Shown here one piece after another: positions 1-64,000 of a DNA stretch of 64,000 nt; the first letter of the stretch is position 1, and every line of letters starts with the position of its first letter. A program made the translations under genes and the position numbers. The notes beneath the pieces were generated by a model, which saw nothing but the letters and a program-made list of their open reading frames with translations, was not told the DNA's origin and ran no database searches. The DNA comes from Corynebacterium lubricantis DSM 45231 (lineage in GTDB: Bacteria; Actinomycetota; Actinomycetes; Mycobacteriales; Mycobacteriaceae). The DNA lies in assembly GCF_000379425.1 (NCBI RefSeq), contig NZ_KB902182.1, forward strand, positions 124,001-188,000, given 5' to 3'.

Positions 1-1433
1 TCGACGACCTCGGGGAATTCACCCAGAGTGCGAATCAGGTCGCCCTCCTTTTCATGGGTAAGCAAGGAAAGGTCAGCGCCCTCGCGCGAGACGCCAAGCT
101 CGTCGGCCTTGCGCTTGATCGAGCACAGGCGCGCATGGCCGTATTGCACGTAGTACACCGGGTTGTCGCTGGACTGCGATGCCCACAGGCTCAGGTCAAT
201 ATCTAGGGAAGAGTCCACGCTCGAGCGCACCAGGGAGTAACGCGCAGCATCGACACCAATGGCGTCCACCAGGTCATCGAGTGTGATCACGGTACCTGCA
301 CGCTTCGACATCTTCACTGCCTTGCCGTCGCGCAGCAGGTTGACCATCTGACCAATGAGGACCTCGACCTGCTCCGGGTTATAGCCCAGTGCCGCCGCGG
401 CAGCCTTCAGGCGCGCGATATAGCCGTGGTGATCGGCGCCGAGCATGTAGATCGCCAGATCATGGCCACGGTCAAACTTGTCAGCCACGTACGCAATATC
501 GCCGGCGATGTAGGCGTGGTTGCCGTCCGACTTAATCACCACGCGGTCCTTGTCGTCGCCAAAGTTGCTCGAGCGCAACCACCACGCACCATCAGCTTCA
601 TAGAGATTGCCGTTATCCTTCAGGCGCTCAATCGCCTTATCCACCGCACCCGACTCGAACAGCGAGTTCTCGTGGAAGAAGACATCAAAGTCGGTCCCGA
701 AATCATGCAAGGAGGTCTTGATGTGCTCAAACATCATCTCCACACCCTCAGCGCGGAAGGTCTCCTCAACGGTTGCGGCCTCGCCCTCAAGAGCATCAGG
801 ACGCTTTGCGACGACCGCCTCTGCAATCTCAGTGATGTAGTCCCCTCCGTAACCATCTTCTGGGGTGGGCTCCCCCTTGGCAGCTGCTACCAGGGAACGA
901 GCGAAGCGGTTGATCTGCTCGCCGTGATCGTTGAAGTAGTACTCGCGGGTCACCTCAGCGCCCGCAGCTTCGAGGACGCGTCCGAGGGAGTCACCCACAG
1001 CTGCCCAACGGGTGCCACCGAGGTGGATCGGGCCGGTCGGGTTCGCCGAGACAAACTCCAGGTTGATCTTCTGATCAGCGTAGATCGCGGAGTTACCGAA
1101 GCTTTCTGCCTGCTCCAAGACCTCGGAGACGATCGAGCCCTGCGCGGCTGCAGCGAGGCGCAGGTTAATAAAGCCGGGTCCAGCTACTTCTGCCGAATCG
1201 ATCTCAGGGGAGGAGGCGAGCTCGTCGCAAAGCCATCCCGCGAGCTCACGCGGATTCGTACCTGCCTTCTTGGCCACCTGGAGCGCAATATTGGTGGCGT
1301 AATCGCCATGCTCCGGGTTGCGTGGGCGCTCAACGGTCACGGTTTCGGGGACAACCGAGGAATCCAAGTCGTGCGACTCAAGCACGCGCACGGCAGTGTC
1401 TTTAATATGTGCAGCCAAATCAGCAGGGGTCAT
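1..1433 (-). CDS. argS: Arginyl-tRNA synthetase, N-terminal 477 residues (cut by window edge)
   Basis: Class I aminoacyl-tRNA synthetase that charges tRNA-Arg in the cytoplasm. Read on the minus strand from the ATG at 1431-1433, the protein starts [20 protein letters not shown]. An N-terminal Arg-tRNA-synthetase-type domain is followed by the HIGH-type signature HLGG in [10 protein letters not shown] (residues about 131-140) and the KMSKS-type signature KMSKRAG near residue 373. The family is about 550 residues long, so the last 70-80 residues, including most of the DALR anticodon-binding domain, lie beyond position 1. A tRNA-Arg gene lies 2 kb away. The family call is certain. Confidence 0.97.
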
Positions 1434-1543
1434 GAGGCATGAGTTTAATTTACTCAGGTCTCTTTTACCGAAGCAGGGTCCCTCCCGCCCGTTCAGGGGG
1501 AGGTTTCGGCCGGTGACGGGGCGGACTAAAAAGGTGTAACTAA

Positions 1544-1549
1544 TATGAT
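1544..1549 (+). promoter_or_regulatory. Candidate -10 element (TATGAT) upstream of the secreted hydrolase
   Basis: TATGAT lies in the 258-bp divergent region between argS and the hydrolase at 1692. It is a good actinobacterial -10 match, but no clear -35 element is visible. It is read towards the hydrolase, whose leader would then contain the inverted repeat at 1563-1604. Confidence 0.3.
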
Positions 1550-1562
1550 TTATACACAAAAC

Positions 1563-1604
1563 CACCGGTTGCCGACCTATTCCACTAGGTAGGTACAACC
1601 GGTG
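1563..1604 (+). repeat. 42-bp inverted repeat in the leader of the secreted hydrolase
   Basis: The outer arms CACCGGTTG (1563-1571) and CAACCGGTG (1596-1604) pair perfectly. Inside them CCGACCTA and TAGGTAGG pair with one mismatch around a short loop. No T-run follows, so it does not look like a simple intrinsic terminator. It sits between the argS start and the hydrolase start, where a leader hairpin or a protein-binding site would be. Function is inferred only from position. Confidence 0.5.
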
Positions 1605-1691
1605 ACTTTGCTGTCATTGTTTCCCGTGCCGCGTATCACGCGCGCAGGTCCTATTATGAGGTGCGTCCCTGAATTTTCCCTGGAAGGTCCC

Positions 1692-3341
1692 ATGCGAAAT
1701 CCCGCCAAGTCAATAAGGAAACGCGCAACGCGCTCGGCCGGTGGCGCACTTGCCACTGCATTACTCGCTGTTGGGCTGATCGCGCCCGCCGCCGACGCTC
1801 AGACCGAGGCAGGAACTTCCCCGATTACGTGGGAAGCGTGTCCCGCTGAAGTCACCGATGCCTCCGCTGAATGTGGACGCATCGACGTGCCACGCGACTA
1901 CGCCGATCCTGCAGGGCCGACCATTTCCGTCGGATTTGTGCGCAACCCAGCCGACAATCCCGCTGCGCGCCGAGGCAGCCTGTTCGTCAATCCTGGCGGT
2001 CCTGGTGGCAGCGTGTACCCGATGGCTGCGAGCCCCGAGGCGTACCCGTTGCCTGCCGGCATCTCAGAAGAGTGGGATGTCATCGGCGTGCAGCCTCGTG
2101 GTCTCGCCGGCTCCACCCAGATCCGCTGCGAGGGCATTGAGGGCTCCCCACAGGACATGTTGGACAACTTCGTCGCTCCAACATCGATGTTCCTGCGCGC
2201 CTGCGAGAAATCCGACCCTGGCTACGTGCGTACGCTGACCACTGCGAACACCGCAGAGGACTGGGAGATGGTGCGCCGCGCACTCGATCTTGAGTCCATC
2301 TCCATCCTGGGTCTGTCTTATGGCACGTATCTCGGCTCGGTCTACGCAACGCGCCACCCGGATCGCGTCGACCGCCTAGTCCTCGACTCGGCGATGAACC
2401 CGGAGACCAAGTGGAACGAGCTCGTGCTCAACCAGCGTCCTGCCATGCAGCGCTCGCTGTACCAATTCTTCGGCTACGCCGCGAACAACAATGACCTTTA
2501 TGGCATGGGCGATACCCCGTTGAAGGTGTACAACACCTGGGGCAAGCGAGTCCTTGCCGAATCGGGCACTACTCCTACCCTGCTTCCGCCTCAGGCTCAG
2601 GTTGGCGATCTTCCTGCCGATGTCGCATGGGCTGGCGAAGCGGGCGCCGACGCGATGACCGCACTGAACGTGCCAAGTTCGCAGGCAGAGAGCCTGGCGA
2701 ACACCACCATGAACGGCAGCGATGGCGAAGCCACCTCCATTACCTGGCAAGCCACCGTCCAGCTGATGGCGGCACCGAGCATGTGGCACGAGCTGGCCAA
2801 TCACATCGCGGGCATCGAGTCCCTACCAGGTACTACCGAGGCTGAAATGAACGAGGCCTACGGTCAGTACAGCCAGGAAGAGCTCGATGCAATGGCCATC
2901 TCGCAGCTCAACTCCGTGGCGTTTATGTACCTGCAGACTTGCAACGAGAACGTCACTCCCCCGAACTACGCGCTGATTCCTGAGTACGTGTGGGGCACCT
3001 ACGTGATGAAGAATGGTCGCATTCCTTATAACTTGGGCTACGGTGCTGGTGTCACCTGCAACGGCTACGCACCAGTGACCGGAGTGCAGCCTCTCGACGG
3101 TTCCCAGCTTGAGACTCGTCCGCTGCAGATCTCGGGCACCGACGATGCCCAGACGATTTACAGCGAGCGCCACTACATGGCCAACAAGATGGGCGCTCAT
3201 GTGCTCACCGTGCACGGTCCAGGCCACGGCCACGTCGCGGCAGGCAACCCAGTTGTCGACGACATCGTGGTCAACTACCTGCGCACCGGCGATACCGGCC
3301 CGTCCGATGCCCCGGGCTACTGGTCTTCGCAGCGCGGATAG
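1692..3341 (+). CDS. Secreted alpha/beta hydrolase, tripeptidyl-aminopeptidase (TAP)-like
   Basis: 549-residue exported serine hydrolase of the TAP / SlpD-SlpE type, expected to remove short N-terminal peptides outside the membrane. The start is the ATG at 1692, preceded by GGAAGG; an upstream GTG at 1602 would add a non-coding-like extension. Residues 1-37 form a Sec signal peptide (basic start, hydrophobic core, APAADAQ cleavage region). An oxyanion-region loop NPGGPGGS lies at about 100-107 and the nucleophile elbow GLSYG at about 207-211 (Ser209). A C-terminal TAP-like region carries the His candidate in HGPGHGH near residue 518. Similar secreted proteases are common in corynebacteria. 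The natural substrate is not evident. Confidence 0.85.
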   Translation: MRNPAKSIRKRATRSAGGALATALLAVGLIAPAADAQTEAGTSPITWEACPAEVTDASAECGRIDVPRDYADPAGPTISVGFVRNPADNPAARRGSLFVNPGGPGGSVYPMAASPEAYPLPAGISEEWDVIGVQPRGLAGSTQIRCEGIEGSPQDMLDNFVAPTSMFLRACEKSDPGYVRTLTTANTAEDWEMVRRALDLESISILGLSYGTYLGSVYATRHPDRVDRLVLDSAMNPETKWNELVLNQRPAMQRSLYQFFGYAANNNDLYGMGDTPLKVYNTWGKRVLAESGTTPTLLPPQAQVGDLPADVAWAGEAGADAMTALNVPSSQAESLANTTMNGSDGEATSITWQATVQLMAAPSMWHELANHIAGIESLPGTTEAEMNEAYGQYSQEELDAMAISQLNSVAFMYLQTCNENVTPPNYALIPEYVWGTYVMKNGRIPYNLGYGAGVTCNGYAPVTGVQPLDGSQLETRPLQISGTDDAQTIYSERHYMANKMGAHVLTVHGPGHGHVAAGNPVVDDIVVNYLRTGDTGPSDAPGYWSSQRG

Positions 3342-3468
3342 GTTTTCGGGGTCTGCTTGGGGTGTGACCGGGGTGTGATTTAAGCCCTGCACCACCCCGT
3401 GCTAAAGTCATATCCGTCGTGAGAACTACCAGCGTGCGGTTAGCGTGTTGCTTCTTCCGGCGGATTTT

Positions 3469-3542
3469 GTCTCCGTAGCTCAGCGGATTAGAGCATCGGT
3501 TTCCGGTACCGAAGGTCGCAGGTTCGATCCCTGTCGGGGACA
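3469..3542 (+). tRNA. tRNA-Arg (anticodon CCG)
   Basis: A full cloverleaf can be folded. The acceptor stem GTCTCCG pairs with CGGGGAC (one T-G pair), followed by discriminator A. The anticodon stem TCGGT/ACCGA holds the loop TTCCGGT with anticodon CCG at 3503-3505, and the T arm contains GGTTCGATCC. The anticodon reads the Arg codon CGG. The 3' CCA is not encoded. A terminator hairpin follows directly. Confidence 0.95.
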
Positions 3543-3550
3543 CAAATAAA

Positions 3551-3594
3551 GTGTGCGTTTTCAAACATTAAACGTTTGAAACCGCACATTTTTT
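3551..3594 (+). terminator. Rho-independent terminator of tRNA-Arg
   Basis: GTGCGTTTTCAAAC and GTTTGAAACCGCAC form a 14-bp stem with one mismatch around a short AT loop. It is followed by TTTTTT and starts 9 nt after the tRNA. Confidence 0.85.
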
Positions 3595-3610
3595 GCTTGA
3601 AAGTTTAAAA

Positions 3611-3753
3611 AGGTGCACTTTGCAAGATATTACCTTTGTGCGACCTGCGGTTTTATATTTCGTCGTGCGTTAGGTCCGGGCCGAGCGTACCTAACGCACG
3701 ACGAAAACCAAAAGCCCAGGTCAAGTAATGATAATATCTTGCGTACTGCACCT
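3611..3753. repeat. 143-bp near-palindromic element (65-bp imperfect inverted arms)
   Basis: Left arm 3611-3675 and the reverse complement of right arm 3689-3753 align without gaps over 65 bp with 51 identities by hand count. The outermost 7 bp (AGGTGCA/TGCACCT) and the innermost 18 bp (TTTCGTCGTGCGTTAGGT and its complement) are perfect, around a 13-nt spacer. It lies between the tRNA-Arg terminator and the 3' end of the VOC gene. A small non-autonomous mobile element (MITE-like) is the best guess. No target-site duplication is obvious at its edges. The rest of the 3342-3773 gap holds only the tRNA and its terminator. Confidence 0.75.
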
Positions 3754-3773
3754 AGTTTTGGCTACAAAAGTAC

Positions 3774-4262
3774 TTAGAGGCCGTGAAACTCGTTCACCTT
3801 CGCCCCCGATTCGGCGTCGCTGTAGTCCTCGACGCGGGTCATGATGCTCCAGCGCACTCCGAAGGGATCAACGAGGCTGCAGTACCTATCTCCACTGGCA
3901 AAATAGGCAACGGGCTCGCGCACTCGAGCGCCCCGGGCTTCGGCAAGTTCCGCAACCTCGTCGACGTTGGGGCAATAGTGGGTCAGCGAGAAGGTGACGG
4001 GCGATCCGTCCGGGGCGGCCATTTCGGTCTCTGCAGAAGGCGCGCCCAACTGCAGTCGACCCGAGGGGAAGTCGATTTCTGCGTGGACGATGACGCCATC
4101 AAAGGCGGTAGTGGAGGCGGTTGTGGCGCCAAAGACTTCTTCATAAAACTTAATAGCACCCGCCGGGTCTGCTAGGGCAAGAAAAGGCGTGATCGAGGTG
4201 TATTCGTTGGGGGTTCCGTTGGTTGTGTATTGGCCGGTGACGGCCTGTTGTGGCTGGTTCAT
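3774..4262 (-). CDS. VOC-family (glyoxalase/PhnB-like) protein
   Basis: 162-residue protein of the vicinal-oxygen-chelate fold, related to PhnB-like and glyoxalase/bleomycin-resistance proteins. Typical features are the first beta strand ITPFLALADPAGAIKFYEEV (about 24-43) and the closing LVDPFGVRWSI near residue 137. These proteins usually dimerise around a metal site, but the reaction here is unknown. The start is the ATG at 4262 (MNQPQQ); longer in-frame starts would run into the divergent AraC gene. The 50-bp gap to that divergent gene suggests shared regulation. Confidence 0.8.
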   Translation of the reverse strand: MNQPQQAVTGQYTTNGTPNEYTSITPFLALADPAGAIKFYEEVFGATTASTTAFDGVIVHAEIDFPSGRLQLGAPSAETEMAAPDGSPVTFSLTHYCPNVDEVAELAEARGARVREPVAYFASGDRYCSLVDPFGVRWSIMTRVEDYSDAESGAKVNEFHGL

Positions 4263-4312
4263 ACTTCTAAAGTTATCGGGCGCAGACCATGTGAGTCTTG
4301 TAGATTTGTGCC

Positions 4313-5101
4313 ATGAGTGAGCACACCCGCGGGCGGCTCTACCCAGAAGAGCAACCTCCGACATTTCGGCGCATTACCCCGCACGAGTGCGTCAAGGACC
4401 TCGTGCGTTGGTGGTGGGTGTCCGCATGGGAGGTGTCTCTCGGTTCCACATCGCAGCAGCATATTTTGGCGTATCCAGATTCGAAGCTCTCCATCGAACC
4501 GGACGCAATCAAAATTACCTGCCCGACCACGCAGGCCTATGCGCACGAGCTCGCAGGAACGAGTTGGGTGGTAGGCGCCAGGCTACAGCCTGCGGGTATT
4601 GCACTTTTCACCGAGGACCCGGCGTCGCTCGCGGATCGATTTCTTCCGCTCCACGACCCGCATCTGCACGAGAGCACGAAAAACGCCGTGGATGCACAGG
4701 GGCTGGAGGCGGGCGTGGGTGTCGTCGAGAAGCGACTACGTGACTCTCCTCCCCCGTCGGAGCTCGCTCTGCTGGCCAATGCAATGGTGGCGCTGATCGA
4801 GGTGTCGGACAAGATCACGAAGATTGAGGAGATTGCGGAGGCGCTGAATGTCTCGGTGGGCACGGTGCATCGACTGGCGGAGAGATATATCGGCGTCACT
4901 CCGTACAAGATCATTCAGCGCAGGCGCCTGCATACCGCGGCGGAGCAACTGCGGCACTCGCCCAAGAGCTTGGCGGAGATCGCCCTGGCGAACGGTTTTA
5001 GCGATCAGGCTCATTTTGCGAAGGAGTTTAAGAAGGTGGTCGGGCTACCACCGAGTCAGTACCGCGAGTCGGCCACGCACGGGTATCCTCGAGGAAAGTA
5101 A
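4313..5101 (+). CDS. AraC-family transcriptional regulator
   Basis: 262-residue regulator. The C-terminal third (about 165-255) has the two helix-turn-helix motifs of the AraC/XylS family: IEEIAEALNVSVGTVHRLAE, then SLAEIALANGFSDQAHFAKE and the closing LPPSQYRE. The N-terminal region resembles the sensory part of DUF6597-type AraC proteins, but its ligand is unknown. It is divergent from the VOC gene and followed 23 bp later by muconolactone isomerase on the same strand, so it may control either neighbour. Confidence 0.9.
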   Translation: MSEHTRGRLYPEEQPPTFRRITPHECVKDLVRWWWVSAWEVSLGSTSQQHILAYPDSKLSIEPDAIKITCPTTQAYAHELAGTSWVVGARLQPAGIALFTEDPASLADRFLPLHDPHLHESTKNAVDAQGLEAGVGVVEKRLRDSPPPSELALLANAMVALIEVSDKITKIEEIAEALNVSVGTVHRLAERYIGVTPYKIIQRRRLHTAAEQLRHSPKSLAEIALANGFSDQAHFAKEFKKVVGLPPSQYRESATHGYPRGK

Positions 5102-5124
5102 TAGTCGCAAAAGAAAGGTTTCAC

Positions 5125-5415
5125 ATGCTGTTTCTTGCCCGTATGGACGTTGATTTCCCCGATAACTTGACCCCTGAGCAGGTCGCTGATTTTCAGAAGC
5201 GCGAGAAGGAATACTCCGGTTCGCTGCAGGCTTCGGGCAAGATGAAGGGCATCTGGCGCGTCGTCGGCGAGTACTCCAACTACTCCATCTATGACGCTGC
5301 GGACAACGATGAGCTGCATGACATCTTCCAGAATTTCCCGATGTACAAGTACATGAACATTCACGTCACGCCGCTGGCGAAGCACCCGAACTGGACGGAT
5401 GCCTGCGCATACTAG
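5125..5415 (+). CDS. catC: Muconolactone delta-isomerase
   Basis: 96-residue protein, the normal size of the family, which isomerises muconolactone to beta-ketoadipate enol-lactone in the catechol branch of the beta-ketoadipate pathway. Recognisable parts are MLFLARMDVDFPDNLTPEQV at the start and the C-terminal HVTPLAKHPN. A ribosome-binding site AAGAAAGG lies upstream. catA and catB, its usual partners, are not nearby; the neighbours are an AraC regulator and a PspC gene. It may serve catechol genes elsewhere or be recruited to another lactone. Confidence 0.85.
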   Translation: MLFLARMDVDFPDNLTPEQVADFQKREKEYSGSLQASGKMKGIWRVVGEYSNYSIYDAADNDELHDIFQNFPMYKYMNIHVTPLAKHPNWTDACAY

Positions 5416-5427
5416 GCAACAATAAAT

Positions 5428-5461
5428 TCGGCCACCTACCCAGAATGGGGAAGGTGGCCGA
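5428..5461. terminator. Hairpin between convergent genes (probable bidirectional terminator)
   Basis: TCGGCCACCT (5428-5437) pairs perfectly with AGGTGGCCGA (5452-5461), between the convergent catC and PspC genes. The T-tracts are weak. Confidence 0.6.
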
Positions 5462-5476
5462 TGTGTTTACCGGGGT

Positions 5477-5680
5477 TTAAATCGGAGCTTCTGGCATGAG
5501 GATCCATGCGACGATGTAAAGCAGCACGCCTGCGAATCCGGCCAGGGTGGCTACGACGAACAAGAGACGAACGAGAGTTGCGTTGATTCCGTAGGTCTCT
5601 GCGATGCCTCCACACACACCGGCGATGTAGCGGTCGTTCCTGGAGCGTTGCAATTTGTTGGAGAGCGGGTTGTTGCTCAT
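5477..5680 (-). CDS. PspC-domain small membrane protein
   Basis: 67-residue protein. A PspC domain (RNDRYIAGVCGGIAETYGIN) is followed by a hydrophobic segment ending in LLYIVAWILMPEAP. Such proteins act in envelope-stress responses, but the partner here is unknown. Two ATG codons are possible, at 5686 and 5680. The ribosome-binding site AGAAAGG (5689-5695) is 8 nt from the second and only 2 nt from the first, so the second is chosen. Confidence 0.85.
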   Translation of the reverse strand: MSNNPLSNKLQRSRNDRYIAGVCGGIAETYGINATLVRLLFVVATLAGFAGVLLYIVAWILMPEAPI

Positions 5681-5792
5681 GGTCATAGCCTTTCTTGATG
5701 TTTGTTCCTGTTAGTTCATATTTAACTCGCTAACAAGCACAAATACATCGGGGCCAACCCTGATTTTTACCCTGATCCAGACGTCACAGCGC

Positions 5793-6293
5793 CTATGCCT
5801 TGGCGTTCACTGCTCCGTTGAAGCCTGCCGTTCCCGGCACATTATTGACCTGTGCTACACCGTCCATCCAGCGGCGAAGGTGCTCAACATCCTCCGGATG
5901 CATGTGATCAAACACGAGGCGACGCACACTTTCTACGTGCGCCGGCGCGGCTTGCTCAAGTCGGCGCATGCCCTCCTCCGTCAAAGAGACGACGACTCCG
6001 CGGCCATCGCCAGGGCTTTTTCGCTTTTCGACGAGCCCACGGCGCTCCATGCGAGTGATCTGGTGTGAGGTGCGTGAGCGATCCCAATCGAGGTCTGTAC
6101 ACAAATCCCGAAGGCGCATCTCACAATCCTCTGATTCAGACAGAGACACGAGGACTGAAAATTCAGAAGTGGAAAGATCTGTGCCCGCTTGCAGGGTTTC
6201 ATCCATCGCACGATTGATCTTCCTCGTCGTCGCGAGCATCGCGCGCCATAGGTCTTGTTCCTCTTCATTGAGCCATCGTGCGTCCGTAGCCAT
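5793..6293 (-). CDS. MarR-family transcriptional regulator
   Basis: 166-residue winged-helix regulator. The DNA-binding region covers about residues 45-110, with the recognition part LDWDRSRTSHQITRMERRGL and the wing VEKRKSPGDGRGVVVSLTEE. MarR dimers usually repress their own or adjacent genes and release DNA on binding small phenolic or oxidising ligands. It is divergent from the YceI gene; a 10-bp palindrome in between (6390-6399) is a candidate site. Confidence 0.9.
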   Translation of the reverse strand: MATDARWLNEEEQDLWRAMLATTRKINRAMDETLQAGTDLSTSEFSVLVSLSESEDCEMRLRDLCTDLDWDRSRTSHQITRMERRGLVEKRKSPGDGRGVVVSLTEEGMRRLEQAAPAHVESVRRLVFDHMHPEDVEHLRRWMDGVAQVNNVPGTAGFNGAVNAKA

Positions 6294-6389
6294 ATCAGCA
6301 ACCCTACTATCGGTTAGTATCTTTTGAAAAACTTTATCAAGTTGACCTGTGATTTATAACCCAAACCAAAATTACTTTAAATTTAGAGT

Positions 6390-6399
6390 TGACATGTCA
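6390..6399. promoter_or_regulatory. Candidate operator (TGACATGTCA palindrome)
   Basis: A perfect 10-bp palindrome lies within the 199-bp divergent region between marR and the YceI gene. An AGTTGAC half-motif occurs twice in the region (about 6340 and 6386). The link to the MarR protein is positional inference. Confidence 0.3.
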
Positions 6400-6492
6400 C
6401 CAACTTCATCTTATCGTAGTCCGTATCGCGCTGCACTGGCGCAGGCAACATCTGTAAGAATGAACAAAGCATAAACTTAGGAGTATATTTTC

Positions 6493-7038
6493 ATGGCTAA
6501 CTTGACCGGCACCTACGATCTGGACCCAGCACACACCAAGATTTCTTTCACCGCTCGCCACGCAATGGTGACCAAGGTTCGCGGCCACTTCGACGATTGG
6601 TCGTCTGATGTCGTTATCGACCAGGAGAACCCAGAGAACAGCAACATCAACGTTGTTATCCAGGCAGCTTCCGTGAACACCGGCAGCTCCGACCGCGACG
6701 CACACGTCCACGGCGATGACTTCTTTGCAGTTGACAAGTACCCAGAGATCAAGTTCTCCTCCACCAAGTTCAACCTGGACGAGAATGGCAACGGCACCAT
6801 CGATGGTGAGCTGACCATCCGCGACACCACCAAGCCAGTTACCCTGGATGTTGAAGTCTTCGGTGTTGAGGAAGATCCTTTCGGCAACGTCCGCGCTGGT
6901 TTCGAGGCTTCCACCAAGATCAATCGCAAGGACTTCGGTGTTGACTTCCAGGCTCCAATGAAGACCGGTGGCGTTCTGGTTTCTGAGCAGGTCGGCATCG
7001 AGATCGAGGGCTCCGGCATCAAGCGCGCTGAGGCATAA
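6493..7038 (+). CDS. YceI-family lipid-binding protein
   Basis: 181-residue YceI-like protein, a lipocalin-like beta barrel that binds isoprenoid or similar lipids. The family opening LTGTYDLDPAHTKISFTARH and the central RVSVSS-type repeats are clear. There is no signal peptide, so it is probably cytoplasmic, unlike E. coli YceI. The start is the ATG at 6493 after TAGGAG. A strong terminator follows. Confidence 0.9.
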   Translation: MANLTGTYDLDPAHTKISFTARHAMVTKVRGHFDDWSSDVVIDQENPENSNINVVIQAASVNTGSSDRDAHVHGDDFFAVDKYPEIKFSSTKFNLDENGNGTIDGELTIRDTTKPVTLDVEVFGVEEDPFGNVRAGFEASTKINRKDFGVDFQAPMKTGGVLVSEQVGIEIEGSGIKRAEA

Positions 7039-7067
7039 GTTCTTCAGCCTTTAAGGCACATCTAAAG

Positions 7068-7104
7068 TTCCACCACCTGCCACTCTCGGGTGGTGGAATT
7101 TTTT
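7068..7104. terminator. Intrinsic terminator between convergent YceI and SMC-like genes
   Basis: TTCCACCACC (7068-7077) pairs with GGTGGTGGAA (7089-7098) and is followed by TTTTTT. It overlaps the last codons of the convergent gene. Confidence 0.85.
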
Positions 7105-9724
7105 ATGCCTGCTTTAGATCTTCGATGGAGTAGCGAGCTGCATTTGCCACCATGTCATAGCGCTGCGGGAAACACGTCAGCACAATCACCTGGTTGTCCT
7201 TACCCACCTGGGTAAAGAGGGTATTCATCAGTTCCAGACGAGCCGGATCTGTCGAACCTAGAGCGTCATCGACAATGACAGGTGCCTGCAGCTGGCCATC
7301 GCTGCCCTGTGCTGCAAGTTCCGCGATGGCGAACCTGGTGACAACCGCGAGCTGCTCCTGCGCGCCACCGGACAGGCTATCGAACGACACCGTAGTCCGA
7401 TTGATGGTGCGGGCCTCGACCTGCAATTTTTCATCCAACTCGAAGCTCACCTCGGGGCCAAAGACTACCGAGGCGTACTTTTTCAACGCTTCGGAGAACG
7501 GCGCAGAATACTTTCGGCGCGCCTCGTCCCTGTGTGCATGCATGGTAGAGCGCAATAGATCGACCGCTGCGGCGCGACGCTGCGTCCGATCGTGGTCGAG
7601 CTGGAGCTTTTCTGCCTCAGCGCTCAAGATGTCCACGCGCTCGGCAATGCCTTCCGCCTGCCCGATATAGCCCTTCAACTCCGCGACTCGGTTTTCTGCA
7701 TCGCGGATCCGCTGATTAAGGTTTGCCACCTTCGCCTGCGCACCAAGAAGCAGACTTTGTGCTACCTCAGGCTGCGCCTTGGCAAGTTCTTCCTTCGCTG
7801 CACGCCACTTTTCTTGCGCCTGCGCGTCTTCGTGCTGCGCTTGCGCCAAGCGCTCGTCGAGGTCCGCTTCCGGTGTGTCATCTTCAGCGGCCGCCAACTC
7901 TTTCTCGGCCTGGTCTTCGGTGCGCTGCGCTACCTCAATGCGCGCGTTGACCACCTGCAACTCCTGGGCTGCCTTGGCTTCGGCCCACGGTTTCAGCTCC
8001 GCCTCGGCGCGGGCCAGAGCGGCCACAGCAGCGTCGGCGTCTTCTTGTGCCTGATCGGTGAGGCGCTGTGCTTCATCCACATCCAGCTCGGGCACGTCAG
8101 TGCCCTCGGTGCGCAAGCGAAGACGCTCAGCTTCGGCTTTCAGATCATCAATATTGCGCGAACCAAGAATCGCATCCCGGCGCGAGACTGCCTGCGCCAC
8201 GGAGTCGGCGTGGGTGCGGTGCTCGTCGCGAAGCGCACGTAATTCCTCGAGGGAAGCACAGTCTCGCTCGGCCAGTAATTCCGCCAGGAATGTTCGAGCT
8301 TTCTCCAAGGCCTGCGAACCGTCCTCGCTTCCCCGCGCGGGACGATACGTTGCCTCGAACTCCCCCACGGCAAGGCTCGTGCCCTCGTGGATATCAATCT
8401 CGGAGCCCTGATCGAGTTCTTGTTCTACGCCGTCGATGACAACGGGGGTGCTACCAGGAGAAACAACAACCAGCTTAGCCGCCGCTGATTCCCTGAGACG
8501 TTCCTGAATAACCACGTCGTTGGCCGCGGCCTCGACAATGCGGACATCTTCATCACTAATGGTGCGCTCAGGAGTATTTTCGCGCAACGCGTCCAATGCG
8601 GCGCTCGCCTCGGAAAGTGACTCCAGCAGCTCGTTGACCTCGGCAAGGCGCGAGGCATCGCGGACCACACCCAGAATCGCATTCGCGTCCTTGAGATTTT
8701 TCCGGCTCGCGGCTTCCTTCGCCGTCGCCTCGTCGCGCAGTGCCTTGAGCCGCGTTACCGTGTTTTCCTCTTCCTCAGCGCGAGCTTGTGCGTCGGTGAG
8801 CTGTTCGCTGAGCTCCTCCTTGGCTGAGGTGGCGTCTTGGACGCGCTGCTTCAACACGGTGCGCTGCTGCAGTTCCGCTTCGACGCGCTCGACAGCGGCG
8901 TGGGTATGAGTGGCACGCTCCGCGGCAGTGTGCTCACGATCTGTGGCCTGGTTAGCTGCCTCGGCGAGCGCGGATTTCTCCTCCGCATCCGCTTCTGCCT
9001 GTGGCAGTTCTGCTGTGGCCTGAGTGATCTCCTTCGAGCGACGCGCCACCTCATCGACGTGGCTACTTAGCCGTGTGGCTTCCGCCTGCTTTTCTTCAAG
9101 GTCGTGCAGCACCGCATCCAACCGGGATTGCAGGTCGGTGACGGACTTGACCGGCCGCCCTGACTTGGTGAAGTATTCCAGATACTCCGCCTCGATGCGC
9201 TGCATAAGTTCGGTGTCCTCTGTTCCCGTCTCACCTTCTTCAACTCCCGCATCCAACGCCCTGGTCATGCTCGGAATTCCCACGGCCTCGATGCCGTTAG
9301 GAAGTTCATCTTGACGCATAAAAAGCGTGTCGACGAGGGCCTGGTCCAAGTGCTCCGCGACGATAGCCGCGAGCTTCTCGTCGGCCTCGCGACCCGTGAA
9401 GTTTTCCGAGCGCGGAGAAGTAATGCTCAACTCAGACTTAGGCTTGTTGAACCAGCGCTTAAAAATTTCAAACTCATAAGGCCCAATGGTCGCGCGGAGC
9501 CTCACCTCGGGGCCTTCATCTTTATGCACCGGCTTCAGCGGGCGCGTGACCTTGTTCTTGGCTTTATGAGTTTCGGTGAGCACAGCGTGCAGCGCATCCA
9601 AAATGGTGGACTTGCCTGCTTCATTATCGCCGTAAATAACCGAGACTCCGGTCTCGGGCACATCGGCCAGCTCGAAGTGGTCCACGGCGCGGACGTTGCT
9701 AAACGATAGTGAATGAATGCGCAT
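7103..9724 (-). CDS. SMC/SbcC-like coiled-coil ATPase without zinc hook
   Basis: 873-residue ABC-type ATPase of the Rad50/SbcC/YhaN group. Walker A is GDNEAGKST (32-40), long coiled coils cover about 190-415 and 470-740, the signature LSGGAQEQ is near 780 and Walker B IVDDALGSTD is near 825. The middle of the coiled coil, where Rad50 has a CxxC zinc hook, contains no CxxC but a beta-rich stretch of about 50 residues (about 416-465). It lies 4 bp downstream of the metallophosphoesterase gene, the usual SbcDC / YhaON arrangement, so a DNA-end processing complex is inferred. Confidence 0.85.
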   Translation of the reverse strand: MRIHSLSFSNVRAVDHFELADVPETGVSVIYGDNEAGKSTILDALHAVLTETHKAKNKVTRPLKPVHKDEGPEVRLRATIGPYEFEIFKRWFNKPKSELSITSPRSENFTGREADEKLAAIVAEHLDQALVDTLFMRQDELPNGIEAVGIPSMTRALDAGVEEGETGTEDTELMQRIEAEYLEYFTKSGRPVKSVTDLQSRLDAVLHDLEEKQAEATRLSSHVDEVARRSKEITQATAELPQAEADAEEKSALAEAANQATDREHTAAERATHTHAAVERVEAELQQRTVLKQRVQDATSAKEELSEQLTDAQARAEEEENTVTRLKALRDEATAKEAASRKNLKDANAILGVVRDASRLAEVNELLESLSEASAALDALRENTPERTISDEDVRIVEAAANDVVIQERLRESAAAKLVVVSPGSTPVVIDGVEQELDQGSEIDIHEGTSLAVGEFEATYRPARGSEDGSQALEKARTFLAELLAERDCASLEELRALRDEHRTHADSVAQAVSRRDAILGSRNIDDLKAEAERLRLRTEGTDVPELDVDEAQRLTDQAQEDADAAVAALARAEAELKPWAEAKAAQELQVVNARIEVAQRTEDQAEKELAAAEDDTPEADLDERLAQAQHEDAQAQEKWRAAKEELAKAQPEVAQSLLLGAQAKVANLNQRIRDAENRVAELKGYIGQAEGIAERVDILSAEAEKLQLDHDRTQRRAAAVDLLRSTMHAHRDEARRKYSAPFSEALKKYASVVFGPEVSFELDEKLQVEARTINRTTVSFDSLSGGAQEQLAVVTRFAIAELAAQGSDGQLQAPVIVDDALGSTDPARLELMNTLFTQVGKDNQVIVLTCFPQRYDMVANAARYSIEDLKQA

Positions 9725-9728
9725 CAGA

Positions 9729-10901
9729 CTATCCCTCCTGGCTCAAACGAAATAACAAGTTCACTGCGTCCCTAGCCGTGGGGTCCTGCTGGCCCGCCGA
9801 CTGTGCAAGCTCGGACATTGCCGAGCGCGCAAACCCCGTCAACGGCAAGGCTGTTAGCTCGTCCTCGCCGGGTTCAAGGTGCAAATCCATCAACCGCGTA
9901 CGTTCATACAGCGCAGCGAAAACGGGCTCCAGTTTGTCGAGGCCCTCCTCTAAGCGACGCGTAGCCTCCAAGCCGAGCGTGCCGGAGAGGGCGTATTTGA
10001 TCACCGTGCGCGACTTATTCTCGTAGGCTTCAAGCTCTGCTAGGAGACGCTCGACATCGTCCATGTCCGTGACTTGCCAATACAGCGCATCAAAAACCCA
10101 GGTGCCCACGGGGACGGGCTCCACATTGATGGATTCTTTGTTCAACGTGACCACCAACGTGTTACCCGAATCCGTCTCTCCGCCAGCAGTGCCGGGAGTG
10201 TGGTCTTGGAAATCCGTGGTCTCGGGCGCCCCGGAGAACCACACGCGACCACTACTTCCCAAGCTTGCGGTGGAGTGGGTGTCCCCCAGCGCTAAGTAGT
10301 CAATCGTGCCATCGGCCAGGTGTGCCTCCACATTGGGCAGATCGATCAGGTCAGCGGAGCGCTCGCTGGAATAGGCCTCGACTTGCCCGTGGCCGACCAT
10401 GATCCGAATATTGTCCGTCGGTGCAACATTGCGCAAAGCCTTGGCCACCAAGTCTTCAGTGGCATACTTAGCCACCAGCGGAGCCCCCAACAGCTCCACC
10501 CCCTCGCGCACCTGCACAGGCTCGAAGGAATCCAGCACGGTGACATTGTCTAAGCGCACCGTGCGCTGAAAAATAGAATCCGCCACCAACGGATCATGAT
10601 TGCCCGGCAGGAGGTAGACGGGAACCGGAAGTTTGGCGAAGGCCTCCAACGCCCTGCCCGTGGTGCGCCGATCGAGCGAATTGTGCTCGAACACGTCTCC
10701 CGCCACGACTATAAACTCGGCGTCACGCTCGCGCGCAAGCTCCCCAAGACGCTGAACTGAGCGGATGCGTGCATCGTCGAAGCGCGACTGCGCATCGGCA
10801 TCGAGGAAGGCGCGTTTCATGCCTAATTGGAGGTCCGAGGAATGGATGAAGGTTACCTGGTGTGCAGATGAGCCCTGTGCTGAGCTCGCGCTTGAGTTCA
10901 T
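9729..10901 (-). CDS. Metallophosphoesterase, SbcD/YhaO-like DNA repair nuclease
   Basis: 390-residue calcineurin-type phosphoesterase. Recognisable motifs are HSSDLQLG (20-27), GDVFEHN (near 68), GNHDP (near 105), VGHGQ and LALGDTHS. The usual DLHLG motif has Gln in place of His, and the last motif is GDTH rather than GHIH; the GDxH form is, from memory, typical of a subfamily of DNA-repair exonucleases. It is first in a two-gene operon with the SMC-like ATPase, its likely partner subunit. Nuclease activity is inferred. Confidence 0.85.
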   Translation of the reverse strand: MNSSASSAQGSSAHQVTFIHSSDLQLGMKRAFLDADAQSRFDDARIRSVQRLGELARERDAEFIVVAGDVFEHNSLDRRTTGRALEAFAKLPVPVYLLPGNHDPLVADSIFQRTVRLDNVTVLDSFEPVQVREGVELLGAPLVAKYATEDLVAKALRNVAPTDNIRIMVGHGQVEAYSSERSADLIDLPNVEAHLADGTIDYLALGDTHSTASLGSSGRVWFSGAPETTDFQDHTPGTAGGETDSGNTLVVTLNKESINVEPVPVGTWVFDALYWQVTDMDDVERLLAELEAYENKSRTVIKYALSGTLGLEATRRLEEGLDKLEPVFAALYERTRLMDLHLEPGEDELTALPLTGFARSAMSELAQSAGQQDPTARDAVNLLFRLSQEG

Positions 10902-10974
10902 AGTCTAAATTCCTATCACGCCCACTAGACATGGCTTCGAAATTGCGTTCCAAACACTATCTGACCTGCAATTA

Positions 10975-11778
10975 TTAGCGGGTTAGCTCGTCGTACATAT
11001 CCTCGATATCGGCTACTGCGCGCAGCTGATCAATGTTGGTAAAGGAGATGGTCTGCATTGCCTTGTGCAGCAAGTCCATGTCCGAATCATCGAGCATCGG
11101 GGCGACCTTCGGCTGGGGCAAATCGGGCAGCCCGCGACCACTCCAGAAGTACTCAGAACCTTCCTCGGCGTTCTCTTTCGCCACCGACGCCGCGGTCGCA
11201 CGCACGCGGCGCTCGATGGAGGTCAGACTCAGCCCGCGCAGCTGGAAAAGCAGCGTCGGGTCCGAGTCAATTTTCACGGCCGCCTTTTCTGCAACCGCCA
11301 CGGCGTGCTTGCAGGCCGGGCTGTTATCGGGGCAATCGCAGCTGAACCAGATGTCGTCGCTACGCTCGGCGAGCAATATGCCCAGGATCTCCTCGCTCAT
11401 TTCGCCCTTGCGCGCCCTGGTAATGCCATTCGGGGTCTCCGAGAGGATCCGGATCACCCCGCCCAGGTCCTCGTCGGAGCGGTAGGGCAGGCGCATCGTA
11501 ACCACGAAGGGTTCGTTTTGGGAGCCCACAACCTGACCCACGATCGCACCTGGGCGAAACTGCAGGTCGATGACATGCCCATTCGCCGCGTACTGGCGCC
11601 CGCGCTTCACCCGGCCCTGATCGGTTTTCTGCACCGCCGCGTTGAACACCCGGGTCGCGGCTGGGGACCAAGACATGCCCGTAGGGCGCGGCGGAACGTG
11701 CACCTCGCTCGCGTCGGTGACGCGTTTCTTCGCACCGAAGTTGGCGTAAATGACGTTGTCTTCGCGTGGTCGTGCCAT
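10975..11778 (-). CDS. SWIM zinc-finger protein
   Basis: 267-residue protein with a SWIM zinc finger: CDCPDNSPACKHAVAV (about 151-166), the CxC...CxH metal-binding pattern. SWIM domains bind DNA or proteins. It follows the SNF2 helicase by 22 bp in the same operon; this pairing is common in Actinobacteria and suggests it is an accessory subunit of the helicase. The rest of the protein has no motif I recognise. Confidence 0.85.
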   Translation of the reverse strand: MARPREDNVIYANFGAKKRVTDASEVHVPPRPTGMSWSPAATRVFNAAVQKTDQGRVKRGRQYAANGHVIDLQFRPGAIVGQVVGSQNEPFVVTMRLPYRSDEDLGGVIRILSETPNGITRARKGEMSEEILGILLAERSDDIWFSCDCPDNSPACKHAVAVAEKAAVKIDSDPTLLFQLRGLSLTSIERRVRATAASVAKENAEEGSEYFWSGRGLPDLPQPKVAPMLDDSDMDLLHKAMQTISFTNIDQLRAVADIEDMYDELTR

Positions 11779-11800
11779 GTGCGTGCTTCCTTTCTTGCTA

Positions 11801-14800
11801 CTAATCCGTGTTCGCCCGGTAACTCATCAGCTGATGCAGCTCGTCCGGGTTGAGCTCGGTGATCCAGCCTTCGCCTTCGCCCACGACGGTGCCTGCCAAG
11901 TGCATCTTGCCGTCGAGCACGTCCTGGATCGACTCCTCCATCGTGCCCTTCGTGATCATCTTGTACACATCGACGTTTTTGTCCTGGCCAATGCGATACG
12001 CACGGTCCGTGGCCTGATTCTCCACGGCAGGATTCCACCAGCGATCCATGTGGATCACCATCGACGCGGCTGTCAGGTTCAAACCGGTGCCACCCGCCTT
12101 GAGCGAAAGAATCATTGCGCGTGGACCCTCGTCGCGCTGGAAATCCTCGACCATTCTATCGCGCTGGCTCTTGCTTAAGCCGCCGTGCAGAAATGGGATC
12201 TGCTCGCCGAGGCGATCCGACAAATAGGGCTGCAAAATATCGCCGAACGCCTTGTACTGCGAGAAAATCAGCACGCGCCGATCCTCCTCGACCGCCTGGC
12301 GCAGCAGCTCCATGAGCTTTTTCACCTTGCCCGAGCGGTGCTGACCATTGAGCGTTACCGGAGAACCATCGCCCAGGTAGTGCGCTGGGTGGTTACAGAT
12401 CTGCTTGATGCGCGTGATCGTGGCCAGCACGAGTCCCTTGCGTGCCATGCCCTCGCGTTCCTCCAGCGCCTTTTGCATCGCCTCGGTCAGGGCCGTGTAC
12501 ATGGCTGCCTGCTCAGTTGTCATGTCCACGACGACAATCTGTTCAGCCTTCTCCGGCAAATCGTCGATGATCGCCGGATCCGTTTTCAGCCTGCGCAGAA
12601 TAAATGGGGCGGTGAGCTTACGCAGCCGCTCCCCCATATCGTGCGCGAGCTCCTCGTCCTGCGCGCCCTCGATGGCCTTGGCGAAGTGATTACGGAAGAA
12701 ACTCGCCCCGCCGAGCATGCCTGGGTTGACAAAGTCGAGCAGCGAACGCATCTCTGACAGCCGGTTTTCCACGGGAGTACCGGTCAGCGCGATGCGGTGA
12801 CGTGCGGGAATGCTGCGAACACTGCGGGACGCGCGTGTCGACGAGTTCTTGATCGCCTGTGCTTCGTCGAGGACGACGTGGTCCCAAGAGAACTCAGACA
12901 GCTCCGCGAAATCGCGCCCCACCACACCATAGGAGGTGACCAAGACATCGAGGCCGTTGATCTCGCGGGTCAGGTCCTCCCCGTGCAGGCGATGGGAGCC
13001 GTGGTGCACGGCGACACGCATGCCTGGGACGAACTTGCGGGCCTCGTTGGCCCAGTTGCCCACCACCGAGGTGGGTGCCACCACAAGCGTCGGGCCGGTG
13101 GACTCGCCGCGCTCAGCTTCCACGGCCAGCAGCGTGAGCAGCTGCAGGGTCTTGCCCAGACCCATGTCGTCGGCAAGCACTGCACCTAAGTTATTGCGCG
13201 ACATGTAATACAGCCAGTCCACGCCGCGACGCTGATAGTCGCGCAGCGTGACCGTGACGGTATCGGGGATGTCCACGCGCTCGGGCGCGGGGCGATCCTG
13301 CCCGCCGATCAGGGAGGTAAACCACGGCGAGCCCGTAAATTCGATGGGTTCGCTGGCCATGGATTCCAGCGCCAGCTCGCGCAGCTCGGCTGCAGTGACA
13401 GTGCCGCTTTCCTCATCCGGGTCCGCGTTATATTCCTCGCGTAGGCGCTCAACCTCGGCGGCGAGTGCTGGGTAATCGGGGTCGTTGTTCGCCTTAGCTA
13501 TCTCGGCGCGGGTCGCAGCTTTCTCCAGCTCGCGCTTGACGCGCGCTTTGTCGCGTTTGGCCAGCTGCTTCATGTAGTCGTTGACGCGAGAGAGCGAAGA
13601 CGTATCCGCTAAGACCCACTGGCCACGCAGCTTGATCAGACCGGACTTGGATTTGACCAGCTCCTGCATTTCCTCATCGGTCAGTTCGGTGTCACCAATG
13701 GACAGGCGCCAGTCGTAGCTGACCAACTGATCAAAGCCAAGGTGCGAGACCGTGCTGGCATCCGCACCGGAATCCGGGTCGGTCACGCGCAGCTTGGAGC
13801 TGACCTCTGCGGTGGACCACGCACGGGGCAGCATGACAGTAAAGCCGTGAGCCTTGAGCTTGGTCACATCCTTTTGCATAAATTCCACGATGTCATCGGT
13901 GGAAAGGTAAGCATCCCAGTCGCCGACGTTGCGATCGTCGTCAGCATAGGTCAGGCGCGGGTGGCGCACCCCGTCGACGCGGGAGGTCACGTCGATTGCC
14001 CGGCGTAACGACGATTTCAGGCGCTCCGTAGTCTGCGGGTCCAGCTCCCCCAACCGAATCGGCTGAGGCGCATCCGTACCACTGCGCACTTGCAGGCGCA
14101 CTGGCCACTGCGTCGTCACCGGGTCAACGTCCTCTTCACTCGGCTGCTCCACGATGAAGACCAGCTGCACGTTAACTTCGGTGATCGACCCATTCCACGC
14201 GTTGATGTACTTCATCAACTGGGGGTTCCCGCGGCGCAACGGCTGGGAGAGCAAGAGCGACTCGGCGAAGTCGTGCAGCGGGTAGGGTCTCGCGCGCTCC
14301 AGCATTGGACGCAACCGAGCCGTGGCGATCCAGTGCACAAACATCTGCGCGATGGACTCCGACAAGTTGACGTTGTTGACCGCCACCACCCCGGGGGCCG
14401 CGGCGACCATCTCGGCGAGCCAGCCGCGCTCCTCTAATCCGGAGCCGAGTTGCCATTCTGGCAACCAATCCTGGCCCTCGTAGCGCACGCGGATGGTGAC
14501 GCGACCGGCGCGCACAAACTTCGTCAGACCCAGATACAGCCGAATCATCCAGTAAAGGTCCGGCGCGATCGAGTCGCGCTGCGCCTGAGTGGCGGCCGGC
14601 GAGGCGTCGTCGAGAAACGCGATTTGATCTAAGAAGGCGACCTGTTCCTCGGGAGAAAAGGCTGCGGCTGGGACGCGCAGATCCATCTGGCGTCCCTTCG
14701 GCGTTTGCAGCTTGATGGCTGGGCGGCGCCGAAAATTAAAATCATTCAGGCGCGCCTCGATGACCGGCGGAAATGTGCCCGCTGGCACCTGGGAAGGGAG

Positions 14801-14887
14801 AACAATCTTATGGCCTTCTATTTGCTCCACCCAGAGGTTGAGCCCGGACGATGGCAGCCATAGTCCATGCAGAAGGTACTTACCCAT
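11801..14887 (-). CDS. SNF2-family DNA helicase/translocase
   Basis: 1028-residue Swi2/Snf2 ATPase. The N-terminal half (about 1-500) is a bacterial SNF2-associated domain. The motor follows: the Q-like DYQRRGVDWLYYM, Walker A DDMGLGKT, DEAQ box VVLDEAQAIKN, LTGTPVENRL, and in the second RecA domain LSLKAGGTGLNLTAA and the arginine-finger region RAYRIGQDKNVDVYKM. Such proteins move along duplex DNA and remodel bound proteins. It forms an operon with the downstream SWIM-finger gene. It is divergent from putP. Confidence 0.93.
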   Translation of the reverse strand: MGKYLLHGLWLPSSGLNLWVEQIEGHKIVLPSQVPAGTFPPVIEARLNDFNFRRRPAIKLQTPKGRQMDLRVPAAAFSPEEQVAFLDQIAFLDDASPAATQAQRDSIAPDLYWMIRLYLGLTKFVRAGRVTIRVRYEGQDWLPEWQLGSGLEERGWLAEMVAAAPGVVAVNNVNLSESIAQMFVHWIATARLRPMLERARPYPLHDFAESLLLSQPLRRGNPQLMKYINAWNGSITEVNVQLVFIVEQPSEEDVDPVTTQWPVRLQVRSGTDAPQPIRLGELDPQTTERLKSSLRRAIDVTSRVDGVRHPRLTYADDDRNVGDWDAYLSTDDIVEFMQKDVTKLKAHGFTVMLPRAWSTAEVSSKLRVTDPDSGADASTVSHLGFDQLVSYDWRLSIGDTELTDEEMQELVKSKSGLIKLRGQWVLADTSSLSRVNDYMKQLAKRDKARVKRELEKAATRAEIAKANNDPDYPALAAEVERLREEYNADPDEESGTVTAAELRELALESMASEPIEFTGSPWFTSLIGGQDRPAPERVDIPDTVTVTLRDYQRRGVDWLYYMSRNNLGAVLADDMGLGKTLQLLTLLAVEAERGESTGPTLVVAPTSVVGNWANEARKFVPGMRVAVHHGSHRLHGEDLTREINGLDVLVTSYGVVGRDFAELSEFSWDHVVLDEAQAIKNSSTRASRSVRSIPARHRIALTGTPVENRLSEMRSLLDFVNPGMLGGASFFRNHFAKAIEGAQDEELAHDMGERLRKLTAPFILRRLKTDPAIIDDLPEKAEQIVVVDMTTEQAAMYTALTEAMQKALEEREGMARKGLVLATITRIKQICNHPAHYLGDGSPVTLNGQHRSGKVKKLMELLRQAVEEDRRVLIFSQYKAFGDILQPYLSDRLGEQIPFLHGGLSKSQRDRMVEDFQRDEGPRAMILSLKAGGTGLNLTAASMVIHMDRWWNPAVENQATDRAYRIGQDKNVDVYKMITKGTMEESIQDVLDGKMHLAGTVVGEGEGWITELNPDELHQLMSYRANTD

Positions 14888-14921
14888 ATGCGTTACTGTC
14901 CACCTTCGATAACTATTGAGA

Positions 14922-14955
14922 ATTAGGTCACACGAAGCGAACTTCGTACACTAAT
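14922..14955. repeat. Inverted repeat in the SNF2 / putP divergent region
   Basis: ATTAG (14922-14926) pairs with CTAAT (14951-14955), and nested inside CGAAG (14933-14937) pairs with CTTCG (14942-14946) around a CGAA loop. Its position between divergent starts suggests an operator or leader hairpin. Function unproven. Confidence 0.35.
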
Positions 14956-15014
14956 GTCGAAACCACGATTATACCCGTGTCGTATGTCTCCGCTCTAGTG
15001 AAAGGACAAACGCT

Positions 15015-16607
15015 ATGTCCGACAATGTTTGGATGATCCTTGCGATCGTCCTTTATTTCGGCGTGATGCTGGCCATCGGCTGGTATTCCTACCGCAAAAC
15101 CAACAAGTACGACGACTATGTCCTCGGCGATCGCGGCCTCCACCCGTTTGTGGCGGCACTGTCGGCGGGTGCTTCAGATATGTCCGGCTGGCTGCTGATG
15201 GGCCTGCCGGGCGCTCTGTTCGTCTCCGGTATGAGTGAGCTGTGGATCGTCATCGGTCTGCTCATTGGTACCTGGGCGAACTGGAAGTTCGTCGCGCCGC
15301 GTCTGCGCACCTACTCCGAGGTAGCAAACAACTCGATTACCCTGCCCAGCTTCTTTGAAAATCGCGTCCACGATACGTCGCGCGTTTTGCGTCTGCTGGC
15401 AGCAGCGATCATCATCTTCTTCTTTACTTTCTACGTCTCCTCCGGCATGGTCGCCGGCGGCCGCTACTTCGAGTCAACCTTCCAGGGTGATTACCTTACC
15501 GGCATGCTCATCGTCGGTGGCATCACGGTGCTCTACACCTTCGTCGGTGGCTTCCTCGCCGTCTCCTACACTGACGTGGTCCAGGGCAGCCTGATGTTCT
15601 TGGCACTGCTCATCGTGCCGATTATGGCGCTGGTCTCGCTGGATAACCCAGCCGACATTTTCTCTTTCGCCACAGAGAACGCCTACGGCCCACACAACGA
15701 GCCCAATGACACCTACTTCAATCTGATTGCAGGCGTCTCGGCGGTGACCATCATCGGTAACTTGGCGTGGGGCCTCGGCTACTTCGGCCAGCCGCACATT
15801 ATTACCCGCTTTATGGCGCTGCGTTCTCCTTCCGAGGCGAAGTCCGCTCGTCGATACGGCGTGTTCTGGGTGACCTTGTGCTTCATCGGCGCGATCGCCA
15901 CCGCGATGATCTCCACCGTCTATTTCGTACAAAAAGACCAGCCGATCACCGATACCACCAGCTACGAGACGATCTTCCTGGACCTGACCCGCATCATGTT
16001 CCACCCCTTGATCGCAGGCATTATCCTCACCGCGGTGCTCGCGGCGATTATGTCCACGATGTCCTCGCAGCTGCTCATCACGTCGTCCGCACTCGTCGAG
16101 GATGTCTACCGCGTTTTCGGCAAGAAGAACGCCTCGGGCAAGACCCTGCTCTTGGCCTCGCGCATCATGGTGATTGTGGTTGCAGTTGTTGCGATCTTGT
16201 TGGCCATCAACCCGTCCGATTCGATTCTGAACCTCGTGGGCTTCGCCTGGGCGGGCTTCGGTTCCGCCTTCGGCCCGATCGTCCTGGCGTCGCTGTACTG
16301 GAAGCGCCTGACCGCTTCCGGTGCGATCTTCGGCATGGCAACGGGTGCCGTTGTCTCCTTCGTATGGGGCAACATCGACGCCGATTGGGCCTCGATGTAC
16401 GAAATTGTCCCAGGCTTTATTTCCGCAACCGTGGTCATGATCGTTGTCTCCCTGGCGACCAAGCCGGCCCCAGCCATCGCCGCCGAGTTCGACGAGGCGC
16501 AGGCCGTGGCCAAGTTCTCCGAGTCCCACCCGAAGCTCAGCTTCCAGGAATCCCGCGACGCAATCAAAATGCACGAGGGAACCACCAAGGGGTCCGGCGC
16601 AGTCTAA
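15015..16607 (+). CDS. putP: Sodium/proline symporter
   Basis: 530-residue sodium:solute symporter, size and sequence typical of PutP. The N-terminus is NVWMILAIVLYFGVMLAIGW, followed by the family stretch YDDYVLGDRGLHPFVAALSA and SAGASDMSGWLLMGLPGA, then GGFLAVSYTDVVQGSLM. About 13 hydrophobic segments are visible, with a polar C-terminal tail. It imports proline with Na+, for nutrition or osmoprotection. The ATG at 15015 is preceded by AAAGGA. putA is not in the window. Confidence 0.93.
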   Translation: MSDNVWMILAIVLYFGVMLAIGWYSYRKTNKYDDYVLGDRGLHPFVAALSAGASDMSGWLLMGLPGALFVSGMSELWIVIGLLIGTWANWKFVAPRLRTYSEVANNSITLPSFFENRVHDTSRVLRLLAAAIIIFFFTFYVSSGMVAGGRYFESTFQGDYLTGMLIVGGITVLYTFVGGFLAVSYTDVVQGSLMFLALLIVPIMALVSLDNPADIFSFATENAYGPHNEPNDTYFNLIAGVSAVTIIGNLAWGLGYFGQPHIITRFMALRSPSEAKSARRYGVFWVTLCFIGAIATAMISTVYFVQKDQPITDTTSYETIFLDLTRIMFHPLIAGIILTAVLAAIMSTMSSQLLITSSALVEDVYRVFGKKNASGKTLLLASRIMVIVVAVVAILLAINPSDSILNLVGFAWAGFGSAFGPIVLASLYWKRLTASGAIFGMATGAVVSFVWGNIDADWASMYEIVPGFISATVVMIVVSLATKPAPAIAAEFDEAQAVAKFSESHPKLSFQESRDAIKMHEGTTKGSGAV

Positions 16608-16613
16608 GAAGGC

Positions 16614-17258
16614 ATGAGCCTTCGCACCTGCTACCTTCTCCTACTTTCCTTGCTCACTCTGGCCACCATTAGTTTTCCAGTTGGCCAGCGTGAGCTTTTT
16701 TCGCTTGTCAACGACGCCCCTGCCCAACCTCAGCGCCTCACAGTTTTAGGCTACGAGCGTGAAGAATTCGGGGCGGGGTGGTCGACTGGGCGCTCCGGCT
16801 GCACCACCCGCGACGAACTACTCGCTCAGGCGTATGGCGCGGCCCTGTGTAGCTCGGTGACCGACGCGGAGGCAGAATTCGCTTCTGTGGTTGACCCCTA
16901 TACCGGAGAGCCGCTTGAGCTTGCGGATGTGGAAATCGACCATGTCTTTCCGCTGTCCGCCGCCTGGGATCTCGGCGCCCATAGATGGGATGCTGCTTCC
17001 CGGGAAGAGTTTGCCAACGATCCCCGCAATCTCATTGTCACATCCCGGCAGGCGAATCAATCCAAATCGGATCAACTGCCGTCACAGTGGTTGCCACCCG
17101 ATCCCAGCTACCGGTGCGAGTACATCACGCATCTCGCGCGGGTGGCAGCGCATTATAAACTCGCCTTACCTGAAGCGGATAGACAGGCAATGAGAAAACA
17201 CTGCAGGGTCAGCTTGGTTGGTTTTCTTTCGGAGCGATTACCGCTGCAACGACAATAA
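16614..17258 (+). CDS. Secreted HNH endonuclease-like protein (DUF1524 type)
   Basis: 214-residue protein. Residues 1-20 are hydrophobic and look like a signal peptide or anchor. The C-terminal half has the beta-beta-alpha metal nuclease motif VEIDHVFPLSAAWDLGAHRW (about 103-122) followed by FANDPRNLIVTSRQANQSKS, the pattern of the GmrSD C-terminal/DUF1524 HNH family. Similar secreted nucleases are common in corynebacteria and probably degrade external DNA. The gene starts 6 bp after putP and its end overlaps the convergent CPBP gene by 50 bp. Confidence 0.85.
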   Translation: MSLRTCYLLLLSLLTLATISFPVGQRELFSLVNDAPAQPQRLTVLGYEREEFGAGWSTGRSGCTTRDELLAQAYGAALCSSVTDAEAEFASVVDPYTGEPLELADVEIDHVFPLSAAWDLGAHRWDAASREEFANDPRNLIVTSRQANQSKSDQLPSQWLPPDPSYRCEYITHLARVAAHYKLALPEADRQAMRKHCRVSLVGFLSERLPLQRQ

Positions 17259-18009
17259 GCACGGCAATAGTTACTGCAGTGAGTCCGTAGAGGTGCCCGG
17301 GAGAAAGTCCTTCCGGATTCTCCACCAGATTCAGGACCGAAAAAGGCACTGCATGCGCAAATGCCGCGGGCCACACACTGCCGAAACGCACGGTAACGGC
17401 GCTGAGGAACAGGCCTAAACCGAAAAGGACAACTGTGGTAGCGACACCGATATGCGGGTCCAAAGCGCCCTGCAACACCATGGTGCCGTGTAGAGGAATG
17501 TGGAATATCACCCACACCACTGAGATCACTATTGACGCAGGCCAGAATCCCCAGGGGCTGAAAGCCTTTTGCAAAAATCCACGCCATGCAGCCTCTTCAC
17601 CGATATTGCTCACCACAAAAGCCACGGACATGGGAATACCCAGCAATAGGGCTTGTCCAATAGCCGCCCAGGGCTTTAGCTCGGCTCCTGGGTAGCCAAC
17701 TGCCACTGCGACGTAGACCGCCATCAACACAACGACGCTGATTAAGGAGCCTCCGATACTCCTTCCGAAACCCCGTGGGCGCAGCTGTAGCCACTCAAGC
17801 ACGCCTCCAGGGAGCTTGTAGGCAACGATCACCGCCAGCGCCACGAGCGCTGGGATCCACCGACCGGCCACCACAAACCAATTGGGAATCTCTATGCCAG
17901 CAATGAGAAAAACCGCGCAGACCACGCTAATCAGTACTAGCACGGAGACGGTGAATACGAGTGCGGCGCGATGAGCCGTTGGTTCGAGCGCATTGCGCCG
18001 CTTTGTCAT
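17209..18009 (-). CDS. CPBP-family intramembrane glutamic endopeptidase
   Basis: 266-residue integral membrane protein with about eight hydrophobic segments. It carries the CPBP/Rce1 motif EEAAWRGFLQ (EExxxR) near residue 133 and the later FHIPLHG motif. Family members cleave or bind proteins inside the membrane; some serve bacteriocin immunity. No bacteriocin gene is visible nearby, so the role is unknown. Confidence 0.88.
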   Translation of the reverse strand: MTKRRNALEPTAHRAALVFTVSVLVLISVVCAVFLIAGIEIPNWFVVAGRWIPALVALAVIVAYKLPGGVLEWLQLRPRGFGRSIGGSLISVVVLMAVYVAVAVGYPGAELKPWAAIGQALLLGIPMSVAFVVSNIGEEAAWRGFLQKAFSPWGFWPASIVISVVWVIFHIPLHGTMVLQGALDPHIGVATTVVLFGLGLFLSAVTVRFGSVWPAAFAHAVPFSVLNLVENPEGLSPGHLYGLTAVTIAVLIVVAAVIAPKENQPS

Positions 18010-18166
18010 GCCCAGATCCTAATTTGTGCGCGCCCGGTTGTCGCGCCGACCGCGCTTGTTACTGCGTAGTCCGCCGGATCTCGCCGTGGTGGCATTATGG
18101 TATTGAAATTCGTTGCCTTGAGTTCCACTTGCCCATAACATGGGCATTCACCGTAGACTAAGGATC

Positions 18167-18652
18167 ATGCTTACACTCTTAATCGTTCTACACGTTGCAT
18201 CTGCCGTGATCTTCATTGGTCCGGCAATGGTCGCATCCTCCGCCTTCCCAAAGCAGGCAGAGGCCGCACGCCAGGGTGACGCGCAGGCGGCAGGTCGCGC
18301 GCAGCTGCTTCACCGCAACACTTCGCTCTATGGTCTTCTGTCGGCGCTGACTCCCCTGTTGGGTGCAGCTGCCATGTTCGCTGGCTGGGAATTCTTCAAG
18401 TCCTCCGGCCAGTACCACGCCTCAATCCTGCTCGCTGTGATCGCGTGGGGTGTACTCATCGGTCTGGTTGTCCCACAGCAAAAGAAGATGTTGGGCACGC
18501 TTAACCTTTTGCCTGCTTCCGATGCAGATCCAGAAAAGGATCAGGTCCAGGACTGGGACAAGTCAAAGAAAATGACCACGATCGGTGCGGGAATCTTCAA
18601 CCTGCTCTGGATTATTATCCTGATCTTGATGTTCGTGAATAACTTCGGATAG
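18167..18652 (+). CDS. DUF2269-like small membrane protein
   Basis: 161-residue protein with four hydrophobic segments: the N-terminal MLTLLIVLHVASAVIFIGPA, two around residues 60-105 and one at the C-terminus. The LHVxSAxxFxGP start is typical of DUF2269 membrane proteins. The start is the ATG at 18167 after TAAGGA; an upstream in-frame ATG at 18140 lacks a good ribosome-binding site. Function unknown. Confidence 0.75.
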   Translation: MLTLLIVLHVASAVIFIGPAMVASSAFPKQAEAARQGDAQAAGRAQLLHRNTSLYGLLSALTPLLGAAAMFAGWEFFKSSGQYHASILLAVIAWGVLIGLVVPQQKKMLGTLNLLPASDADPEKDQVQDWDKSKKMTTIGAGIFNLLWIIILILMFVNNFG

Positions 18653-18671
18653 TCACTGTAAATCTTTTCCA

Positions 18672-18715
18672 CTCGGGCCCGAGCTCCTTTATTGGACTCG
18701 GGCCCGAAGGTTTTT
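18672..18715 (+). terminator. Intrinsic terminator
   Basis: CTCGGGCCCGAG and CTCGGGCCCGAAGG pair around a 13-nt loop and are followed by TTTTT. Each arm is itself a palindrome. It lies between the small membrane gene and the lipoprotein esterase. Confidence 0.8.
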
Positions 18716-18761
18716 GGCCGTTCAGTAAGCACGAGCCGCGAATTTAGTAGATGATCTCATT

Positions 18762-19730
18762 ATGAATCGTCGCTCATCCCTAAAAGTAGCGCTGGCAACT
18801 CTCCTGAGCGCATCGTTGCTGGCCTCGTGTGGCACTAACAGCGGCACTAATACCCAGGCAACACAGGCTGAATCGACCACAGTGTCGTCGTCAAGCAAAC
18901 CTGCCCTGACCCAGCCTCCCGCAACCAACCCTGCCGACGCGACGGTGCAGCGACTGAACTACCCTGTCTCGGGCGGCGACCCGAATCAAAACTGGGCGGA
19001 CCTCTATCTTCCGCCGGGGCAACACGACGCGGCGACGCTTCCGCTGTTGGTGTTTATTCATGGTGGCGCGTGGATGAATACCTCGGGTGCAGAAGGCGCC
19101 GACCGGATCGCTCGCGATCTGACGGCGCGCGGCATTGCCGTGTACAACGTGGAATATCGCCGGGTGCATTCCGGTGGCGGATGGCCGACGACCTTTACCG
19201 ATGTAGCGGCGGCGATCGACCACGTGCCCACCCTCTCCCAGCAGTACCCAGAGCTGAACCTTGATGCGTCCATAGTGGCCGGGCATAGCGCCGGAGCTCA
19301 ATTGGCGGTCTGGGGAGCCACGCGCAATAACAACACGGGTGATCTGCTCGGCGGGCATCCGCAGTTCAAGCCTTCGGAGATTATTTCGCTCTCGGGCCCA
19401 CTCGATCTCTCGTGGGCGGCGAACCACGGTGACACGCGCATTGAATACGCCATCGGCGGGACACCAGAGCAATATCCGGATCGTTTTGAAAGCGTCGACC
19501 CTATTTTGAACATGGATCCCACAATCCCCGTCGTGGCGGTGCACGGTGATGCCGACGACCTTGTGCCGAAGGAAAACTCGATTCACTACGTGGATGCGCT
19601 CAACGCCGATAATGGCAAGGGCGAACTCGTGCTGCTGATGAATGAGAATCACACCTCCTACCTGAAGGCCGATAGCCCGTCCTATCCGAAGGTGATCGAT
19701 CTGATCACGCAGACGGCGTACAGGCACTAG
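18762..19730 (+). CDS. Lipoprotein alpha/beta hydrolase (esterase)
   Basis: 322-residue exported esterase/lipase-like protein. The signal peptide ends in the lipobox LLASC (Cys23), so it should be a membrane-anchored lipoprotein. A low-complexity Thr/Ser linker follows. The alpha/beta-hydrolase core has the oxyanion motif HGGAW, the nucleophile elbow GHSAG, an Asp candidate in VHGDADDLVP and the His in NENHTSY, a full catalytic triad of the BD-FAE/carboxylesterase type. The substrate is unknown. Confidence 0.87.
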   Translation: MNRRSSLKVALATLLSASLLASCGTNSGTNTQATQAESTTVSSSSKPALTQPPATNPADATVQRLNYPVSGGDPNQNWADLYLPPGQHDAATLPLLVFIHGGAWMNTSGAEGADRIARDLTARGIAVYNVEYRRVHSGGGWPTTFTDVAAAIDHVPTLSQQYPELNLDASIVAGHSAGAQLAVWGATRNNNTGDLLGGHPQFKPSEIISLSGPLDLSWAANHGDTRIEYAIGGTPEQYPDRFESVDPILNMDPTIPVVAVHGDADDLVPKENSIHYVDALNADNGKGELVLLMNENHTSYLKADSPSYPKVIDLITQTAYRH

Positions 19731-19750
19731 AAACGTGTGAACACAACAAA

Positions 19751-19788
19751 AGCGCGACACCGGAAGAGTTTCCTTCCGGTGTCGCGCT
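19751..19788. terminator. Bidirectional terminator between convergent genes
   Basis: AGCGCGACACCGGAA (19751-19765) pairs perfectly with TTCCGGTGTCGCGCT (19774-19788), with an A-tract before it and T-rich sequence after it. It serves the esterase and the convergent helicase. Confidence 0.85.
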
Positions 19789-19810
19789 CTAAGTTGGTAT
19801 TCGGCGAGAA

Positions 19811-22033
19811 CTAGTCGCGCCAGCCTCCGCGTCCGCCACCACGACGATCATCGCGTCCGCCTCGGCGGTCATCGCGATCGCCGCGTCCACCGCGGTAGCC
19901 ACCACGGTCTCCGCGATCATCACGGTCGCCGCGGTATCCGCCACGTCCGCCACCACGACGGTCATCGCGATCTCCGCGTCCGCCACGGTAGCCGCCGCGA
20001 TCTCCGCGTCCGCCGCCACGACGGTCTTCATAACCGCCGCTACGGTGGTGTCCGCCACCGTCGCGATCCTTCTCAATGTTGATCAGCTGGCCCGAGATAC
20101 GGGTGTCACTGAGGCGATCGAGAACGGAGCTGTCCATGTTCTTTGGCAACTCAACCAGGGTGTGATCCACAGCAATGGTGATGCGACCGAAGTCCTTGGA
20201 GCTCAAGCCACCTTCGTTTGCCAGGGCACCAACAATGGCACCTGGGCGAATGTGCTGACGCTTACCCACAGCCAAGCGGTAGGTATCAAAGTCACCGTCG
20301 CGCTCGAAGCGGTCACGGCCACCACGGTCGCGATCGCGTCCACCGCGGTCACGGTCGCGGTCACGTCCACCACGATCGCGGTCACGGCGATCATCACGAT
20401 CCCACTGCTCGCGGTCACGGCGGTCGCGCTTCTGCTTTGGCTGCTCCTTCATCAAGAACTCGTCGCCAGCCTGCGCCTGGGTAGCAAGTGCCGCAGCAAC
20501 GTCTTCCATAGGAACGTCGTTTGCCTCGGAGTACTGCTTGAGCAGGTTACGGAAGACGTCGATTTCCTTCGCTTCCAAAGACTTGGTGATCGAATCAGCG
20601 AATTTCGCCTTGCGGGACTCGTTGACCTCGTCAACCGTAGGCAGTTCCATCTCGTCGATGGTTGCGTTGGTCACGCGCTCGATGGAACGCAGCATGCGGC
20701 GCTCACGAGGGGTGACGAACAGGATTGCCTCACCGGTACGGCCTGCACGGCCGGTACGGCCGATGCGGTGCACGTAAGACTCGGTGTCGTTCGGGATGTC
20801 GTAGTTCAGCACGTGCGAGATGCGCTCCACGTCCAAGCCACGAGCTGCCACGTCGGTAGCAACCAGGATGTCCAGGCGGCCGTCGCGCAGCTGGTCAATG
20901 GTGCGCTCACGCTGCTGCTGAGCGATATCGCCGTTGATGGCCGCTGCGGAGAATCCGCGTGCGCGCAGCTTCTCGGCCAGTTCCTCGGTTTCGTGCTTGG
21001 TGCGCACGAAGACGATCATGGCCTCGAACTCGGTCACCTCGAGGATGCGGGTAATGGCATCCAACTTGTTGCGGTGCGCTGTAAACAGGTACCGCTGGGT
21101 GATGTTGGTGTTCGTGCGAGTCTCAGACTTGACGCTGACCTCAGCAGGATTATCCAGGTACTTCTTGGAAATCTTGCGGATGCCGTTAGGCATGGTCGCC
21201 GAGAACAGTGCAACCTGCTTCTGATCTGGAGTGTCCTCGAGGATGCGCTCCACGTCTTCCTGGAAGCCCATGTTCAGCATCTCGTCGGCCTCATCGAGCA
21301 CGAGGAAGCGCAGCTTGGAAATATCCAGCGAGCCCTTCTCCAAGTGGTCGATAACACGGCCTGGGGTACCCACAATGATCTGCGCACCACGACGCAGGCC
21401 GGACAGCTGAACGCCGTATGCCTGACCACCGTAGATTGGCAGGACCTGAATCTTGCCCAGGTGATCCGCAAACGACTGGAAGGAATCCGCCACCTGCAGA
21501 GCAAGCTCACGCGTAGGTGCCAAGACCAGTGCCTGTGGGTAACGCTCGTTTGGATCAATCTTCGACAGGATCGGAAGCGCGAATGCCGCGGTCTTACCGG
21601 TACCTGTCTGTGCAAGGCCGACTACGTCGCGGCCTTCCATCAAAAGGGGAATGGTTTCTGCCTGAATTGCAGATGGCGTTTCGAACCCAACGCGCTTGAC
21701 CGCGTCTACGACCTTGCTAGGCAGGCCAAGGTTGTCAAAACCATTGCCCTTTTCTGCCTTTTCTTCGGCCTCTTCAGAATCTTCTTCAGGTTCTTCAACT
21801 GCAGCCTCTGGTGCTGCTTCTGTGGTTTCAGGGACTTCGTTGGTTGCTACCTCTTCGGTTGCAACGCCGGTGTCCTCAGAGTCCCCCGCATCCCTGGTGT
21901 CTTTCTCTGCAGCATCTTCTACTGCTTCAGCAGTGTTATCCACTGCGACATCCTGCGGGTTATCCTGATTTTCCGACTCAATAAAATTATCCGGCTCGTT
22001 TACGTCGCCGGTGACGTTTTCGGAAGTGCTCAT
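19811..22033 (-). CDS. deaD: DEAD-box RNA helicase with acidic N-terminus and RGG-rich tail
   Basis: 740-residue DEAD-box helicase of the DeaD/CsdA type, which unwinds RNA in ribosome assembly and cold-stress decay. Residues 1-98 are a Glu/Asp-rich extension. The core starts with the Q motif (FDNLGL...PSAIQ) and has AQTGTGKT, PTREL, DEAD, SAT and HRIGRTGR. An Arg/Asp/Gly-rich linker precedes a DbpA-type RNA-binding domain (VGKRQHIRPGAIVGALANEG), and the last 80 residues are RGG/RDDR repeats. The ATG at 22033 (MSTSENV) is chosen over upstream in-frame starts because the coding signal begins there. Confidence 0.92.
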   Translation of the reverse strand: MSTSENVTGDVNEPDNFIESENQDNPQDVAVDNTAEAVEDAAEKDTRDAGDSEDTGVATEEVATNEVPETTEAAPEAAVEEPEEDSEEAEEKAEKGNGFDNLGLPSKVVDAVKRVGFETPSAIQAETIPLLMEGRDVVGLAQTGTGKTAAFALPILSKIDPNERYPQALVLAPTRELALQVADSFQSFADHLGKIQVLPIYGGQAYGVQLSGLRRGAQIIVGTPGRVIDHLEKGSLDISKLRFLVLDEADEMLNMGFQEDVERILEDTPDQKQVALFSATMPNGIRKISKKYLDNPAEVSVKSETRTNTNITQRYLFTAHRNKLDAITRILEVTEFEAMIVFVRTKHETEELAEKLRARGFSAAAINGDIAQQQRERTIDQLRDGRLDILVATDVAARGLDVERISHVLNYDIPNDTESYVHRIGRTGRAGRTGEAILFVTPRERRMLRSIERVTNATIDEMELPTVDEVNESRKAKFADSITKSLEAKEIDVFRNLLKQYSEANDVPMEDVAAALATQAQAGDEFLMKEQPKQKRDRRDREQWDRDDRRDRDRGGRDRDRDRGGRDRDRGGRDRFERDGDFDTYRLAVGKRQHIRPGAIVGALANEGGLSSKDFGRITIAVDHTLVELPKNMDSSVLDRLSDTRISGQLINIEKDRDGGGHHRSGGYEDRRGGGRGDRGGYRGGRGDRDDRRGGGRGGYRGDRDDRGDRGGYRGGRGDRDDRRGGRDDRRGGGRGGWRD
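19817..20045 (-). repeat. Degenerate tandem repeats encoding the RGG tail
   Basis: Short, imperfect direct repeats of GGTGG / CGCGG / GACGAC type run through the 3' end of deaD and encode RGGYRGGRGDRDDRR units. A second, smaller block lies at about 20300-20430. They are coding repeats, prone to slippage and length change. Confidence 0.7.
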
Positions 22034-22173
22034 TGATCGCAACAATACGCCATTCGTTGATAATTCACCATTCACGCACTGACACCTTGTTCTTATCAGA
22101 GCAAAACCATTTCGCTTTTCGACGATTGCTCCCGCCTCGGAACCGACAACCAATCCGCGCAGTCTAATCAGGT

Positions 22174-22527
22174 ATGAGACAACGAAATGCAAACTACAAA
22201 GACCTAGTCAACACCTATCTGCCTACTTTGCTCACCCTGTTATACGAACAGCGCCGCCACCACGAATTGCTAGACATCCTCTTTGACTGGGCCGAAAATG
22301 TGCCTTACCTGCAGCTAGAGGCCATTCAGCGCTGCGATGGGCACCAAGAATTAGTCGCTTTGCTCGACGGTTCCAGGGTGTTTTCCCTCTGTTTCTCGTC
22401 CACCGAATTCTGCCATTACAACATTCACCAGCGTCTTCACTCCATTCAGCTCACCTCGTTGCCTTTTGGGATGAGTTTCTCCGACGATGCCTATTCAACT
22501 GCGACAGAAACGGAAGCGCCTTTCTAA
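22174..22527 (+). CDS. Hypothetical protein, 117 residues
   Basis: I do not recognise a family. The first half (MRQRNANYKDLVNTYLPTLL and the following HELLDILFDWAENVPYLQLE) looks helical; the second half contains Cys at CDGHQ, SLCFSST and FCHYN. It is divergent from deaD. TCTAAT lies 5 nt upstream of the ATG, so a leaderless transcript is possible. No ribosome-binding site is seen. Confidence 0.5.
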   Translation: MRQRNANYKDLVNTYLPTLLTLLYEQRRHHELLDILFDWAENVPYLQLEAIQRCDGHQELVALLDGSRVFSLCFSSTEFCHYNIHQRLHSIQLTSLPFGMSFSDDAYSTATETEAPF

Positions 22528-22640
22528 AGGTGTTTTCGCACACATTGCAAGTCTTTCGGGGGAATTCACATGAAATAGCCCGGTCATTGTACGATTATCC
22601 GGTCTTATACACCTTTCCTTTTATTTAGAAGGGTTCTCCC

Positions 22641-24065
22641 GTGAGTTCTTCTGCCCCATCGCCAAAACAAACCGCTGCTAATGCGGGGACAACTGTCGTC
22701 CGCCGACCCGGGCTGAAGCACCGCCACATCAGCTTCATTGCGCTCGGCTCCGCCATCGGCACCGGCCTGTTCTACGGCTCCGCCGGCGCCATCCAGGCCG
22801 CCGGCCCGTCCGTGCTCTTGGTCTACCTGCTGGCCGGCGCCGTGGTCTACTTCATGCTGCGTGCTCTCGGCGAGATGGCAGTCCACCACCCCGTGCGCGG
22901 TTCCTTTGCCGTATACACCCGCGAGCACTTAGGTGGCTGGGGCGGCTACATCACCGGCTGGATGTTCGCCTTCGAGATGATGATCGTCTGTCTTGCCGAC
23001 CTCACCGCCATCGGCATCTACATGAAGTTCTGGTTCCCTGAATCCCCTGCGTGGATCTGGATTGCCTCGGCTCTGCTCATCATCGGCGCGGCGAACTTGG
23101 CCTCGGTGCGGTGGTTCGGCGAGATGGAATTCTGGTTCACTATTATTAAGGTCACCGCAGTCGTGGCCATGATCATCGGTGGCGCCGCCATTCTTGCCTT
23201 CGGCCTGGGCACCGACTCCTCCCAGACTGGTTTCGACAACCTGTGGAACGACGGCGGCTTCTTCCCCAACGGCATCGAGGGCATGATTGCGTCCTTCATT
23301 CTCGTGCTCTTCGCCTTCGGTGGCACCGAGATCATCGGTGTGGCAGGTTCCGAAGCCGAGGACCCAGACCGCTCTATCCCGCAGGCTGTGAACACCGTGC
23401 CGGTGCGCATTCTGTTGTTCTACGTGTTGGCTATCCTGGTCATCCTGGCTCTGAACCCTTGGCGCACGATTACCGGCGAAGAGTCTCCTTTCGTGCAGAT
23501 CTTCTCCACCCTCGGAGTGAACTGGGCTGCAGGCCTGCTCAACTTCGTGGTTATCACTGCTGCTCTCTCAGCTATCAACGCCGACATCTTCGGAACCGGC
23601 CGCGTCCTCCACGGCCTAGCCAAGGAGAAGTTGGCGCCGAAGTTCATGGCCACCACCGTCCGCGACGTCCCAGTCATGACCATCGTTTCCCTCTTGATCG
23701 TGCTGGTCATCGGTGTCATCCTCAACGCGATGTACCCGGACATCTTCACCACCATCGCAGCCCTGGCCACCTTTGCCACCGTCTACGTCTGGCTGATGAT
23801 CCTGCTTGCCCAGATCGCCTCCCGCAGGCACATGAGCGCCGAAGAAGCCAAGTCCCTGAAGTTCCCCGTCCCCTTCTGGCCTTATGGCCAGTGGTTCGCG
23901 GTAATCTTCATCCTGTTCACCTTCGTGATTATGGTCTGGCTCCCCCAGTACCACACGGCGCTGCTTGTCGGCGTAGCCTTCCTGGCAATCATGACGGTCA
24001 TGTACTTCGTCACCGGCCGCCCGCAAGCGATTGCCGAACACGATGTCGAACACGAAGTGAAATAG
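22641..24065 (+). CDS. Amino-acid permease (APC superfamily, AAT family)
   Basis: 474-residue transporter with 12 hydrophobic segments, of the AroP/ProY/CycA type. The family stretch HISFIALGSAIGTGLFYGSA (about 31-50) and GEMAVHHPVRGSFAVYTREH are clear. It should import an amino acid by proton symport; aromatic, proline or alanine specificity cannot be told apart by eye. The start is the GTG at 22641 after AGAAGGG. It is the last core gene before the island; the MutT remnant follows 50 bp later. Confidence 0.9.
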   Translation: MSSSAPSPKQTAANAGTTVVRRPGLKHRHISFIALGSAIGTGLFYGSAGAIQAAGPSVLLVYLLAGAVVYFMLRALGEMAVHHPVRGSFAVYTREHLGGWGGYITGWMFAFEMMIVCLADLTAIGIYMKFWFPESPAWIWIASALLIIGAANLASVRWFGEMEFWFTIIKVTAVVAMIIGGAAILAFGLGTDSSQTGFDNLWNDGGFFPNGIEGMIASFILVLFAFGGTEIIGVAGSEAEDPDRSIPQAVNTVPVRILLFYVLAILVILALNPWRTITGEESPFVQIFSTLGVNWAAGLLNFVVITAALSAINADIFGTGRVLHGLAKEKLAPKFMATTVRDVPVMTIVSLLIVLVIGVILNAMYPDIFTTIAALATFATVYVWLMILLAQIASRRHMSAEEAKSLKFPVPFWPYGQWFAVIFILFTFVIMVWLPQYHTALLVGVAFLAIMTVMYFVTGRPQAIAEHDVEHEVK

Positions 24066-24101
24066 CGTTTCGCTTCACGACGATTTGTCGCGCCGGTCCC
24101 C

Positions 24102-24107
24102 TATCCT
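24102..24107 (+). promoter_or_regulatory. Candidate -10 (TATCCT) of the truncated MutT-like gene
   Basis: TATCCT ends 7 nt before the ATG at 24115, the spacing expected for a leaderless actinobacterial transcript. No clear -35 is visible. Confidence 0.4.
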
Positions 24108-24114
24108 GGTCTCT

Positions 24115-24186
24115 ATGGCTAAATGGATTGAGGTGACCGGCGCTGTTTTTGTGTCTGCCCGAAATAATTTCAGACAATTTACTTGA
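24115..24186 (+). pseudogene. 5' remnant of a MutT/NUDIX-type gene, cut by the island
   Basis: The 23-codon reading frame begins MAKWIEVTGAVFVSA, which matches the first strand of small NUDIX (d)NTP pyrophosphatases (xxIEVVGAVIV...). It then turns into AT-rich sequence (RNNFRQFT) and stops. There is no NUDIX box. The change from typical core codon use to AT-rich DNA falls near 24160, so this is read as the left edge of the island. The remainder of the gene is not recognisable at the right edge (36329-36434). Confidence 0.55.
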
Positions 24187-24270
24187 ACTGTCCATAATTT
24201 TGTTCACAAGGTCTCAGCGGTTCGTTAAGGTTGAAAGTCTAGGCAAAAATCGGTGTAAAGGAGCTATTAG

Positions 24271-26991
24271 GTGAGTCACGAAAACCTAGATGAAGAAATC
24301 ATCGTTGATTATCTAGAAGAATTTCAGGATGCTGCTCGCCTAGGTAAAGACTTAGAAGCGGCCGCAAGAAAGTGGTCTCGGCGCGTGCCTCATGAGGCGA
24401 GCGAAATCGAGGAGGCGCTTAATCGCGTCATCAAAGCACATACACCAGTAGATTCGGGCCGCCGAGACGCTGCTTACCGGCGCAAGGATCACAACTGGTA
24501 CCGGCCCTTCCCCGATCGAGATCACTTTTGGCCAGCATTCAAGAAAGTTATCGAAAAGGACCTTGGCCCTGCTGTCAAGGACATTGATGAATCCTCCACG
24601 CAAGTTCTCAATGGGTTCAGGCCAAGCACTGAAGAACAAAACTCCAAGGGACTCGTTCTTGGCTATGTTCAAAGTGGTAAAACCACCAATTTCATGTCCG
24701 TAATTGCAAAAGCCGCCGACGCAGGGTTTCGACTGATTATTGTCTTAACAGGCATCACTGAAAACCTCCGTCAACAAACCCAGGATCGACTTGAAGACCA
24801 ACTAATCAATCCTCAGGCACACCTTTGGCTGCGTCTTACAGACCATGACAATGACTTTTCGGGGGATATTAATGGAGCTCGCCTTGGCAACGTAAATGAC
24901 CGTTTTATTGCCGTGGTCAAGAAGAATCCGCATCGCCTTCGCCGTCTGAATGAGTGGCTAATTGATAATGCGGACGTCGCAGAGAACTGCCCGATTTTGG
25001 TTATTGACGACGAAGCCGATCAAGCGAGCATTAACGTCTCTAATCACTCGAAAGCTGAAAGATCTGCAATCAATCGTCAAATTGCACAGCTCTTGGATCG
25101 GAAACGAACCGTCTACACCGCGTACACTGCAACCCCGTTCGCAAATATTTTGATCGACCCGAACGAGGGTGATGATCTCTATCCACGCGATTTCATCGTC
25201 ACTCTGCCCGAGCCCAAGGGTTACTTCGGCTCTAGAGCATTGTTCGGAAGAGCACCGCTTAATGGTGAGTCAAGAGACGAGCTCGAGTATGAACTCGACG
25301 GGTTCGATATGATCCGTACGATACCTGAAGACGAAGTCGATGGTATTCGTCCGGGTAAAGGCGACGAAAAAGGAAAACCCGTGGTCGGCGGAGATCAACT
25401 CAAGTCGTCCATTCGCTGGTTTATTCTTGCTTCAGCCGCACGCCGTGCGCGCGGGCAAGAAAACAAGCATTCATCAATGCTCGTACACACTTCTATGCTT
25501 ACGGCTGATCATGAGGACCTTCGATTCCAAGTTGAAGTTGAGCTAAGCAAAATTCGGAAGGAGTATGAAGACGGGTCCGATCGTTCGGAATGGGAGGCTC
25601 AGTGGGTCGATGAAACAGCCCGAGTTCCAGCGGAACAATTTGGACTGACGCCGCTATCTTTCAGCGAAATCGAGCCCAGGATCACTGAAACACTGCAAGC
25701 AGTCCAAGTGGTTGTCGACAACGGCGCTTCTGCAAATCGATTGAACTATGACAATGGTGTCGCCACTGTCATTGCAATTGGCGGAAATACGCTTTCACGT
25801 GGCTTGACTCTGGAAGGACTTGTCTCATCCTATTTCGTCCGTCGAGCTTCTGCATATGACACCTTGCTTCAAATGGGCCGCTGGTTTGGCTTCCGCAATG
25901 GTTACCAAGACCTACCCCGAATCTGGATGCCAGATGAGCTTAGAAGGTGGTTTTACGATCTTGCGACGATCGAAGCCGAGCTGCGTGAAACTCTCAACGT
26001 CTACATGCAGTATGGAGAAAGTCCCCTCGATATCCAGGCACATATTCGTCTACATCCCGATATGCAGGTCACTAGCAAGGCAAAGATGCAAGACCAACGC
26101 CCTGCTTCAATGAGCTTCAGTGAAAATAAGGAACAAACAATCCAATTCAAGGAAAAGGATCGGGTTTGGCTCACTAGAAATCTGGATGCTGCGAAAGATC
26201 TTGTCTCTGGAATCCACAAACGAGGAATCCCCGAGGAAGTTGGTCTCTTTCAAAACCCAGTGTTTAGAAAAGTACCAAATCAGCTCATTCAGGATTTCCT
26301 TGATGCCTACCAAATTCACGAGCAGCCACGTCTTGGTCAAGACAATGCACGATTGCTTAAAAGCTACATAAGGAAAGAAGCAACGGCAGGGCGGATGCTC
26401 TACTGGAATGTTTCGTTCGTTACCCAGGAGCAATTCCAAGATAATGAGGAGGTCGATCTTGGCCTTAACCACCCGATTCGTACGCTCACTCGTACAAAGC
26501 TAAAAACCTTCCCAGGCGCGGACATCAGCATCAAGGCATTAGTGTCTGCAGAGGACCGACTCAACGACGTCGTCTTTCAATCTGAAGCGGATCGGACTGC
26601 TTTCCGGAGCTACGTTAGGAAACAGGTCAAAGAAAATGACAAAGAAACCGAAGTTCGCAAACTGCATGAGAATAACGTCGGACCTGGTATCGGACATCTA
26701 GCGATTTATCCGATCCGCAAAGACTCGAAACCTAGGAATTGGGACAGCCTTTCAGACGAGAAAAAGTTGGGACTGCAACGTGTACCTCTCGATGCTGCTG
26801 AAACGGTGATTGGTATTGGCATGTTCTTCCCGAAGTCGACAAGTGCAGAATCTCGCGTCGACTATGTCTCTGCGCCAGAAGCCAATGAAGAAATTCGCGA
26901 GGCCTATCTCCGCTACGACGAAGAAGTTGACGATATCAACGAGAACGATGAACGGGTGCTGGAGGGTTCTGTTGATGACAACACGCAGTAG
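24271..26991 (+). CDS. Z1-domain helicase-like ATPase of an R-M type defence system
   Basis: 906-residue protein with a superfamily-II-like ATPase and Z1 domain. Walker A is in LGYVQSGKTTNF (about 131-142) followed by LTGITENLRQQT; the DExD-type Walker B is LVIDDEADQASIN (near 247); YTAYTATPFANIL is motif III-like; the Z1 signature is GGNTLSRGLTLEGL followed by LQMGRWFGFR. It is the first gene of the island operon, starting with a GTG after AAAGGAG. Iyer et al. (2008) predicted that Z1 ATPases act as the translocase in restriction systems with MORC-like ATPases. Codon use is AT-richer than in the flanks. Confidence 0.88.
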   Translation: MSHENLDEEIIVDYLEEFQDAARLGKDLEAAARKWSRRVPHEASEIEEALNRVIKAHTPVDSGRRDAAYRRKDHNWYRPFPDRDHFWPAFKKVIEKDLGPAVKDIDESSTQVLNGFRPSTEEQNSKGLVLGYVQSGKTTNFMSVIAKAADAGFRLIIVLTGITENLRQQTQDRLEDQLINPQAHLWLRLTDHDNDFSGDINGARLGNVNDRFIAVVKKNPHRLRRLNEWLIDNADVAENCPILVIDDEADQASINVSNHSKAERSAINRQIAQLLDRKRTVYTAYTATPFANILIDPNEGDDLYPRDFIVTLPEPKGYFGSRALFGRAPLNGESRDELEYELDGFDMIRTIPEDEVDGIRPGKGDEKGKPVVGGDQLKSSIRWFILASAARRARGQENKHSSMLVHTSMLTADHEDLRFQVEVELSKIRKEYEDGSDRSEWEAQWVDETARVPAEQFGLTPLSFSEIEPRITETLQAVQVVVDNGASANRLNYDNGVATVIAIGGNTLSRGLTLEGLVSSYFVRRASAYDTLLQMGRWFGFRNGYQDLPRIWMPDELRRWFYDLATIEAELRETLNVYMQYGESPLDIQAHIRLHPDMQVTSKAKMQDQRPASMSFSENKEQTIQFKEKDRVWLTRNLDAAKDLVSGIHKRGIPEEVGLFQNPVFRKVPNQLIQDFLDAYQIHEQPRLGQDNARLLKSYIRKEATAGRMLYWNVSFVTQEQFQDNEEVDLGLNHPIRTLTRTKLKTFPGADISIKALVSAEDRLNDVVFQSEADRTAFRSYVRKQVKENDKETEVRKLHENNVGPGIGHLAIYPIRKDSKPRNWDSLSDEKKLGLQRVPLDAAETVIGIGMFFPKSTSAESRVDYVSAPEANEEIREAYLRYDEEVDDINENDERVLEGSVDDNTQ

Positions 26992-27949
26992 CGAAATTTA
27001 CGCTGCACTCGGCCTTCAGATCGCGTCCCAAGGATTCGAAAATGACTATGGAATCCGCCGCGAACTCGAATTTGAGAATTCGAATGGGTCGGTTGAAGCC
27101 TTCTTTGATGCGCCCGGATCAATGGGTCTTTTCGTACCTTTTGGTTCTGATGAAAAGTTGCGTTTTACCGCAGATCTACAAAGTCGATACATAACGCTAA
27201 GTAAGATTCCGCGCAATGGTCGCGTAACAGCACAGCTGCGACTTGAGGACAGCTCGTTAAGCGAAGTATTTTTTATCTTTGTAGACACCTTCTTGAAAGA
27301 ATTCGAAGAGGAACCAGAAAATGCAGTAAGTCTCCTATCTAACCAGCTAAAACAGTGGAGATCATTGTTCACTCCCAACTCAGTGTCCACCATGTCCGAA
27401 GTACAACAACTGGGCTTGATCTGCGAGCTTCAAGTTTTAGAACAGCTTTTGGAGACGGACGGTGAAAGTGCCTTTTACCGTTGGACAGGTCCAGACGCGT
27501 CCAAGCATGATTTCCAATTGGAAGATAGGGACATCGAGTGCAAAGCAACAAGCATTCAAAAAGGGCTTCAAATATCGATCAACGGTTTACACCAGCTCCA
27601 TCCTGAGCCAAACAGAAAAATGATACTCGCCGTACGGAAATACGAAAAGACGCCAAACGGCGACATCTCGCTTTCCGAATTGGTAAACCGCCTAGCCAAT
27701 CGCATTGAGATCCCAACTGATGAATTCCTAAAAACACTTCAGAAGATTGGCTATTCCCTAATAGAAAAGACTGCGAATAATGAGACGCGATACTCAAATA
27801 TTGGTTCGTTCGTGTTTGAAGTCGATGACCGCTTTCCGCGTCTCAACACCGATGGATTTCCAGAAAGAATCGTTCGAGTCAATTACGAGGTTGACTTGCA
27901 TCCTGCTGGTGAAATTCCTGGTTACAGATCGGAAGGTTCCCTCTCTTGA
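26975..27949 (+). CDS. PD-(D/E)XK nuclease-like protein (DUF4420 type)
   Basis: 324-residue protein. The central core GLICELQVLEQLLE, then KHDFQLEDRDIECKATS has the nuclease pattern: a Glu in the first helix, Asp in HDF and the ExK of IECKAT near residue 190. This matches the putative PD-(D/E)XK family found beside Z1 proteins. It is the likely DNA-cutting subunit. The ATG at 26975 follows GGAGGG at 8 nt and overlaps the Z1 gene by 17 bp, so translation is coupled. Confidence 0.8.
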   Translation: MTTRSSEIYAALGLQIASQGFENDYGIRRELEFENSNGSVEAFFDAPGSMGLFVPFGSDEKLRFTADLQSRYITLSKIPRNGRVTAQLRLEDSSLSEVFFIFVDTFLKEFEEEPENAVSLLSNQLKQWRSLFTPNSVSTMSEVQQLGLICELQVLEQLLETDGESAFYRWTGPDASKHDFQLEDRDIECKATSIQKGLQISINGLHQLHPEPNRKMILAVRKYEKTPNGDISLSELVNRLANRIEIPTDEFLKTLQKIGYSLIEKTANNETRYSNIGSFVFEVDDRFPRLNTDGFPERIVRVNYEVDLHPAGEIPGYRSEGSLS

Positions 27950-28935
27950 TTAAGAATGAAATCTTCCACCATGCTGAAATGCTGCTAGAGTCTGGTGGAA
28001 CTTACGGCAATTCCGCTACGTCGGCACTCGGAAGACCAAGCCTTGACAGCTGGGATCTCTTCACTCGTGAGACGCTCCAAAATAGTTGGGACGCAAGAGA
28101 CAGAACCTCTACGGATGACGGAGTAACTTTCTCAATCGACTACGCCGAACTACGTGGACACAGAGCTGATACTCTGAGGGAATTTTTTGATTCTCGGATG
28201 GCTGGTGTTCCAAAACTCGCAGCTCTTCTCGATGATCCAGCTCGACCAAATATCCCGGTACTCAGAATTTGCGACACTGGAACCTCCGGATTACAAGGAC
28301 CAACCTCTGCTGCCCAACAAACGGCTGGGCGTAATGACTTCGCGTCGTTCGTCAGAAATATCGGCCGCCCTTCCGATAAAGAAATGCGTGGAGGAACCTA
28401 CGGTTTCGGTAAAGGTGTCTTTTTCGACATGAGCGACGTTGATACCATTTTGGTTTATACGAGAACTGTCGATGAGAGGGGCTTGCCAAGCAATCGGTTT
28501 ATTGCAATGGCCAACAGCGAGAGTTTTAATCAGCATGAAAAGCTTTTTACAGGTCGCCACTGGTGGGGCGTTAAGTCTTTTGGCCGTACTGGTAATGAGT
28601 TCGCTGAGCCGATCACTGGTATCGAGGCAGATAGCTTGGCTCGGGCACTCCAGATGGATGAATATTTCACTGAAGAACGGCCAACTGGCACAACCATTAC
28701 GTTATTGGCACCGCGCACAAACGATGGCGCTAATGACGGTGCTATTGATGATGTTCTGCGTACTATTGCGAATGCCTTAACGAAGTGGGCTTGGCCGCAT
28801 ATGACGGTTAAGACGAATCATCAAGATGAGATAGATTTTTCAGTCACGAATAACGGCGTTGAAGTTGAAATTCCTGATCCCAACAAGGATCCAATTCTGA
28901 GGCCTTTTGTGAGAGCTTACAAAACAAGTATCTGA
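27946..28935 (+). pseudogene. GHKL-type ATPase gene, 5' part (split by IS insertion)
   Basis: The first 329 codons of a gene interrupted at 28932/28933. It starts at a TTG that overlaps the previous stop by 4 bp. Its N-terminus has a divergent Bergerat-fold ATP site: N-box RETLQNSWDARD (about 41-52, with E, N and D in place), G1-like CDTGTSGLQG (109-118) and G2 GGTYGFGKGVFF (149-160). The reading frame ends in the IS (...RAYKTSI, then stop). Removing the IS and one ATC copy rejoins it in frame to 30305, giving a protein of 661 residues. It is different from the second GHKL protein at 33069. Probably a paraMORC-type ATPase subunit. Confidence 0.75.
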
Positions 28936-28985
28936 GCTTTCCCGGGTTTGATGGAGGGTGGGAAGACACGGAAGGATAGAGCACC

Positions 28986-29303
28986 ATGCCCGCCCCAAGG
29001 AAGTACTCCGATGAGGTCAAAGCCCGCGCAGTCCGGCTGACCATCGACGCCCTGGCCGACCCGGCCACCAAGCACGGCGCCTACAAACGCATCGCCGCCC
29101 AGCTCGATCTCAACACCGAAACCCTGCGCTCCTGGGTACGTCAGGCCCAGATCGATACCGGTGAGCGGCCCGGGACAACCACCTCGGAATCAGAACGGAT
29201 CACCGAGCTGGAAAAGGAAGTCCGCGAGCTGCGCCGAGCCAACGAGATCTTGAAGTCTGCATCGGCTTTCTTCGCAGCGGAGCTCGACCGCCCCTCCCGG
29301 TAG
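28986..29303 (+). CDS. IS3-family transposase OrfA
   Basis: 105-residue protein with an N-terminal helix-turn-helix (YSDEVKARAVRLTID and AAQLDLNTETLRSWVRQAQ) that binds the IS ends, and a C-terminal leucine zipper (ITELEKEVRELRRANEILK) for multimerisation. It ends just after the region where a -1 ribosomal frameshift would give the OrfAB fusion. Confidence 0.92.
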   Translation: MPAPRKYSDEVKARAVRLTIDALADPATKHGAYKRIAAQLDLNTETLRSWVRQAQIDTGERPGTTTSESERITELEKEVRELRRANEILKSASAFFAAELDRPSR

Positions 29304-30250
29304 TCATCGACTACATCTCTTCCCACAAGGACCGCTTCGGTGTCGAGCCGATCTGCCGGCAGCTGCACGCCGCCGGCATCAAGATCGCACCGAGTACCTA
29401 CTACGCCCGCCTCAACCACACCCCCTCGCACAGGGAGAAACGAGACCGCGTGCTCATCAACTACCTCATCTGGCTGTTCGAGAAGAATTTCTACGTGTAC
29501 GGCGCGAGGAAACTGCATGCCGTGATCAACCAGCCCGAGCACCTCGACGCCCACGACCAGGGCCCGGTCGCCCGCTGTACCGTCGAACGGCTGATGAAGA
29601 TTGCACAGCTGAAAGGGCTGGTCAGGAGGAAGAACCCGAACACCACCTACTCCGCGCCGAAGGAGTCCTGTCCGCTGGATCTGGTGGACCGGAAGTTCAG
29701 CGCCGCGCATCCCAATAGCCTCTGGGTCGCTGATATTACCTACGTACGGACCCATGCCGGCTGGGTGTACACCGCGTTCGTGACCGATGTCTACTCCCGC
29801 AAGATCGTCGGCTGGAAGATCAGCGACAGCCTCTACGCTGAACTGGCGGTGGACGCCTTGTCGATGGCTATCAGCGCCCGGCAACGGGCCGGGCAGTCAG
29901 TGGCGGAGCTTGTACACCACTCGGATCGCGGGGTGCAGTATCGCTCCATTGCCTACGCCACGGCCCTGGAAGACAACGAGATCGTTGCCTCGGTCGGATC
30001 CCGTGGGGATTCCTACGACAATGCTCTGGCTGAGGCGCTCAACAGCCTCTACAAAGGCGAGGTGATCCATAACTCTGCGTGGCATCCGGATGCCTGGCAG
30101 GGCATCGATGATGTGGAGAAAGCCACCCTGGAGTGGGTCGGCTGGTACAACGCCGAGCGAGTTCACTCGAAGCTGGGTAACCGCAGCCCGAATGATTTCG
30201 AGGCGTTGTACTGGACTGATCACCAACCCGCCGCCGTTTCTGCGGCGTGA
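29300..30250 (+). CDS. IS3-family transposase OrfB (DDE catalytic part)
   Basis: The frame is open from before the orfA stop and the conserved sequence begins VVIDYISSHKDRFGVEPICR near 29300. The first internal ATG is at 29450, so expression is expected by -1 frameshifting from orfA; TTTCTTC at 29267-29273 is a candidate slip site. An HTH_21-type region is followed by the rve domain with the DDE triad: Asp in LWVADITYVRTHAGW, Asp in HHSDRGVQY and Glu in DNALAEALNSLYKGEV. The protein looks intact. Confidence 0.88.
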   Translation, partial: VVIDYISSHKDRFGVEPICRQLHAAGIKIAPSTYYARLNHTPSHREKRDRVLINYLIWLFEKNFYVYGARKLHAVINQPEHLDAHDQGPVARCTVERLMKIAQLKGLVRRKNPNTTYSAPKESCPLDLVDRKFSAAHPNSLWVADITYVRTHAGWVYTAFVTDVYSRKIVGWKISDSLYAELAVDALSMAISARQRAGQSVAELVHHSDRGVQYRSIAYATALEDNEIVASVGSRGDSYDNALAEALNSLYKGEVIHNSAWHPDAWQGIDDVEKATLEWVGWYNAERVHSKLGNRSPNDFEALYWTDHQPAAVSAA

Positions 30251-30304
30251 CCTGAAACCAAGAAAAACAGACTAACTACTCTCTACAAAACCCGGGGCTT
30301 GACA

Positions 30305-31306
30305 ATCACTAAGCCTGAACACCTAGATGCTTCAGAGTTCATTACCGATTTTCAGGTAGAAGGCAAACGAAAATGGGTCGATATAACGTCTCGACGCCCA
30401 ATTGAATACCTAGGACGCCTATCTCTTATGAGAACTGGCGAGGACCAAATCCAACAGACTTCTGTTTTCGATACACCAATGAATCAGCACATTGCGTTGA
30501 TGAGATCTCCACGAATGGTTGTAACGTATTGGGCCGGTCCGCGTCCTAGTAACAATGAAGCTTACTCAGGTGTGTTCCTGGCCGCAGAGCACCTTGACTC
30601 TGTCTTCGCTGGCAGCGAACCTCCGGCACACGACGAATGGAACCCTCAAACCGTAAACTTGAAAGACCCAAAGTTTAGGAATCCTAAAACTGATAAGCCG
30701 AGAGCTACTAATCCGGTTCGTATCGCGCTAAACCGTATGAAGGAACTCCTCAGCGCTTCAATGGACCAAACAGTCTTGGGGGAATCGGCTGAAGAAGTAT
30801 CCACACTTACCACGATCTCAAACGAACTGGGAACGATATTTTCGGGTGCTACTGGGAAAAGTACACGAGTCGTTTCGCCAAAGGGCACGAAGGGTGCGAA
30901 CAGAACAAAATCAAAGCGAAATGGAGTTACATCCTCCATTGAGTTGGAGTCCTTGGTCTCGACGCCGCACGGACCAATCAGTCTCTTCAAGGTTGAAGTG
31001 AGCTGTTCTCCAAAGGCTCTCGAGGAGAATGTAGCAATTCAGGTAAATACAGCAGTCATCGTTGATGGTAAACGAAAGACTGAATCCGAAGATGGACTCA
31101 AGATGCCCACTCACCTCGGTTGGATTCAACCTCAGTCCATTCCTAAGTCTTGGGAAGATCTGGTGAACGCTCCACCTGACGAAGCTGCGTTAATTAAGTA
31201 TATGCGCGCCAGTCATTGGGAAGGTGTTTATGCGGTTCTTCAGCCCCAAGACACTGCGATTTCTGCAGAAGTAGTTGCTTTCCAAAGCGAAAGTGGGGAA
31301 AACTGA
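30305..31306 (+). pseudogene. GHKL-type ATPase gene, 3' part (split by IS insertion)
   Basis: The C-terminal 332 codons of the gene begun at 27946. The frame (ITKPEHLDASEFITDFQVEG) continues exactly from the upstream part through the ATC duplication. A TTG at 30299 inside the IS end could start translation of a fragment, but without the ATP-binding part. I recognise no domain in this half. Its stop overlaps the next start (TGATG), so downstream translation may have depended on it. Confidence 0.75.
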
Positions 31307-32232
31307 TGGCAAGCACTAGCCTTGGGTATCTCGTTCCTTCGGGTAATGCAATTTCTCTCGATGACTATGATTTGGTGATTGATGGGAAATCAGTAGTTCA
31401 CTCAGATGAAAATGCTCAAATTACTTGGACAGATAGGTCTGACCTCCAAGTTAGTTTTATCCTGACGCTTGATTTGAATGACGTGTTAAGTCAGTGTGGT
31501 TTTAACCCAATTAATTCCGCAAATCTCGGTCAGTTGGCCGCCACAGTCAATTGGAAATCCACAGGGTCAGGGCTGCATGGGGCATCTCCCCTACAGAGCT
31601 TGAGCGACGGCGAAAATGTTCTCTCGTTTACACTCGATAGCACCAAATTGGGTGGAGAATTAATCATTAAGCCGAGTATCGTACTTGAAAATAACCCCGA
31701 TCCTGATTTATATCCATTGGCCCCACGCAGAACAGGATCAAGGCTTTGGAGTTCGTCTATTTCCGTGCGCCTCGAAGGAACAGGCTCCCAATTCCCCACT
31801 ACTGCATTGGATTTCGCAAAAAACTATATCGAACCGCCGGATGCACTATGGCAAGTTCGAATTCCGGGCGATCTTAGCGGGCATTTCTCCTCAAGTGTGA
31901 GGCTTTATCTCAACACTGGGCACCCCCGCATCACCGACTATTTAAAAGATCCATCTGCAAAAGACCAGCTAGAATTGCACAATTTCGTTCGTGCAGATGT
32001 AATTATTCAGCTATTGACTTTTGCGTTCAATTCAGACCTTGAGCAGCTAAAATTGGATGCAGAGGAACCTGGAACGCTAGCTGAAGCACTTTTGGAAATA
32101 CATTCAACCTATTTTCCGCAGACTACTATCGAGTCGAATAAGGACAACTTCTTGACCGACCCTGGATTCCTTTCCTCTGCGGTGATTGCGAAGACCTTCA
32201 GTCGGCGGTCTGGTAAGGAATCGAGGAAATAG
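31306..32232 (+). CDS. Unrecognised island protein, 308 residues
   Basis: No family recognised. It looks beta-rich in its first 200 residues (MASTSLGYLVPSGNAISLDD, then a run of Ser/Thr-rich strands) and helical at the end. There is no signal peptide, membrane segment or catalytic motif I can name. The ATG overlaps the previous stop (TGATG), so it belongs to the operon and is translationally coupled to the split GHKL gene. Its conserved position would make it a structural or target-recognition subunit; that is inference only. Confidence 0.75.
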   Translation: MASTSLGYLVPSGNAISLDDYDLVIDGKSVVHSDENAQITWTDRSDLQVSFILTLDLNDVLSQCGFNPINSANLGQLAATVNWKSTGSGLHGASPLQSLSDGENVLSFTLDSTKLGGELIIKPSIVLENNPDPDLYPLAPRRTGSRLWSSSISVRLEGTGSQFPTTALDFAKNYIEPPDALWQVRIPGDLSGHFSSSVRLYLNTGHPRITDYLKDPSAKDQLELHNFVRADVIIQLLTFAFNSDLEQLKLDAEEPGTLAEALLEIHSTYFPQTTIESNKDNFLTDPGFLSSAVIAKTFSRRSGKESRK

Positions 32233-32281
32233 AAAATTGGAAAGCTTCCTTTCTCATTATCGATTAGATCGAGGAAATGCC

Positions 32282-33013
32282 ATGTCGATTGTCTCGGACA
32301 TGTGCGACTTAACCGTGGAACAATGTGGGGGTTTAGCTTCAACTCACAACCAGATGGCATATCCGCCACCGGTCGCCGCAAAAATTCCTACTACAGCTCA
32401 GCTCCAAAACCTTCGAAATGGCATCATCGATATCGCCTCTGGGTATGGATTTCCAGTCCGGAAATCCATCAAAAGCAGCACCATGTCTGACTTTGATGTA
32501 GAACTTGGCAATTTCTTACTCGCAGAGCTATACATCACCCCTGCTGAAGCTGGCGTAGAAGAAGTCTGGAGTTTTTTGTCATTAGTCTTAGTTCCTGACG
32601 TTGTCGCTTGGAGATTTCCAAACAAAAGTAAGAACCCCGAGTTTGAGCGCTGGATTGGCCGACCTAGAAATGTCTTGAGAAAGGCTTGGTGGAGAGCTTA
32701 TGTACTCGGCCCTGCACTCAACACCAAGATTGGCGAAGACGAAGGCGTCAACATTATGGAACGTCCGACATTTGGGATGAATCCTTTGTTGGCACGCATA
32801 ATTGTTGAAATTCATATCAGCAAGTCAAATGAATTTGAGTTCGCAAAGTCAGAGGTTCTAAGACGAGTAATGGTTCAACTAGGCAAGTTTGTTTCATTTG
32901 TTGACCTCGATTGTCTTCCTGAAGAACAATTGCGTACCCTGGTCGAAGAGGCCTACGATATTGCACTTCAGCCTTTTATAGATGAACTTGAAAGCGAAAG
33001 AGTCTCAGTTTAA
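32282..33013 (+). CDS. Unrecognised island protein, 243 residues
   Basis: No family recognised with confidence. It is a mostly helical protein with a central Trp/Arg-rich stretch (EEVWSFLSLVLVPDVVAWRF, then WIGRPRNVLRKAWWRAYVLG) that could bind DNA or a partner. The ATG at 32282 follows GAGGA at 6 nt; an in-frame TTG at 32237, also behind a GAGGA, would add 15 residues and shorten the gap to the previous gene to 4 bp. AT-rich codon use is like that of its neighbours. Confidence 0.7.
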   Translation: MSIVSDMCDLTVEQCGGLASTHNQMAYPPPVAAKIPTTAQLQNLRNGIIDIASGYGFPVRKSIKSSTMSDFDVELGNFLLAELYITPAEAGVEEVWSFLSLVLVPDVVAWRFPNKSKNPEFERWIGRPRNVLRKAWWRAYVLGPALNTKIGEDEGVNIMERPTFGMNPLLARIIVEIHISKSNEFEFAKSEVLRRVMVQLGKFVSFVDLDCLPEEQLRTLVEEAYDIALQPFIDELESERVSV

Positions 33014-33068
33014 TCGATAATCTGTGCCTTCCCACATAACTCAGCCTTAAAGGATCAATGCACTCCAA

Positions 33069-34355
33069 ATGACCAATCGACTCTCCGTAGCGCCGTCCGC
33101 TCGACGCCTGACCAACTCACTTCGTGATATTGGCTATAGCTTCGAATCCGCCATCGCAGATCTAATCGATAATTCGATCGCCGCTCACGCGACGACAGTT
33201 GATATTGAGATCGTGTTTAAAGGCCGAAACTCGTATATCTCACTGACCGATAACGGTGAAGGTATGAGCTCAGAAACCCTCAATGAGGCAATGCGTTTTG
33301 GTTCAAGGCGGTCATACGACATTGGTGAACTAGGACGATACGGTCTTGGACTAAAGACGGCCTCTTTGTCTCAGTGCCGGCGAATTGAGGTTGTTACATC
33401 TCGCGAGAACGAGCCGATCCAAGCGCGTGCTCTCGATTTAAACTTCATCGAAGTAGTCGACGACTGGCTAATTACCGACATCTCAGACGAACCCGAAATC
33501 ATTCAGCACGCGGGGACCTATCTTCCTCACACTGGTACTTCGGTTTTCTGGAAATCTCTGGATCGTCTATTGCCTGCCAAAGCACCTGAAGGTGGCTGGG
33601 CTCGACGACGAATTGAAAGCCTTCCGGTCAAACTCGAAAGTTATCTGGCAATGGTTTTTCATCGATTTCTGTCTGGCGAAACCGAAAACAACCTCGTTAT
33701 TACTATCAATGGCAAGCCTGTAGATGCTTGGGATCCATTCGCACGAAGCGAACTCGCAACCCAAGAGCTCGGATCCGATGAGTTCGAAATCGAACATAAG
33801 TCAGGAGTCGGGAAAGTTCAGCTGCGACGATATTTGCTCCCTACCCGAGACAACTTCTCCACTTCTCAAGCTTACGATTCACTGTCCGGCATTGATAAGT
33901 GGAACAAGCAGCAGGGGCTTTACATTTATCGGTCCAATCGACTAGTTCAATGGAGCGGTTGGGCAGGAATCCGGACAATTGATGAGCACACTAAGTACGC
34001 ACGCGCTTCCCTTGATTTCGATACGGACCTCGACAGCGCCTTCAACATCAATGTTGCAAAGATGCGAGTCACCGTACCGAGTGAACTTCGGAAAATGCTC
34101 AGCCGACCGATTAATGAGCTTTGTATCCAAGCCGATGCTGAATACCGCCGGAGCGAGCTCGCCAAAACCTCTAGCGGCGAACACGACCAAGACTCTTCTC
34201 CTAGCTTCGGAGGTCGCAAGGAGGACGGTGCAACTATCGGACTCACCCTCCGGGCGGCGGCTGCCCGGACAGGTCATCTAGAAGCACTCGACGAAATGAT
34301 GAAACTGATCAAGTCCGAGATCCCCGACTTAGCTGAGCATTTAGGTTTCGACTAA
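33069..34355 (+). CDS. MORC-like GHKL ATPase
   Basis: 428-residue ATPase with a clear Bergerat fold. The N-box is ADLIDNSIAAHA (30-41), G1 is DNGEGMS (61-67), and RFGSRRS then GELGRYGLGLKTASLSQ (about 86-102) is the G2 lid. The usual catalytic Glu of the N-box is Asp31. An S5-like region follows (YIYRSNRLVQWSGW, then RASLDFDTDLDSAFNINVAK). This is the prokaryotic MORC architecture, predicted to change DNA structure in restriction systems. It is the last operon gene and ends 3 bp inside the convergent methyltransferase gene. Confidence 0.88.
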   Translation: MTNRLSVAPSARRLTNSLRDIGYSFESAIADLIDNSIAAHATTVDIEIVFKGRNSYISLTDNGEGMSSETLNEAMRFGSRRSYDIGELGRYGLGLKTASLSQCRRIEVVTSRENEPIQARALDLNFIEVVDDWLITDISDEPEIIQHAGTYLPHTGTSVFWKSLDRLLPAKAPEGGWARRRIESLPVKLESYLAMVFHRFLSGETENNLVITINGKPVDAWDPFARSELATQELGSDEFEIEHKSGVGKVQLRRYLLPTRDNFSTSQAYDSLSGIDKWNKQQGLYIYRSNRLVQWSGWAGIRTIDEHTKYARASLDFDTDLDSAFNINVAKMRVTVPSELRKMLSRPINELCIQADAEYRRSELAKTSSGEHDQDSSPSFGGRKEDGATIGLTLRAAAARTGHLEALDEMMKLIKSEIPDLAEHLGFD

Positions 34356-36328
34356 AACAAGGTTTCAGGTTCAGGCGGTTGCTCAGCATCACCTCCGCGT
34401 CGCTGAGCAAAATCACACATCTGCGACAGGGGGCAGACGCCACAGTACGGCTTTTCGGAAACGCACAGCTGCCGCGCCACTTCAAAAAGCGCGAGGTGGC
34501 CTTCTCGAGAATTCTTATCAAGTCCCAAAAGTTTCCCGACACTAATCCGGCCATTCGATTGCTTATTTCGACTTTCCGTATCCACCCCGAGAAAGCGGCT
34601 CGTAACTCGGAGGACTCCCTTTGCGACAATTACAGGTTCTTCGCTTCGGCTGTCAGTACCGTCCGAAATGGGCGCTGAAAGCTCAAGAGTCCTAACCAAG
34701 ACATCGTTTAGCACTGGGAGCTTCGCTCGATCAATGTGAGGTTCCCACAGCGCCTTAGGATTTTCTCGCATCTGCTCGACGAGGGTCTCAAACTGGGAAA
34801 AACGGATCTTGAACCTCTCACCAGCGAAGACTGAACGCAGAGTAGCAATGGTCTGATCACTCGGCAATGCTCCAATCTCAGGTTCCTCGAGATTATCGAT
34901 CAGTTGCCACAAGAAACGCGTTTCAGTCCAAGACGAGCGCAAAAGAAAAATTTCAGCTACCACGATCTTCCAGCGAGACTTTGTTCGTAGCCAAGGTTGA
35001 AGTAACCCGCTATCTGGTTGCTGCCTATACCAATCAGCTAACGATTCGACTACGTCTTTAGAAACATAATGTTTGGTCTCGTTCCGCTCCCATGCATTTA
35101 GGATGCCATTTCCAAGAGCCTCTCCAAGGCGCACTGGGACCGCATTTCCGATTTGTTTGAATGCGGCGCTCGGTGGACCTGAGAAGCGAAAATCGTCTGG
35201 AAACGACTGTAGACGCGCTGCTTCACGAACGGTAATAGTTCGTGCCTGACGAGGGTGAATAAAGCTATAGCCATCTTTCGCAATATGGGCTGTAATAGTC
35301 CTTGACAGGTCATTCTCATCTAATCTTTTGTACTTATCGACGAAAATGTCGGACCGGTACCGCCGAAGATGCTCCGGAAGGTCAGAATATCGCGTGGCAG
35401 CCGTCATTTGCTCAAATGCCTGACGGTCATCCTCCCTTACAGGACGAGTAATGTGGTCATAGATTCGATCTTTATCCTCGTCTCGGACATTGGCGCGCAT
35501 GGAAGTTTGATACTCCGTAAGTGGCCCGGAGTAATCCCAAAAACCATCCCCCCCACCATCGGGTCGATCGCCACCTTCAACCTCTGGCAAGTCTCCGATT
35601 GCATTCCAAACAGAAACCTTTTGGGATACTTCCTTAGGCCATTCGAACTTCACATTGTCGCGAAGGGCTACAAGAATAAAGCGCTGGCGGAACTGGGGAA
35701 CCCCATATCGCCAAGTATCAATAACTTTGCATTCGACTGAGTACCCAATCTGCTCAAGCTCTGTAACCATGCTTCGGAGGATGAACATCTCATCGTCCAG
35801 AGCAATATCTGGAACATTCTCCATGATTACAGCCTTCGGGCTAGCAAGCTGTACTACTTCAAGATATGCCCGCCAAAGGTTTCTCCGCTGATCATCTGGA
35901 TCCCGTTCGCCATTCTCTACAAGGTGACGGATACCAGACCTACCGGCTTTAGAGAATGGCTGGCAAGGTGGGCCCCCGGCCAACACCTCAATGCCGGCTT
36001 CCTTCATTAGGTCCGCTACGCGCGCAACATTGTCAGAAGTCGACAAATCCCAGTCAACTGACATTCCTGGAAAGCGCGCGGCATGTGTTTCGAGCGCATA
36101 TTGGTAATGGTCGATTCCGAGCACTACTTCAATGCCTGCATTAACAAGCCCTTGGCTTAATCCACCTGCACCCGAGAACAAGTCTGCGCCAAGGATCGCA
36201 CCTTGACTCCGCCTTTCTTCCGCGTACTCAATCAATTCCTGTTCCGTCGAACAGTGATTCGGGTGCAGTGACAGAGTTACATAAGGTCCGCGAACTTGCT
36301 TAACTGCGTACTGATCATGCATCGTCAC
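34352..36328 (-). CDS. Cytosine-5 DNA methyltransferase fused to an endonuclease-III-like Fe-S domain
   Basis: 658-residue fusion. Residues 45-410 are a complete m5C methyltransferase: motif I DLFSGAGGLSQGL, catalytic GGPPCQPFS (Cys122), ENV (170-172), QFRQR (212-216), motif X QIGNAVP. Residues 425-645 resemble an HhH-GPD DNA glycosylase: WKIVVAEIFLLRSSWTET at 453-470 and a C-x6-C-x2-C-x5-C cluster (622, 629, 632, 638) as in endonuclease III. The catalytic Lys and Asp positions of that fold look substituted. It would mark the host DNA for the convergent nuclease operon. The GTG at 36328 follows AGGG at 6 nt; an ATG is at 36322. Confidence 0.9.
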   Translation of the reverse strand: MTMHDQYAVKQVRGPYVTLSLHPNHCSTEQELIEYAEERRSQGAILGADLFSGAGGLSQGLVNAGIEVVLGIDHYQYALETHAARFPGMSVDWDLSTSDNVARVADLMKEAGIEVLAGGPPCQPFSKAGRSGIRHLVENGERDPDDQRRNLWRAYLEVVQLASPKAVIMENVPDIALDDEMFILRSMVTELEQIGYSVECKVIDTWRYGVPQFRQRFILVALRDNVKFEWPKEVSQKVSVWNAIGDLPEVEGGDRPDGGGDGFWDYSGPLTEYQTSMRANVRDEDKDRIYDHITRPVREDDRQAFEQMTAATRYSDLPEHLRRYRSDIFVDKYKRLDENDLSRTITAHIAKDGYSFIHPRQARTITVREAARLQSFPDDFRFSGPPSAAFKQIGNAVPVRLGEALGNGILNAWERNETKHYVSKDVVESLADWYRQQPDSGLLQPWLRTKSRWKIVVAEIFLLRSSWTETRFLWQLIDNLEEPEIGALPSDQTIATLRSVFAGERFKIRFSQFETLVEQMRENPKALWEPHIDRAKLPVLNDVLVRTLELSAPISDGTDSRSEEPVIVAKGVLRVTSRFLGVDTESRNKQSNGRISVGKLLGLDKNSREGHLALFEVARQLCVSEKPYCGVCPLSQMCDFAQRRGGDAEQPPEPETLF

Positions 36329-36434
36329 GTATTTCCCTACTCATTTTCAAAAGAACGTTATCGATCAAATCTAGTCGAAGCACTAGACACGATATGAGAT
36401 AGGCCAGCGAACAACCATCACCTCACACCGAATC

Positions 36435-37595
36435 CTAAACCCACACCTCGCTGACCTGCGCGTACTCCCCCACTTCGTCCATGAAGGATGTATCGTGGCA
36501 GGTCATCACCAGCGCTGCCCCGCCGCTTAAGCAGCGGGCCAGCATCTCGTGGGCCCGTGTGCGGCCGCAGGTGTCTAGGCCGACGTCGGGCTCGTCGAAA
36601 AGCATTAGGGTGCGGTTCTGCACATAAACGGACGCCATTTGCGCCAGCCGCAGGTTGGAGGCAGACAGATCCAAAGGGTGCTCCTCGGGGTCGAAGTCCA
36701 ACTCCGAGATCAGCCCAGCATCCCCGATAAAGCCCGAGATCGTCGTATCCACCACTTGGTCGGCGGCGTGCTGGAAAGCCAAAGAAGTAGATACCGACAC
36801 CCCGTCGTTCCCGTCGAGGCCAGCCATAGCGCGCAACAGTGTGGTCTTGCCGGAACCGTTGGCACCGCGCAGCCACACCACGGAAGAAGGCGAAACCACC
36901 AAAGGAAGCGGCCCGACAGCAAAGTCGGGCTGGGTGGAGGCCTTGAACTGCCACCACCGCCGACTAGCACCGCCGCGGGTAGCGCTGACAGAACCCAGGT
37001 CGATCGGAGCAGCAATAGAAGCAGCAACCGGAGCAGGCAGGCTCACTTCCTGGGGAGCCGGTACGTGGAGGGACAGTGAATCGTCGCGAAGCGATAAAAC
37101 GCTCGAGCCCAACTCACGGTGCACCCGATTGCCCAGCACGACGATTTCGCTAGGCATCTCGCGGAACAGCGAGACGATAGCGCGGGAGGATTCCGGATCG
37201 AGGCCGGCGAAGGGGTTGTCTAGGACGAAGATCTGCGGTTCGAGGACGGCGACCGTGGCAATGGCGAGACGGCGTGTTTGGCCGCCGGAGAGTTGGGTGG
37301 GGTGCCTGTCGGCGAGGTCGGCAAGTCCGCACATCTCAAGTGTGCGCGTACACCGGCGCAGCATCTCCTCGCGCTCGACGCCGCGCTGCTCGAGACCGGT
37401 GGCGACTTCCTCGATAACCGTGTCGCGGAGCAGCGTAACGTGCGCCTCTGCGTCTTGGGTGACCACGCCAATATTGGGCAGGGTTTCGTGGAGCTCGCGG
37501 GCCATGCGGCTGAGTCCCTGTCCAGAATCGGCGACGACTTGGACGGTCTTGTTGCGCGAGGATGCCATCGCGGCGCGCAGCGGTGTCAGATCCAT
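36435..37595 (-). CDS. ECF transporter ATPase component, two fused domains
   Basis: 386-residue protein with two ABC ATPase halves in one chain, the energising part of an ECF-type vitamin/nutrient importer. The first half has a degenerate Walker A (ADSGQGLS, no Lys) but an intact LSGGQ and Walker B IFVLDNPFAGLD. The second half has an intact Walker A (GANGSGKTT) and Walker B (LMLFDEPDVGLD) but a degraded signature (LSASN). The ATG at 37595 overlaps the T component gene by 10 bp; a GTG at 37613 is the alternative. Last gene of the ECF operon. Confidence 0.85.
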   Translation of the reverse strand: MDLTPLRAAMASSRNKTVQVVADSGQGLSRMARELHETLPNIGVVTQDAEAHVTLLRDTVIEEVATGLEQRGVEREEMLRRCTRTLEMCGLADLADRHPTQLSGGQTRRLAIATVAVLEPQIFVLDNPFAGLDPESSRAIVSLFREMPSEIVVLGNRVHRELGSSVLSLRDDSLSLHVPAPQEVSLPAPVAASIAAPIDLGSVSATRGGASRRWWQFKASTQPDFAVGPLPLVVSPSSVVWLRGANGSGKTTLLRAMAGLDGNDGVSVSTSLAFQHAADQVVDTTISGFIGDAGLISELDFDPEEHPLDLSASNLRLAQMASVYVQNRTLMLFDEPDVGLDTCGRTRAHEMLARCLSGGAALVMTCHDTSFMDEVGEYAQVSEVWV

Positions 37596-38263
37596 ATGAC
37601 CACCGCCAAACACACAATCGGCACGGTGTAGCGCAGGACGCGCTGCGCGGGGCTGTCGGCGACGGGGACCAGGACGGTGCGTTTACCCTGGATATCGTAG
37701 CCTGCGGTCTCGAGCGCTTGGCCGCGGGCGGCGCCTTGGGATAACACGCTGGTCATCACGGGCAGCGCCAGGTGAGGGATGACGGTGCGCAAGTTGATCT
37801 TGCGCCCGACGAGCGCGTTGGCGTCGCGGGCGCGCTGCACCGCTAGGCGGCCCTGGGGCAGAAACTGCAGCGCAGAGCCGACAATATAGGCGATACGGTT
37901 ACCCAGCGGGCTGACCTGGAGGGCCTTGACCAGCTCGGGGATGGTCACGAAGGTCATGGCGGCGAGCAGGCAGGACATCAGTGCTGAAAACCGGAGAGTC
38001 AGCGCGCCTGCAAGTGCCAGCCCGTCGGAGGTGATCAAGGGCGCGATCTGATTGTCGCCATAAGGTGCATGAACGAGAACCATTGACAGCCCCAGCGGAA
38101 TGGCCAGCACGAGCACCGCGAGCGGGACCGATAGGTTGCGCGTTTTCACGACAGCCAATCCAAGCGCGAGCAGGATCAGGATGGCCGAAGCTACCGGTAA
38201 ATTCAGGCCAAGCGCCAAAATCCATCCGGACATCCCGATCGCCAGAGCCGTCAACGGGTTCAT
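37586..38263 (-). CDS. ECF transporter T component (EcfT)
   Basis: 225-residue membrane protein, the scaffold that couples the ATPases to the substrate-binding subunit. It has five or so hydrophobic segments and the two coupling-helix motifs with small-residue patterns: ARDANALVGR (about 143-152) and QGAARGQALETAGYD (about 176-190; the family form is ARA/ARG-x). It directly abuts the S component gene and overlaps the ATPase gene. Confidence 0.87.
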   Translation of the reverse strand: MNPLTALAIGMSGWILALGLNLPVASAILILLALGLAVVKTRNLSVPLAVLVLAIPLGLSMVLVHAPYGDNQIAPLITSDGLALAGALTLRFSALMSCLLAAMTFVTIPELVKALQVSPLGNRIAYIVGSALQFLPQGRLAVQRARDANALVGRKINLRTVIPHLALPVMTSVLSQGAARGQALETAGYDIQGKRTVLVPVADSPAQRVLRYTVPIVCLAVVIWI

Positions 38264-39031
38264 CTATTTGTCCTGCAGCTCGAGCGGTTGGAAACTGCGC
38301 AGGGTCTTCTTGGGCATGGACTTGATTGCCGCCCACACGATGATCATGACGATGACCTTATCCAGCGGATCCGAGATCAGCGACTGCACGAATACCGCCC
38401 CGATCAGCTCCATGTTGAGCTCGCGGAACAGAGTGACCAGCGCGCCGGTGCCCACACCCGCGGTGCCGCCGTAGACGAACGCCGCCACGGGAGCGGCCAT
38501 CGCGGCGGTAGCCACACCGATGATGAGGCCTGCGATGATCACGCGGAAAAGATTCTTGAAGGCACCGAAGCGGTGGATGAACACGCCGGCGAGCCAACCG
38601 GTCAGAGCCTGGCTGGCAGCGAAAGGCAGGGCCGCCGGGTTGAGTAGGCCCCACACCACGGAGGCGAGCACACCGGTGGCCATACCCGAGATCGGGCCGG
38701 CGAGGGCTGCCATCAAGATGGTGCCCACCGCATCGATATACAGCGGGATACCCACAGAACCCACGACCTGGCCCAGCACCATGTTCAGCACAATGGCAAC
38801 GGGGATCAGGGCGATAGTACGCGCAGGAAGCGAAGGCAGCGTGGCCGCCAGCAGCAACACAGCACCACCGATATACCCCACAAGAGTGATCAGCGATTCA
38901 GTGGATCCACCCACCGAATCCCAATCAGTAGGGCGCACCAGCACGAGATAGATCCAGGTAGCGGCAACAACGAGCACACCGGCGGCGGCCAGGGCCTTGC
39001 GGGCAGGTGTCATTGCGGTTTCAGTAGACAT
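38264..39031 (-). CDS. ECF transporter S component (substrate binding, unknown substrate)
   Basis: 255-residue membrane protein with six or more hydrophobic segments; the stretch IPLYIDAVGTILMAALAGPI is typical of ECF S components. The ATG at 39031 follows GAGGA at 6 nt; an upstream in-frame start would add a non-hydrophobic extension. The gene lies downstream of a nucleoside hydrolase and a histidine phosphatase, so a nucleoside, nucleobase or similar ring compound is the inferred substrate. Sequence alone does not decide. Confidence 0.83.
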   Translation of the reverse strand: MSTETAMTPARKALAAAGVLVVAATWIYLVLVRPTDWDSVGGSTESLITLVGYIGGAVLLLAATLPSLPARTIALIPVAIVLNMVLGQVVGSVGIPLYIDAVGTILMAALAGPISGMATGVLASVVWGLLNPAALPFAASQALTGWLAGVFIHRFGAFKNLFRVIIAGLIIGVATAAMAAPVAAFVYGGTAGVGTGALVTLFRELNMELIGAVFVQSLISDPLDKVIVMIIVWAAIKSMPKKTLRSFQPLELQDK

Positions 39032-39118
39032 AGGTGGTCCTCGAAAAGTCGTCCAAAAACGGGCACGGGGAAATGGCACCCTATGTCACCTCGGGCTAAG
39101 CCACAACGACACTGGACT

Positions 39119-40084
39119 TTAGTCGGTGCGCGCGCGATCTGCCAACAGAGACGCCGCTCGGTCCAACTCCTCGTGGGCACCTGCGATATCAGCGCTCATC
39201 ACCAGATGCGCATTCGCCGGTTTGCCCCAATGGTTACGCAGATCAGCCACCGACGTCCCCCGCATTAGCTCACTGTCCGCCTCGACCGCCACGGTGGTGG
39301 CCAGCTCCGTATCATCCACCGTCACAAGCGCGATCATGCAGGTCAGAAGGTCATGGATCTGCGCTTGGTACCCCTCGTCGTTGCCCTCATGGAATTCGAA
39401 ATAGAACCGCAGGATGTCCTGCAGGTGCTGCGCGATCGGCACCGCACCAAGCTTATCGACGAGCGCTCCCGCACGCTCCGGATCCACGAGCATGCGCTCG
39501 GTGACCTCTAGAGAACACAGCGTGATCTCGCACGGCGCGTGCTCGAACACCTCGCTGGCCGCGTGCGGGTCGACCCAGAAATTCCACTCGGCCGTGGGTG
39601 TGGTGTTGCCGCGGTAGTTCACTGCCCCACCCATCACGGTGACGTGTGTGAGCTGCGCGTAGTGCTCCGGGTGATCCCGGCGGAACTGCGCCAGATTCGT
39701 CAGCGGGCCGGTGACAATTAGGTGCAGGTCGGTGCCATTTTTTTCAATGGCGTCGATCCACAGGTGCTGCCAATCGTCGTGAAGCGATGTGCTCGTTGCA
39801 GCGGTGACGTAGCCCAGCCCGGTCGGGCCGTGGGTCTCCGGGGTGATGGTGAGCGGCACCTTCAGCGGGACGGCGCACCCCGGCGCGACGGGGATGTCGG
39901 GCAGCCCGCACTGTGCGAGGACCCAGGCCGCGTTCGTGGCGGTGTTGGCCACCGTGGTGTTGCCTGCGGTGGTGGTCACGGCCTCGAATGAGATCTCGTC
40001 GCCGACGTGCAACCCGGCAAGGTAGATCAGGGCGAGGGTGTCATCGATGCCAGGGTCGCAGTCAATCACAACGGGTGTGCGCAT
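39119..40084 (-). CDS. Inosine-uridine-type nucleoside hydrolase
   Basis: 321-residue enzyme that splits nucleosides to base and ribose. The N-terminal calcium-binding motif VVIDCDPGIDDTLAL (about 5-19) is diagnostic, and VTGPLTNLAQF and VMGGAVNYRGNTTPTAEWNF follow at the usual places. The ATG at 40084 is chosen because it places the DCDPG motif at the normal distance. It lies 1 bp after the phosphatase gene and 87 bp before the S component gene. Confidence 0.92.
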   Translation of the reverse strand: MRTPVVIDCDPGIDDTLALIYLAGLHVGDEISFEAVTTTAGNTTVANTATNAAWVLAQCGLPDIPVAPGCAVPLKVPLTITPETHGPTGLGYVTAATSTSLHDDWQHLWIDAIEKNGTDLHLIVTGPLTNLAQFRRDHPEHYAQLTHVTVMGGAVNYRGNTTPTAEWNFWVDPHAASEVFEHAPCEITLCSLEVTERMLVDPERAGALVDKLGAVPIAQHLQDILRFYFEFHEGNDEGYQAQIHDLLTCMIALVTVDDTELATTVAVEADSELMRGTSVADLRNHWGKPANAHLVMSADIAGAHEELDRAASLLADRARTD

Positions 40085-40085
40085 A

Positions 40086-40661
40086 TTAGAGACCGAGGTA
40101 GTTATATGCCTCGAGGCGCATGCGGTGTCCATCGAAGTCGACGATGGAGGCGCTCGCGTGGCGTGGGTTGACCATCTTCGAGGTGTCCAGGCCCAAACCG
40201 CGGGCCAAGTAACGACGAATCACGCCCCCGTGCGCCACCACGCACACAGTTTCGATGTTGTTGGCTCCAGCGTGGCTCATCGCGTCGAAGATCGCGGCGT
40301 TGATGCGGAGGAAGAACTCGCTCATGTCGTCGCCGCCCTCGGGAGCGTACTCGCCGTTGACCCAGTCGCCGTAGAGCTTCTGGTCGATGTCGTCGATGAG
40401 CTGGCCTTCCCAGACTCCGAGGTTGAACTCGTTGAGGCGCGGATCGCTCTTATCAATGCTCAATCCGGCGGCCTCAGCAGTCTGGATGGTGCGCTGCAAC
40501 TGTGAGGTCACCACATAACCTGGTTCTAGGGTCTGCAGGAAGGGAGCGAGCCTGGCCGACTCTTCCCTACCCTGATCGCAAATGGCAATGTCGGTGCTGC
40601 CCTGCATGCGACGCTCAATGTTCCAGTCCGTGGATCCGTGACGGATTAGCACTAGTTTCAT
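40086..40661 (-). CDS. Histidine phosphatase (phosphoglycerate-mutase-like)
   Basis: 191-residue enzyme. LVLIRHGSTDWN at the N-terminus carries the phosphate-accepting His (RHG), and VVAHGGVIRRYL near residue 145 holds the second His. It could remove phosphate from a nucleotide or sugar phosphate before the adjacent nucleoside hydrolase acts, or act in the alpha-ribazole phosphatase way; the substrate is not determinable by eye. First gene of the presumed salvage operon. Confidence 0.87.
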   Translation of the reverse strand: MKLVLIRHGSTDWNIERRMQGSTDIAICDQGREESARLAPFLQTLEPGYVVTSQLQRTIQTAEAAGLSIDKSDPRLNEFNLGVWEGQLIDDIDQKLYGDWVNGEYAPEGGDDMSEFFLRINAAIFDAMSHAGANNIETVCVVAHGGVIRRYLARGLGLDTSKMVNPRHASASIVDFDGHRMRLEAYNYLGL

Positions 40662-40703
40662 GTGGCTTACTTTAGCTGTGAGTTAGTACCCGTGCAGGCC
40701 GGT

Positions 40704-42056
40704 CTACGCCCGGAACTGGCGCACGGCGCCGAGACCCACCAGCAGGACCGCCACGGGGACGAACATGGCAATGCCCATACCGAAGCCCACGCCATAGGCC
40801 ACACCGACCTGCATGACCGCGCCCATGGATGCGGAACCGATGACGGCACCCACCTGGCGCGAGGTGTTGTATACACCGGAACCCGCACCCATCGCGTCCG
40901 CAGGCAGGTCGCGCAATGCGATGGCGGAGTTCGGCGACCAGGCCAAGCCGTTGGCAATACCGAGCAGCGTGACCGGGATGAGCAGCCACCACATGGAGGC
41001 GCCGGAGATCATGAAGATGCCGAAGAGGAGCAGGGAAAGAATCATCGTACCGAAGCCGATGGTGGACACGGTTCCCGGCGCGATCCGGTCTGTGAGCCTG
41101 CCGGCCAGCGGTGCGACGAGGACGGACATGACACCCATCGGGATGAGTACGAGGCCGGCCGCGGCACTGCCCATGCCCAGCTCAACCTGGAGGTATTGCA
41201 TCACGGGAAGCTGGACGGTGTATACCGCGAAGCCGAGGGTAAAGACGGCGATGATGCCGTACTTGAAGTTGTGCACGCTAAACAGCTTCAAAGGGATCAG
41301 GGCGTCGTCGCCACGCGATTTTTGCCTGCGATAAAGCGCGTAGAACCCGAAGATGCCGACGGCGAGTGCCGCCCACACGGCCCAACCCCACTCCCACTCT
41401 GGGCCTTGTTGGAATGCGACGGTCACGCCGGCGACCGCGATGAGCGACAGCAACGCCGATGGGATATCCACGGCTGAGGTGGTGCGCTCGAGCTGTGGGA
41501 CATAGATTGCCACCGCGATCAGCGAGATGATGCCCACGGGGATGTAGATGGCGAAGACCCACCGCCACCCGCCGGCGGCGACAACAAGCCCACCGATGAC
41601 GGGACCGAACATGCCCGCGGATCCGCCGACCGCACTCCAATAGCCCATGGCGGTGCCACGGTGTTCGCGCGGGAAGATGCGGTTGATCACGGCCATCGGC
41701 TGCGGGTTGAGCAGGGAGCCGCCGAAGCCTTGGATGGCGCGCAGCAAGATGAGCACCTCGATCGACGGCGCAAATGCGCACAAGCCGGCGGCGATCACGA
41801 AAATCGCCATGCCGATCATGTACATCCGGCGCTGCCCGAAGCGGTCGCCGAGCCTGCCGGTGATCAGCAGTGGAACGGCGAAGGTGAGCAGGTAAATCGC
41901 GACCACCCAGACGATCTGGTTCGTCGAGGCGTCGAGTTCCGCGGCGATGGCGGGCAGGGCGACGGCCACCATCGACTGATCAATCAGGGTGAGAAACAGG
42001 CCCACGCATAGTGCTGCCAGCGCCTTATATGACGATGCAAGGTCCGATTTATTCAC
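40704..42056 (-). CDS. MFS exporter, 14-TM DHA2 (EmrB/QacA) type
   Basis: 450-residue major-facilitator protein. The first helices contain LFLTLIDQSMVAVALPAIAA, and ITGRLGDRFGQRRMYMIGMA is the A-motif loop. ALPAIAAELDAS followed by WVVAIYLLTFAVP is typical of DHA2 drug exporters. It overlaps the upstream MFS gene by 8 bp. The exported compound is unknown. Confidence 0.88.
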   Translation of the reverse strand: MNKSDLASSYKALAALCVGLFLTLIDQSMVAVALPAIAAELDASTNQIVWVVAIYLLTFAVPLLITGRLGDRFGQRRMYMIGMAIFVIAAGLCAFAPSIEVLILLRAIQGFGGSLLNPQPMAVINRIFPREHRGTAMGYWSAVGGSAGMFGPVIGGLVVAAGGWRWVFAIYIPVGIISLIAVAIYVPQLERTTSAVDIPSALLSLIAVAGVTVAFQQGPEWEWGWAVWAALAVGIFGFYALYRRQKSRGDDALIPLKLFSVHNFKYGIIAVFTLGFAVYTVQLPVMQYLQVELGMGSAAAGLVLIPMGVMSVLVAPLAGRLTDRIAPGTVSTIGFGTMILSLLLFGIFMISGASMWWLLIPVTLLGIANGLAWSPNSAIALRDLPADAMGAGSGVYNTSRQVGAVIGSASMGAVMQVGVAYGVGFGMGIAMFVPVAVLLVGLGAVRQFRA

Positions 42057-43299
42057 TCTTCTCCCCCTTGATCGTCTTGAGCTCTGACTGCTTGGACGAC
42101 AACGTTTCGCGGCCGGTGAGCCACACCCCTGCCGCGACTAGTGCGAGAACGCCACAGGCCATAAACGCTGTTTGGAAGCCGTAGGTCTCCGCTAAGGCAC
42201 CGATGAGGATCGGGCCGAGGATTTGTCCAGCATCCATGCTCATCTGGAAGGTGGACAGGACCTTACCGCCGGAGCGATTATTGCCAATGATGTCCGCCAG
42301 CACCGCCTGCTGGCCTGGATTAAGCAGGCCACCGCCCACACCAGCCAGCGCCGAAGTAATAATCAAAGGCCAGAACGAGTCAGCGAAGCCCAGCGCACTG
42401 GTAAACACTGCCGTGCTCAACAGGCCAGCGAGAATCATCGGTTTGCGACCAAGTGTGTCCGCCAGCCTCCCCGAGAACTGCAAAGCAATCATGTTGCCCA
42501 GCGCGAATGCGGCAAGGGCAAAACCAGAGGCCGCCCCGCCGTGAGTAAACACTGCCGCGGCGAAGAGCGGCAGGACGGCCACGCGCACACCCATGTTGAT
42601 CCAGCCGTGTGAGAAATTGGAGACCAACACCGCGCGGTACGCCGAGTCCTCCCACGCTTCGGAGAGCTGCATCGGTGGCAGCGTCTCCTTCTTTACATCA
42701 GCGTTGCTGCGAGGCATGGAAACCCAAACCACGAACGCGGCGAGCCCCACGCCGATCCCGTAAATAACGAACGGCCAGCGCATCCCCAAAAATGACAATC
42801 CGGCACCCACGACCGGCCCGATGACGTTGCCTAACAGGAATGCTGACCCATAGACCGACGACGCTCGTCCGCGAATCTCTGGCGGTGCGACCTTAACAAT
42901 TAGTCCCATTGCCGAGATGGAGAACATGGTCGACCCCAGCCCCGCCAGCGTGCGCAGCACCAGGATTTGCCAGAACTCCTGTGTCGCAGCCACCAATGCG
43001 GTGGTCACCGCGACGATGATCAGCCCCGTCAGATATACCCTGCGGGTACCAAGCTTATCGACGAGACGCCCCGCCCACGGTGCCCCAAATAGTCGTGCGG
43101 CCGAGAACACCGACACGACGGCGCCCGCTGCCGCCATGGAAACGCCAAAACTGACGGCAAATTGCGGGATGATCGGTGCGATGAGCCCATAGCCGAGGGC
43201 AATAAGAAACGCAGCGGAGACAAGCACCCAAATCTGGCGAGGAATCTTAGGTGTTGGCTCAGATGCGTCATGTCCGGAATCTGAAGCTTGAGTGGTCAT
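42049..43299 (-). CDS. MFS exporter, 12-TM DHA1 type
   Basis: 416-residue major-facilitator protein with 12 hydrophobic segments. ALGYGLIAPIIPQFA in helix 1 and the A-motif WAGRLVDKLGTRRVYLTG mark the DHA1 multidrug group. It is translationally coupled to the downstream DHA2 gene by an 8-bp overlap; two exporters in one operon suggest a shared or sequential set of substrates. Confidence 0.88.
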   Translation of the reverse strand: MTTQASDSGHDASEPTPKIPRQIWVLVSAAFLIALGYGLIAPIIPQFAVSFGVSMAAAGAVVSVFSAARLFGAPWAGRLVDKLGTRRVYLTGLIIVAVTTALVAATQEFWQILVLRTLAGLGSTMFSISAMGLIVKVAPPEIRGRASSVYGSAFLLGNVIGPVVGAGLSFLGMRWPFVIYGIGVGLAAFVVWVSMPRSNADVKKETLPPMQLSEAWEDSAYRAVLVSNFSHGWINMGVRVAVLPLFAAAVFTHGGAASGFALAAFALGNMIALQFSGRLADTLGRKPMILAGLLSTAVFTSALGFADSFWPLIITSALAGVGGGLLNPGQQAVLADIIGNNRSGGKVLSTFQMSMDAGQILGPILIGALAETYGFQTAFMACGVLALVAAGVWLTGRETLSSKQSELKTIKGEKSE

Positions 43300-43409
43300 T
43301 GTCCCCTTAGGCTAGCCCTTAATCCAAGAAAGTACCTATCCAAGACTGTTTAGCACACTTGTTCTATAGTGGAATTGTCCCGTCGAACGCCAGTCCTAAA
43401 ATTTGGATC

Positions 43410-43937
43410 ATGATTAACGCATATTCCTACTCCACGTCCCAGAACCGCACGTCAGCTTCTGCCGCTTCTACCGCTTCTACCGCTTCTGCCGCCCGTCGCT
43501 CGCCTATCACCCACAAGCACGCCGAACTACTCTCCGAAATCTCATCCATCTTGCACCACCCGCGCTCGCTCGCGCGCCCCATTTCATCATGGCGCCCGCC
43601 CACAAAGACCCTCCCAGGAGTATTTGGCGGTGGCCCGCTGACTATGGCGATCAGCCGACACAGAGTGGGCCCCAGAGTTCAAGCCCGGCTGCAGGGCTAC
43701 GGAGAAACCCGCACTCCGGCCTATCTGATCACCATCCGCATTACAGATCCTGCGGGGTTCCCCGCGCCGCGCTCCACTGCTGAAGAGTGGATCCGAGCCC
43801 TATTGCCCGAGAACATCGAAGGCGCGGTGCACGAGCTGTCGTCACACACAGCGGTGACCTATGTGTGGATCGTGGATTCAAAATTCCAACCATTGCAGTC
43901 GCCTGCCTCGATGTTCCAGGCCAGCGCTGCTGCATAA
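43410..43937 (+). CDS. Hypothetical protein, 175 residues, with 9-bp repeats near the start
   Basis: No family recognised with certainty. After MINAYSYSTSQNRTSASAAS comes an Ala/Ser/Thr run encoded by four tandem copies of a 9-bp unit, then a conserved-looking region with ITHKHAELLSEISSILHHPR and a C-terminal alpha/beta part. The ATG at 43410 is chosen; an in-frame ATG at 43359 is less likely. It is divergent from the MFS pair and followed by a terminator. Confidence 0.6.
   Translation: MINAYSYSTSQNRTSASAASTASTASAARRSPITHKHAELLSEISSILHHPRSLARPISSWRPPTKTLPGVFGGGPLTMAISRHRVGPRVQARLQGYGETRTPAYLITIRITDPAGFPAPRSTAEEWIRALLPENIEGAVHELSSHTAVTYVWIVDSKFQPLQSPASMFQASAAA
43456..43491 (+). repeat. Four tandem copies of a 9-bp unit (CTTCTRCCG)
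   Basis: GCTTCTGCC, GCTTCTACC, GCTTCTACC, GCTTCTGCC follow one another in the coding sequence and give the repeat SA-AST-AST-ASA. The unit length is a multiple of three, so copy changes keep the frame. Confidence 0.7.
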
Positions 43938-43943
43938 AACGCG

Positions 43944-43972
43944 AACGCCAGCCCAGAGTTCGGGCTGGCGTT
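43944..43972. terminator. Hairpin terminator between convergent genes
   Basis: AACGCCAGCCC (43944-43954) pairs perfectly with GGGCTGGCGTT (43962-43972) around a 7-nt loop, between the hypothetical gene and the acidic-protein gene. Confidence 0.75.
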
Positions 43973-43989
43973 ACATCGCTGGTTGAGGA

Positions 43990-44838
43990 TTAGCGTCCGT
44001 CGTCGAGGTCGTCTTCGTCCTCTTCATCAACGTCGTCATCAACGTCGTCAATGTCTTCCGAGTCACCCTCATGGAAGTCAACGTCATCATCGTCGCCATC
44101 GTCGGCGCCGAAAATGTCGTAGACCTCAGGCTCTTCGAATTCATCATCAACGACGGGAACCAGCTGACCTTCCCAGTCATCTGCTTGGTCCGCCGCGAGG
44201 GACAAAACGTCGAAGAGACGATCAAAATCGGTGAACGTACCCAGGGCGAGGACCTCACCATCAAGATCGGCCTCGAGTGCTAGGTCGTTGAACAGTCGCT
44301 CGCGGTCCTCGACCGACAGCTCTGCTTCCCCGTCCGACTCCCACAGCTCATCGATAGCCTGGTCCACCAACTCGTCGAAGTCATTGCCCATGGCAACAAA
44401 CTCAACCACTGCGGAAGGCACCCCATCAAGTACTTCAACAAGCACCTGGAGCTCAGAGTTATCGCCCACTTCAGCCCGCACTAGATGAGGGTTGATCACA
44501 TCCTGGAAGAAATCTAGATCTTCGATGCGCTCATCGGTGCTCTCTAGCAAGTCGCGCAAAACGGTAACAACCTGATCGGTGGCAATGTGGTCTGCCACGG
44601 TTTGTACAGCCGCGTCAACAGAAAACACAACTGACACCAAGACAGCCTCAAAGTCATCATCGTCCTCGTCGACATCGGCCGCCGCGATATACACGTTGGC
44701 CGCCGGCAGGTGTGGGTCGATCTCGACAAACTGGATTTCAATCTCAGCGGTGATCGGTACAAACATCACTTCGTCGTGCACCCGTGATTCCACCCCGTCG
44801 CGGTCGAGCGCCGCAGCAATATCCTCGAAAAAGCTCAT
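43990..44838 (-). CDS. Very acidic cytoplasmic protein, 282 residues
   Basis: No catalytic motif recognised. The N-terminal part (MSFFEDIAAALDRDGVESRV) and the middle resemble YbjN-like or secretion-chaperone-like folds only vaguely. The last 55 or so residues are almost continuous Asp/Glu (EEPEVYDIFGADDGDDDDVD and onward). There is no signal peptide. The ATG at 44838 follows AAGGGA; a TTG at 44844 is too close to it. Acidic proteins of this kind occur in corynebacteria; the role is unknown. Confidence 0.75.
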   Translation of the reverse strand: MSFFEDIAAALDRDGVESRVHDEVMFVPITAEIEIQFVEIDPHLPAANVYIAAADVDEDDDDFEAVLVSVVFSVDAAVQTVADHIATDQVVTVLRDLLESTDERIEDLDFFQDVINPHLVRAEVGDNSELQVLVEVLDGVPSAVVEFVAMGNDFDELVDQAIDELWESDGEAELSVEDRERLFNDLALEADLDGEVLALGTFTDFDRLFDVLSLAADQADDWEGQLVPVVDDEFEEPEVYDIFGADDGDDDDVDFHEGDSEDIDDVDDDVDEEDEDDLDDGR

Positions 44839-44982
44839 GGTCAACAGTCCCTTTCCGGAAATTCGTCCCTTGAATCATGCGCACTCTGTTGGGGGATAAA
44901 ATGGTGGCCGGTACCAGCCTAGTTCGCAGACTCGCTTCATGCCCGCTATTAGCGCTGTGAAATTGCCCCGAAAACAAAACTT

Positions 44983-46671
44983 CTATTCCGCAGCCTCAAA
45001 CACCGTGCCCAAGAATTCCGCAACGCGCGCTTCCAAGTCGTGGCGGCCCTCTCCCCACTCGGTCATGGAGAAGGATGCCCAGGCCCGGCGCTTCTCGGCC
45101 TTGGGGTCATATTCAATATGAGATTCCTTATTAAACACGGCTGTCGCGCGACCCGGCTCCTCGTCGGCACGCATGCCATACGCAGGCCACTGCGGTCCCG
45201 GATTTCCGTAGTGGAAGAAGTGCCCCCAGTGGAACTGCATCCTCTCGCTGACCTCATCGAAACCTTCATTAGACAAGATATTGTCCAACCGGGCGGCGCG
45301 GGTTGTTCCCGGCGCGCCGAACACCGCTGTCAGGTCCGAGGAGTGGATTGCGCCGAGGCCAAGTCGCTGCATCGCGGTGCTGGCGTAGTCGTAGCGATAC
45401 ATCCACGTCGGTGCGGAGAATCGGTGATTAGAGGCAACCGAGACCGTTGGGGCCCAGAACAAGGCGTCTGCCAACAATTCTGCAAAATCGGAACGTGACT
45501 CGGCATTGTCATATGCCTGAAGAACACGCTGAGCGTTCGCCGAATCATAAACATCGAGGAGGCGCCGAGCCGCCTTTGTCCGCGCCTTGTTGCGCAGATA
45601 CATCGCTTTGGCAAAGCTCGCCTCGTCAGAATTGGTACCCAAAATCAGTGGCACCTGGGCCTGATTGCCATCGGCAAACGCATCGAGAGGGTGTTGCATG
45701 ACCGTCTCGCCATCCACAGACGGCATATATGCCGAGTTTAAGTACATCAATTCCCCGCCACGGATGACCATGGCTTGGCCTACGCGGACAAGCTCGGTGG
45801 CATCAACTTCGCGAAGCTCCTCAAGCGAGGACAGTCTGGACATCCCCATCGAGTCGAGCAGGCGCGTCGCCCACCAGGCGGCCTGCAAACGTGAATGCAC
45901 TGCCCCGGTTGGCGGGGACTGCGCAATGGCCCGGTGGAAGAGCCCCCGGGCGGAAGGAGCCGTCATCAGCGAGATCACCGAAGCACCACCCGCTGACTCT
46001 CCCATGATGGTGACTGAGTCCGGGTCGCCGCCAAAGGCTGCTGCGTTGTCTTGGACCCACTGCAGCGCAAGGATCTGGTCCCTGAGCGCTGGGTTGGCTA
46101 CGCAATCATCGCCAATCGAGCGCAGGTCAAGGTAGCCCAGCACGCCAAGCCGAAAGTTCACCGAGATGTAGACTACGTTGGTCGACAGCGAGAGATTGTG
46201 GCCCTGGAGCACCTTTTCGTAAGATGACCCCATCAAGAATGACCCTCCATGGAAATACACCACGACTGGCAGCACATCGTCTGTATCTGGTCGGACCACA
46301 TCCAAGGTCAGACAATCCTCGGTGCCGATCACTTTGCTTGTCAGACCATATGTTCCCTGCAAGGCAGGGGGCGCGAAATCGGTGCATTCCCGGATGCCAA
46401 TCCACGGCTCAGCCGGGCGTGGCGCTCTAAACCTGTGCTCACCGCTGGTGTCTGCCCCGTAAGGCACTCCCCTCCACGTGCGCACTCCCGACAAAGAATC
46501 AACGAACCCGCGTACCTTGCCTTGCGTGGTGGAAACAACAGGGCCGGCCCCCGGGCGATGCCCGAGATGATTCTGAGCAGAAACATTCTCCCCAGCGCTG
46601 GATCCTTGCTGTAGTCCAGTGCTGGGGCCAATATCAGGACCCTGGCCGGGTACTGCATCGGAAACACTCAT
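44983..46671 (-). CDS. Type-B carboxylesterase / para-nitrobenzyl-esterase-like protein
   Basis: 562-residue alpha/beta hydrolase. It has the family opening TTQGKVRGF and VRTWRGVPYGADT, the oxyanion loop YFHGGSFLMG, and the nucleophile elbow VTIMGESAGGASVISL. Acid and His members of the triad lie in the C-terminal half (NSDEASF region and GAIHSSD). There is no signal peptide, so it is cytoplasmic. It would hydrolyse carboxylic esters of unknown origin. Confidence 0.9.
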   Translation of the reverse strand: MSVSDAVPGQGPDIGPSTGLQQGSSAGENVSAQNHLGHRPGAGPVVSTTQGKVRGFVDSLSGVRTWRGVPYGADTSGEHRFRAPRPAEPWIGIRECTDFAPPALQGTYGLTSKVIGTEDCLTLDVVRPDTDDVLPVVVYFHGGSFLMGSSYEKVLQGHNLSLSTNVVYISVNFRLGVLGYLDLRSIGDDCVANPALRDQILALQWVQDNAAAFGGDPDSVTIMGESAGGASVISLMTAPSARGLFHRAIAQSPPTGAVHSRLQAAWWATRLLDSMGMSRLSSLEELREVDATELVRVGQAMVIRGGELMYLNSAYMPSVDGETVMQHPLDAFADGNQAQVPLILGTNSDEASFAKAMYLRNKARTKAARRLLDVYDSANAQRVLQAYDNAESRSDFAELLADALFWAPTVSVASNHRFSAPTWMYRYDYASTAMQRLGLGAIHSSDLTAVFGAPGTTRAARLDNILSNEGFDEVSERMQFHWGHFFHYGNPGPQWPAYGMRADEEPGRATAVFNKESHIEYDPKAEKRRAWASFSMTEWGEGRHDLEARVAEFLGTVFEAAE

Positions 46672-46894
46672 ACTGCCTAGGTTAGTAGGCGAATCTTAAT
46701 ATCTACTGGGAGTTTTTCTACACATGACGTGCAAAATCATGTTGGCCGACGCGAGACCTGCCAGATTCCACAGCGCACAAAAGTTACAAGTTGATCAAGA
46801 TGGAAATAAAGCGAGGTTGAGCATCGCTATATAGTGCGTTGACTACCTAGGATAACAACACCTTTAATAATCCTTTCGTCTTAAGGAGGAACCC

Positions 46895-47803
46895 ATGGCA
46901 CGCAACACCACCAAGCTCACCTTCGACAACGATCGCACTGATCAAGTAGTTGTCGATGCCATCGGCTCAGATCCATCGACCATCGAGCACAATGCTGGCC
47001 CAATTGGTCGCGCATTGATCGGTGCCGTGGACAAGGCTGTCCACATCCAAGGGTCCACCATCAAGAGCTATGTCCATCGCCTGCGCCGGAATAACCCGGA
47101 TGCCACACCTGCCGAGATTCAGAAGATTATGGATCGACACTTTCTCACGGTTGTGTCTGGCACCGGCGCGGGTGTCGGCGCCACCGCAGCTGTTCCTGGT
47201 GTCGGATTCTTCCTCGGCACCGCGGCCGTAGCTGGCGAATCGGCAGTCTTCCTCGACTTTGGCGCGGTGTATACCGTGGCCAGCGCCTACCTGCGCGGGG
47301 TGGATATCTCAGACCCAGAGCGTCGACGTACACTCGTGCTGATTACTTTGCTCGGATCGAAGGGCTCGGCCATCGTCGATACGCTCATGGGCGACATTGC
47401 CATTGGCGCTCCCACGGCGAAAACCCTCTCGCGTTTTTCGGGCCCGAAGCTTGCCGATGTCAACAACAAGCTGCTGTCTATGGCCGTGAAGCGGGCCACC
47501 AAGAAATTCACCACGGCATGGATTGCAAAGATCCTGCCACTGGGAATCGGTGCCATTGCTGGCACGGTGGTGAATCGTCGTCTAGCGAAATCCGTGATCT
47601 CGAACGTTTCCACTAACCTGGGTGCTACCCCGCAGCGCTTCCTCGTGGAGCTTCCGCAGACGCCGACTTCCACCGAGGACGACGCGGCCATCGCCGAGCT
47701 TGAAGCGCTGCTCACGGAGACACCTTCGGACTCCTCAAACACCGACAAGAACGGTCGCATCCAGCGCGCTTGGAACAAGCTGGTGGGCCGCTCGGATAAG
47801 TAG
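46895..47803 (+). CDS. Conserved protein of unknown function, 302 residues
   Basis: I do not recognise it firmly; an EcsC-like family is possible. A Gly/Ala-rich hydrophobic stretch at about 88-130 (GTGAGVGATAAVPGVGFFLG) and another near 215-230 may enter the membrane. A Ser/Thr/Glu-rich linker follows near the C-terminus. The ATG follows AAGGAGGA, a strong ribosome-binding site. It ends 5 bp before the ABC exporter gene, so the two form an operon. Confidence 0.75.
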   Translation: MARNTTKLTFDNDRTDQVVVDAIGSDPSTIEHNAGPIGRALIGAVDKAVHIQGSTIKSYVHRLRRNNPDATPAEIQKIMDRHFLTVVSGTGAGVGATAAVPGVGFFLGTAAVAGESAVFLDFGAVYTVASAYLRGVDISDPERRRTLVLITLLGSKGSAIVDTLMGDIAIGAPTAKTLSRFSGPKLADVNNKLLSMAVKRATKKFTTAWIAKILPLGIGAIAGTVVNRRLAKSVISNVSTNLGATPQRFLVELPQTPTSTEDDAAIAELEALLTETPSDSSNTDKNGRIQRAWNKLVGRSDK

Positions 47804-47808
47804 GACAC

Positions 47809-50800
47809 ATGAATCAAGCTTCGCACGCTAATCGCGGAGCTCGCCTCATTTGGCGGATCATTAAGCGGCGCCCCATTGTTGCGGTCGTCGCATTTTCTAC
47901 GGCGATCGCTGCCACGCTGTTGCAGGTGACCGTCCCGGCGCTGACTGGCCAGGCCATCGATGTAGCCACAGGCCAACGGCTCGGTTCCATTTCGGCAATT
48001 GCTTGGACCATGGTGGCCATTGCGCTGGGGCAATACGTCATGCAGATCGCGCGGCGCTGGTCGGCGGGTTCCCTGTCGGTCGGTGCGCAGCATTCGCTAC
48101 GCGTCGATGTCCTCGACGCGCTGCAGGCTCTCGACGGGCCTGGCCAGGACAAGATCGTCACCGGTCAGATCGTATCGCGCTCGATCAGCGACTTGAACCA
48201 GTTCCAATCGGTGCTGGCCATGGGCCCGCTGGCGCTCTCGCGATTACTTCAGCTAGTGGCCACTGTGGTGGTGATGCTGACTATGTCGGTGCCGCTGACG
48301 CTGCTGGCTCTGGCGTTTCTGCCGATCATCTTGTGGTTAGCGAATCGCTCGCGTAAGACCCTCTACGCCGCGACCTGGGAAAACCAGCAGGCCACGGCGG
48401 ACCTCGCCGAGCACGTTGAGCAGACCGTCTCCGGTGTGCGCGTGGTCAAGGCCTTTGGCCGCGAGGAACAAGCCGTGGATCGGCTCGACAGGTTGGGCAC
48501 TCGCCTCTACGCGGTGAAGATGCGTGCGGCGAAGCTCACGGCTCGCTTCCGGCCTCTTTTGTCCCAATTGCCTAACTTCGCGCTCGTGATCACGATCGTG
48601 CTCGGTGGCCTCACCGCGATTAACGGCGGCATCTCTGTCGGCGAGTTTGTTGCGTTTACGGCCTATTTGACCTCGATGACGTCGCTGATGAGCATGCTCA
48701 CCAACACCTACGTCACCCTGCAAATGGGCATGAGCAGTGTCGATCGTCTCGACGACGTACTGCGCCTCACGCCCGAGCGCGAGGACCCCACCGACCCCAC
48801 CCCGCTTGGCGACGAGCCCCTCGGCATCGCGTTTACCAACGTCACCTTTTCTACCGACGGACACCGGGTGCTCAACGATCTCTCGCTGCGCGTCGCCCCG
48901 GGCGAAACGGTCGCGGTCGTCGGTGGCCCAGGTGCGGGCAAGTCCATGGCGGTGCAGCTTGCCGGCGGTTTCTACACCCCGGATTCCGGCAGCGTTGCCC
49001 TCGTCGGCACGCGCGATTACTCCTTTGACGAGCTGCGCCTGCGCGATGTCCGCGACCGGGTCACCTGCGTCTTTGACGAGGCGTTCCTCTTTTCCAGCTC
49101 GATTCGCGACAACATCACCATGGGCCTTGAGGTCTCCGACGAGGAGGTCGCCCGTGTGGCCGGGCTCGCGCGTGCCGACAAGTTCATCGAGAAACTCTCC
49201 GATGGCTACGACACCATCGTCGGCGAACGCGGGTTGACGCTGTCAGGCGGTCAGCGCCAGCGCATCGCGATAGCGCGCGCGTTGCTCTCGAAGCCGCAAG
49301 TGATGCTTCTCGACGACGCCACCAGCGCCATCGATGCCGAGAACGAGCGCATCATCCTGGCTAATTTGCGCGCCGAGCTGCGCGACACCACAGTCATCGC
49401 CGTTGCACACCGTCAATCCACGGTCGATCACGCCGACCGCGTGGTGATCATGGAACAAGGCAGCGTCGTCGCGGATGGTCCGCGTGCGGAAATCGTCGAT
49501 ACGCCTGCATACACGGAGTTGATGAACCCCGCTGAGGACATCGCGGGAGCAGAAGTCCAGTCTGAGAACTTGCCTGAGCCATCGCATGAGGAGTTGTGGC
49601 CCGAGATAGCTGAGGTCGATCAGGGCCCGGCGATTCAGACGACGGCCACGGGACCGCGGGGGCACAGTGCGGTGCTGACCGAAACCGAGGACCTGAAGGA
49701 GCGCCTAGCCAAGCTCCCTCCCGCCGACGAACAACCGCGCCTCGATTCTGCGCGGTTGAGGGAGGCGAATCGCCCCTTTAAGATTCGCAACCTCTTCGCC
49801 GCCGTGAAGTGGCTGATCGTGGGCGTGATCGTGTTGCTCATCATCGGGGTGCTGGCCGACTTGGCCTTCCCCACCCTGATTCGCTTCGCCATCGACAACG
49901 GCATCAGCGCCCAGGATTCGACCACGCTGTGGCTTGTCGCAGGTGTCGCCGCGATCGTCGTTCTGATCTCCTGGGCATCGAATGTCGCGATGACCATTTT
50001 GAGCTCGCGCTCCGGTGAACGCCTGCTCTACGGGCTGCGTCTGCGCAGTTATGCGCACCTGCAGCGCCTGGGGATGTCCTATTTCGAGTCGAACCTGTCG
50101 GGCCGAATCATGACACGCATGACCACCGACATCGATACGCTGTCGAACTTCCTCCAAACCGGGCTGGCCCAGGCCATCGTTTCCATCGGCACCCTTGTTG
50201 GTGTCAGCGCCATGCTGGTCGCCACCGATGGTTCGCTAACCCTGCTCGCGTTTATGGCCGTGCCCATCATCGTGGTGGTCACCATCGTCTTCCGCAGGTT
50301 ATCGAAGCGCTATTACACCGAGGCCCGCCAGCAAGTCTCCGTGGTCAACGGGCAATTCTCCGAGCTCATCGGCGGCATCCGCACGAGCCAGATGCACACC
50401 ATGGAGTCGGTAGCGCACGATTCCTTCACCGCACAGTCAGAAAAATACCGCTCGCTGCGGATGCGCTCCCAGATTCTGGTGGCGTTCTACTTCCCTGGTA
50501 TGCAGGCGATCTCGCAGATCATGACGGCCATCGTCGTGGGTGTGGGAGCAACACGCGTTGCAGAGGGTTCGCTCTCAGTTGGTGTCGTCGTCGCGTTCAC
50601 CATGTACTTAGGCCAGCTCTACGGCCCGATCCAACAGCTCGGCCAGATCTTCGATTCTTGGCAGCAGGCCACCGTCAGCTTCACCCGCATCGCGGAACTG
50701 CTGGGCACGAAGACAACGGTGCCCGATCAGGGGGTAGCCCCGGGGGCGAAGCAGGCCGCTGCTGGTGAAGTGAGCCTGCGCAACGTGGACTTTGCTTATG

Positions 50801-51489
50801 AGGGTACCGAGGACGCCGAAGTCCTGGATAACCTCTCGCTGACCCTCAAGCCACGCGAAACCGTCGCCCTCGTTGGGCCTACGGGTGCTGGAAAATCCAC
50901 CGTGGTGAAACTGCTCGCCCGCTTCTACGATCCCACCTCGGGACGCATCGAGGCCTCCGCCCACGACATCTCTCAGTTCCCGCTCGCCGAGTGGCGGCGC
51001 GCCATCGCCCAGGTCCCCCAGGAGTCCTACTTCTTCCCTGGCACCGTCGCCGAGAACATCGCCTACGGCGTGGATAACGCCTCCGACGAGGATATCGAGC
51101 AAGCCGTGCGTGCCATCGATTCCTTCGACGTGATTGCCACCATCCCCGGCGGCTTCAACCACGTCGTCGGCGAACGCGGACGCGGACTCTCCGCCGGACA
51201 ACGCCAGATCATTGCGCTCGCCCGCGCAGAGATGCTCGACGCACCGATCATGCTTCTCGACGAAGCCACCGCCACACTCGACCCAGCGTCGGAAAAGAAG
51301 GTGCTCGATGCATCCTCTCAGGCCACGAGTAAACGCACGTCGGTGATTGTGGCTCACCGCTTAGCAACGGCACGCCGAGCTGATCGGATACTAGTTATTG
51401 ACGAGGGACGTATCATCGAGGATGGATCCCACGATCTACTTCTTAAAAGCGGTGGAAAATATGCCCGGATGTGGGCAGTCAACCGCTAA
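47809..51489 (+). CDS. Double-length ABC exporter (TMD-NBD-TMD-NBD)
   Basis: 1226-residue fusion of two half-exporters. The first TMD has hydrophobic segments from residue 20 to 300. NBD1 has Walker A GGPGAGKSM, signature LSGGQRQR and Walker B VMLLDDATSAID, where the catalytic Glu is Asp. A linker (about 560-650) leads to TMD2. NBD2 has GPTGAGKST, LSAGQRQI and a normal IMLLDEATATLD. This asymmetry is common in heterodimeric exporters with one active ATP site. A lipid, peptide or drug could be exported. The gene lies directly upstream of odhA, as in C. glutamicum from memory. Confidence 0.9.
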   Translation: MNQASHANRGARLIWRIIKRRPIVAVVAFSTAIAATLLQVTVPALTGQAIDVATGQRLGSISAIAWTMVAIALGQYVMQIARRWSAGSLSVGAQHSLRVDVLDALQALDGPGQDKIVTGQIVSRSISDLNQFQSVLAMGPLALSRLLQLVATVVVMLTMSVPLTLLALAFLPIILWLANRSRKTLYAATWENQQATADLAEHVEQTVSGVRVVKAFGREEQAVDRLDRLGTRLYAVKMRAAKLTARFRPLLSQLPNFALVITIVLGGLTAINGGISVGEFVAFTAYLTSMTSLMSMLTNTYVTLQMGMSSVDRLDDVLRLTPEREDPTDPTPLGDEPLGIAFTNVTFSTDGHRVLNDLSLRVAPGETVAVVGGPGAGKSMAVQLAGGFYTPDSGSVALVGTRDYSFDELRLRDVRDRVTCVFDEAFLFSSSIRDNITMGLEVSDEEVARVAGLARADKFIEKLSDGYDTIVGERGLTLSGGQRQRIAIARALLSKPQVMLLDDATSAIDAENERIILANLRAELRDTTVIAVAHRQSTVDHADRVVIMEQGSVVADGPRAEIVDTPAYTELMNPAEDIAGAEVQSENLPEPSHEELWPEIAEVDQGPAIQTTATGPRGHSAVLTETEDLKERLAKLPPADEQPRLDSARLREANRPFKIRNLFAAVKWLIVGVIVLLIIGVLADLAFPTLIRFAIDNGISAQDSTTLWLVAGVAAIVVLISWASNVAMTILSSRSGERLLYGLRLRSYAHLQRLGMSYFESNLSGRIMTRMTTDIDTLSNFLQTGLAQAIVSIGTLVGVSAMLVATDGSLTLLAFMAVPIIVVVTIVFRRLSKRYYTEARQQVSVVNGQFSELIGGIRTSQMHTMESVAHDSFTAQSEKYRSLRMRSQILVAFYFPGMQAISQIMTAIVVGVGATRVAEGSLSVGVVVAFTMYLGQLYGPIQQLGQIFDSWQQATVSFTRIAELLGTKTTVPDQGVAPGAKQAAAGEVSLRNVDFAYEGTEDAEVLDNLSLTLKPRETVALVGPTGAGKSTVVKLLARFYDPTSGRIEASAHDISQFPLAEWRRAIAQVPQESYFFPGTVAENIAYGVDNASDEDIEQAVRAIDSFDVIATIPGGFNHVVGERGRGLSAGQRQIIALARAEMLDAPIMLLDEATATLDPASEKKVLDASSQATSKRTSVIVAHRLATARRADRILVIDEGRIIEDGSHDLLLKSGGKYARMWAVNR

Positions 51490-51527
51490 CGGGGGTAGGT
51501 ATACTCCGATAAGTGGATTACTTCGAT

Positions 51528-51545
51528 TCAAGTTTACGCTTGAGA
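51528..51545. promoter_or_regulatory. Small inverted repeat upstream of odhA
   Basis: TTCAAG and CTTGAG flank TTTACG in the 124-bp gap between the ABC exporter and odhA. It could be an operator or part of the odhA leader. Evidence is symmetry and position only. Confidence 0.25.
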
Positions 51546-51613
51546 TTGATAGACAATTAAAGTCGACTAAACACCATTAACAAACGCACCAAGAAATGAG
51601 GCGAGCACCTGCC

Positions 51614-54600
51614 GTGAGCAGCGCAAGTACATTCGGCCAAAACACCTGGCTGGTTGACGAGATGTTCCTGCAGTACCAGAAGGATCCATCTAGCGTGGAT
51701 CCTGAATGGCGAGAGCTTTTCGAAAAGAAGGGCACTCCGCCAACCGCGAAGGAAGCACCCGCAACAACCGCCGCCTCTACTTCATCCGCACCAGCCGGAC
51801 AGCAGCGCGAGGCACAGGCCCCTACCCAGTCCACCGCTCAGTCTTCCGCTCAGGCTTCGAAGCCAGAAACACGCCTAGAAGAGGCCGTGCAGAAGGCATC
51901 CAAGCCTGCAAAGAAGACCCCGAAGCCAAAGTCGAGCCCACTCGATCGCATCGGGGAAGCCCCAGAGCCAAGCGAAATCCAGCTCAAGGGCACCTTTAAG
52001 GCTATTGCCAAGAACATGGACGAGTCCCTGGAAGTCCCAACGGCAACCACCGTTCGTGACATGCCAGTCAAGCTCATGTTCGAAAACCGTGCACAGGTCA
52101 ATGACCACCTCAAGCGCACCCGTGGCGGCAAGATCTCCTTTACGCACATCCTCGGTTACGCCATTGTGAAGTCTGCAATGATTCACCCAGACCTCAACGT
52201 GCGTTACGAGCTGCGCGACGGTAAGCCATTCAAGATCCAGCCTGAGCACATCAACCTGGGCCTAGCTATTGACCTTCCTCAGAAGGACGGCTCTCGTGCT
52301 CTCGTCGTTGCTGCGATCAAGGAGTGCGAGAACAAGAACTTCAAGGAGTTCATCGAGGCTTACGAAGACATCGTCGCTCGTGCGCGCGTGAACAAGCTGA
52401 AGCTCGATGATTTCTCGGGTGTGACCATGTCGCTGACCAACCCAGGCGGCATCGGTACTCGTCACTCCATCCCACGTCTGACCAAGGGTCAGGGCTCCAT
52501 CATTGGTGTCGGTGCGATGGATTACCCAGCAGAGTTCGCTGGCGCTTCGGAAGACCGCCTCGCAGACCTTGGTGTGGGCAAGCTGGTGACCCTGACTTCC
52601 ACCTACGATCACCGCGTGATCCAGGGTGCAGAGTCCGGCGAATTCCTCCGCGATATCTCCCAGTTGCTGATCGACGATAAGTTCTGGGACGAGATCTTCG
52701 AAGCAATGGAGATCCCTTACGCTCCAATGCGTTGGGCTCAGGACCAGCCAAACACTGGCCTGGATAAGAACACCCGCGTGATGCAGCTCATCGAGGCATA
52801 CCGCTCCCGCGGTCACCTCATGGCAGACACCAACCCAATTCGTTGGGATCAGCCTGGCCTGCCTAAGCCTGACTCCCGCGACCTGCAGATGGAAACTCAC
52901 GGCCTGACCCTGTGGGATCTGGACCGTACCTTCCACGTCGGTGGCTTCGGTGGCAAAGAAACCATGACGCTGCGCGAGGTGCTCACCCGCCTGCGTTCCG
53001 CTTACACCCTGCATGTCGGCGCTGAGTACAACCACATCCTAGACCGCGACGAGCGCGAATGGCTCCAGGCTCGCCTCGAGACCGGTATGCCAAAGCCATC
53101 CAACGCTGAGCAGAAGTACGTTCTGCAGAAGCTCAACGCTGCTGAAGCGTTCGAGAACTTCCTGCAGACCAAGTACTTGGGCCAGAAGCGCTTCTCGCTT
53201 GAGGGCGCCGAGACCCTGATCCCTCTGATGGATTCGGTCATCGACACCGCTGCAGGCCAGGGCCTCGACGAGGTTGTCATCGGCATGCCTCACCGTGGCC
53301 GCCTCAACGTGTTGTTCAACATCGTCGGCAAGCCAGCCCGCACCATCTTCACCGAGTTCGAAGGCAACATGCAGTCGGCTCAACAGGGTGGTTCCGGTGA
53401 CGTGAAGTACCACCTCGGCTTCGAGGGCGAGCACATCCAGATGTTCGGCGACAACGAGATCAAGGTCTCGCTGACCGCTAACCCTTCGCACCTAGAAGCC
53501 GTCGACCCAGTCATGGTCGGCATCGCTCGCGCGAAGCAGGACATCCTGGACAAGGGCGCAACCGAGGAAGGCTACTCCGTCGTTCCTCTGATGCTGCACG
53601 GCGATGCTTCCTTCGCAGGCCTGGGTATCGTTCAGGAAACCCTGAACATCTCCAAGCTGCGCGGCTACGACGTGGGCGGCACCATCCACGTCGTGGTGAA
53701 CAACCAGATCGGCTTCACCACCACCCCAGATTCTGGTCGTTCGACCTACTACTCCACTGACTTGGCAAAGGGCTTCGACGCCCCAGTCTTCCACGTCAAT
53801 GGCGATGACCCTGAGGCTGCTGTCTGGGTGGCAAAGCTTGCTACCGAGTACCGCCGCGAGTTCGGCAAGGACGTCTTCATCGACCTGATCTGTTACCGCC
53901 TGCGCGGTCACAACGAGGCGGACGATCCAACCGTGACCCAGCCAAAGATGTACGAGAAGATCCACAACCACCCATCGGTACGTACCAAGTACACCGAAGA
54001 CCTCATCGGCCGTGGCGACATCACCGACGAGGAAGCCAAGATCGTGGCACAGGACTTCAACGAGCAGTTGGATTCCGTCTTCACCGATGTCAAGGCACAC
54101 GAAGGTGAGCCTTCGGAGCAGACCGGTATCACCCACTCTCAGGTGCTGACCACTGGCCTGGACACCTCCATCTCCCAGGAGTCCTTCAATGCTCTGGCTA
54201 ACTCCTACGCGGAGCTGCCAGAAGACTTCACCCCGAACAAGCGCGTGGGTTCTGTGCTGAAGAAGCGCGGCAACTCCGCTACCGACGGTGACATCGACTG
54301 GGCATGGGGCGAGCTGCTCGCGTTTGGTTCCCTGGCTGCAGACAACGGCAAGTTCGTTCGTCTGGCCGGCGAGGATTCCCAGCGCGGTACCTTCACCCAG
54401 CGCCACGCAGTTCTCTACGATCCAGAGACCGGCGAGGGCTACAACCCGCTGCACCAGAACGCAGTGGACGCCGGCAACGGCGGCAAGTTCCTGGTCTATA
54501 ACTCGTCCCTGACCGAGTACGCGGGTATGGGCTTCGAGTACGGCTACACCGTGGGCAACGAAGATGCAGTCGTTGCCTGGGAAGCTCAGTTCGGCGACTT

Positions 54601-55360
54601 CGCCAACGGCGCCCAGACCATCATCGATGAGTACATCGCTTCCGGTGAGACCAAGTGGGGCCAGCTCTCCAGCCTGATCCTGCTGCTGCCTCACGGCTAC
54701 GAAGGCCAGGGACCAGACCACTCGTCGGCACGCATTGAGCGTTTCCTGCAATTGGTCGCTGAAGGTTCCATGACCATTGCTCAGCCAACCACCCCGGCAA
54801 ACCACTTCCACTTGATTCGTCGTCAAGGTCTCGGCGAGATGAAGCGTCCTCTGATCGTCTTCACTCCGAAGTCCATGCTGCGTAACAAGGCTGCGGTTTC
54901 CCAGGTCTCCGACTTCACCGAGACCAAGTCCTTCGCGTCCGTGATCAACGACCCGAACTTGGTCAACGCTCACAACGAGAAGGTCGGCGACACCGACAAG
55001 GTCAAGACCATCATGCTGTGCTCCGGCAAGGTCTACTACGAGCTGGAGAAGCGTCGCGCGAAGGATGGTCGCGACGACGTTGCGATCGTTCGTATCGAGA
55101 TGCTCCACCCAATCCCATTCAACCGTCTCCGCGAGGCATTCGAGAACTACCCGAATGCTGAAGAGATCCGTTGGGTCCAGGATGAGCCTGCGAACCAGGG
55201 TGCATGGCCGTTCTACAACGAACACCTGCGCAACCTGATCCCAGAAATGCCTGAGATGAAGCGCATTTCGCGTCGTGCCCAGTCCACCACCGCTACCGGT
55301 GTGGCCAAGGTGCACGCTCAAGAGGAGCAGCAGCTTCTCGACGAGGCCTTTGCTAAGTAG
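51614..55360 (+). CDS. odhA: 2-oxoglutarate dehydrogenase, E2-E1 fusion (OdhA/Kgd)
   Basis: 1248-residue actinobacterial OdhA. It converts 2-oxoglutarate in the TCA cycle, working with the E2 of pyruvate dehydrogenase and E3, and is inhibited by OdhI when that is unphosphorylated. The GTG start gives [20 protein letters not shown], matching the C. glutamicum protein. A Pro/Ala-rich linker (about 40-110) is followed by an E2-type acyltransferase domain without a lipoyl domain, with [15 protein letters not shown] near 335, and then the thiamine-diphosphate E1: [24 protein letters not shown] and [18 protein letters not shown]. Confidence 0.97.
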
Positions 55361-55383
55361 GCTTCGAGCCGGTTAACGCCTGA

Positions 55384-55425
55384 AAGGAGGCCGACCCCCA
55401 CTGCGGGGGTCGGCCTCCTTTTTCG
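55384..55425. terminator. Strong bidirectional terminator after odhA
   Basis: AAGGAGGCCGACCCCC (55384-55399) pairs perfectly with GGGGGTCGGCCTCCTT (55405-55420), followed by TTTTT and preceded by AAA. It separates the convergent odhA and lipoprotein genes. Confidence 0.93.
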
Positions 55426-55446
55426 CTTGGTAGTTAGTTTTTGTAG

Positions 55447-56205
55447 CTAGTTGTCGTCGTTTGAGTCATCGCCCTGATTGACGGTGGAATTGTTGGTGCT
55501 GCGCCACGTGGACACTGCGTTTTCGACTGTCTCGCCGCTATCAACATCATCGACGATCTCCTGCAGCTCCTCGGCGACGAAACCGCGCGTCCACAAGTTC
55601 ACGGCACCGCGCTCGCCACGGTCAAACAGTCCTTTGGAGAATACGGGCACGATGCTTTGGGCGAGTTCTGGGTGCTCTGTATCCGCGCATCCCCCTGCTG
55701 GCGAGGGGTCGGTTGTTTGCATATCTCCGGGGAGTGATCCCACCAATTCGTCGTAGGTGCGCTGCACTAGGTTAAAGCTAGTGTCGCCGGCTTGCTCCGC
55801 GGTGGTGATTTCGGTGGCGAGTTCGCTCGTCCCTGTGGGATTGAGTTCCGCCAGCAAGTCTCCCGTGCAACCAATTACGAAGTTCGCCTCAGTGGTCTTA
55901 ATCCGTTCCACGGTGTTGGGATCGTCGCCCGGCTCTGGATGAATAACGCGGGTCTTGTGATCCATTTCCTCTAGCTGTTGCCGGTAAATCTCGGCGAGGA
56001 CCGCCTGCTCTGGCGAGTCGGCGTCAATCGAGATCACCACGGGATAGACCACTTCACCCGATTCAGTGGTGGGGCCTGCCTCCGACGACTGAGACGAGGC
56101 TCCATCTGTCGCAGGAGCTGAGCAGCCAGAGAGCACAAAACCCGCGGCCGCCACAAGGGCGATCCCTCGGGATACAGTGCGTCGTGATAAAGCTAATCGA
56201 TGCAT
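55447..56205 (-). CDS. Predicted lipoprotein, 252 residues
   Basis: The signal peptide ends in the lipobox LSGC (Cys about 28), followed by a Ser/Thr-rich linker, so the mature protein is a surface lipoprotein. The globular part (VVYPVVISIDADSPEQAVLA, IYRQQLEEM, then ANFVIGCTGDLLAELNP) looks like a periplasmic substrate-binding fold of the OpuAC/ProX sort, but I cannot confirm it. No permease gene is adjacent. Confidence 0.75.
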   Translation of the reverse strand: MHRLALSRRTVSRGIALVAAAGFVLSGCSAPATDGASSQSSEAGPTTESGEVVYPVVISIDADSPEQAVLAEIYRQQLEEMDHKTRVIHPEPGDDPNTVERIKTTEANFVIGCTGDLLAELNPTGTSELATEITTAEQAGDTSFNLVQRTYDELVGSLPGDMQTTDPSPAGGCADTEHPELAQSIVPVFSKGLFDRGERGAVNLWTRGFVAEELQEIVDDVDSGETVENAVSTWRSTNNSTVNQGDDSNDDN

Positions 56206-56282
56206 GGCGTATCCAGGAGATCCTTTCGACCGCGGGTTCTGAAGGTAATTAGGGGCTAAGTCTACCCCGAACCAACCCGTGA

Positions 56283-56834
56283 TTAAGCATCATTGGATGG
56301 GCGTGGGTCGTTCTCAGGATGAGACTGACCCTGGTTGCCTCGTGGCATCTGGTCCTGTGGACGCGCGGTACCAAGCGAAGCGATGATATCGCGTGCTTCC
56401 TCAGCGCGAGCCGGGGTACAGATGACGTCGTAGCGGCCTGCGACAATATTCGTAGTGGAGGTGAAGTCTCGAGCACCGCCCGTGGCACCATACGCGATCG
56501 CTGCGAAAATGAGACCGAAGATGGCGCCAATGACGATACTGCTCAAGATGACAGCCCACAGGGCTGGGGTGAACAGGCCGAAGAGCAAGCCGATGAACAG
56601 GCCCCACCATGCACCTGCAAAAGCGCCTCCGCCGAGGACGCGACCCCATGTGAGGCGACCGGTAACCTTTTCCACTTGGTACAGGTCAACGCCAACGATG
56701 GCGGTTTCTTCGACGGGAAATTCGCGATCAGAGAGTGCATCCACCGCGTTCTGAGCCTCAAGATAAGTATTGAAGCTGCCAACTGGCCATCCATCAGGAC
56801 GGATTCGCTGGGCGCGGTCGGAATTAGGTGTCAT
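56283..56834 (-). CDS. General stress protein, YflT-like domain
   Basis: 183-residue protein. The N-terminal 60 residues (VGSFNTYLEAQNAVDALSDR and EETAIVGVDLYQVEKVTGRL) match the general-stress-protein 17M/YflT domain. Two Gly/Ala-rich membrane segments follow (about 66-118), and the tail is polar (PRPSNDA end). It probably belongs to the SigB/SigE-type stress response, but no site can be shown here. Confidence 0.82.
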   Translation of the reverse strand: MTPNSDRAQRIRPDGWPVGSFNTYLEAQNAVDALSDREFPVEETAIVGVDLYQVEKVTGRLTWGRVLGGGAFAGAWWGLFIGLLFGLFTPALWAVILSSIVIGAIFGLIFAAIAYGATGGARDFTSTTNIVAGRYDVICTPARAEEARDIIASLGTARPQDQMPRGNQGQSHPENDPRPSNDA

Positions 56835-57022
56835 GTCGATTAACTACTCCTTATATTGATGGTCTTTGCGACAATTGAACGTGTACCTAGCGATTGTAAC
56901 TAGAGAACCTGCAGTTATGCATGATAACTATTAGATATTACCTAGGTGTGGCGCTCAGATATTTCACAGAAAAGGTGCGCCTTAAGAGCTCTTGACTGCG
57001 TGAACTATACTGATTTACCACT

Positions 57023-58156
57023 ATGACAACTCTTACCGAAGCTTCTGTTCGCAGCGCGTTGTCCCGCGTAGAGGACCCCGAAATAGGCAAACCCATCACG
57101 GAATTAGACATGGTGAAATCCATCGAACTCGATGGCAACAATGTCTCTGTCGAGGTGTTGCTCACCATTGCGGGATGCCCCATGCGCAACACAATCGAGT
57201 CCAATACTCGTGCTGTCTTGGAAGAGCTTGAAGGCGTGGGCACCGTCAACGTCACCCTGGGTGCGATGACCGACGAGCAGCGCCGCAACCTCCGCCAGCG
57301 ACTGCGCGGCGACGCGGAAGAACCAGAAATTCCGTTCGCTAAGCCAGATAGCACCACCCGTGTTTTCGCAGTAGCGTCCGGCAAGGGTGGCGTCGGAAAG
57401 TCCTCGACCACAGTTAACCTCGCGGTCTCCATGGCAGCACGCGGACTGAAGGTCGGCATCATCGACGCCGATATTTATGGCCACTCGATTCCCACCCTGA
57501 TGGGTTCCGTGGGCCAAAGCCCCACCATGGTCGATGACATGATCATGCCTCCAATTGCCCACAATGTGAAACACATTTCCATTGGGCAGTTCGTGGAAGG
57601 CAACTCCCCTGTCGTGTGGCGTGGGCCTATGCTCCACCGCGCGATCCAGCAGTTCCTCGCCGACGTATTCTGGGGCGACTTGGACGTCCTCTTCATGGAC
57701 CTCCCACCCGGAACCGGCGACGTGGCTATCACGGTCGCACAGTTGGTCCCTAACGCGGAGCTGCTGATTGTCACCACGCCACAGTCCGCGGCGGCAGAAG
57801 TCGCCGAACGAGCAGGCTCCATCTCCCAGCAGACGCGTCAGCGCGTCGCTGGTGTGATTGAGAATATGTCCGGGATGATCATGCCTGACGGAAGCGTCAT
57901 GGATATCTTCGGCTCCGGTGGCGGCCAGCAGGTGGCCGAGCGATTGAGTGTTCTGACAGGTGGCAGCGTTCCGCTTCTGGGCTCAATCCCGCTGGACCCT
58001 CAGCTGCGTGAGCACGGCGACGACGGTCACCCCGTTGCTCTCTCCGAGCCTGAATCTTCCGCAGCGAAAGCGATCAGCGCCATCGTCGATAAGCTAATCG
58101 TGCGGAAGGATTCCCTTGCAGGTAAGTCCTTGAACTTGGGAGTCACCCGCAAGTAG
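57023..58156 (+). CDS. mrp: Mrp/NBP35-family Fe-S cluster carrier ATPase
   Basis: 377-residue P-loop protein that carries Fe-S clusters to apo-proteins. The N-terminal 85 residues are a MIP18/DUF59 domain (RSALSRVEDPEIGKPITELD). The deviant Walker A ASGKGGVGKSST is at about 118-129, followed by VGIIDADIYGHSIPTLMG, DLPPGTGDVAIT and VIENMSGM. The usual metal-binding CxxC after the ENMS motif is absent here (GMIMPDGS instead), as in several actinobacterial members. A terminator follows. Confidence 0.92.
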   Translation: MTTLTEASVRSALSRVEDPEIGKPITELDMVKSIELDGNNVSVEVLLTIAGCPMRNTIESNTRAVLEELEGVGTVNVTLGAMTDEQRRNLRQRLRGDAEEPEIPFAKPDSTTRVFAVASGKGGVGKSSTTVNLAVSMAARGLKVGIIDADIYGHSIPTLMGSVGQSPTMVDDMIMPPIAHNVKHISIGQFVEGNSPVVWRGPMLHRAIQQFLADVFWGDLDVLFMDLPPGTGDVAITVAQLVPNAELLIVTTPQSAAAEVAERAGSISQQTRQRVAGVIENMSGMIMPDGSVMDIFGSGGGQQVAERLSVLTGGSVPLLGSIPLDPQLREHGDDGHPVALSEPESSAAKAISAIVDKLIVRKDSLAGKSLNLGVTRK

Positions 58157-58160
58157 CAAT

Positions 58161-58188
58161 AAAACCCGTCCTGGTGGACGGGTTTTTT
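58161..58188. terminator. Terminator between convergent mrp and tatB
   Basis: AAAACCCGTCC pairs with GGACGGGTTTTTT around a 4-nt loop. The A-tract and T-tract make it work in both directions. Confidence 0.9.
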
Positions 58189-58212
58189 CAGTAGCGCTAC
58201 AGGGCAACTGCT

Positions 58213-58695
58213 CTAGGTGATGTCTGCCCAAGAGAAGCCACCACCGCTGGAGTAGTCGCCCTTGTCCTTCCGAGCTTCTGGCTGTGGCGCAGGAGGGGTG
58301 GCTGGCTGGGCGGCCTGAGGCGCGGAACCACCTTGCTTCGCCTGATTGCGCAGTTGATTCTGACCCGCCGCTGGAGCAGGCTTTTCCTCCATCATGTTTT
58401 TTGGATCAAACTGATCGAGGTATTCTTCCTCTTCATCAAAGAGCACCTTGGCAATCGCACGCTTCGGCCCCATCGCCGCATACTCGCTGACGGTATTGAT
58501 GGGTTTACGGAACTCCTCGAAATCATCTCCGAAGTCTCCGTTGAGTTCTTCCTTTGCGTTATTAATCGCACGACGAGCCGCGAAAATAGCAGCGCGCACG
58601 TCTTGGATTACCCCGGGAAGCTTCTCCGGTCCGATAACAATGATGCCGATAACAATGATGAAAAATATTTCGGCCCAGCCAATACTGTCAAACAC
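58213..58695 (-). CDS. tatB: Sec-independent protein translocase subunit TatB
   Basis: 160-residue protein: the N-terminal membrane helix MFDSIGWAEIFFIIVIGIIV with Glu8-equivalent, the hinge GPEKLPG, an amphipathic helix (IQDVRAAIFAARRAINNAKE), then a Pro/Ala/Gln-rich cytoplasmic tail. TatB receives folded twin-arginine substrates with TatC. It is convergent with mrp and downstream of the anti-sigma gene; this order is conserved near sigE in corynebacteria and mycobacteria. Confidence 0.93.
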   Translation of the reverse strand: MFDSIGWAEIFFIIVIGIIVIGPEKLPGVIQDVRAAIFAARRAINNAKEELNGDFGDDFEEFRKPINTVSEYAAMGPKRAIAKVLFDEEEEYLDQFDPKNMMEEKPAPAAGQNQLRNQAKQGGSAPQAAQPATPPAPQPEARKDKGDYSSGGGFSWADIT

Positions 58696-58761
58696 ACCTT
58701 CACCTTAGTACGCACGGGCTGAACTGGCTTGCTTGGATGGCAGCCCCGGAAATTTTCGCTG

Positions 58762-59181
58762 CTAACTCTTCCGGAAAAGTGCTTTCAAACTGTGCTCACG
58801 CTGCGCTTCCTTGCCCTCATCAGCAGAGGATTCGTTGTCTGCGTCATGCATGGGCGCGAGATCTGCAATCTGAGAAAGCCGCGCCACCAAATTGCGTGGG
58901 GCACGAACGCATTCTTCCAAGTTTGACCCGCGCACGGCTTCGGAAGCATGACGTTGAGTGTGTACTTCATCCCGACATTCTCGGCAATGAACGACGTGCA
59001 CCCGCGCACGATGTAAAGCACCATCGCTGAGCTCTCCATCAACAAAAGCCGCAATGGCTTCAGGACTCAGGTGTTCAACAATGGCCAGTTCCAAACGCAA
59101 TTTTCGCCGGAGGGAACGACGTTCCGGAATATGTTTTTTCAGAGTCACGCGTTCTCCTTCCGCTGATAACCGCCGCGACAT
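58762..59181 (-). CDS. cseE: Anti-sigma factor (zinc-finger type) of SigE
   Basis: 139-residue anti-sigma protein. The zinc-binding anti-sigma motif is EHLSPEAIAAFVDGEL, then HVVHCRECRDEV (HxxxCxxC). No membrane segment is seen, so it is soluble, like mycobacterial RseA. It should hold SigE inactive until surface stress. Two starts are possible: the ATG at 59181 (chosen, because codon use before it is not coding-like) and a GTG at 59238, which is only 2 bp after the sigE stop. The name follows C. glutamicum usage. Confidence 0.83.
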   Translation of the reverse strand: MSRRLSAEGERVTLKKHIPERRSLRRKLRLELAIVEHLSPEAIAAFVDGELSDGALHRARVHVVHCRECRDEVHTQRHASEAVRGSNLEECVRAPRNLVARLSQIADLAPMHDADNESSADEGKEAQREHSLKALFRKS

Positions 59182-59240
59182 TTTTACTGAAGTTGCTTCC
59201 AGCCTACTCAATTTCTGTGGGTCCGGGCTGGACACCACAC

Positions 59241-59885
59241 CTAGCGCGTTCTCAATAAAAGGCGAACGTCTTCGTCGCTTTTAGCCTGAGATTCCAAAGA
59301 AGCACGCAGCTGCGAACGACCCCGGTGGATCCGCGAGCGCACCGTACCCATCTTCACTCCAAGAGTTTCTGCGATTTCTTCGTAGGACATCCCGACGACG
59401 TCACACAGAACAACCGCGACACGGAAATCGGGGCTCAGTTCGTCGAGTGCACGCTGGAGTGCTGGGTCTAAATTGGAGACGTTGTAGGCCTGCTCCGGGG
59501 TCATGTCAGTGCCGGGAACACGCTCGTAATCTTCCGGCAATGCTTCCATCCGAATCTTGTTACGGTGCCGCACCATGTCCAAGAAGAGGTTCGTGGTGAT
59601 ACGGTGCAGCCAACCCTCGAATGTGCCTGGTTGGTACTTCTTCAGGCTGCGAAAGACCCTCATGAACGTTTCTTGAGTAAGATCTTCGGCATCGTGCGGG
59701 TTACCCGAAAGGCGGAAGGCAAGGCGGTAGACGCTGTCCGCGTGTTCTGCGACTAATTCTGACCACGACGGCATTTCAGCTTGTCCTGCATCGAATGCCG
59801 CTGTTCCGGAAAGCTCTTCGCTTTCGGAGGCAGGAAGCACGTCATTTTCGTTGGAAATTGCCGATTGTCGCTTCATGCATTCCAT
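59241..59885 (-). CDS. sigE: ECF sigma factor SigE
   Basis: 214-residue extracytoplasmic-function sigma factor for envelope stress. Region 2 is [20 protein letters not shown], then [16 protein letters not shown] and [20 protein letters not shown]. Region 4 is [10 protein letters not shown]...[18 protein letters not shown] and the helix-turn-helix [20 protein letters not shown]. The anti-sigma gene follows directly. The divergent neighbour is an O-methyltransferase gene, 136 bp away by start codons. Confidence 0.95.
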
Positions 59886-60021
59886 TTTCGCTTATTTAGG
59901 TTCCGAAAGCCAGAACTTGAACTGGATATACTCTGTGAATGCGAAGCCATACCTCAGCATCTCAACAAAACTTCACCGTGGCTTCCCCACCTGCACGATT
60001 TTCCTGCCTAGAATTGACGGC

Positions 60022-60669
60022 GTGAGTGACACAGCATATTCAGCCATCCAGCGCTACATCGCGGGCAAAACCGAGCTTTCCGAGGCTTTAGCAGCGGCGC
60101 GTGCCGATGCCGAAGAATACCGGCTTAACGTCCCAGACGAGGTCTCCGGACAGTTGCTGACCAGCCTCACGGCCTCCTCCGTCCACCCGAATTCAGCAGG
60201 AGCAGTAGCTATTACCCCTGCTGCCGGCGTAGTTGGACTCTACTTGCTCGCAGGCCTCGCCGATAAAACAACGGTGACCTGTATTGACCCCGAGGCCGAT
60301 CACCAAAACCGTGCCCGCCAGGTTTTCCGCGATGCCGGCTATTCCCCTTCGCGGGGTCGCTTCTTGCCGTCGCGCCCGGCAGATGTATTGAGCCGCCTCG
60401 CATCCGAGTCTTACCAATTGGTCTACCTCGATGCAGCACCCCTGGATCTGCCGACCTTGATTAAGGCTGCTTATCCGTTGCTGACCGTCGGAGGGTCGCT
60501 CTTCATCATCGATGCGCTGCTCGACGGCACGCTTGCCGACGATACCCGCAAGGACCGCGACACCGAGGCTGCACGGGAGGCCGATGCGCTCGTCGATACG
60601 CTCGACAACGCGATTGTCACCCGCCTTCCTCTCGGCGCCGGGCTGACGTTGGTAACCCGCAAAGCTTAA
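60022..60669 (+). CDS. SAM-dependent O-methyltransferase
   Basis: 215-residue methyltransferase of the catechol/caffeoyl-CoA O-methyltransferase group. A SAM-binding region is seen at ITPAAGVVGLYLLAGL and TCIDPEADHQNRARQVF, and the metal/substrate region at YQLVYLDAAPLDLPTLIKAA. The GTG at 60022 is preferred over far upstream frames; the family's N-terminus fits. A possible -10 TATACT at about 59930 would give a leader of roughly 80 nt. The substrate is unknown. It is conserved next to sigE. Confidence 0.83.
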   Translation: MSDTAYSAIQRYIAGKTELSEALAAARADAEEYRLNVPDEVSGQLLTSLTASSVHPNSAGAVAITPAAGVVGLYLLAGLADKTTVTCIDPEADHQNRARQVFRDAGYSPSRGRFLPSRPADVLSRLASESYQLVYLDAAPLDLPTLIKAAYPLLTVGGSLFIIDALLDGTLADDTRKDRDTEAAREADALVDTLDNAIVTRLPLGAGLTLVTRKA

Positions 60670-60693
60670 AGCCACGCAGCGATAAGACGCGCG

Positions 60694-60745
60694 AACGGGC
60701 TGGTCGAATTCCCTAAAACTAGGGAATTCGACCAGCCCGTTAAAA
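60694..60745. terminator. Bidirectional terminator with perfect 22-bp stem
   Basis: 60694-60715 and 60720-60741 are exact inverted complements around the loop AAAC, with AAA nearby. It lies between the convergent O-methyltransferase and glgC genes. Confidence 0.88.
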
Positions 60746-60764
60746 CACTCAGCGCAGTGTGGAA

Positions 60765-61994
60765 CTAAACCACTTCGTTCTTTCCAACGACAACGACGCC
60801 ACCAGGAGAGACCTTGTAACGGGCCTGATCACGAGGATGATCAACGCCGACGGTCTCTCCGTCTGAGATGTAGACGTTCTTGTCCAAAATCGCGTGGCGC
60901 ACAACTGCACCGCGCCCCACTCGAACACCTGGAAGCAGAACCGAGCCTTCGACCGTTGCGCCCTCTTCGATGCGCACGTCTGTAGAGAGCACGGAGTTGC
61001 GCACCGTTGCGCCAGAGACAATGGAACCCGGGGCCACCATCGACGACTGCGCGATGCCACCCTGGACGAACTTCGCAGGTGGCAGGTTGCTGTCTGCGGT
61101 GGAGTGGATCGGCCATGACTTGTTATACAGGTTGAAGATTGGGTGCACCGAAATCAGATCCATGTGTGCTTCATAGAAGGAATCGATGGTACCTACGTCG
61201 CGCCAGTAGCCCTTGTCACGCTCGGTGGCACCTGGAACTTCGTTGCCGGAGAAGTCGTAGACGTTGGCTTCACCCTTGCCCACGAAGTACGGAATGATGT
61301 CGCCGCCCATGTCATGGTCAGAGTCTTCATTCTGCTCATCTTCGAGCAACGCCTGGACGAGTGCTTCGGTGGAGAAGATGTAGTTGCCCATGGACGCGTA
61401 GGCCTGCGTTGGGTCATCTGGGGTACCAGGAGGATCCGCTGGCTTCTCCAGGAACTCGGTGATCGTGCCATCTTCATCCGCCTGGATGACGCCGAAAGCA
61501 GTAGCTTCTTCGCGAGGCACGCGAATGCCCGCAACGGTTGCGGACTTGCCGGAAGCAATATGATCGTCCAGCATCTGGGATGGGTCCATCCGGTAAACGT
61601 GATCGGCGCCGAAGACGAGGACGTAATCAGGCTTTTCGTCGTAGATCAGGTTCAGTGACTGCACGATGGCATCAGCGGAACCGTTGTACCAGCGCTTGCC
61701 GCGGCGCTGCTGAGCTGGCACCGAAGCGACATACTGAGGAGTTGGGCCCGACACGTTCCATGCCGTGGCGATGTGGCGGTCTAGGGAGTGCGACTTATAC
61801 TGCGTCAACACTGCGATTTTTAAGAAGCCTGCGTTCACCAAGTTTGACAACACAAAGTCGATCAAACGATAGTTGCCACCGAAAGGCACGGCGGGCTTCG
61901 CGCGGTCAGCAGTGAGAGGGAAAAGACGCTTTCCTTCACCGCCCGCTAGGACAATTGAGAGTACATTTGGCTGAGTCTTCACACTGCCCAGCAT
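60765..61994 (-). CDS. glgC: Glucose-1-phosphate adenylyltransferase (ADP-glucose synthase)
   Basis: 409-residue enzyme that makes ADP-glucose from ATP and glucose-1-phosphate, the committed step of glycogen synthesis. The nucleotide-binding start [20 protein letters not shown] and [14 protein letters not shown] are diagnostic; [14 protein letters not shown] and the C-terminal left-handed beta helix ([15 protein letters not shown]) follow. The ATG at 61994 is chosen, with GGAAA 6 nt upstream; a GTG at 62006 is the alternative. It is divergent from glgA. Confidence 0.95.
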
Positions 61995-62040
61995 ATTGTT
62001 TTCCACAACACTTTGCAGGGGAATAATGCTTGGTCACCTA

Positions 62041-62058
62041 AAACTTAATCTTAAGTTT
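62041..62058. promoter_or_regulatory. Candidate operator in the glgC-glgA divergent region
   Basis: AAACTTAA-TC-TTAAGTTT is a perfect 18-bp inverted repeat in the middle of the 190-bp region between the two glycogen gene starts. Both genes respond to carbon state in C. glutamicum, so a shared regulator site is plausible. No known consensus is claimed. Confidence 0.35.
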
Positions 62059-62184
62059 GCAGAAACTCGGAAGAAATCACGAAAAGCTCTGCCAAGACCG
62101 CTTCTGTATGCTTCTCCGGTGCACGCTCAGCGCGTGGATGTGAAGTCCCTGCACAAATTCTGAATCGTGACTAATCTCGTGGTT

Positions 62185-63339
62185 ATGAGAGTCGGAATGA
62201 TGACAAGAGAGTACCCGCCCGAGGTCTACGGTGGCGCCGGAGTGCACGTCACAGAATTAACTCGCTTTATGCGCGACATCGTTGAGGTCGATGTTCACTG
62301 CATGGGCGCGCCCCGCGATATGGACGGCGTGTACGTCCACGGGGTCGACCCAGAACTCGAGGACGCCAATGGCGCAATTAAGACCCTGTCCACTGGCCTG
62401 CGGATGGCCAATGCAGCCAACAATATCGACGTGGTGCACTCTCACACGTGGTATGCGGGCCTAGGCGGTCACCTTGCCGCCAGGCTCAACGGCATCCCGC
62501 ACGTAGTCACCGCTCACTCCCTTGAGCCCGATCGCCCGTGGAAGCGTGAACAGCTCGGTGGCGGCTACGATGTCTCTTCTTGGTCCGAGAAGAACGCCAT
62601 GGAATACGCCGATGCGGTCATCGCCGTGTCCGCGGGCATGAAGGATTCCATCCTTCAGGCATATCCGCGTATCGACGAGTCAAAGGTCCACGTGGTCCTC
62701 AACGGCATTGATACTGAAAAGTGGTACCCCACCGAAGGATCCATCGCGGAAGAGATCGGCGTTGATACCTCCAAGCCGATCGCCGCTTTCGTTGGACGCA
62801 TTACCCGCCAGAAGGGTGTCGAACACCTAGTCAAGGCTGCTCGCCATTTCGACCCTGAAGTGCAGCTTGTACTGTGTGCCGGTGCCCCTGATACGCCGGA
62901 AATTGGTGCGCGCACCAAGGCTCTCGTCGAAGAACTCAAGGCCACCCGCGACGGCGTCTTTTGGGTCCAAGACATGATGCCTTCCGACAAAATCCGCGAG
63001 GTGTACTCGATCGCGGACGTGTTTGTATGCCCATCGATCTACGAGCCACTAGGCATTGTCAACCTTGAGGCAATGGCCTGTGGCACCGCGGTAGTTGCCT
63101 CCGACGTTGGCGGTATCCCCGAGGTTGTCGTTGACGGTGAAACCGGCACCCTGGTGCACTACGACGAGAATGACACCGAGAGCTTCGAGCGCGATATTGC
63201 GACAGCAGTCAACGCTACCGTCTCGGACTTGGACAAGGCACGCGCTTTCGGTCAGGCTGGCCTGACACGCGCTAAAGACAAGTTCTCTTGGGCCACCATC
63301 GCTCAGCAAACCGTAGACATCTACAAGTCCTTGGTTTAG
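62185..63339 (+). CDS. glgA: Glycogen synthase, GT4 (actinobacterial) type
   Basis: 384-residue glycosyltransferase that uses ADP-glucose (or makes maltose-1-phosphate, as GlgM-type homologues do). The start MRVGMMTREYPPEVYGGAGV is typical of the actinobacterial group. The two Rossmann domains are visible: VVHSHTWYAGLGGHLAARLN and, in the second, VGRITRQKGVEHLVKAA and the nucleotide-binding CPSIYEPLGIVNLEAMACGT. The ATG at 62185 fits the family; a GTG at 62167 is upstream. It is divergent from glgC. Confidence 0.93.
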   Translation: MRVGMMTREYPPEVYGGAGVHVTELTRFMRDIVEVDVHCMGAPRDMDGVYVHGVDPELEDANGAIKTLSTGLRMANAANNIDVVHSHTWYAGLGGHLAARLNGIPHVVTAHSLEPDRPWKREQLGGGYDVSSWSEKNAMEYADAVIAVSAGMKDSILQAYPRIDESKVHVVLNGIDTEKWYPTEGSIAEEIGVDTSKPIAAFVGRITRQKGVEHLVKAARHFDPEVQLVLCAGAPDTPEIGARTKALVEELKATRDGVFWVQDMMPSDKIREVYSIADVFVCPSIYEPLGIVNLEAMACGTAVVASDVGGIPEVVVDGETGTLVHYDENDTESFERDIATAVNATVSDLDKARAFGQAGLTRAKDKFSWATIAQQTVDIYKSLV

Positions 63340-63393
63340 GCGAACTTTTAACCAAGGACGCGAACAGCCGACACCAGTATAGAAAGGGTCATA

Positions 63394-64000
63394 TTGTCTT
63401 CCCTCCGCCCTGAACTCCACGTCACCGCCGAGTCCGGAATTCTCGAAGCTGCGGCAGGCATGCTCCGCAACGGGGATACCTGGCACATGCTCTACCAATA
63501 CAGGCCTGCCCCTGACCAACCTTCGCGTTGGGGGCACCAGTTGTCTCAGGATGGGCCTTTTGACTGGGCAATCTACCCTGACGTTCTCGCTGCAAAGGGC
63601 GGGGAAACGAAGGTGCTGGCGGGCTCTGTGGTGTCCAACAATGGCGGTGCCGACCTGTTTTTTACGTCCGTGACGGCAGCCGGAACCTCCATCCAGTTCG
63701 CCCGGGTGGAAGACATTAACAACTTAGCGGAGATTACCGACGACCCACTCGCGCTCGACCCTTCGGTGCACCGCTCCGGCGTGGTCATCTCGGACACAAA
63801 GGAATTCGCGCGATTCCGCTCCCCCTGCGTCGTACCTGACTGGCAGTCCGTTGACGATCGCAACCAGGGCCACGACGGGTGGCTGATGCTCACCAGTACC
63901 GGCGAGCCCGACTCCCCAGTCCCTGTGATTCTCGAGTCCGGCGACGGCAAGGATTGGGACTTGCTCGGTCCACTGACGTTTAGTGGTGACACTGGCCTTG
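63394..64000 (+). CDS. GH32-like glycoside hydrolase, N-terminal part (leaves window)
   Basis: About 202 codons are visible. The N-terminus carries WHMLYQYRP and RWGHQLSQDGPFDW, the pattern of GH32 sucrases and fructosidases (WHLFYQYxP...WGHxxSxDLxxW), and FRSPCVVPDW at about 147 is an RDP-like motif with Ser. It probably starts at the TTG 63394 behind GAAAGGG. The product would hydrolyse sucrose or sucrose phosphate; the rest is beyond the window, so substrate and completeness cannot be judged. Confidence 0.75.
   Translation, partial: MSSLRPELHVTAESGILEAAAGMLRNGDTWHMLYQYRPAPDQPSRWGHQLSQDGPFDWAIYPDVLAAKGGETKVLAGSVVSNNGGADLFFTSVTAAGTSIQFARVEDINNLAEITDDPLALDPSVHRSGVVISDTKEFARFRSPCVVPDWQSVDDRNQGHDGWLMLTSTGEPDSPVPVILESGDGKDWDLLGPLTFSGDTGL

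What the first reader, a model, noticed from the sequence alone, without database searches (positions are those of the whole stretch)
24271..36328. Accessory MORC/paraMORC-Z1 restriction-modification-like island
Seven collinear functions sit together on visibly AT-richer DNA: Z1 ATPase, PD-(D/E)XK-like nuclease, GHKL ATPase 1, two unknown proteins, MORC-like GHKL ATPase 2 and a convergent cytosine methyltransferase. The sequence shows the motifs and tight overlaps (17 bp, 4 bp, TGATG). Iyer, Abhiman and Aravind (2008) predicted R-M systems with MORC-like ATPases and SF-II helicases. That this exact set works as one defence system, with two GHKL ATPases and two new subunits, is inference. A modern defence nomenclature for it is not known to me.
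Basis: partly seen in the sequence, partly recalled or inferred. Interest (0 to 1): 0.88.

Follow-up and report, generated by a model that had tools for sequence, protein, structure and literature searches.

The report
Transposon-broken modular anti-phage restriction operon
This is a widespread but untested bacterial DNA-restriction system whose genes really do travel together; in this bacterium a jumping gene has cut one of its motor genes in two, so the copy here is probably switched off.

Summary
In 80 of 80 relatives both halves lie in one ORF. Z1, DUF4420, GHKL1, an unnamed protein X and DUF6339 form a collinear core in 75 of 80 loci, mostly actinobacterial; 74 have a C5 methyltransferase nearby and 52 a Vsr gene. 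This fits the untested 'Type I' defence system predicted by Miller et al. 2022, built on Iyer et al. 2008. The window copy adds a cassette: an MzaB-like GHKL ATPase and a methyltransferase with a MutY-like iron-sulphur tail lacking the catalytic Asp; the two are present or absent together in all 107 loci counted (two overlapping sets). In 8 of 8 other species examined the same chromosomal interval holds other restriction genes. New here: DUF6339-methyltransferase fusions (18 of 80), and GHKL1-X-DUF6339 triads without Z1 beside DISARM genes (5 of 11), suggesting a portable recognition module. Best reading: methylation-guarded, ATP-driven restriction, probably off in this strain. New variant of a predicted kind.

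The parts
24271..26991 (+). Z1-domain SF2-type ATPase (MzaC-like), 906 aa; Walker A-like GYVQSGKTTNF, DDEAD, DTLLQMGRWFG motif
   Evidence: PF10593 1.9e-66; NCBIfam MzaC 360 bits, cut-off 1500; differs at 1 of 137 columns conserved in 27 relatives
26975..27949 (+). DUF4420 PD-(D/E)XK nuclease (MzaD-like), 324 aa
   Evidence: PF14390 2.6e-51; D179, E188, K190 conserved
27946..28932 (+). GHKL ATPase 1 (paraMORC2-type, PDC-M33A-like), N-terminal half with the ATP-binding motifs
   Evidence: PDC-M33A 1.7e-13; one ORF with the C-half in relatives
28933..30304 (+). IS3-family insertion element, 1372 bp; ends TGAGCTTTCCCGGG / CCCGGGGCTTGACA
   Evidence: rve 2.2e-21, HTH_Tnp_1 1.3e-13; inverted repeats 19 nt, 79%; an 83%-identical full-length copy in another species has the same two ends
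28930..28932 (.). target-site duplication ATC, left copy (right copy 30305-30307)
   Evidence: sequence
30299..31306 (+). GHKL ATPase 1, C-terminal half with the ExxxH motif (SEPPAHDEW)
   Evidence: aligns to the columns after the insertion point; PDC-M33A profile 324-390, E 0.0039
31306..32232 (+). protein X, 308 aa: Ig-like beta sandwich plus helical C-terminus
   Evidence: no Pfam, PADLOC or NCBIfam match at E up to 1; in 79 of 80 loci; AlphaFold model pLDDT 85.3, pTM 0.56
32237..33013 (+). DUF6339 protein (weakly PDC-M33C-like); start codon chosen by comparison with relatives
   Evidence: PF19866 1.4e-5; in 79 of 80 loci, in one ORF with a C5 methyltransferase in 18
33069..34355 (+). GHKL ATPase 2, MzaB-like, MORC/MutL type, 428 aa
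   Evidence: HATPase_c_3 8.2e-31; NCBIfam MzaB 228 bits, cut-off 850; best solved structure MORC3 5.4e-5
34352..36328 (-). C5 cytosine methyltransferase with C-terminal MutY/MIG-like HhH and iron-sulphur domain
   Evidence: PF00145 9.4e-58; C-terminal alignment vs MutY 2.6e-14; catalytic Asp absent in 14 of 14

Best explanation
It is a horizontally acquired, methylation-guarded, ATP-driven restriction system, inserted at a chromosomal interval that repeatedly receives restriction genes and now interrupted by an IS3 element. Proposed mechanism: (1) the C5 methyltransferase marks host sites (inferred from the family). (2) GHKL1, X and DUF6339 form a recognition complex that reads the methylation state of a site; GHKL1 closes as an ATP-gated clamp on unmethylated DNA, and DUF6339 is the contact to the methyltransferase or its target site (inferred from fusions and GHKL biology). 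(3) The Z1 ATPase, recruited by the clamp, translocates and delivers the DUF4420 nuclease, which cuts (inferred by analogy with the Z1 protein of CglI, and from conserved motifs). (4) The MzaB-like GHKL2 and the methyltransferase with its inactive glycosylase-like tail are an exchangeable second-specificity cassette that can accompany the core (co-occurrence shown, role inferred). (5) In this strain GHKL1 is cut between its ATP-binding half and its ExxxH half, so restriction is probably off while methylation may persist.
For: Collinear core in 75 of 80 loci; the 5 misses are two cut contigs (L129, L164), two where DUF4420 was not detected (L100, L134) and one where overlapping ORF bounds upset the order test (L118). 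C5 methyltransferase near in 74 of 80, Vsr in 52 of 80 (5 of 5 Vsr ORFs checked match PF03852). DUF6339-methyltransferase single ORFs in 18 of 80 (2 of 2 checked match both Pfam families). MzaB (>500 bits) and iron-sulphur methyltransferase (>700 bits): both in 15, neither in 65, one alone in 0 of 80; 13, 14 and 0 of 27 in the second, overlapping set; 6 changes on the GHKL1 tree. Restriction interval: 8 of 8 other species examined carry PADLOC restriction or methyltransferase genes between the same permease and ABC genes. Other window genes keep nearly all conserved columns. CglI precedent: a Z1-domain ATPase of a C5 R-M system, active on non-methylated DNA at a rate its authors find consistent with translocation (PMC4267653, passages).
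Against: I found no experiment on the Z1/DUF4420/GHKL1/X/DUF6339 set. X and DUF6339 have no informative fold match. No data on methylation, target site or cleavage. The fusions are all from Streptomyces. The window has no Vsr hit although 13 of 15 cassette-bearing loci do. The IS split may not abolish function if both halves are made and reassemble.
Confidence: 0.62

Rival explanations
1. The island is an intact, active restriction-modification system in this strain with two GHKL ATPases.
For: All genes except GHKL1 are open and keep nearly all conserved residues.
Against: GHKL1, one ORF in 80 of 80 relatives, is split by a complete IS3 element between the ATP-binding motifs and the ExxxH motif.
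Confidence: 0.12
2. It is a DNA-repair system for deaminated 5-methylcytosine rather than a defence: MutL-like ATPases, Vsr and a MutY/MIG-like domain act with a helicase and nuclease.
For: Vsr in 52 of 80 loci; the methyltransferase tail resembles MIG T/G glycosylase 1kea (1.1e-11) and MutY; Iyer 2008 notes the MutL analogy.
Against: The tail lacks the catalytic Asp in 14 of 14; patchy presence (A6 profile in 12 of 396 phylum genomes; Z1 in 32 of 242 genus genomes); restriction genes in the same interval in 8 of 8 species examined. Vsr is ordinary next to C5 methyltransferases (recalled).
Confidence: 0.1
3. It is a modification-dependent (type IV-like) restriction system that attacks modified phage DNA, the methyltransferase being a neighbour or a decoy.
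For: Modification-dependent and GHKL-nuclease phage defences exist (PMC12137116, passages); type IV genes occupy the same interval in 4 of 8 other species.
Against: A C5 methyltransferase is near the core in 74 of 80 loci and in one ORF with DUF6339 in 18, so it looks like part of the system.
Confidence: 0.16

Closest known systems
'Type I' putative defence system of Miller et al. 2022 (PMC9523054; section 11 and passages with the Fig. 5 legend seen)
   Same: Z1 protein of about 925 aa, PD-(D/E)XK protein, C5 methyltransferase plus three further genes; association with DNA-repair endonucleases; wide bacterial spread
   Different: Window adds an MzaB-like GHKL ATPase with an iron-sulphur-tailed methyltransferase and has no Vsr hit; GHKL1 is IS-broken. 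I could not see their gene table, so identity of the three further genes is inferred
MZA (mzaABCDE; Gao et al. 2020, recalled; NCBIfam and PADLOC models)
   Same: MzaB, MzaC and MzaD homologues
   Different: Scores far below the equivalog cut-offs; no AIPR (MzaE) and no sigma factor (MzaA) among the island genes; GHKL1, X and DUF6339 instead
PADLOC candidate PDC-M33
   Same: GHKL1 and, weakly, DUF6339 match PDC-M33A and PDC-M33C models; X is related by profile comparison to the middle gene of such loci
   Different: Z1-DUF4420 engine added; PADLOC gives no function, and X matches no PADLOC model
paraMORC2 / Z1 helicase R-M neighbourhoods (Iyer et al. 2008, PMC2292703, passages)
   Same: GHKL with ExxxH motif, SF2 helicase with DThhQXuRhFG motif, RE-fold nuclease, C5 methyltransferase, Vsr
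   Different: X and DUF6339 are not named in the passages seen
CglI / NgoAVII R-M (PMC4267653, passages)
   Same: Z1-domain ATPase plus C5 methyltransferase; CglI is from Corynebacterium
   Different: PLD-B3 nuclease instead of PD-(D/E)XK; three genes, no GHKL ATPase among them
DISARM
   Same: GHKL1-X-DUF6339 triads occur beside DrmA and/or DrmB genes in other genomes
   Different: No DrmA or DrmB in the window island

Membership tests
Type I system of Miller et al. 2022 | Z1 protein, PD-(D/E)XK DUF4420 protein and C5 methyltransferase together | tested here: met
   (the paper prints DUF4220; taken as DUF4420)
Type I system of Miller et al. 2022 | three specific further genes | tested here: inconclusive
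   three conserved further genes found (GHKL1, X, DUF6339), but their table was not readable here
Type I system of Miller et al. 2022 | associated DNA-repair endonuclease | tested here: inconclusive
   Vsr in 52 of 80 relatives; none among window HMM hits
MZA | MzaB, MzaC, MzaD over equivalog cut-offs | tested here: not met
   228/850, 360/1500, 86/420 bits
MZA | AIPR protein (MzaE) and sigma factor (MzaA) | tested here: not met
   no AIPR or sigma-factor family among the island's system genes; the rest of the genome not searched
paraMORC2 (Iyer 2008) | GHKL ATP-binding motifs | tested here: met
   RETLQNSWDAR, DTGTSGLQGP, GGTYGFGKG; motif names recalled
paraMORC2 (Iyer 2008) | conserved ExxxH in the C-terminal part of the S5 domain | tested here: met
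   E428 and H432 at least 90% in A1; E441, P442, H445 invariant in 8 of 8 in A6; the S5 fold itself was not tested
PDC-M33 | matches to the PADLOC models | tested here: inconclusive
   A 1.7e-13, C 0.0021, nothing for X; hhalign of GHKL1, X and DUF6339 to PDC-M33-type triads 3.9e-61, 1.6e-7, 5.7e-15
DISARM | DrmA helicase and DrmB | tested here: not met
restriction-modification (function) | restriction of unmodified DNA and protection by the methyltransferase | not testable with these tools
   needs experiment
active A/G or T/G glycosylase (methyltransferase tail) | catalytic Asp | tested here: not met
   no Asp at the aligned place in 14 of 14 (placed by the alignment)
IS3 family | orfA/orfB transposase, terminal inverted repeats, 3-bp duplication | tested here: met

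The most novel reading that the evidence does not exclude
GHKL1 (paraMORC2)-X-DUF6339 is a portable self/non-self licensing complex, coupled to a C5 methyltransferase through DUF6339, that plugs into unrelated restriction engines: Z1 plus a PD-(D/E)XK nuclease here, and DISARM DrmA/DrmB elsewhere, including haloarchaeal plasmids. A clamp that reads methylation would then be the shared, previously unrecognised front end of two restriction classes.
Probability: 0.3. Interest if true: 0.75.

Novelty: new variant of a known kind. Interest (0 to 1): 0.52.

Why it matters
The set was predicted in 2008 and 2022 but I found no test of it, and two of its subunits have no described role. The fusions, the paired cassette and the DISARM-linked triads turn a gene list into testable roles: which part reads methylation and which part cuts. 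If the triad is a shared front end, it would link two restriction classes thought to be separate and give a bacterial model for MORC/MutL-type clamps acting on DNA methylation.

Tried and rejected
Structure: X gave only a common Ig-like sandwich (Foldseek best 2.5e-4, TMq 0.29; VIA Z at most 8.2, which the tool calls ordinary) and DUF6339 nothing useful. The GHKL1 profile and the Z1 protein had no PDB sequence match. The idea that the methyltransferase tail replaces Vsr as an active T/G glycosylase was dropped: no catalytic Asp in 14 of 14, and 13 of 15 cassette loci have both the tail and Vsr.

Mobility: no near DNA match of the island or of the IS in the plasmid collection; distant protein relatives of GHKL1 in 6 plasmid records. 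Pfam DUF6339 proved too narrow for a census (4 of 396), so profile A6 was used (12 of 396).

Limits and dropped rows: the 80 loci are the best 80 of 260 relatives, chosen by similarity to GHKL1, so the counts are not a random sample. The 27 loci are those of 40 fetched with GHKL1N over 250 bits; L057 (split GHKL1) and the PDC-M33-type loci L067-L071 fall below that, and the set overlaps the 80. The tree left out eleven duplicate loci and four cut or poor rows (93 of 97 kept), used a laxer methyltransferase cut (600 bits), and is a quick tree with long branches. DISARM link: of 11 Z1-less loci with the triad or most of it, 5 have DISARM genes (DrmA and DrmB in L070, L180, L185; DrmB plus an annotated helicase in L196; DrmA at the stretch's end in L068) and 6 do not in the stretch held (L067, L071, L183, L188, L191, L195); X was not detected in L188 and L191; L192-L194 were set aside as cut or fragmentary. 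The flank search found the ABC gene in 45 and the permease in 68 of 121 genomes; only the eight pairs under 10 kb apart were examined for other genes; G350 (16.5 kb) was not, and in most genomes the two genes are not close.

Papers: DUF6339, PF19866 and PDC-M33 were in 0 papers of the held library; one search for a methyltransferase-glycosylase fusion gave nothing relevant; the ARMADA preprint PMC12458937 (outline, passages) has no MORC or GHKL. Nine paper searches were made, in open-licence PMC papers only, so 'new' means not found there.
Full report
What is there. The window lies in a 2.94 Mb genome (G000:C2:124001-188000). Its genus is Corynebacterium by inference: a same-genus genome (G425) and C. 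pollutisoli (L091) share a contig of equal length. Between 24271 and 36328 lie Z1 (PF10593), DUF4420 (PF14390), GHKL1, X, DUF6339 (PF19866), an MzaB-like GHKL ATPase and a convergent C5 methyltransferase. The system without the IS has GC 0.485; the flanks have 0.586 and 0.593, and none of 95 overlapping 2-kb windows outside falls below 0.53.

GHKL1 is broken. A 1372-bp IS3-family element (28933-30304) with orfA and orfB, inverted ends and an ATC duplication on both sides sits in the gene. A relative of the element in another genome of the genus (83% identical, aligned 1-1372) has the same two ends, which fixes the borders, although its own flanks show no clear duplication. In this genome it is the only full copy found. 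The N-half (27946-28932) holds the ATP-binding motifs; the C-half (30299-31306) holds the ExxxH motif. Both match a single ORF in 80 of 80 loci of the genome-contig scan; trimmed lengths are mostly 607-668 aa. The remaining genes look intact: at columns at least 95% conserved in relatives the window differs at 1 of 137 (Z1, 27 relatives), 1 of 19 (DUF4420, 27), 0 of 7 (X, 26), 0 of 8 (DUF6339, 26), 6 of 121 (MzaB, 13) and 5 of 195 (methyltransferase, 13). In one other locus of the genus (L057) GHKL1 is also split, there by a frame change.

Conservation. PDC-M33A matched 16 of 298 genomes of the order, this one included, and Z1 matched 32 of 242 of the genus. Of 20 Z1 loci of the genus fetched, 18 carry the core, one of them (L054) cut before DUF6339. 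A scan of genome contigs with the GHKL1 alignment gave 260 relatives; the best 80 were kept, mostly Actinomycetota with some Chloroflexota, Pseudomonadota, one Planctomycetota and one Prochlorococcus. In these 80, Z1 is found in 79, DUF4420 in 77, X in 79, DUF6339 in 79, all five collinear in 75, any C5 methyltransferase in 74, Vsr in 52. Five Vsr ORFs checked all match PF03852. In 27 other fetched loci, which partly repeat these genomes, 26 are collinear. The samples were chosen by similarity to GHKL1, so they show co-occurrence, not frequency in nature.

The variable part. The MzaB-like ATPase and the long methyltransferase are present or absent together: 15 both, 65 neither, 0 one alone in the 80; 13, 14 and 0 in the 27. 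On a quick GHKL1 tree of 93 rows the pair needs 6 changes, so it seems to have been gained or lost repeatedly. Whether the pair also occurs without the core was not tested. The methyltransferase carries a C-terminal domain aligned over its length to MutY (2.6e-14) and MIG (5.7e-13), with the four cysteines of the iron-sulphur loop in register in 13 of 14 and no catalytic Asp in 14 of 14. Of the 15 cassette loci 13 have Vsr as well; the window has none. In 18 of 80 loci, all Streptomyces, DUF6339 and a C5 methyltransferase are one ORF; two checked ORFs match both Pfam families. This is the best hint that DUF6339 works with the modification step.

A portable triad. GHKL1, X and DUF6339 are related to the three genes of PDC-M33-type loci (hhalign E 3.9e-61, 1.6e-7, 5.7e-15). 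In L070 the triad follows DrmA (657 bits) and DrmB (238 bits) on the same strand, with no Z1. L185 has DrmA (697 bits) and DrmB (262 bits) divergent from the triad. Two haloarchaeal plasmids have it too: L180 with DrmA (1095 bits) and DrmB (1552 bits), L196 with DrmB (432 bits) and an annotated helicase. L068 has DrmA (500 bits) where the stretch ends. Six other Z1-less loci (L067, L071, L183, L188, L191, L195) show no DISARM genes in the stretch held, and L079 and L184 have both Z1 and DISARM genes nearby. So the link is suggestive, not a rule; plain clustering in defence islands could also give it. A Synechococcus plasmid has two triads, one with Z1 and DUF4420, one with a methyltransferase.

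Place. The flanking amino-acid permease (22641-24065) and ABC gene (36435-37613) lie 4.6-7.0 kb apart in eight other genomes of the genus. All eight intervals hold a PADLOC restriction or methyltransferase gene: type II methyltransferases in four, with a type II restriction enzyme in one of them, and type IV enzymes in four. The core lies between the same two genes in G468 (L057) and, within 34 kb, in G373. A 2017 study describes a comparable swap in C. diphtheriae BH8 beside srmB (PMC5379612, passage).

How it works, in my reading. Shown: gene order, intact motifs, pairing, fusions, the IS split. From established families: C5 methylation; SF2-type ATPase with the Z1 motif; PD-(D/E)XK nuclease; GHKL ATP-gated clamps (recalled). 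The Z1 protein of CglI is a DNA-dependent ATPase of an R-M system with a rate its authors find consistent with translocation (PMC4267653, passages). VcSduA joins a GHKL domain and a PD-(D/E)XK nuclease in one anti-phage protein, and its authors hypothesise that the ATPase controls the nuclease (PMC12137116, passages). Inferred: the triad licenses the Z1/DUF4420 engine on unmethylated DNA; the cassette adds a second specificity; this strain may methylate but not restrict.

Compared with the known. Iyer et al. 2008 (PMC2292703, passages) predicted this class: an SF2 helicase with DThhQXuRhFG (the window Z1 has DTLLQMGRWFG), RE-fold nuclease, C5 methyltransferase, Vsr, and paraMORC2 with ExxxH. 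Miller et al. 2022 (PMC9523054, section 11) described the Type I set as a putative defence system. MZA shares three protein families but not its scores, AIPR or sigma factor. I therefore file the window as a broken copy of the predicted Type I kind, in a variant with an MzaB cassette. It is not a new category.

Noticed in passing
window 34352-35086 (minus strand), and 13 relatives: The C5 methyltransferase ends in a full-length MutY/MIG-like HhH iron-sulphur domain without the catalytic Asp, an apparent pseudo-glycosylase attached to a methyltransferase.
   Followed up: partly
L102, L106, L108 and 15 other Streptomyces loci: DUF6339 and a C5 methyltransferase are a single ORF; 17 of 18 stretches hold a second methyltransferase.
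   Followed up: partly
L070, L180, L185, L196, L068: GHKL-X-DUF6339 triads beside DISARM DrmA and/or DrmB genes and without Z1.
   Followed up: partly
window 22641-24065 and 36435-37613; L198-L205: A permease-ABC interval in Corynebacterium is occupied by other restriction genes in each of the eight other genomes examined.
   Followed up: yes
L181, L197 (Rhizobiaceae plasmids): Z1-GHKL1-X-DUF6339 without a DUF4420 or methyltransferase hit in the stretch held; a DEAD helicase, an EcoRII-N-like gene and an ATP-binding protein follow (an HNH gene too in L197).
   Followed up: no
L110 14586-20100: A second Z1-DUF4420-MzaB operon of the classical MZA-like sort lies beside the core system in Micromonospora trifolii.
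   Followed up: no
L057 12184-14071: GHKL1 is split by a frame change in another genome of the genus; whether real or a sequencing error is not known.
   Followed up: no
window 30299-30304: The right end of the IS carries TTGACA, a -35-like box pointing into the downstream genes; it might keep X, DUF6339 and MzaB expressed.
   Followed up: no
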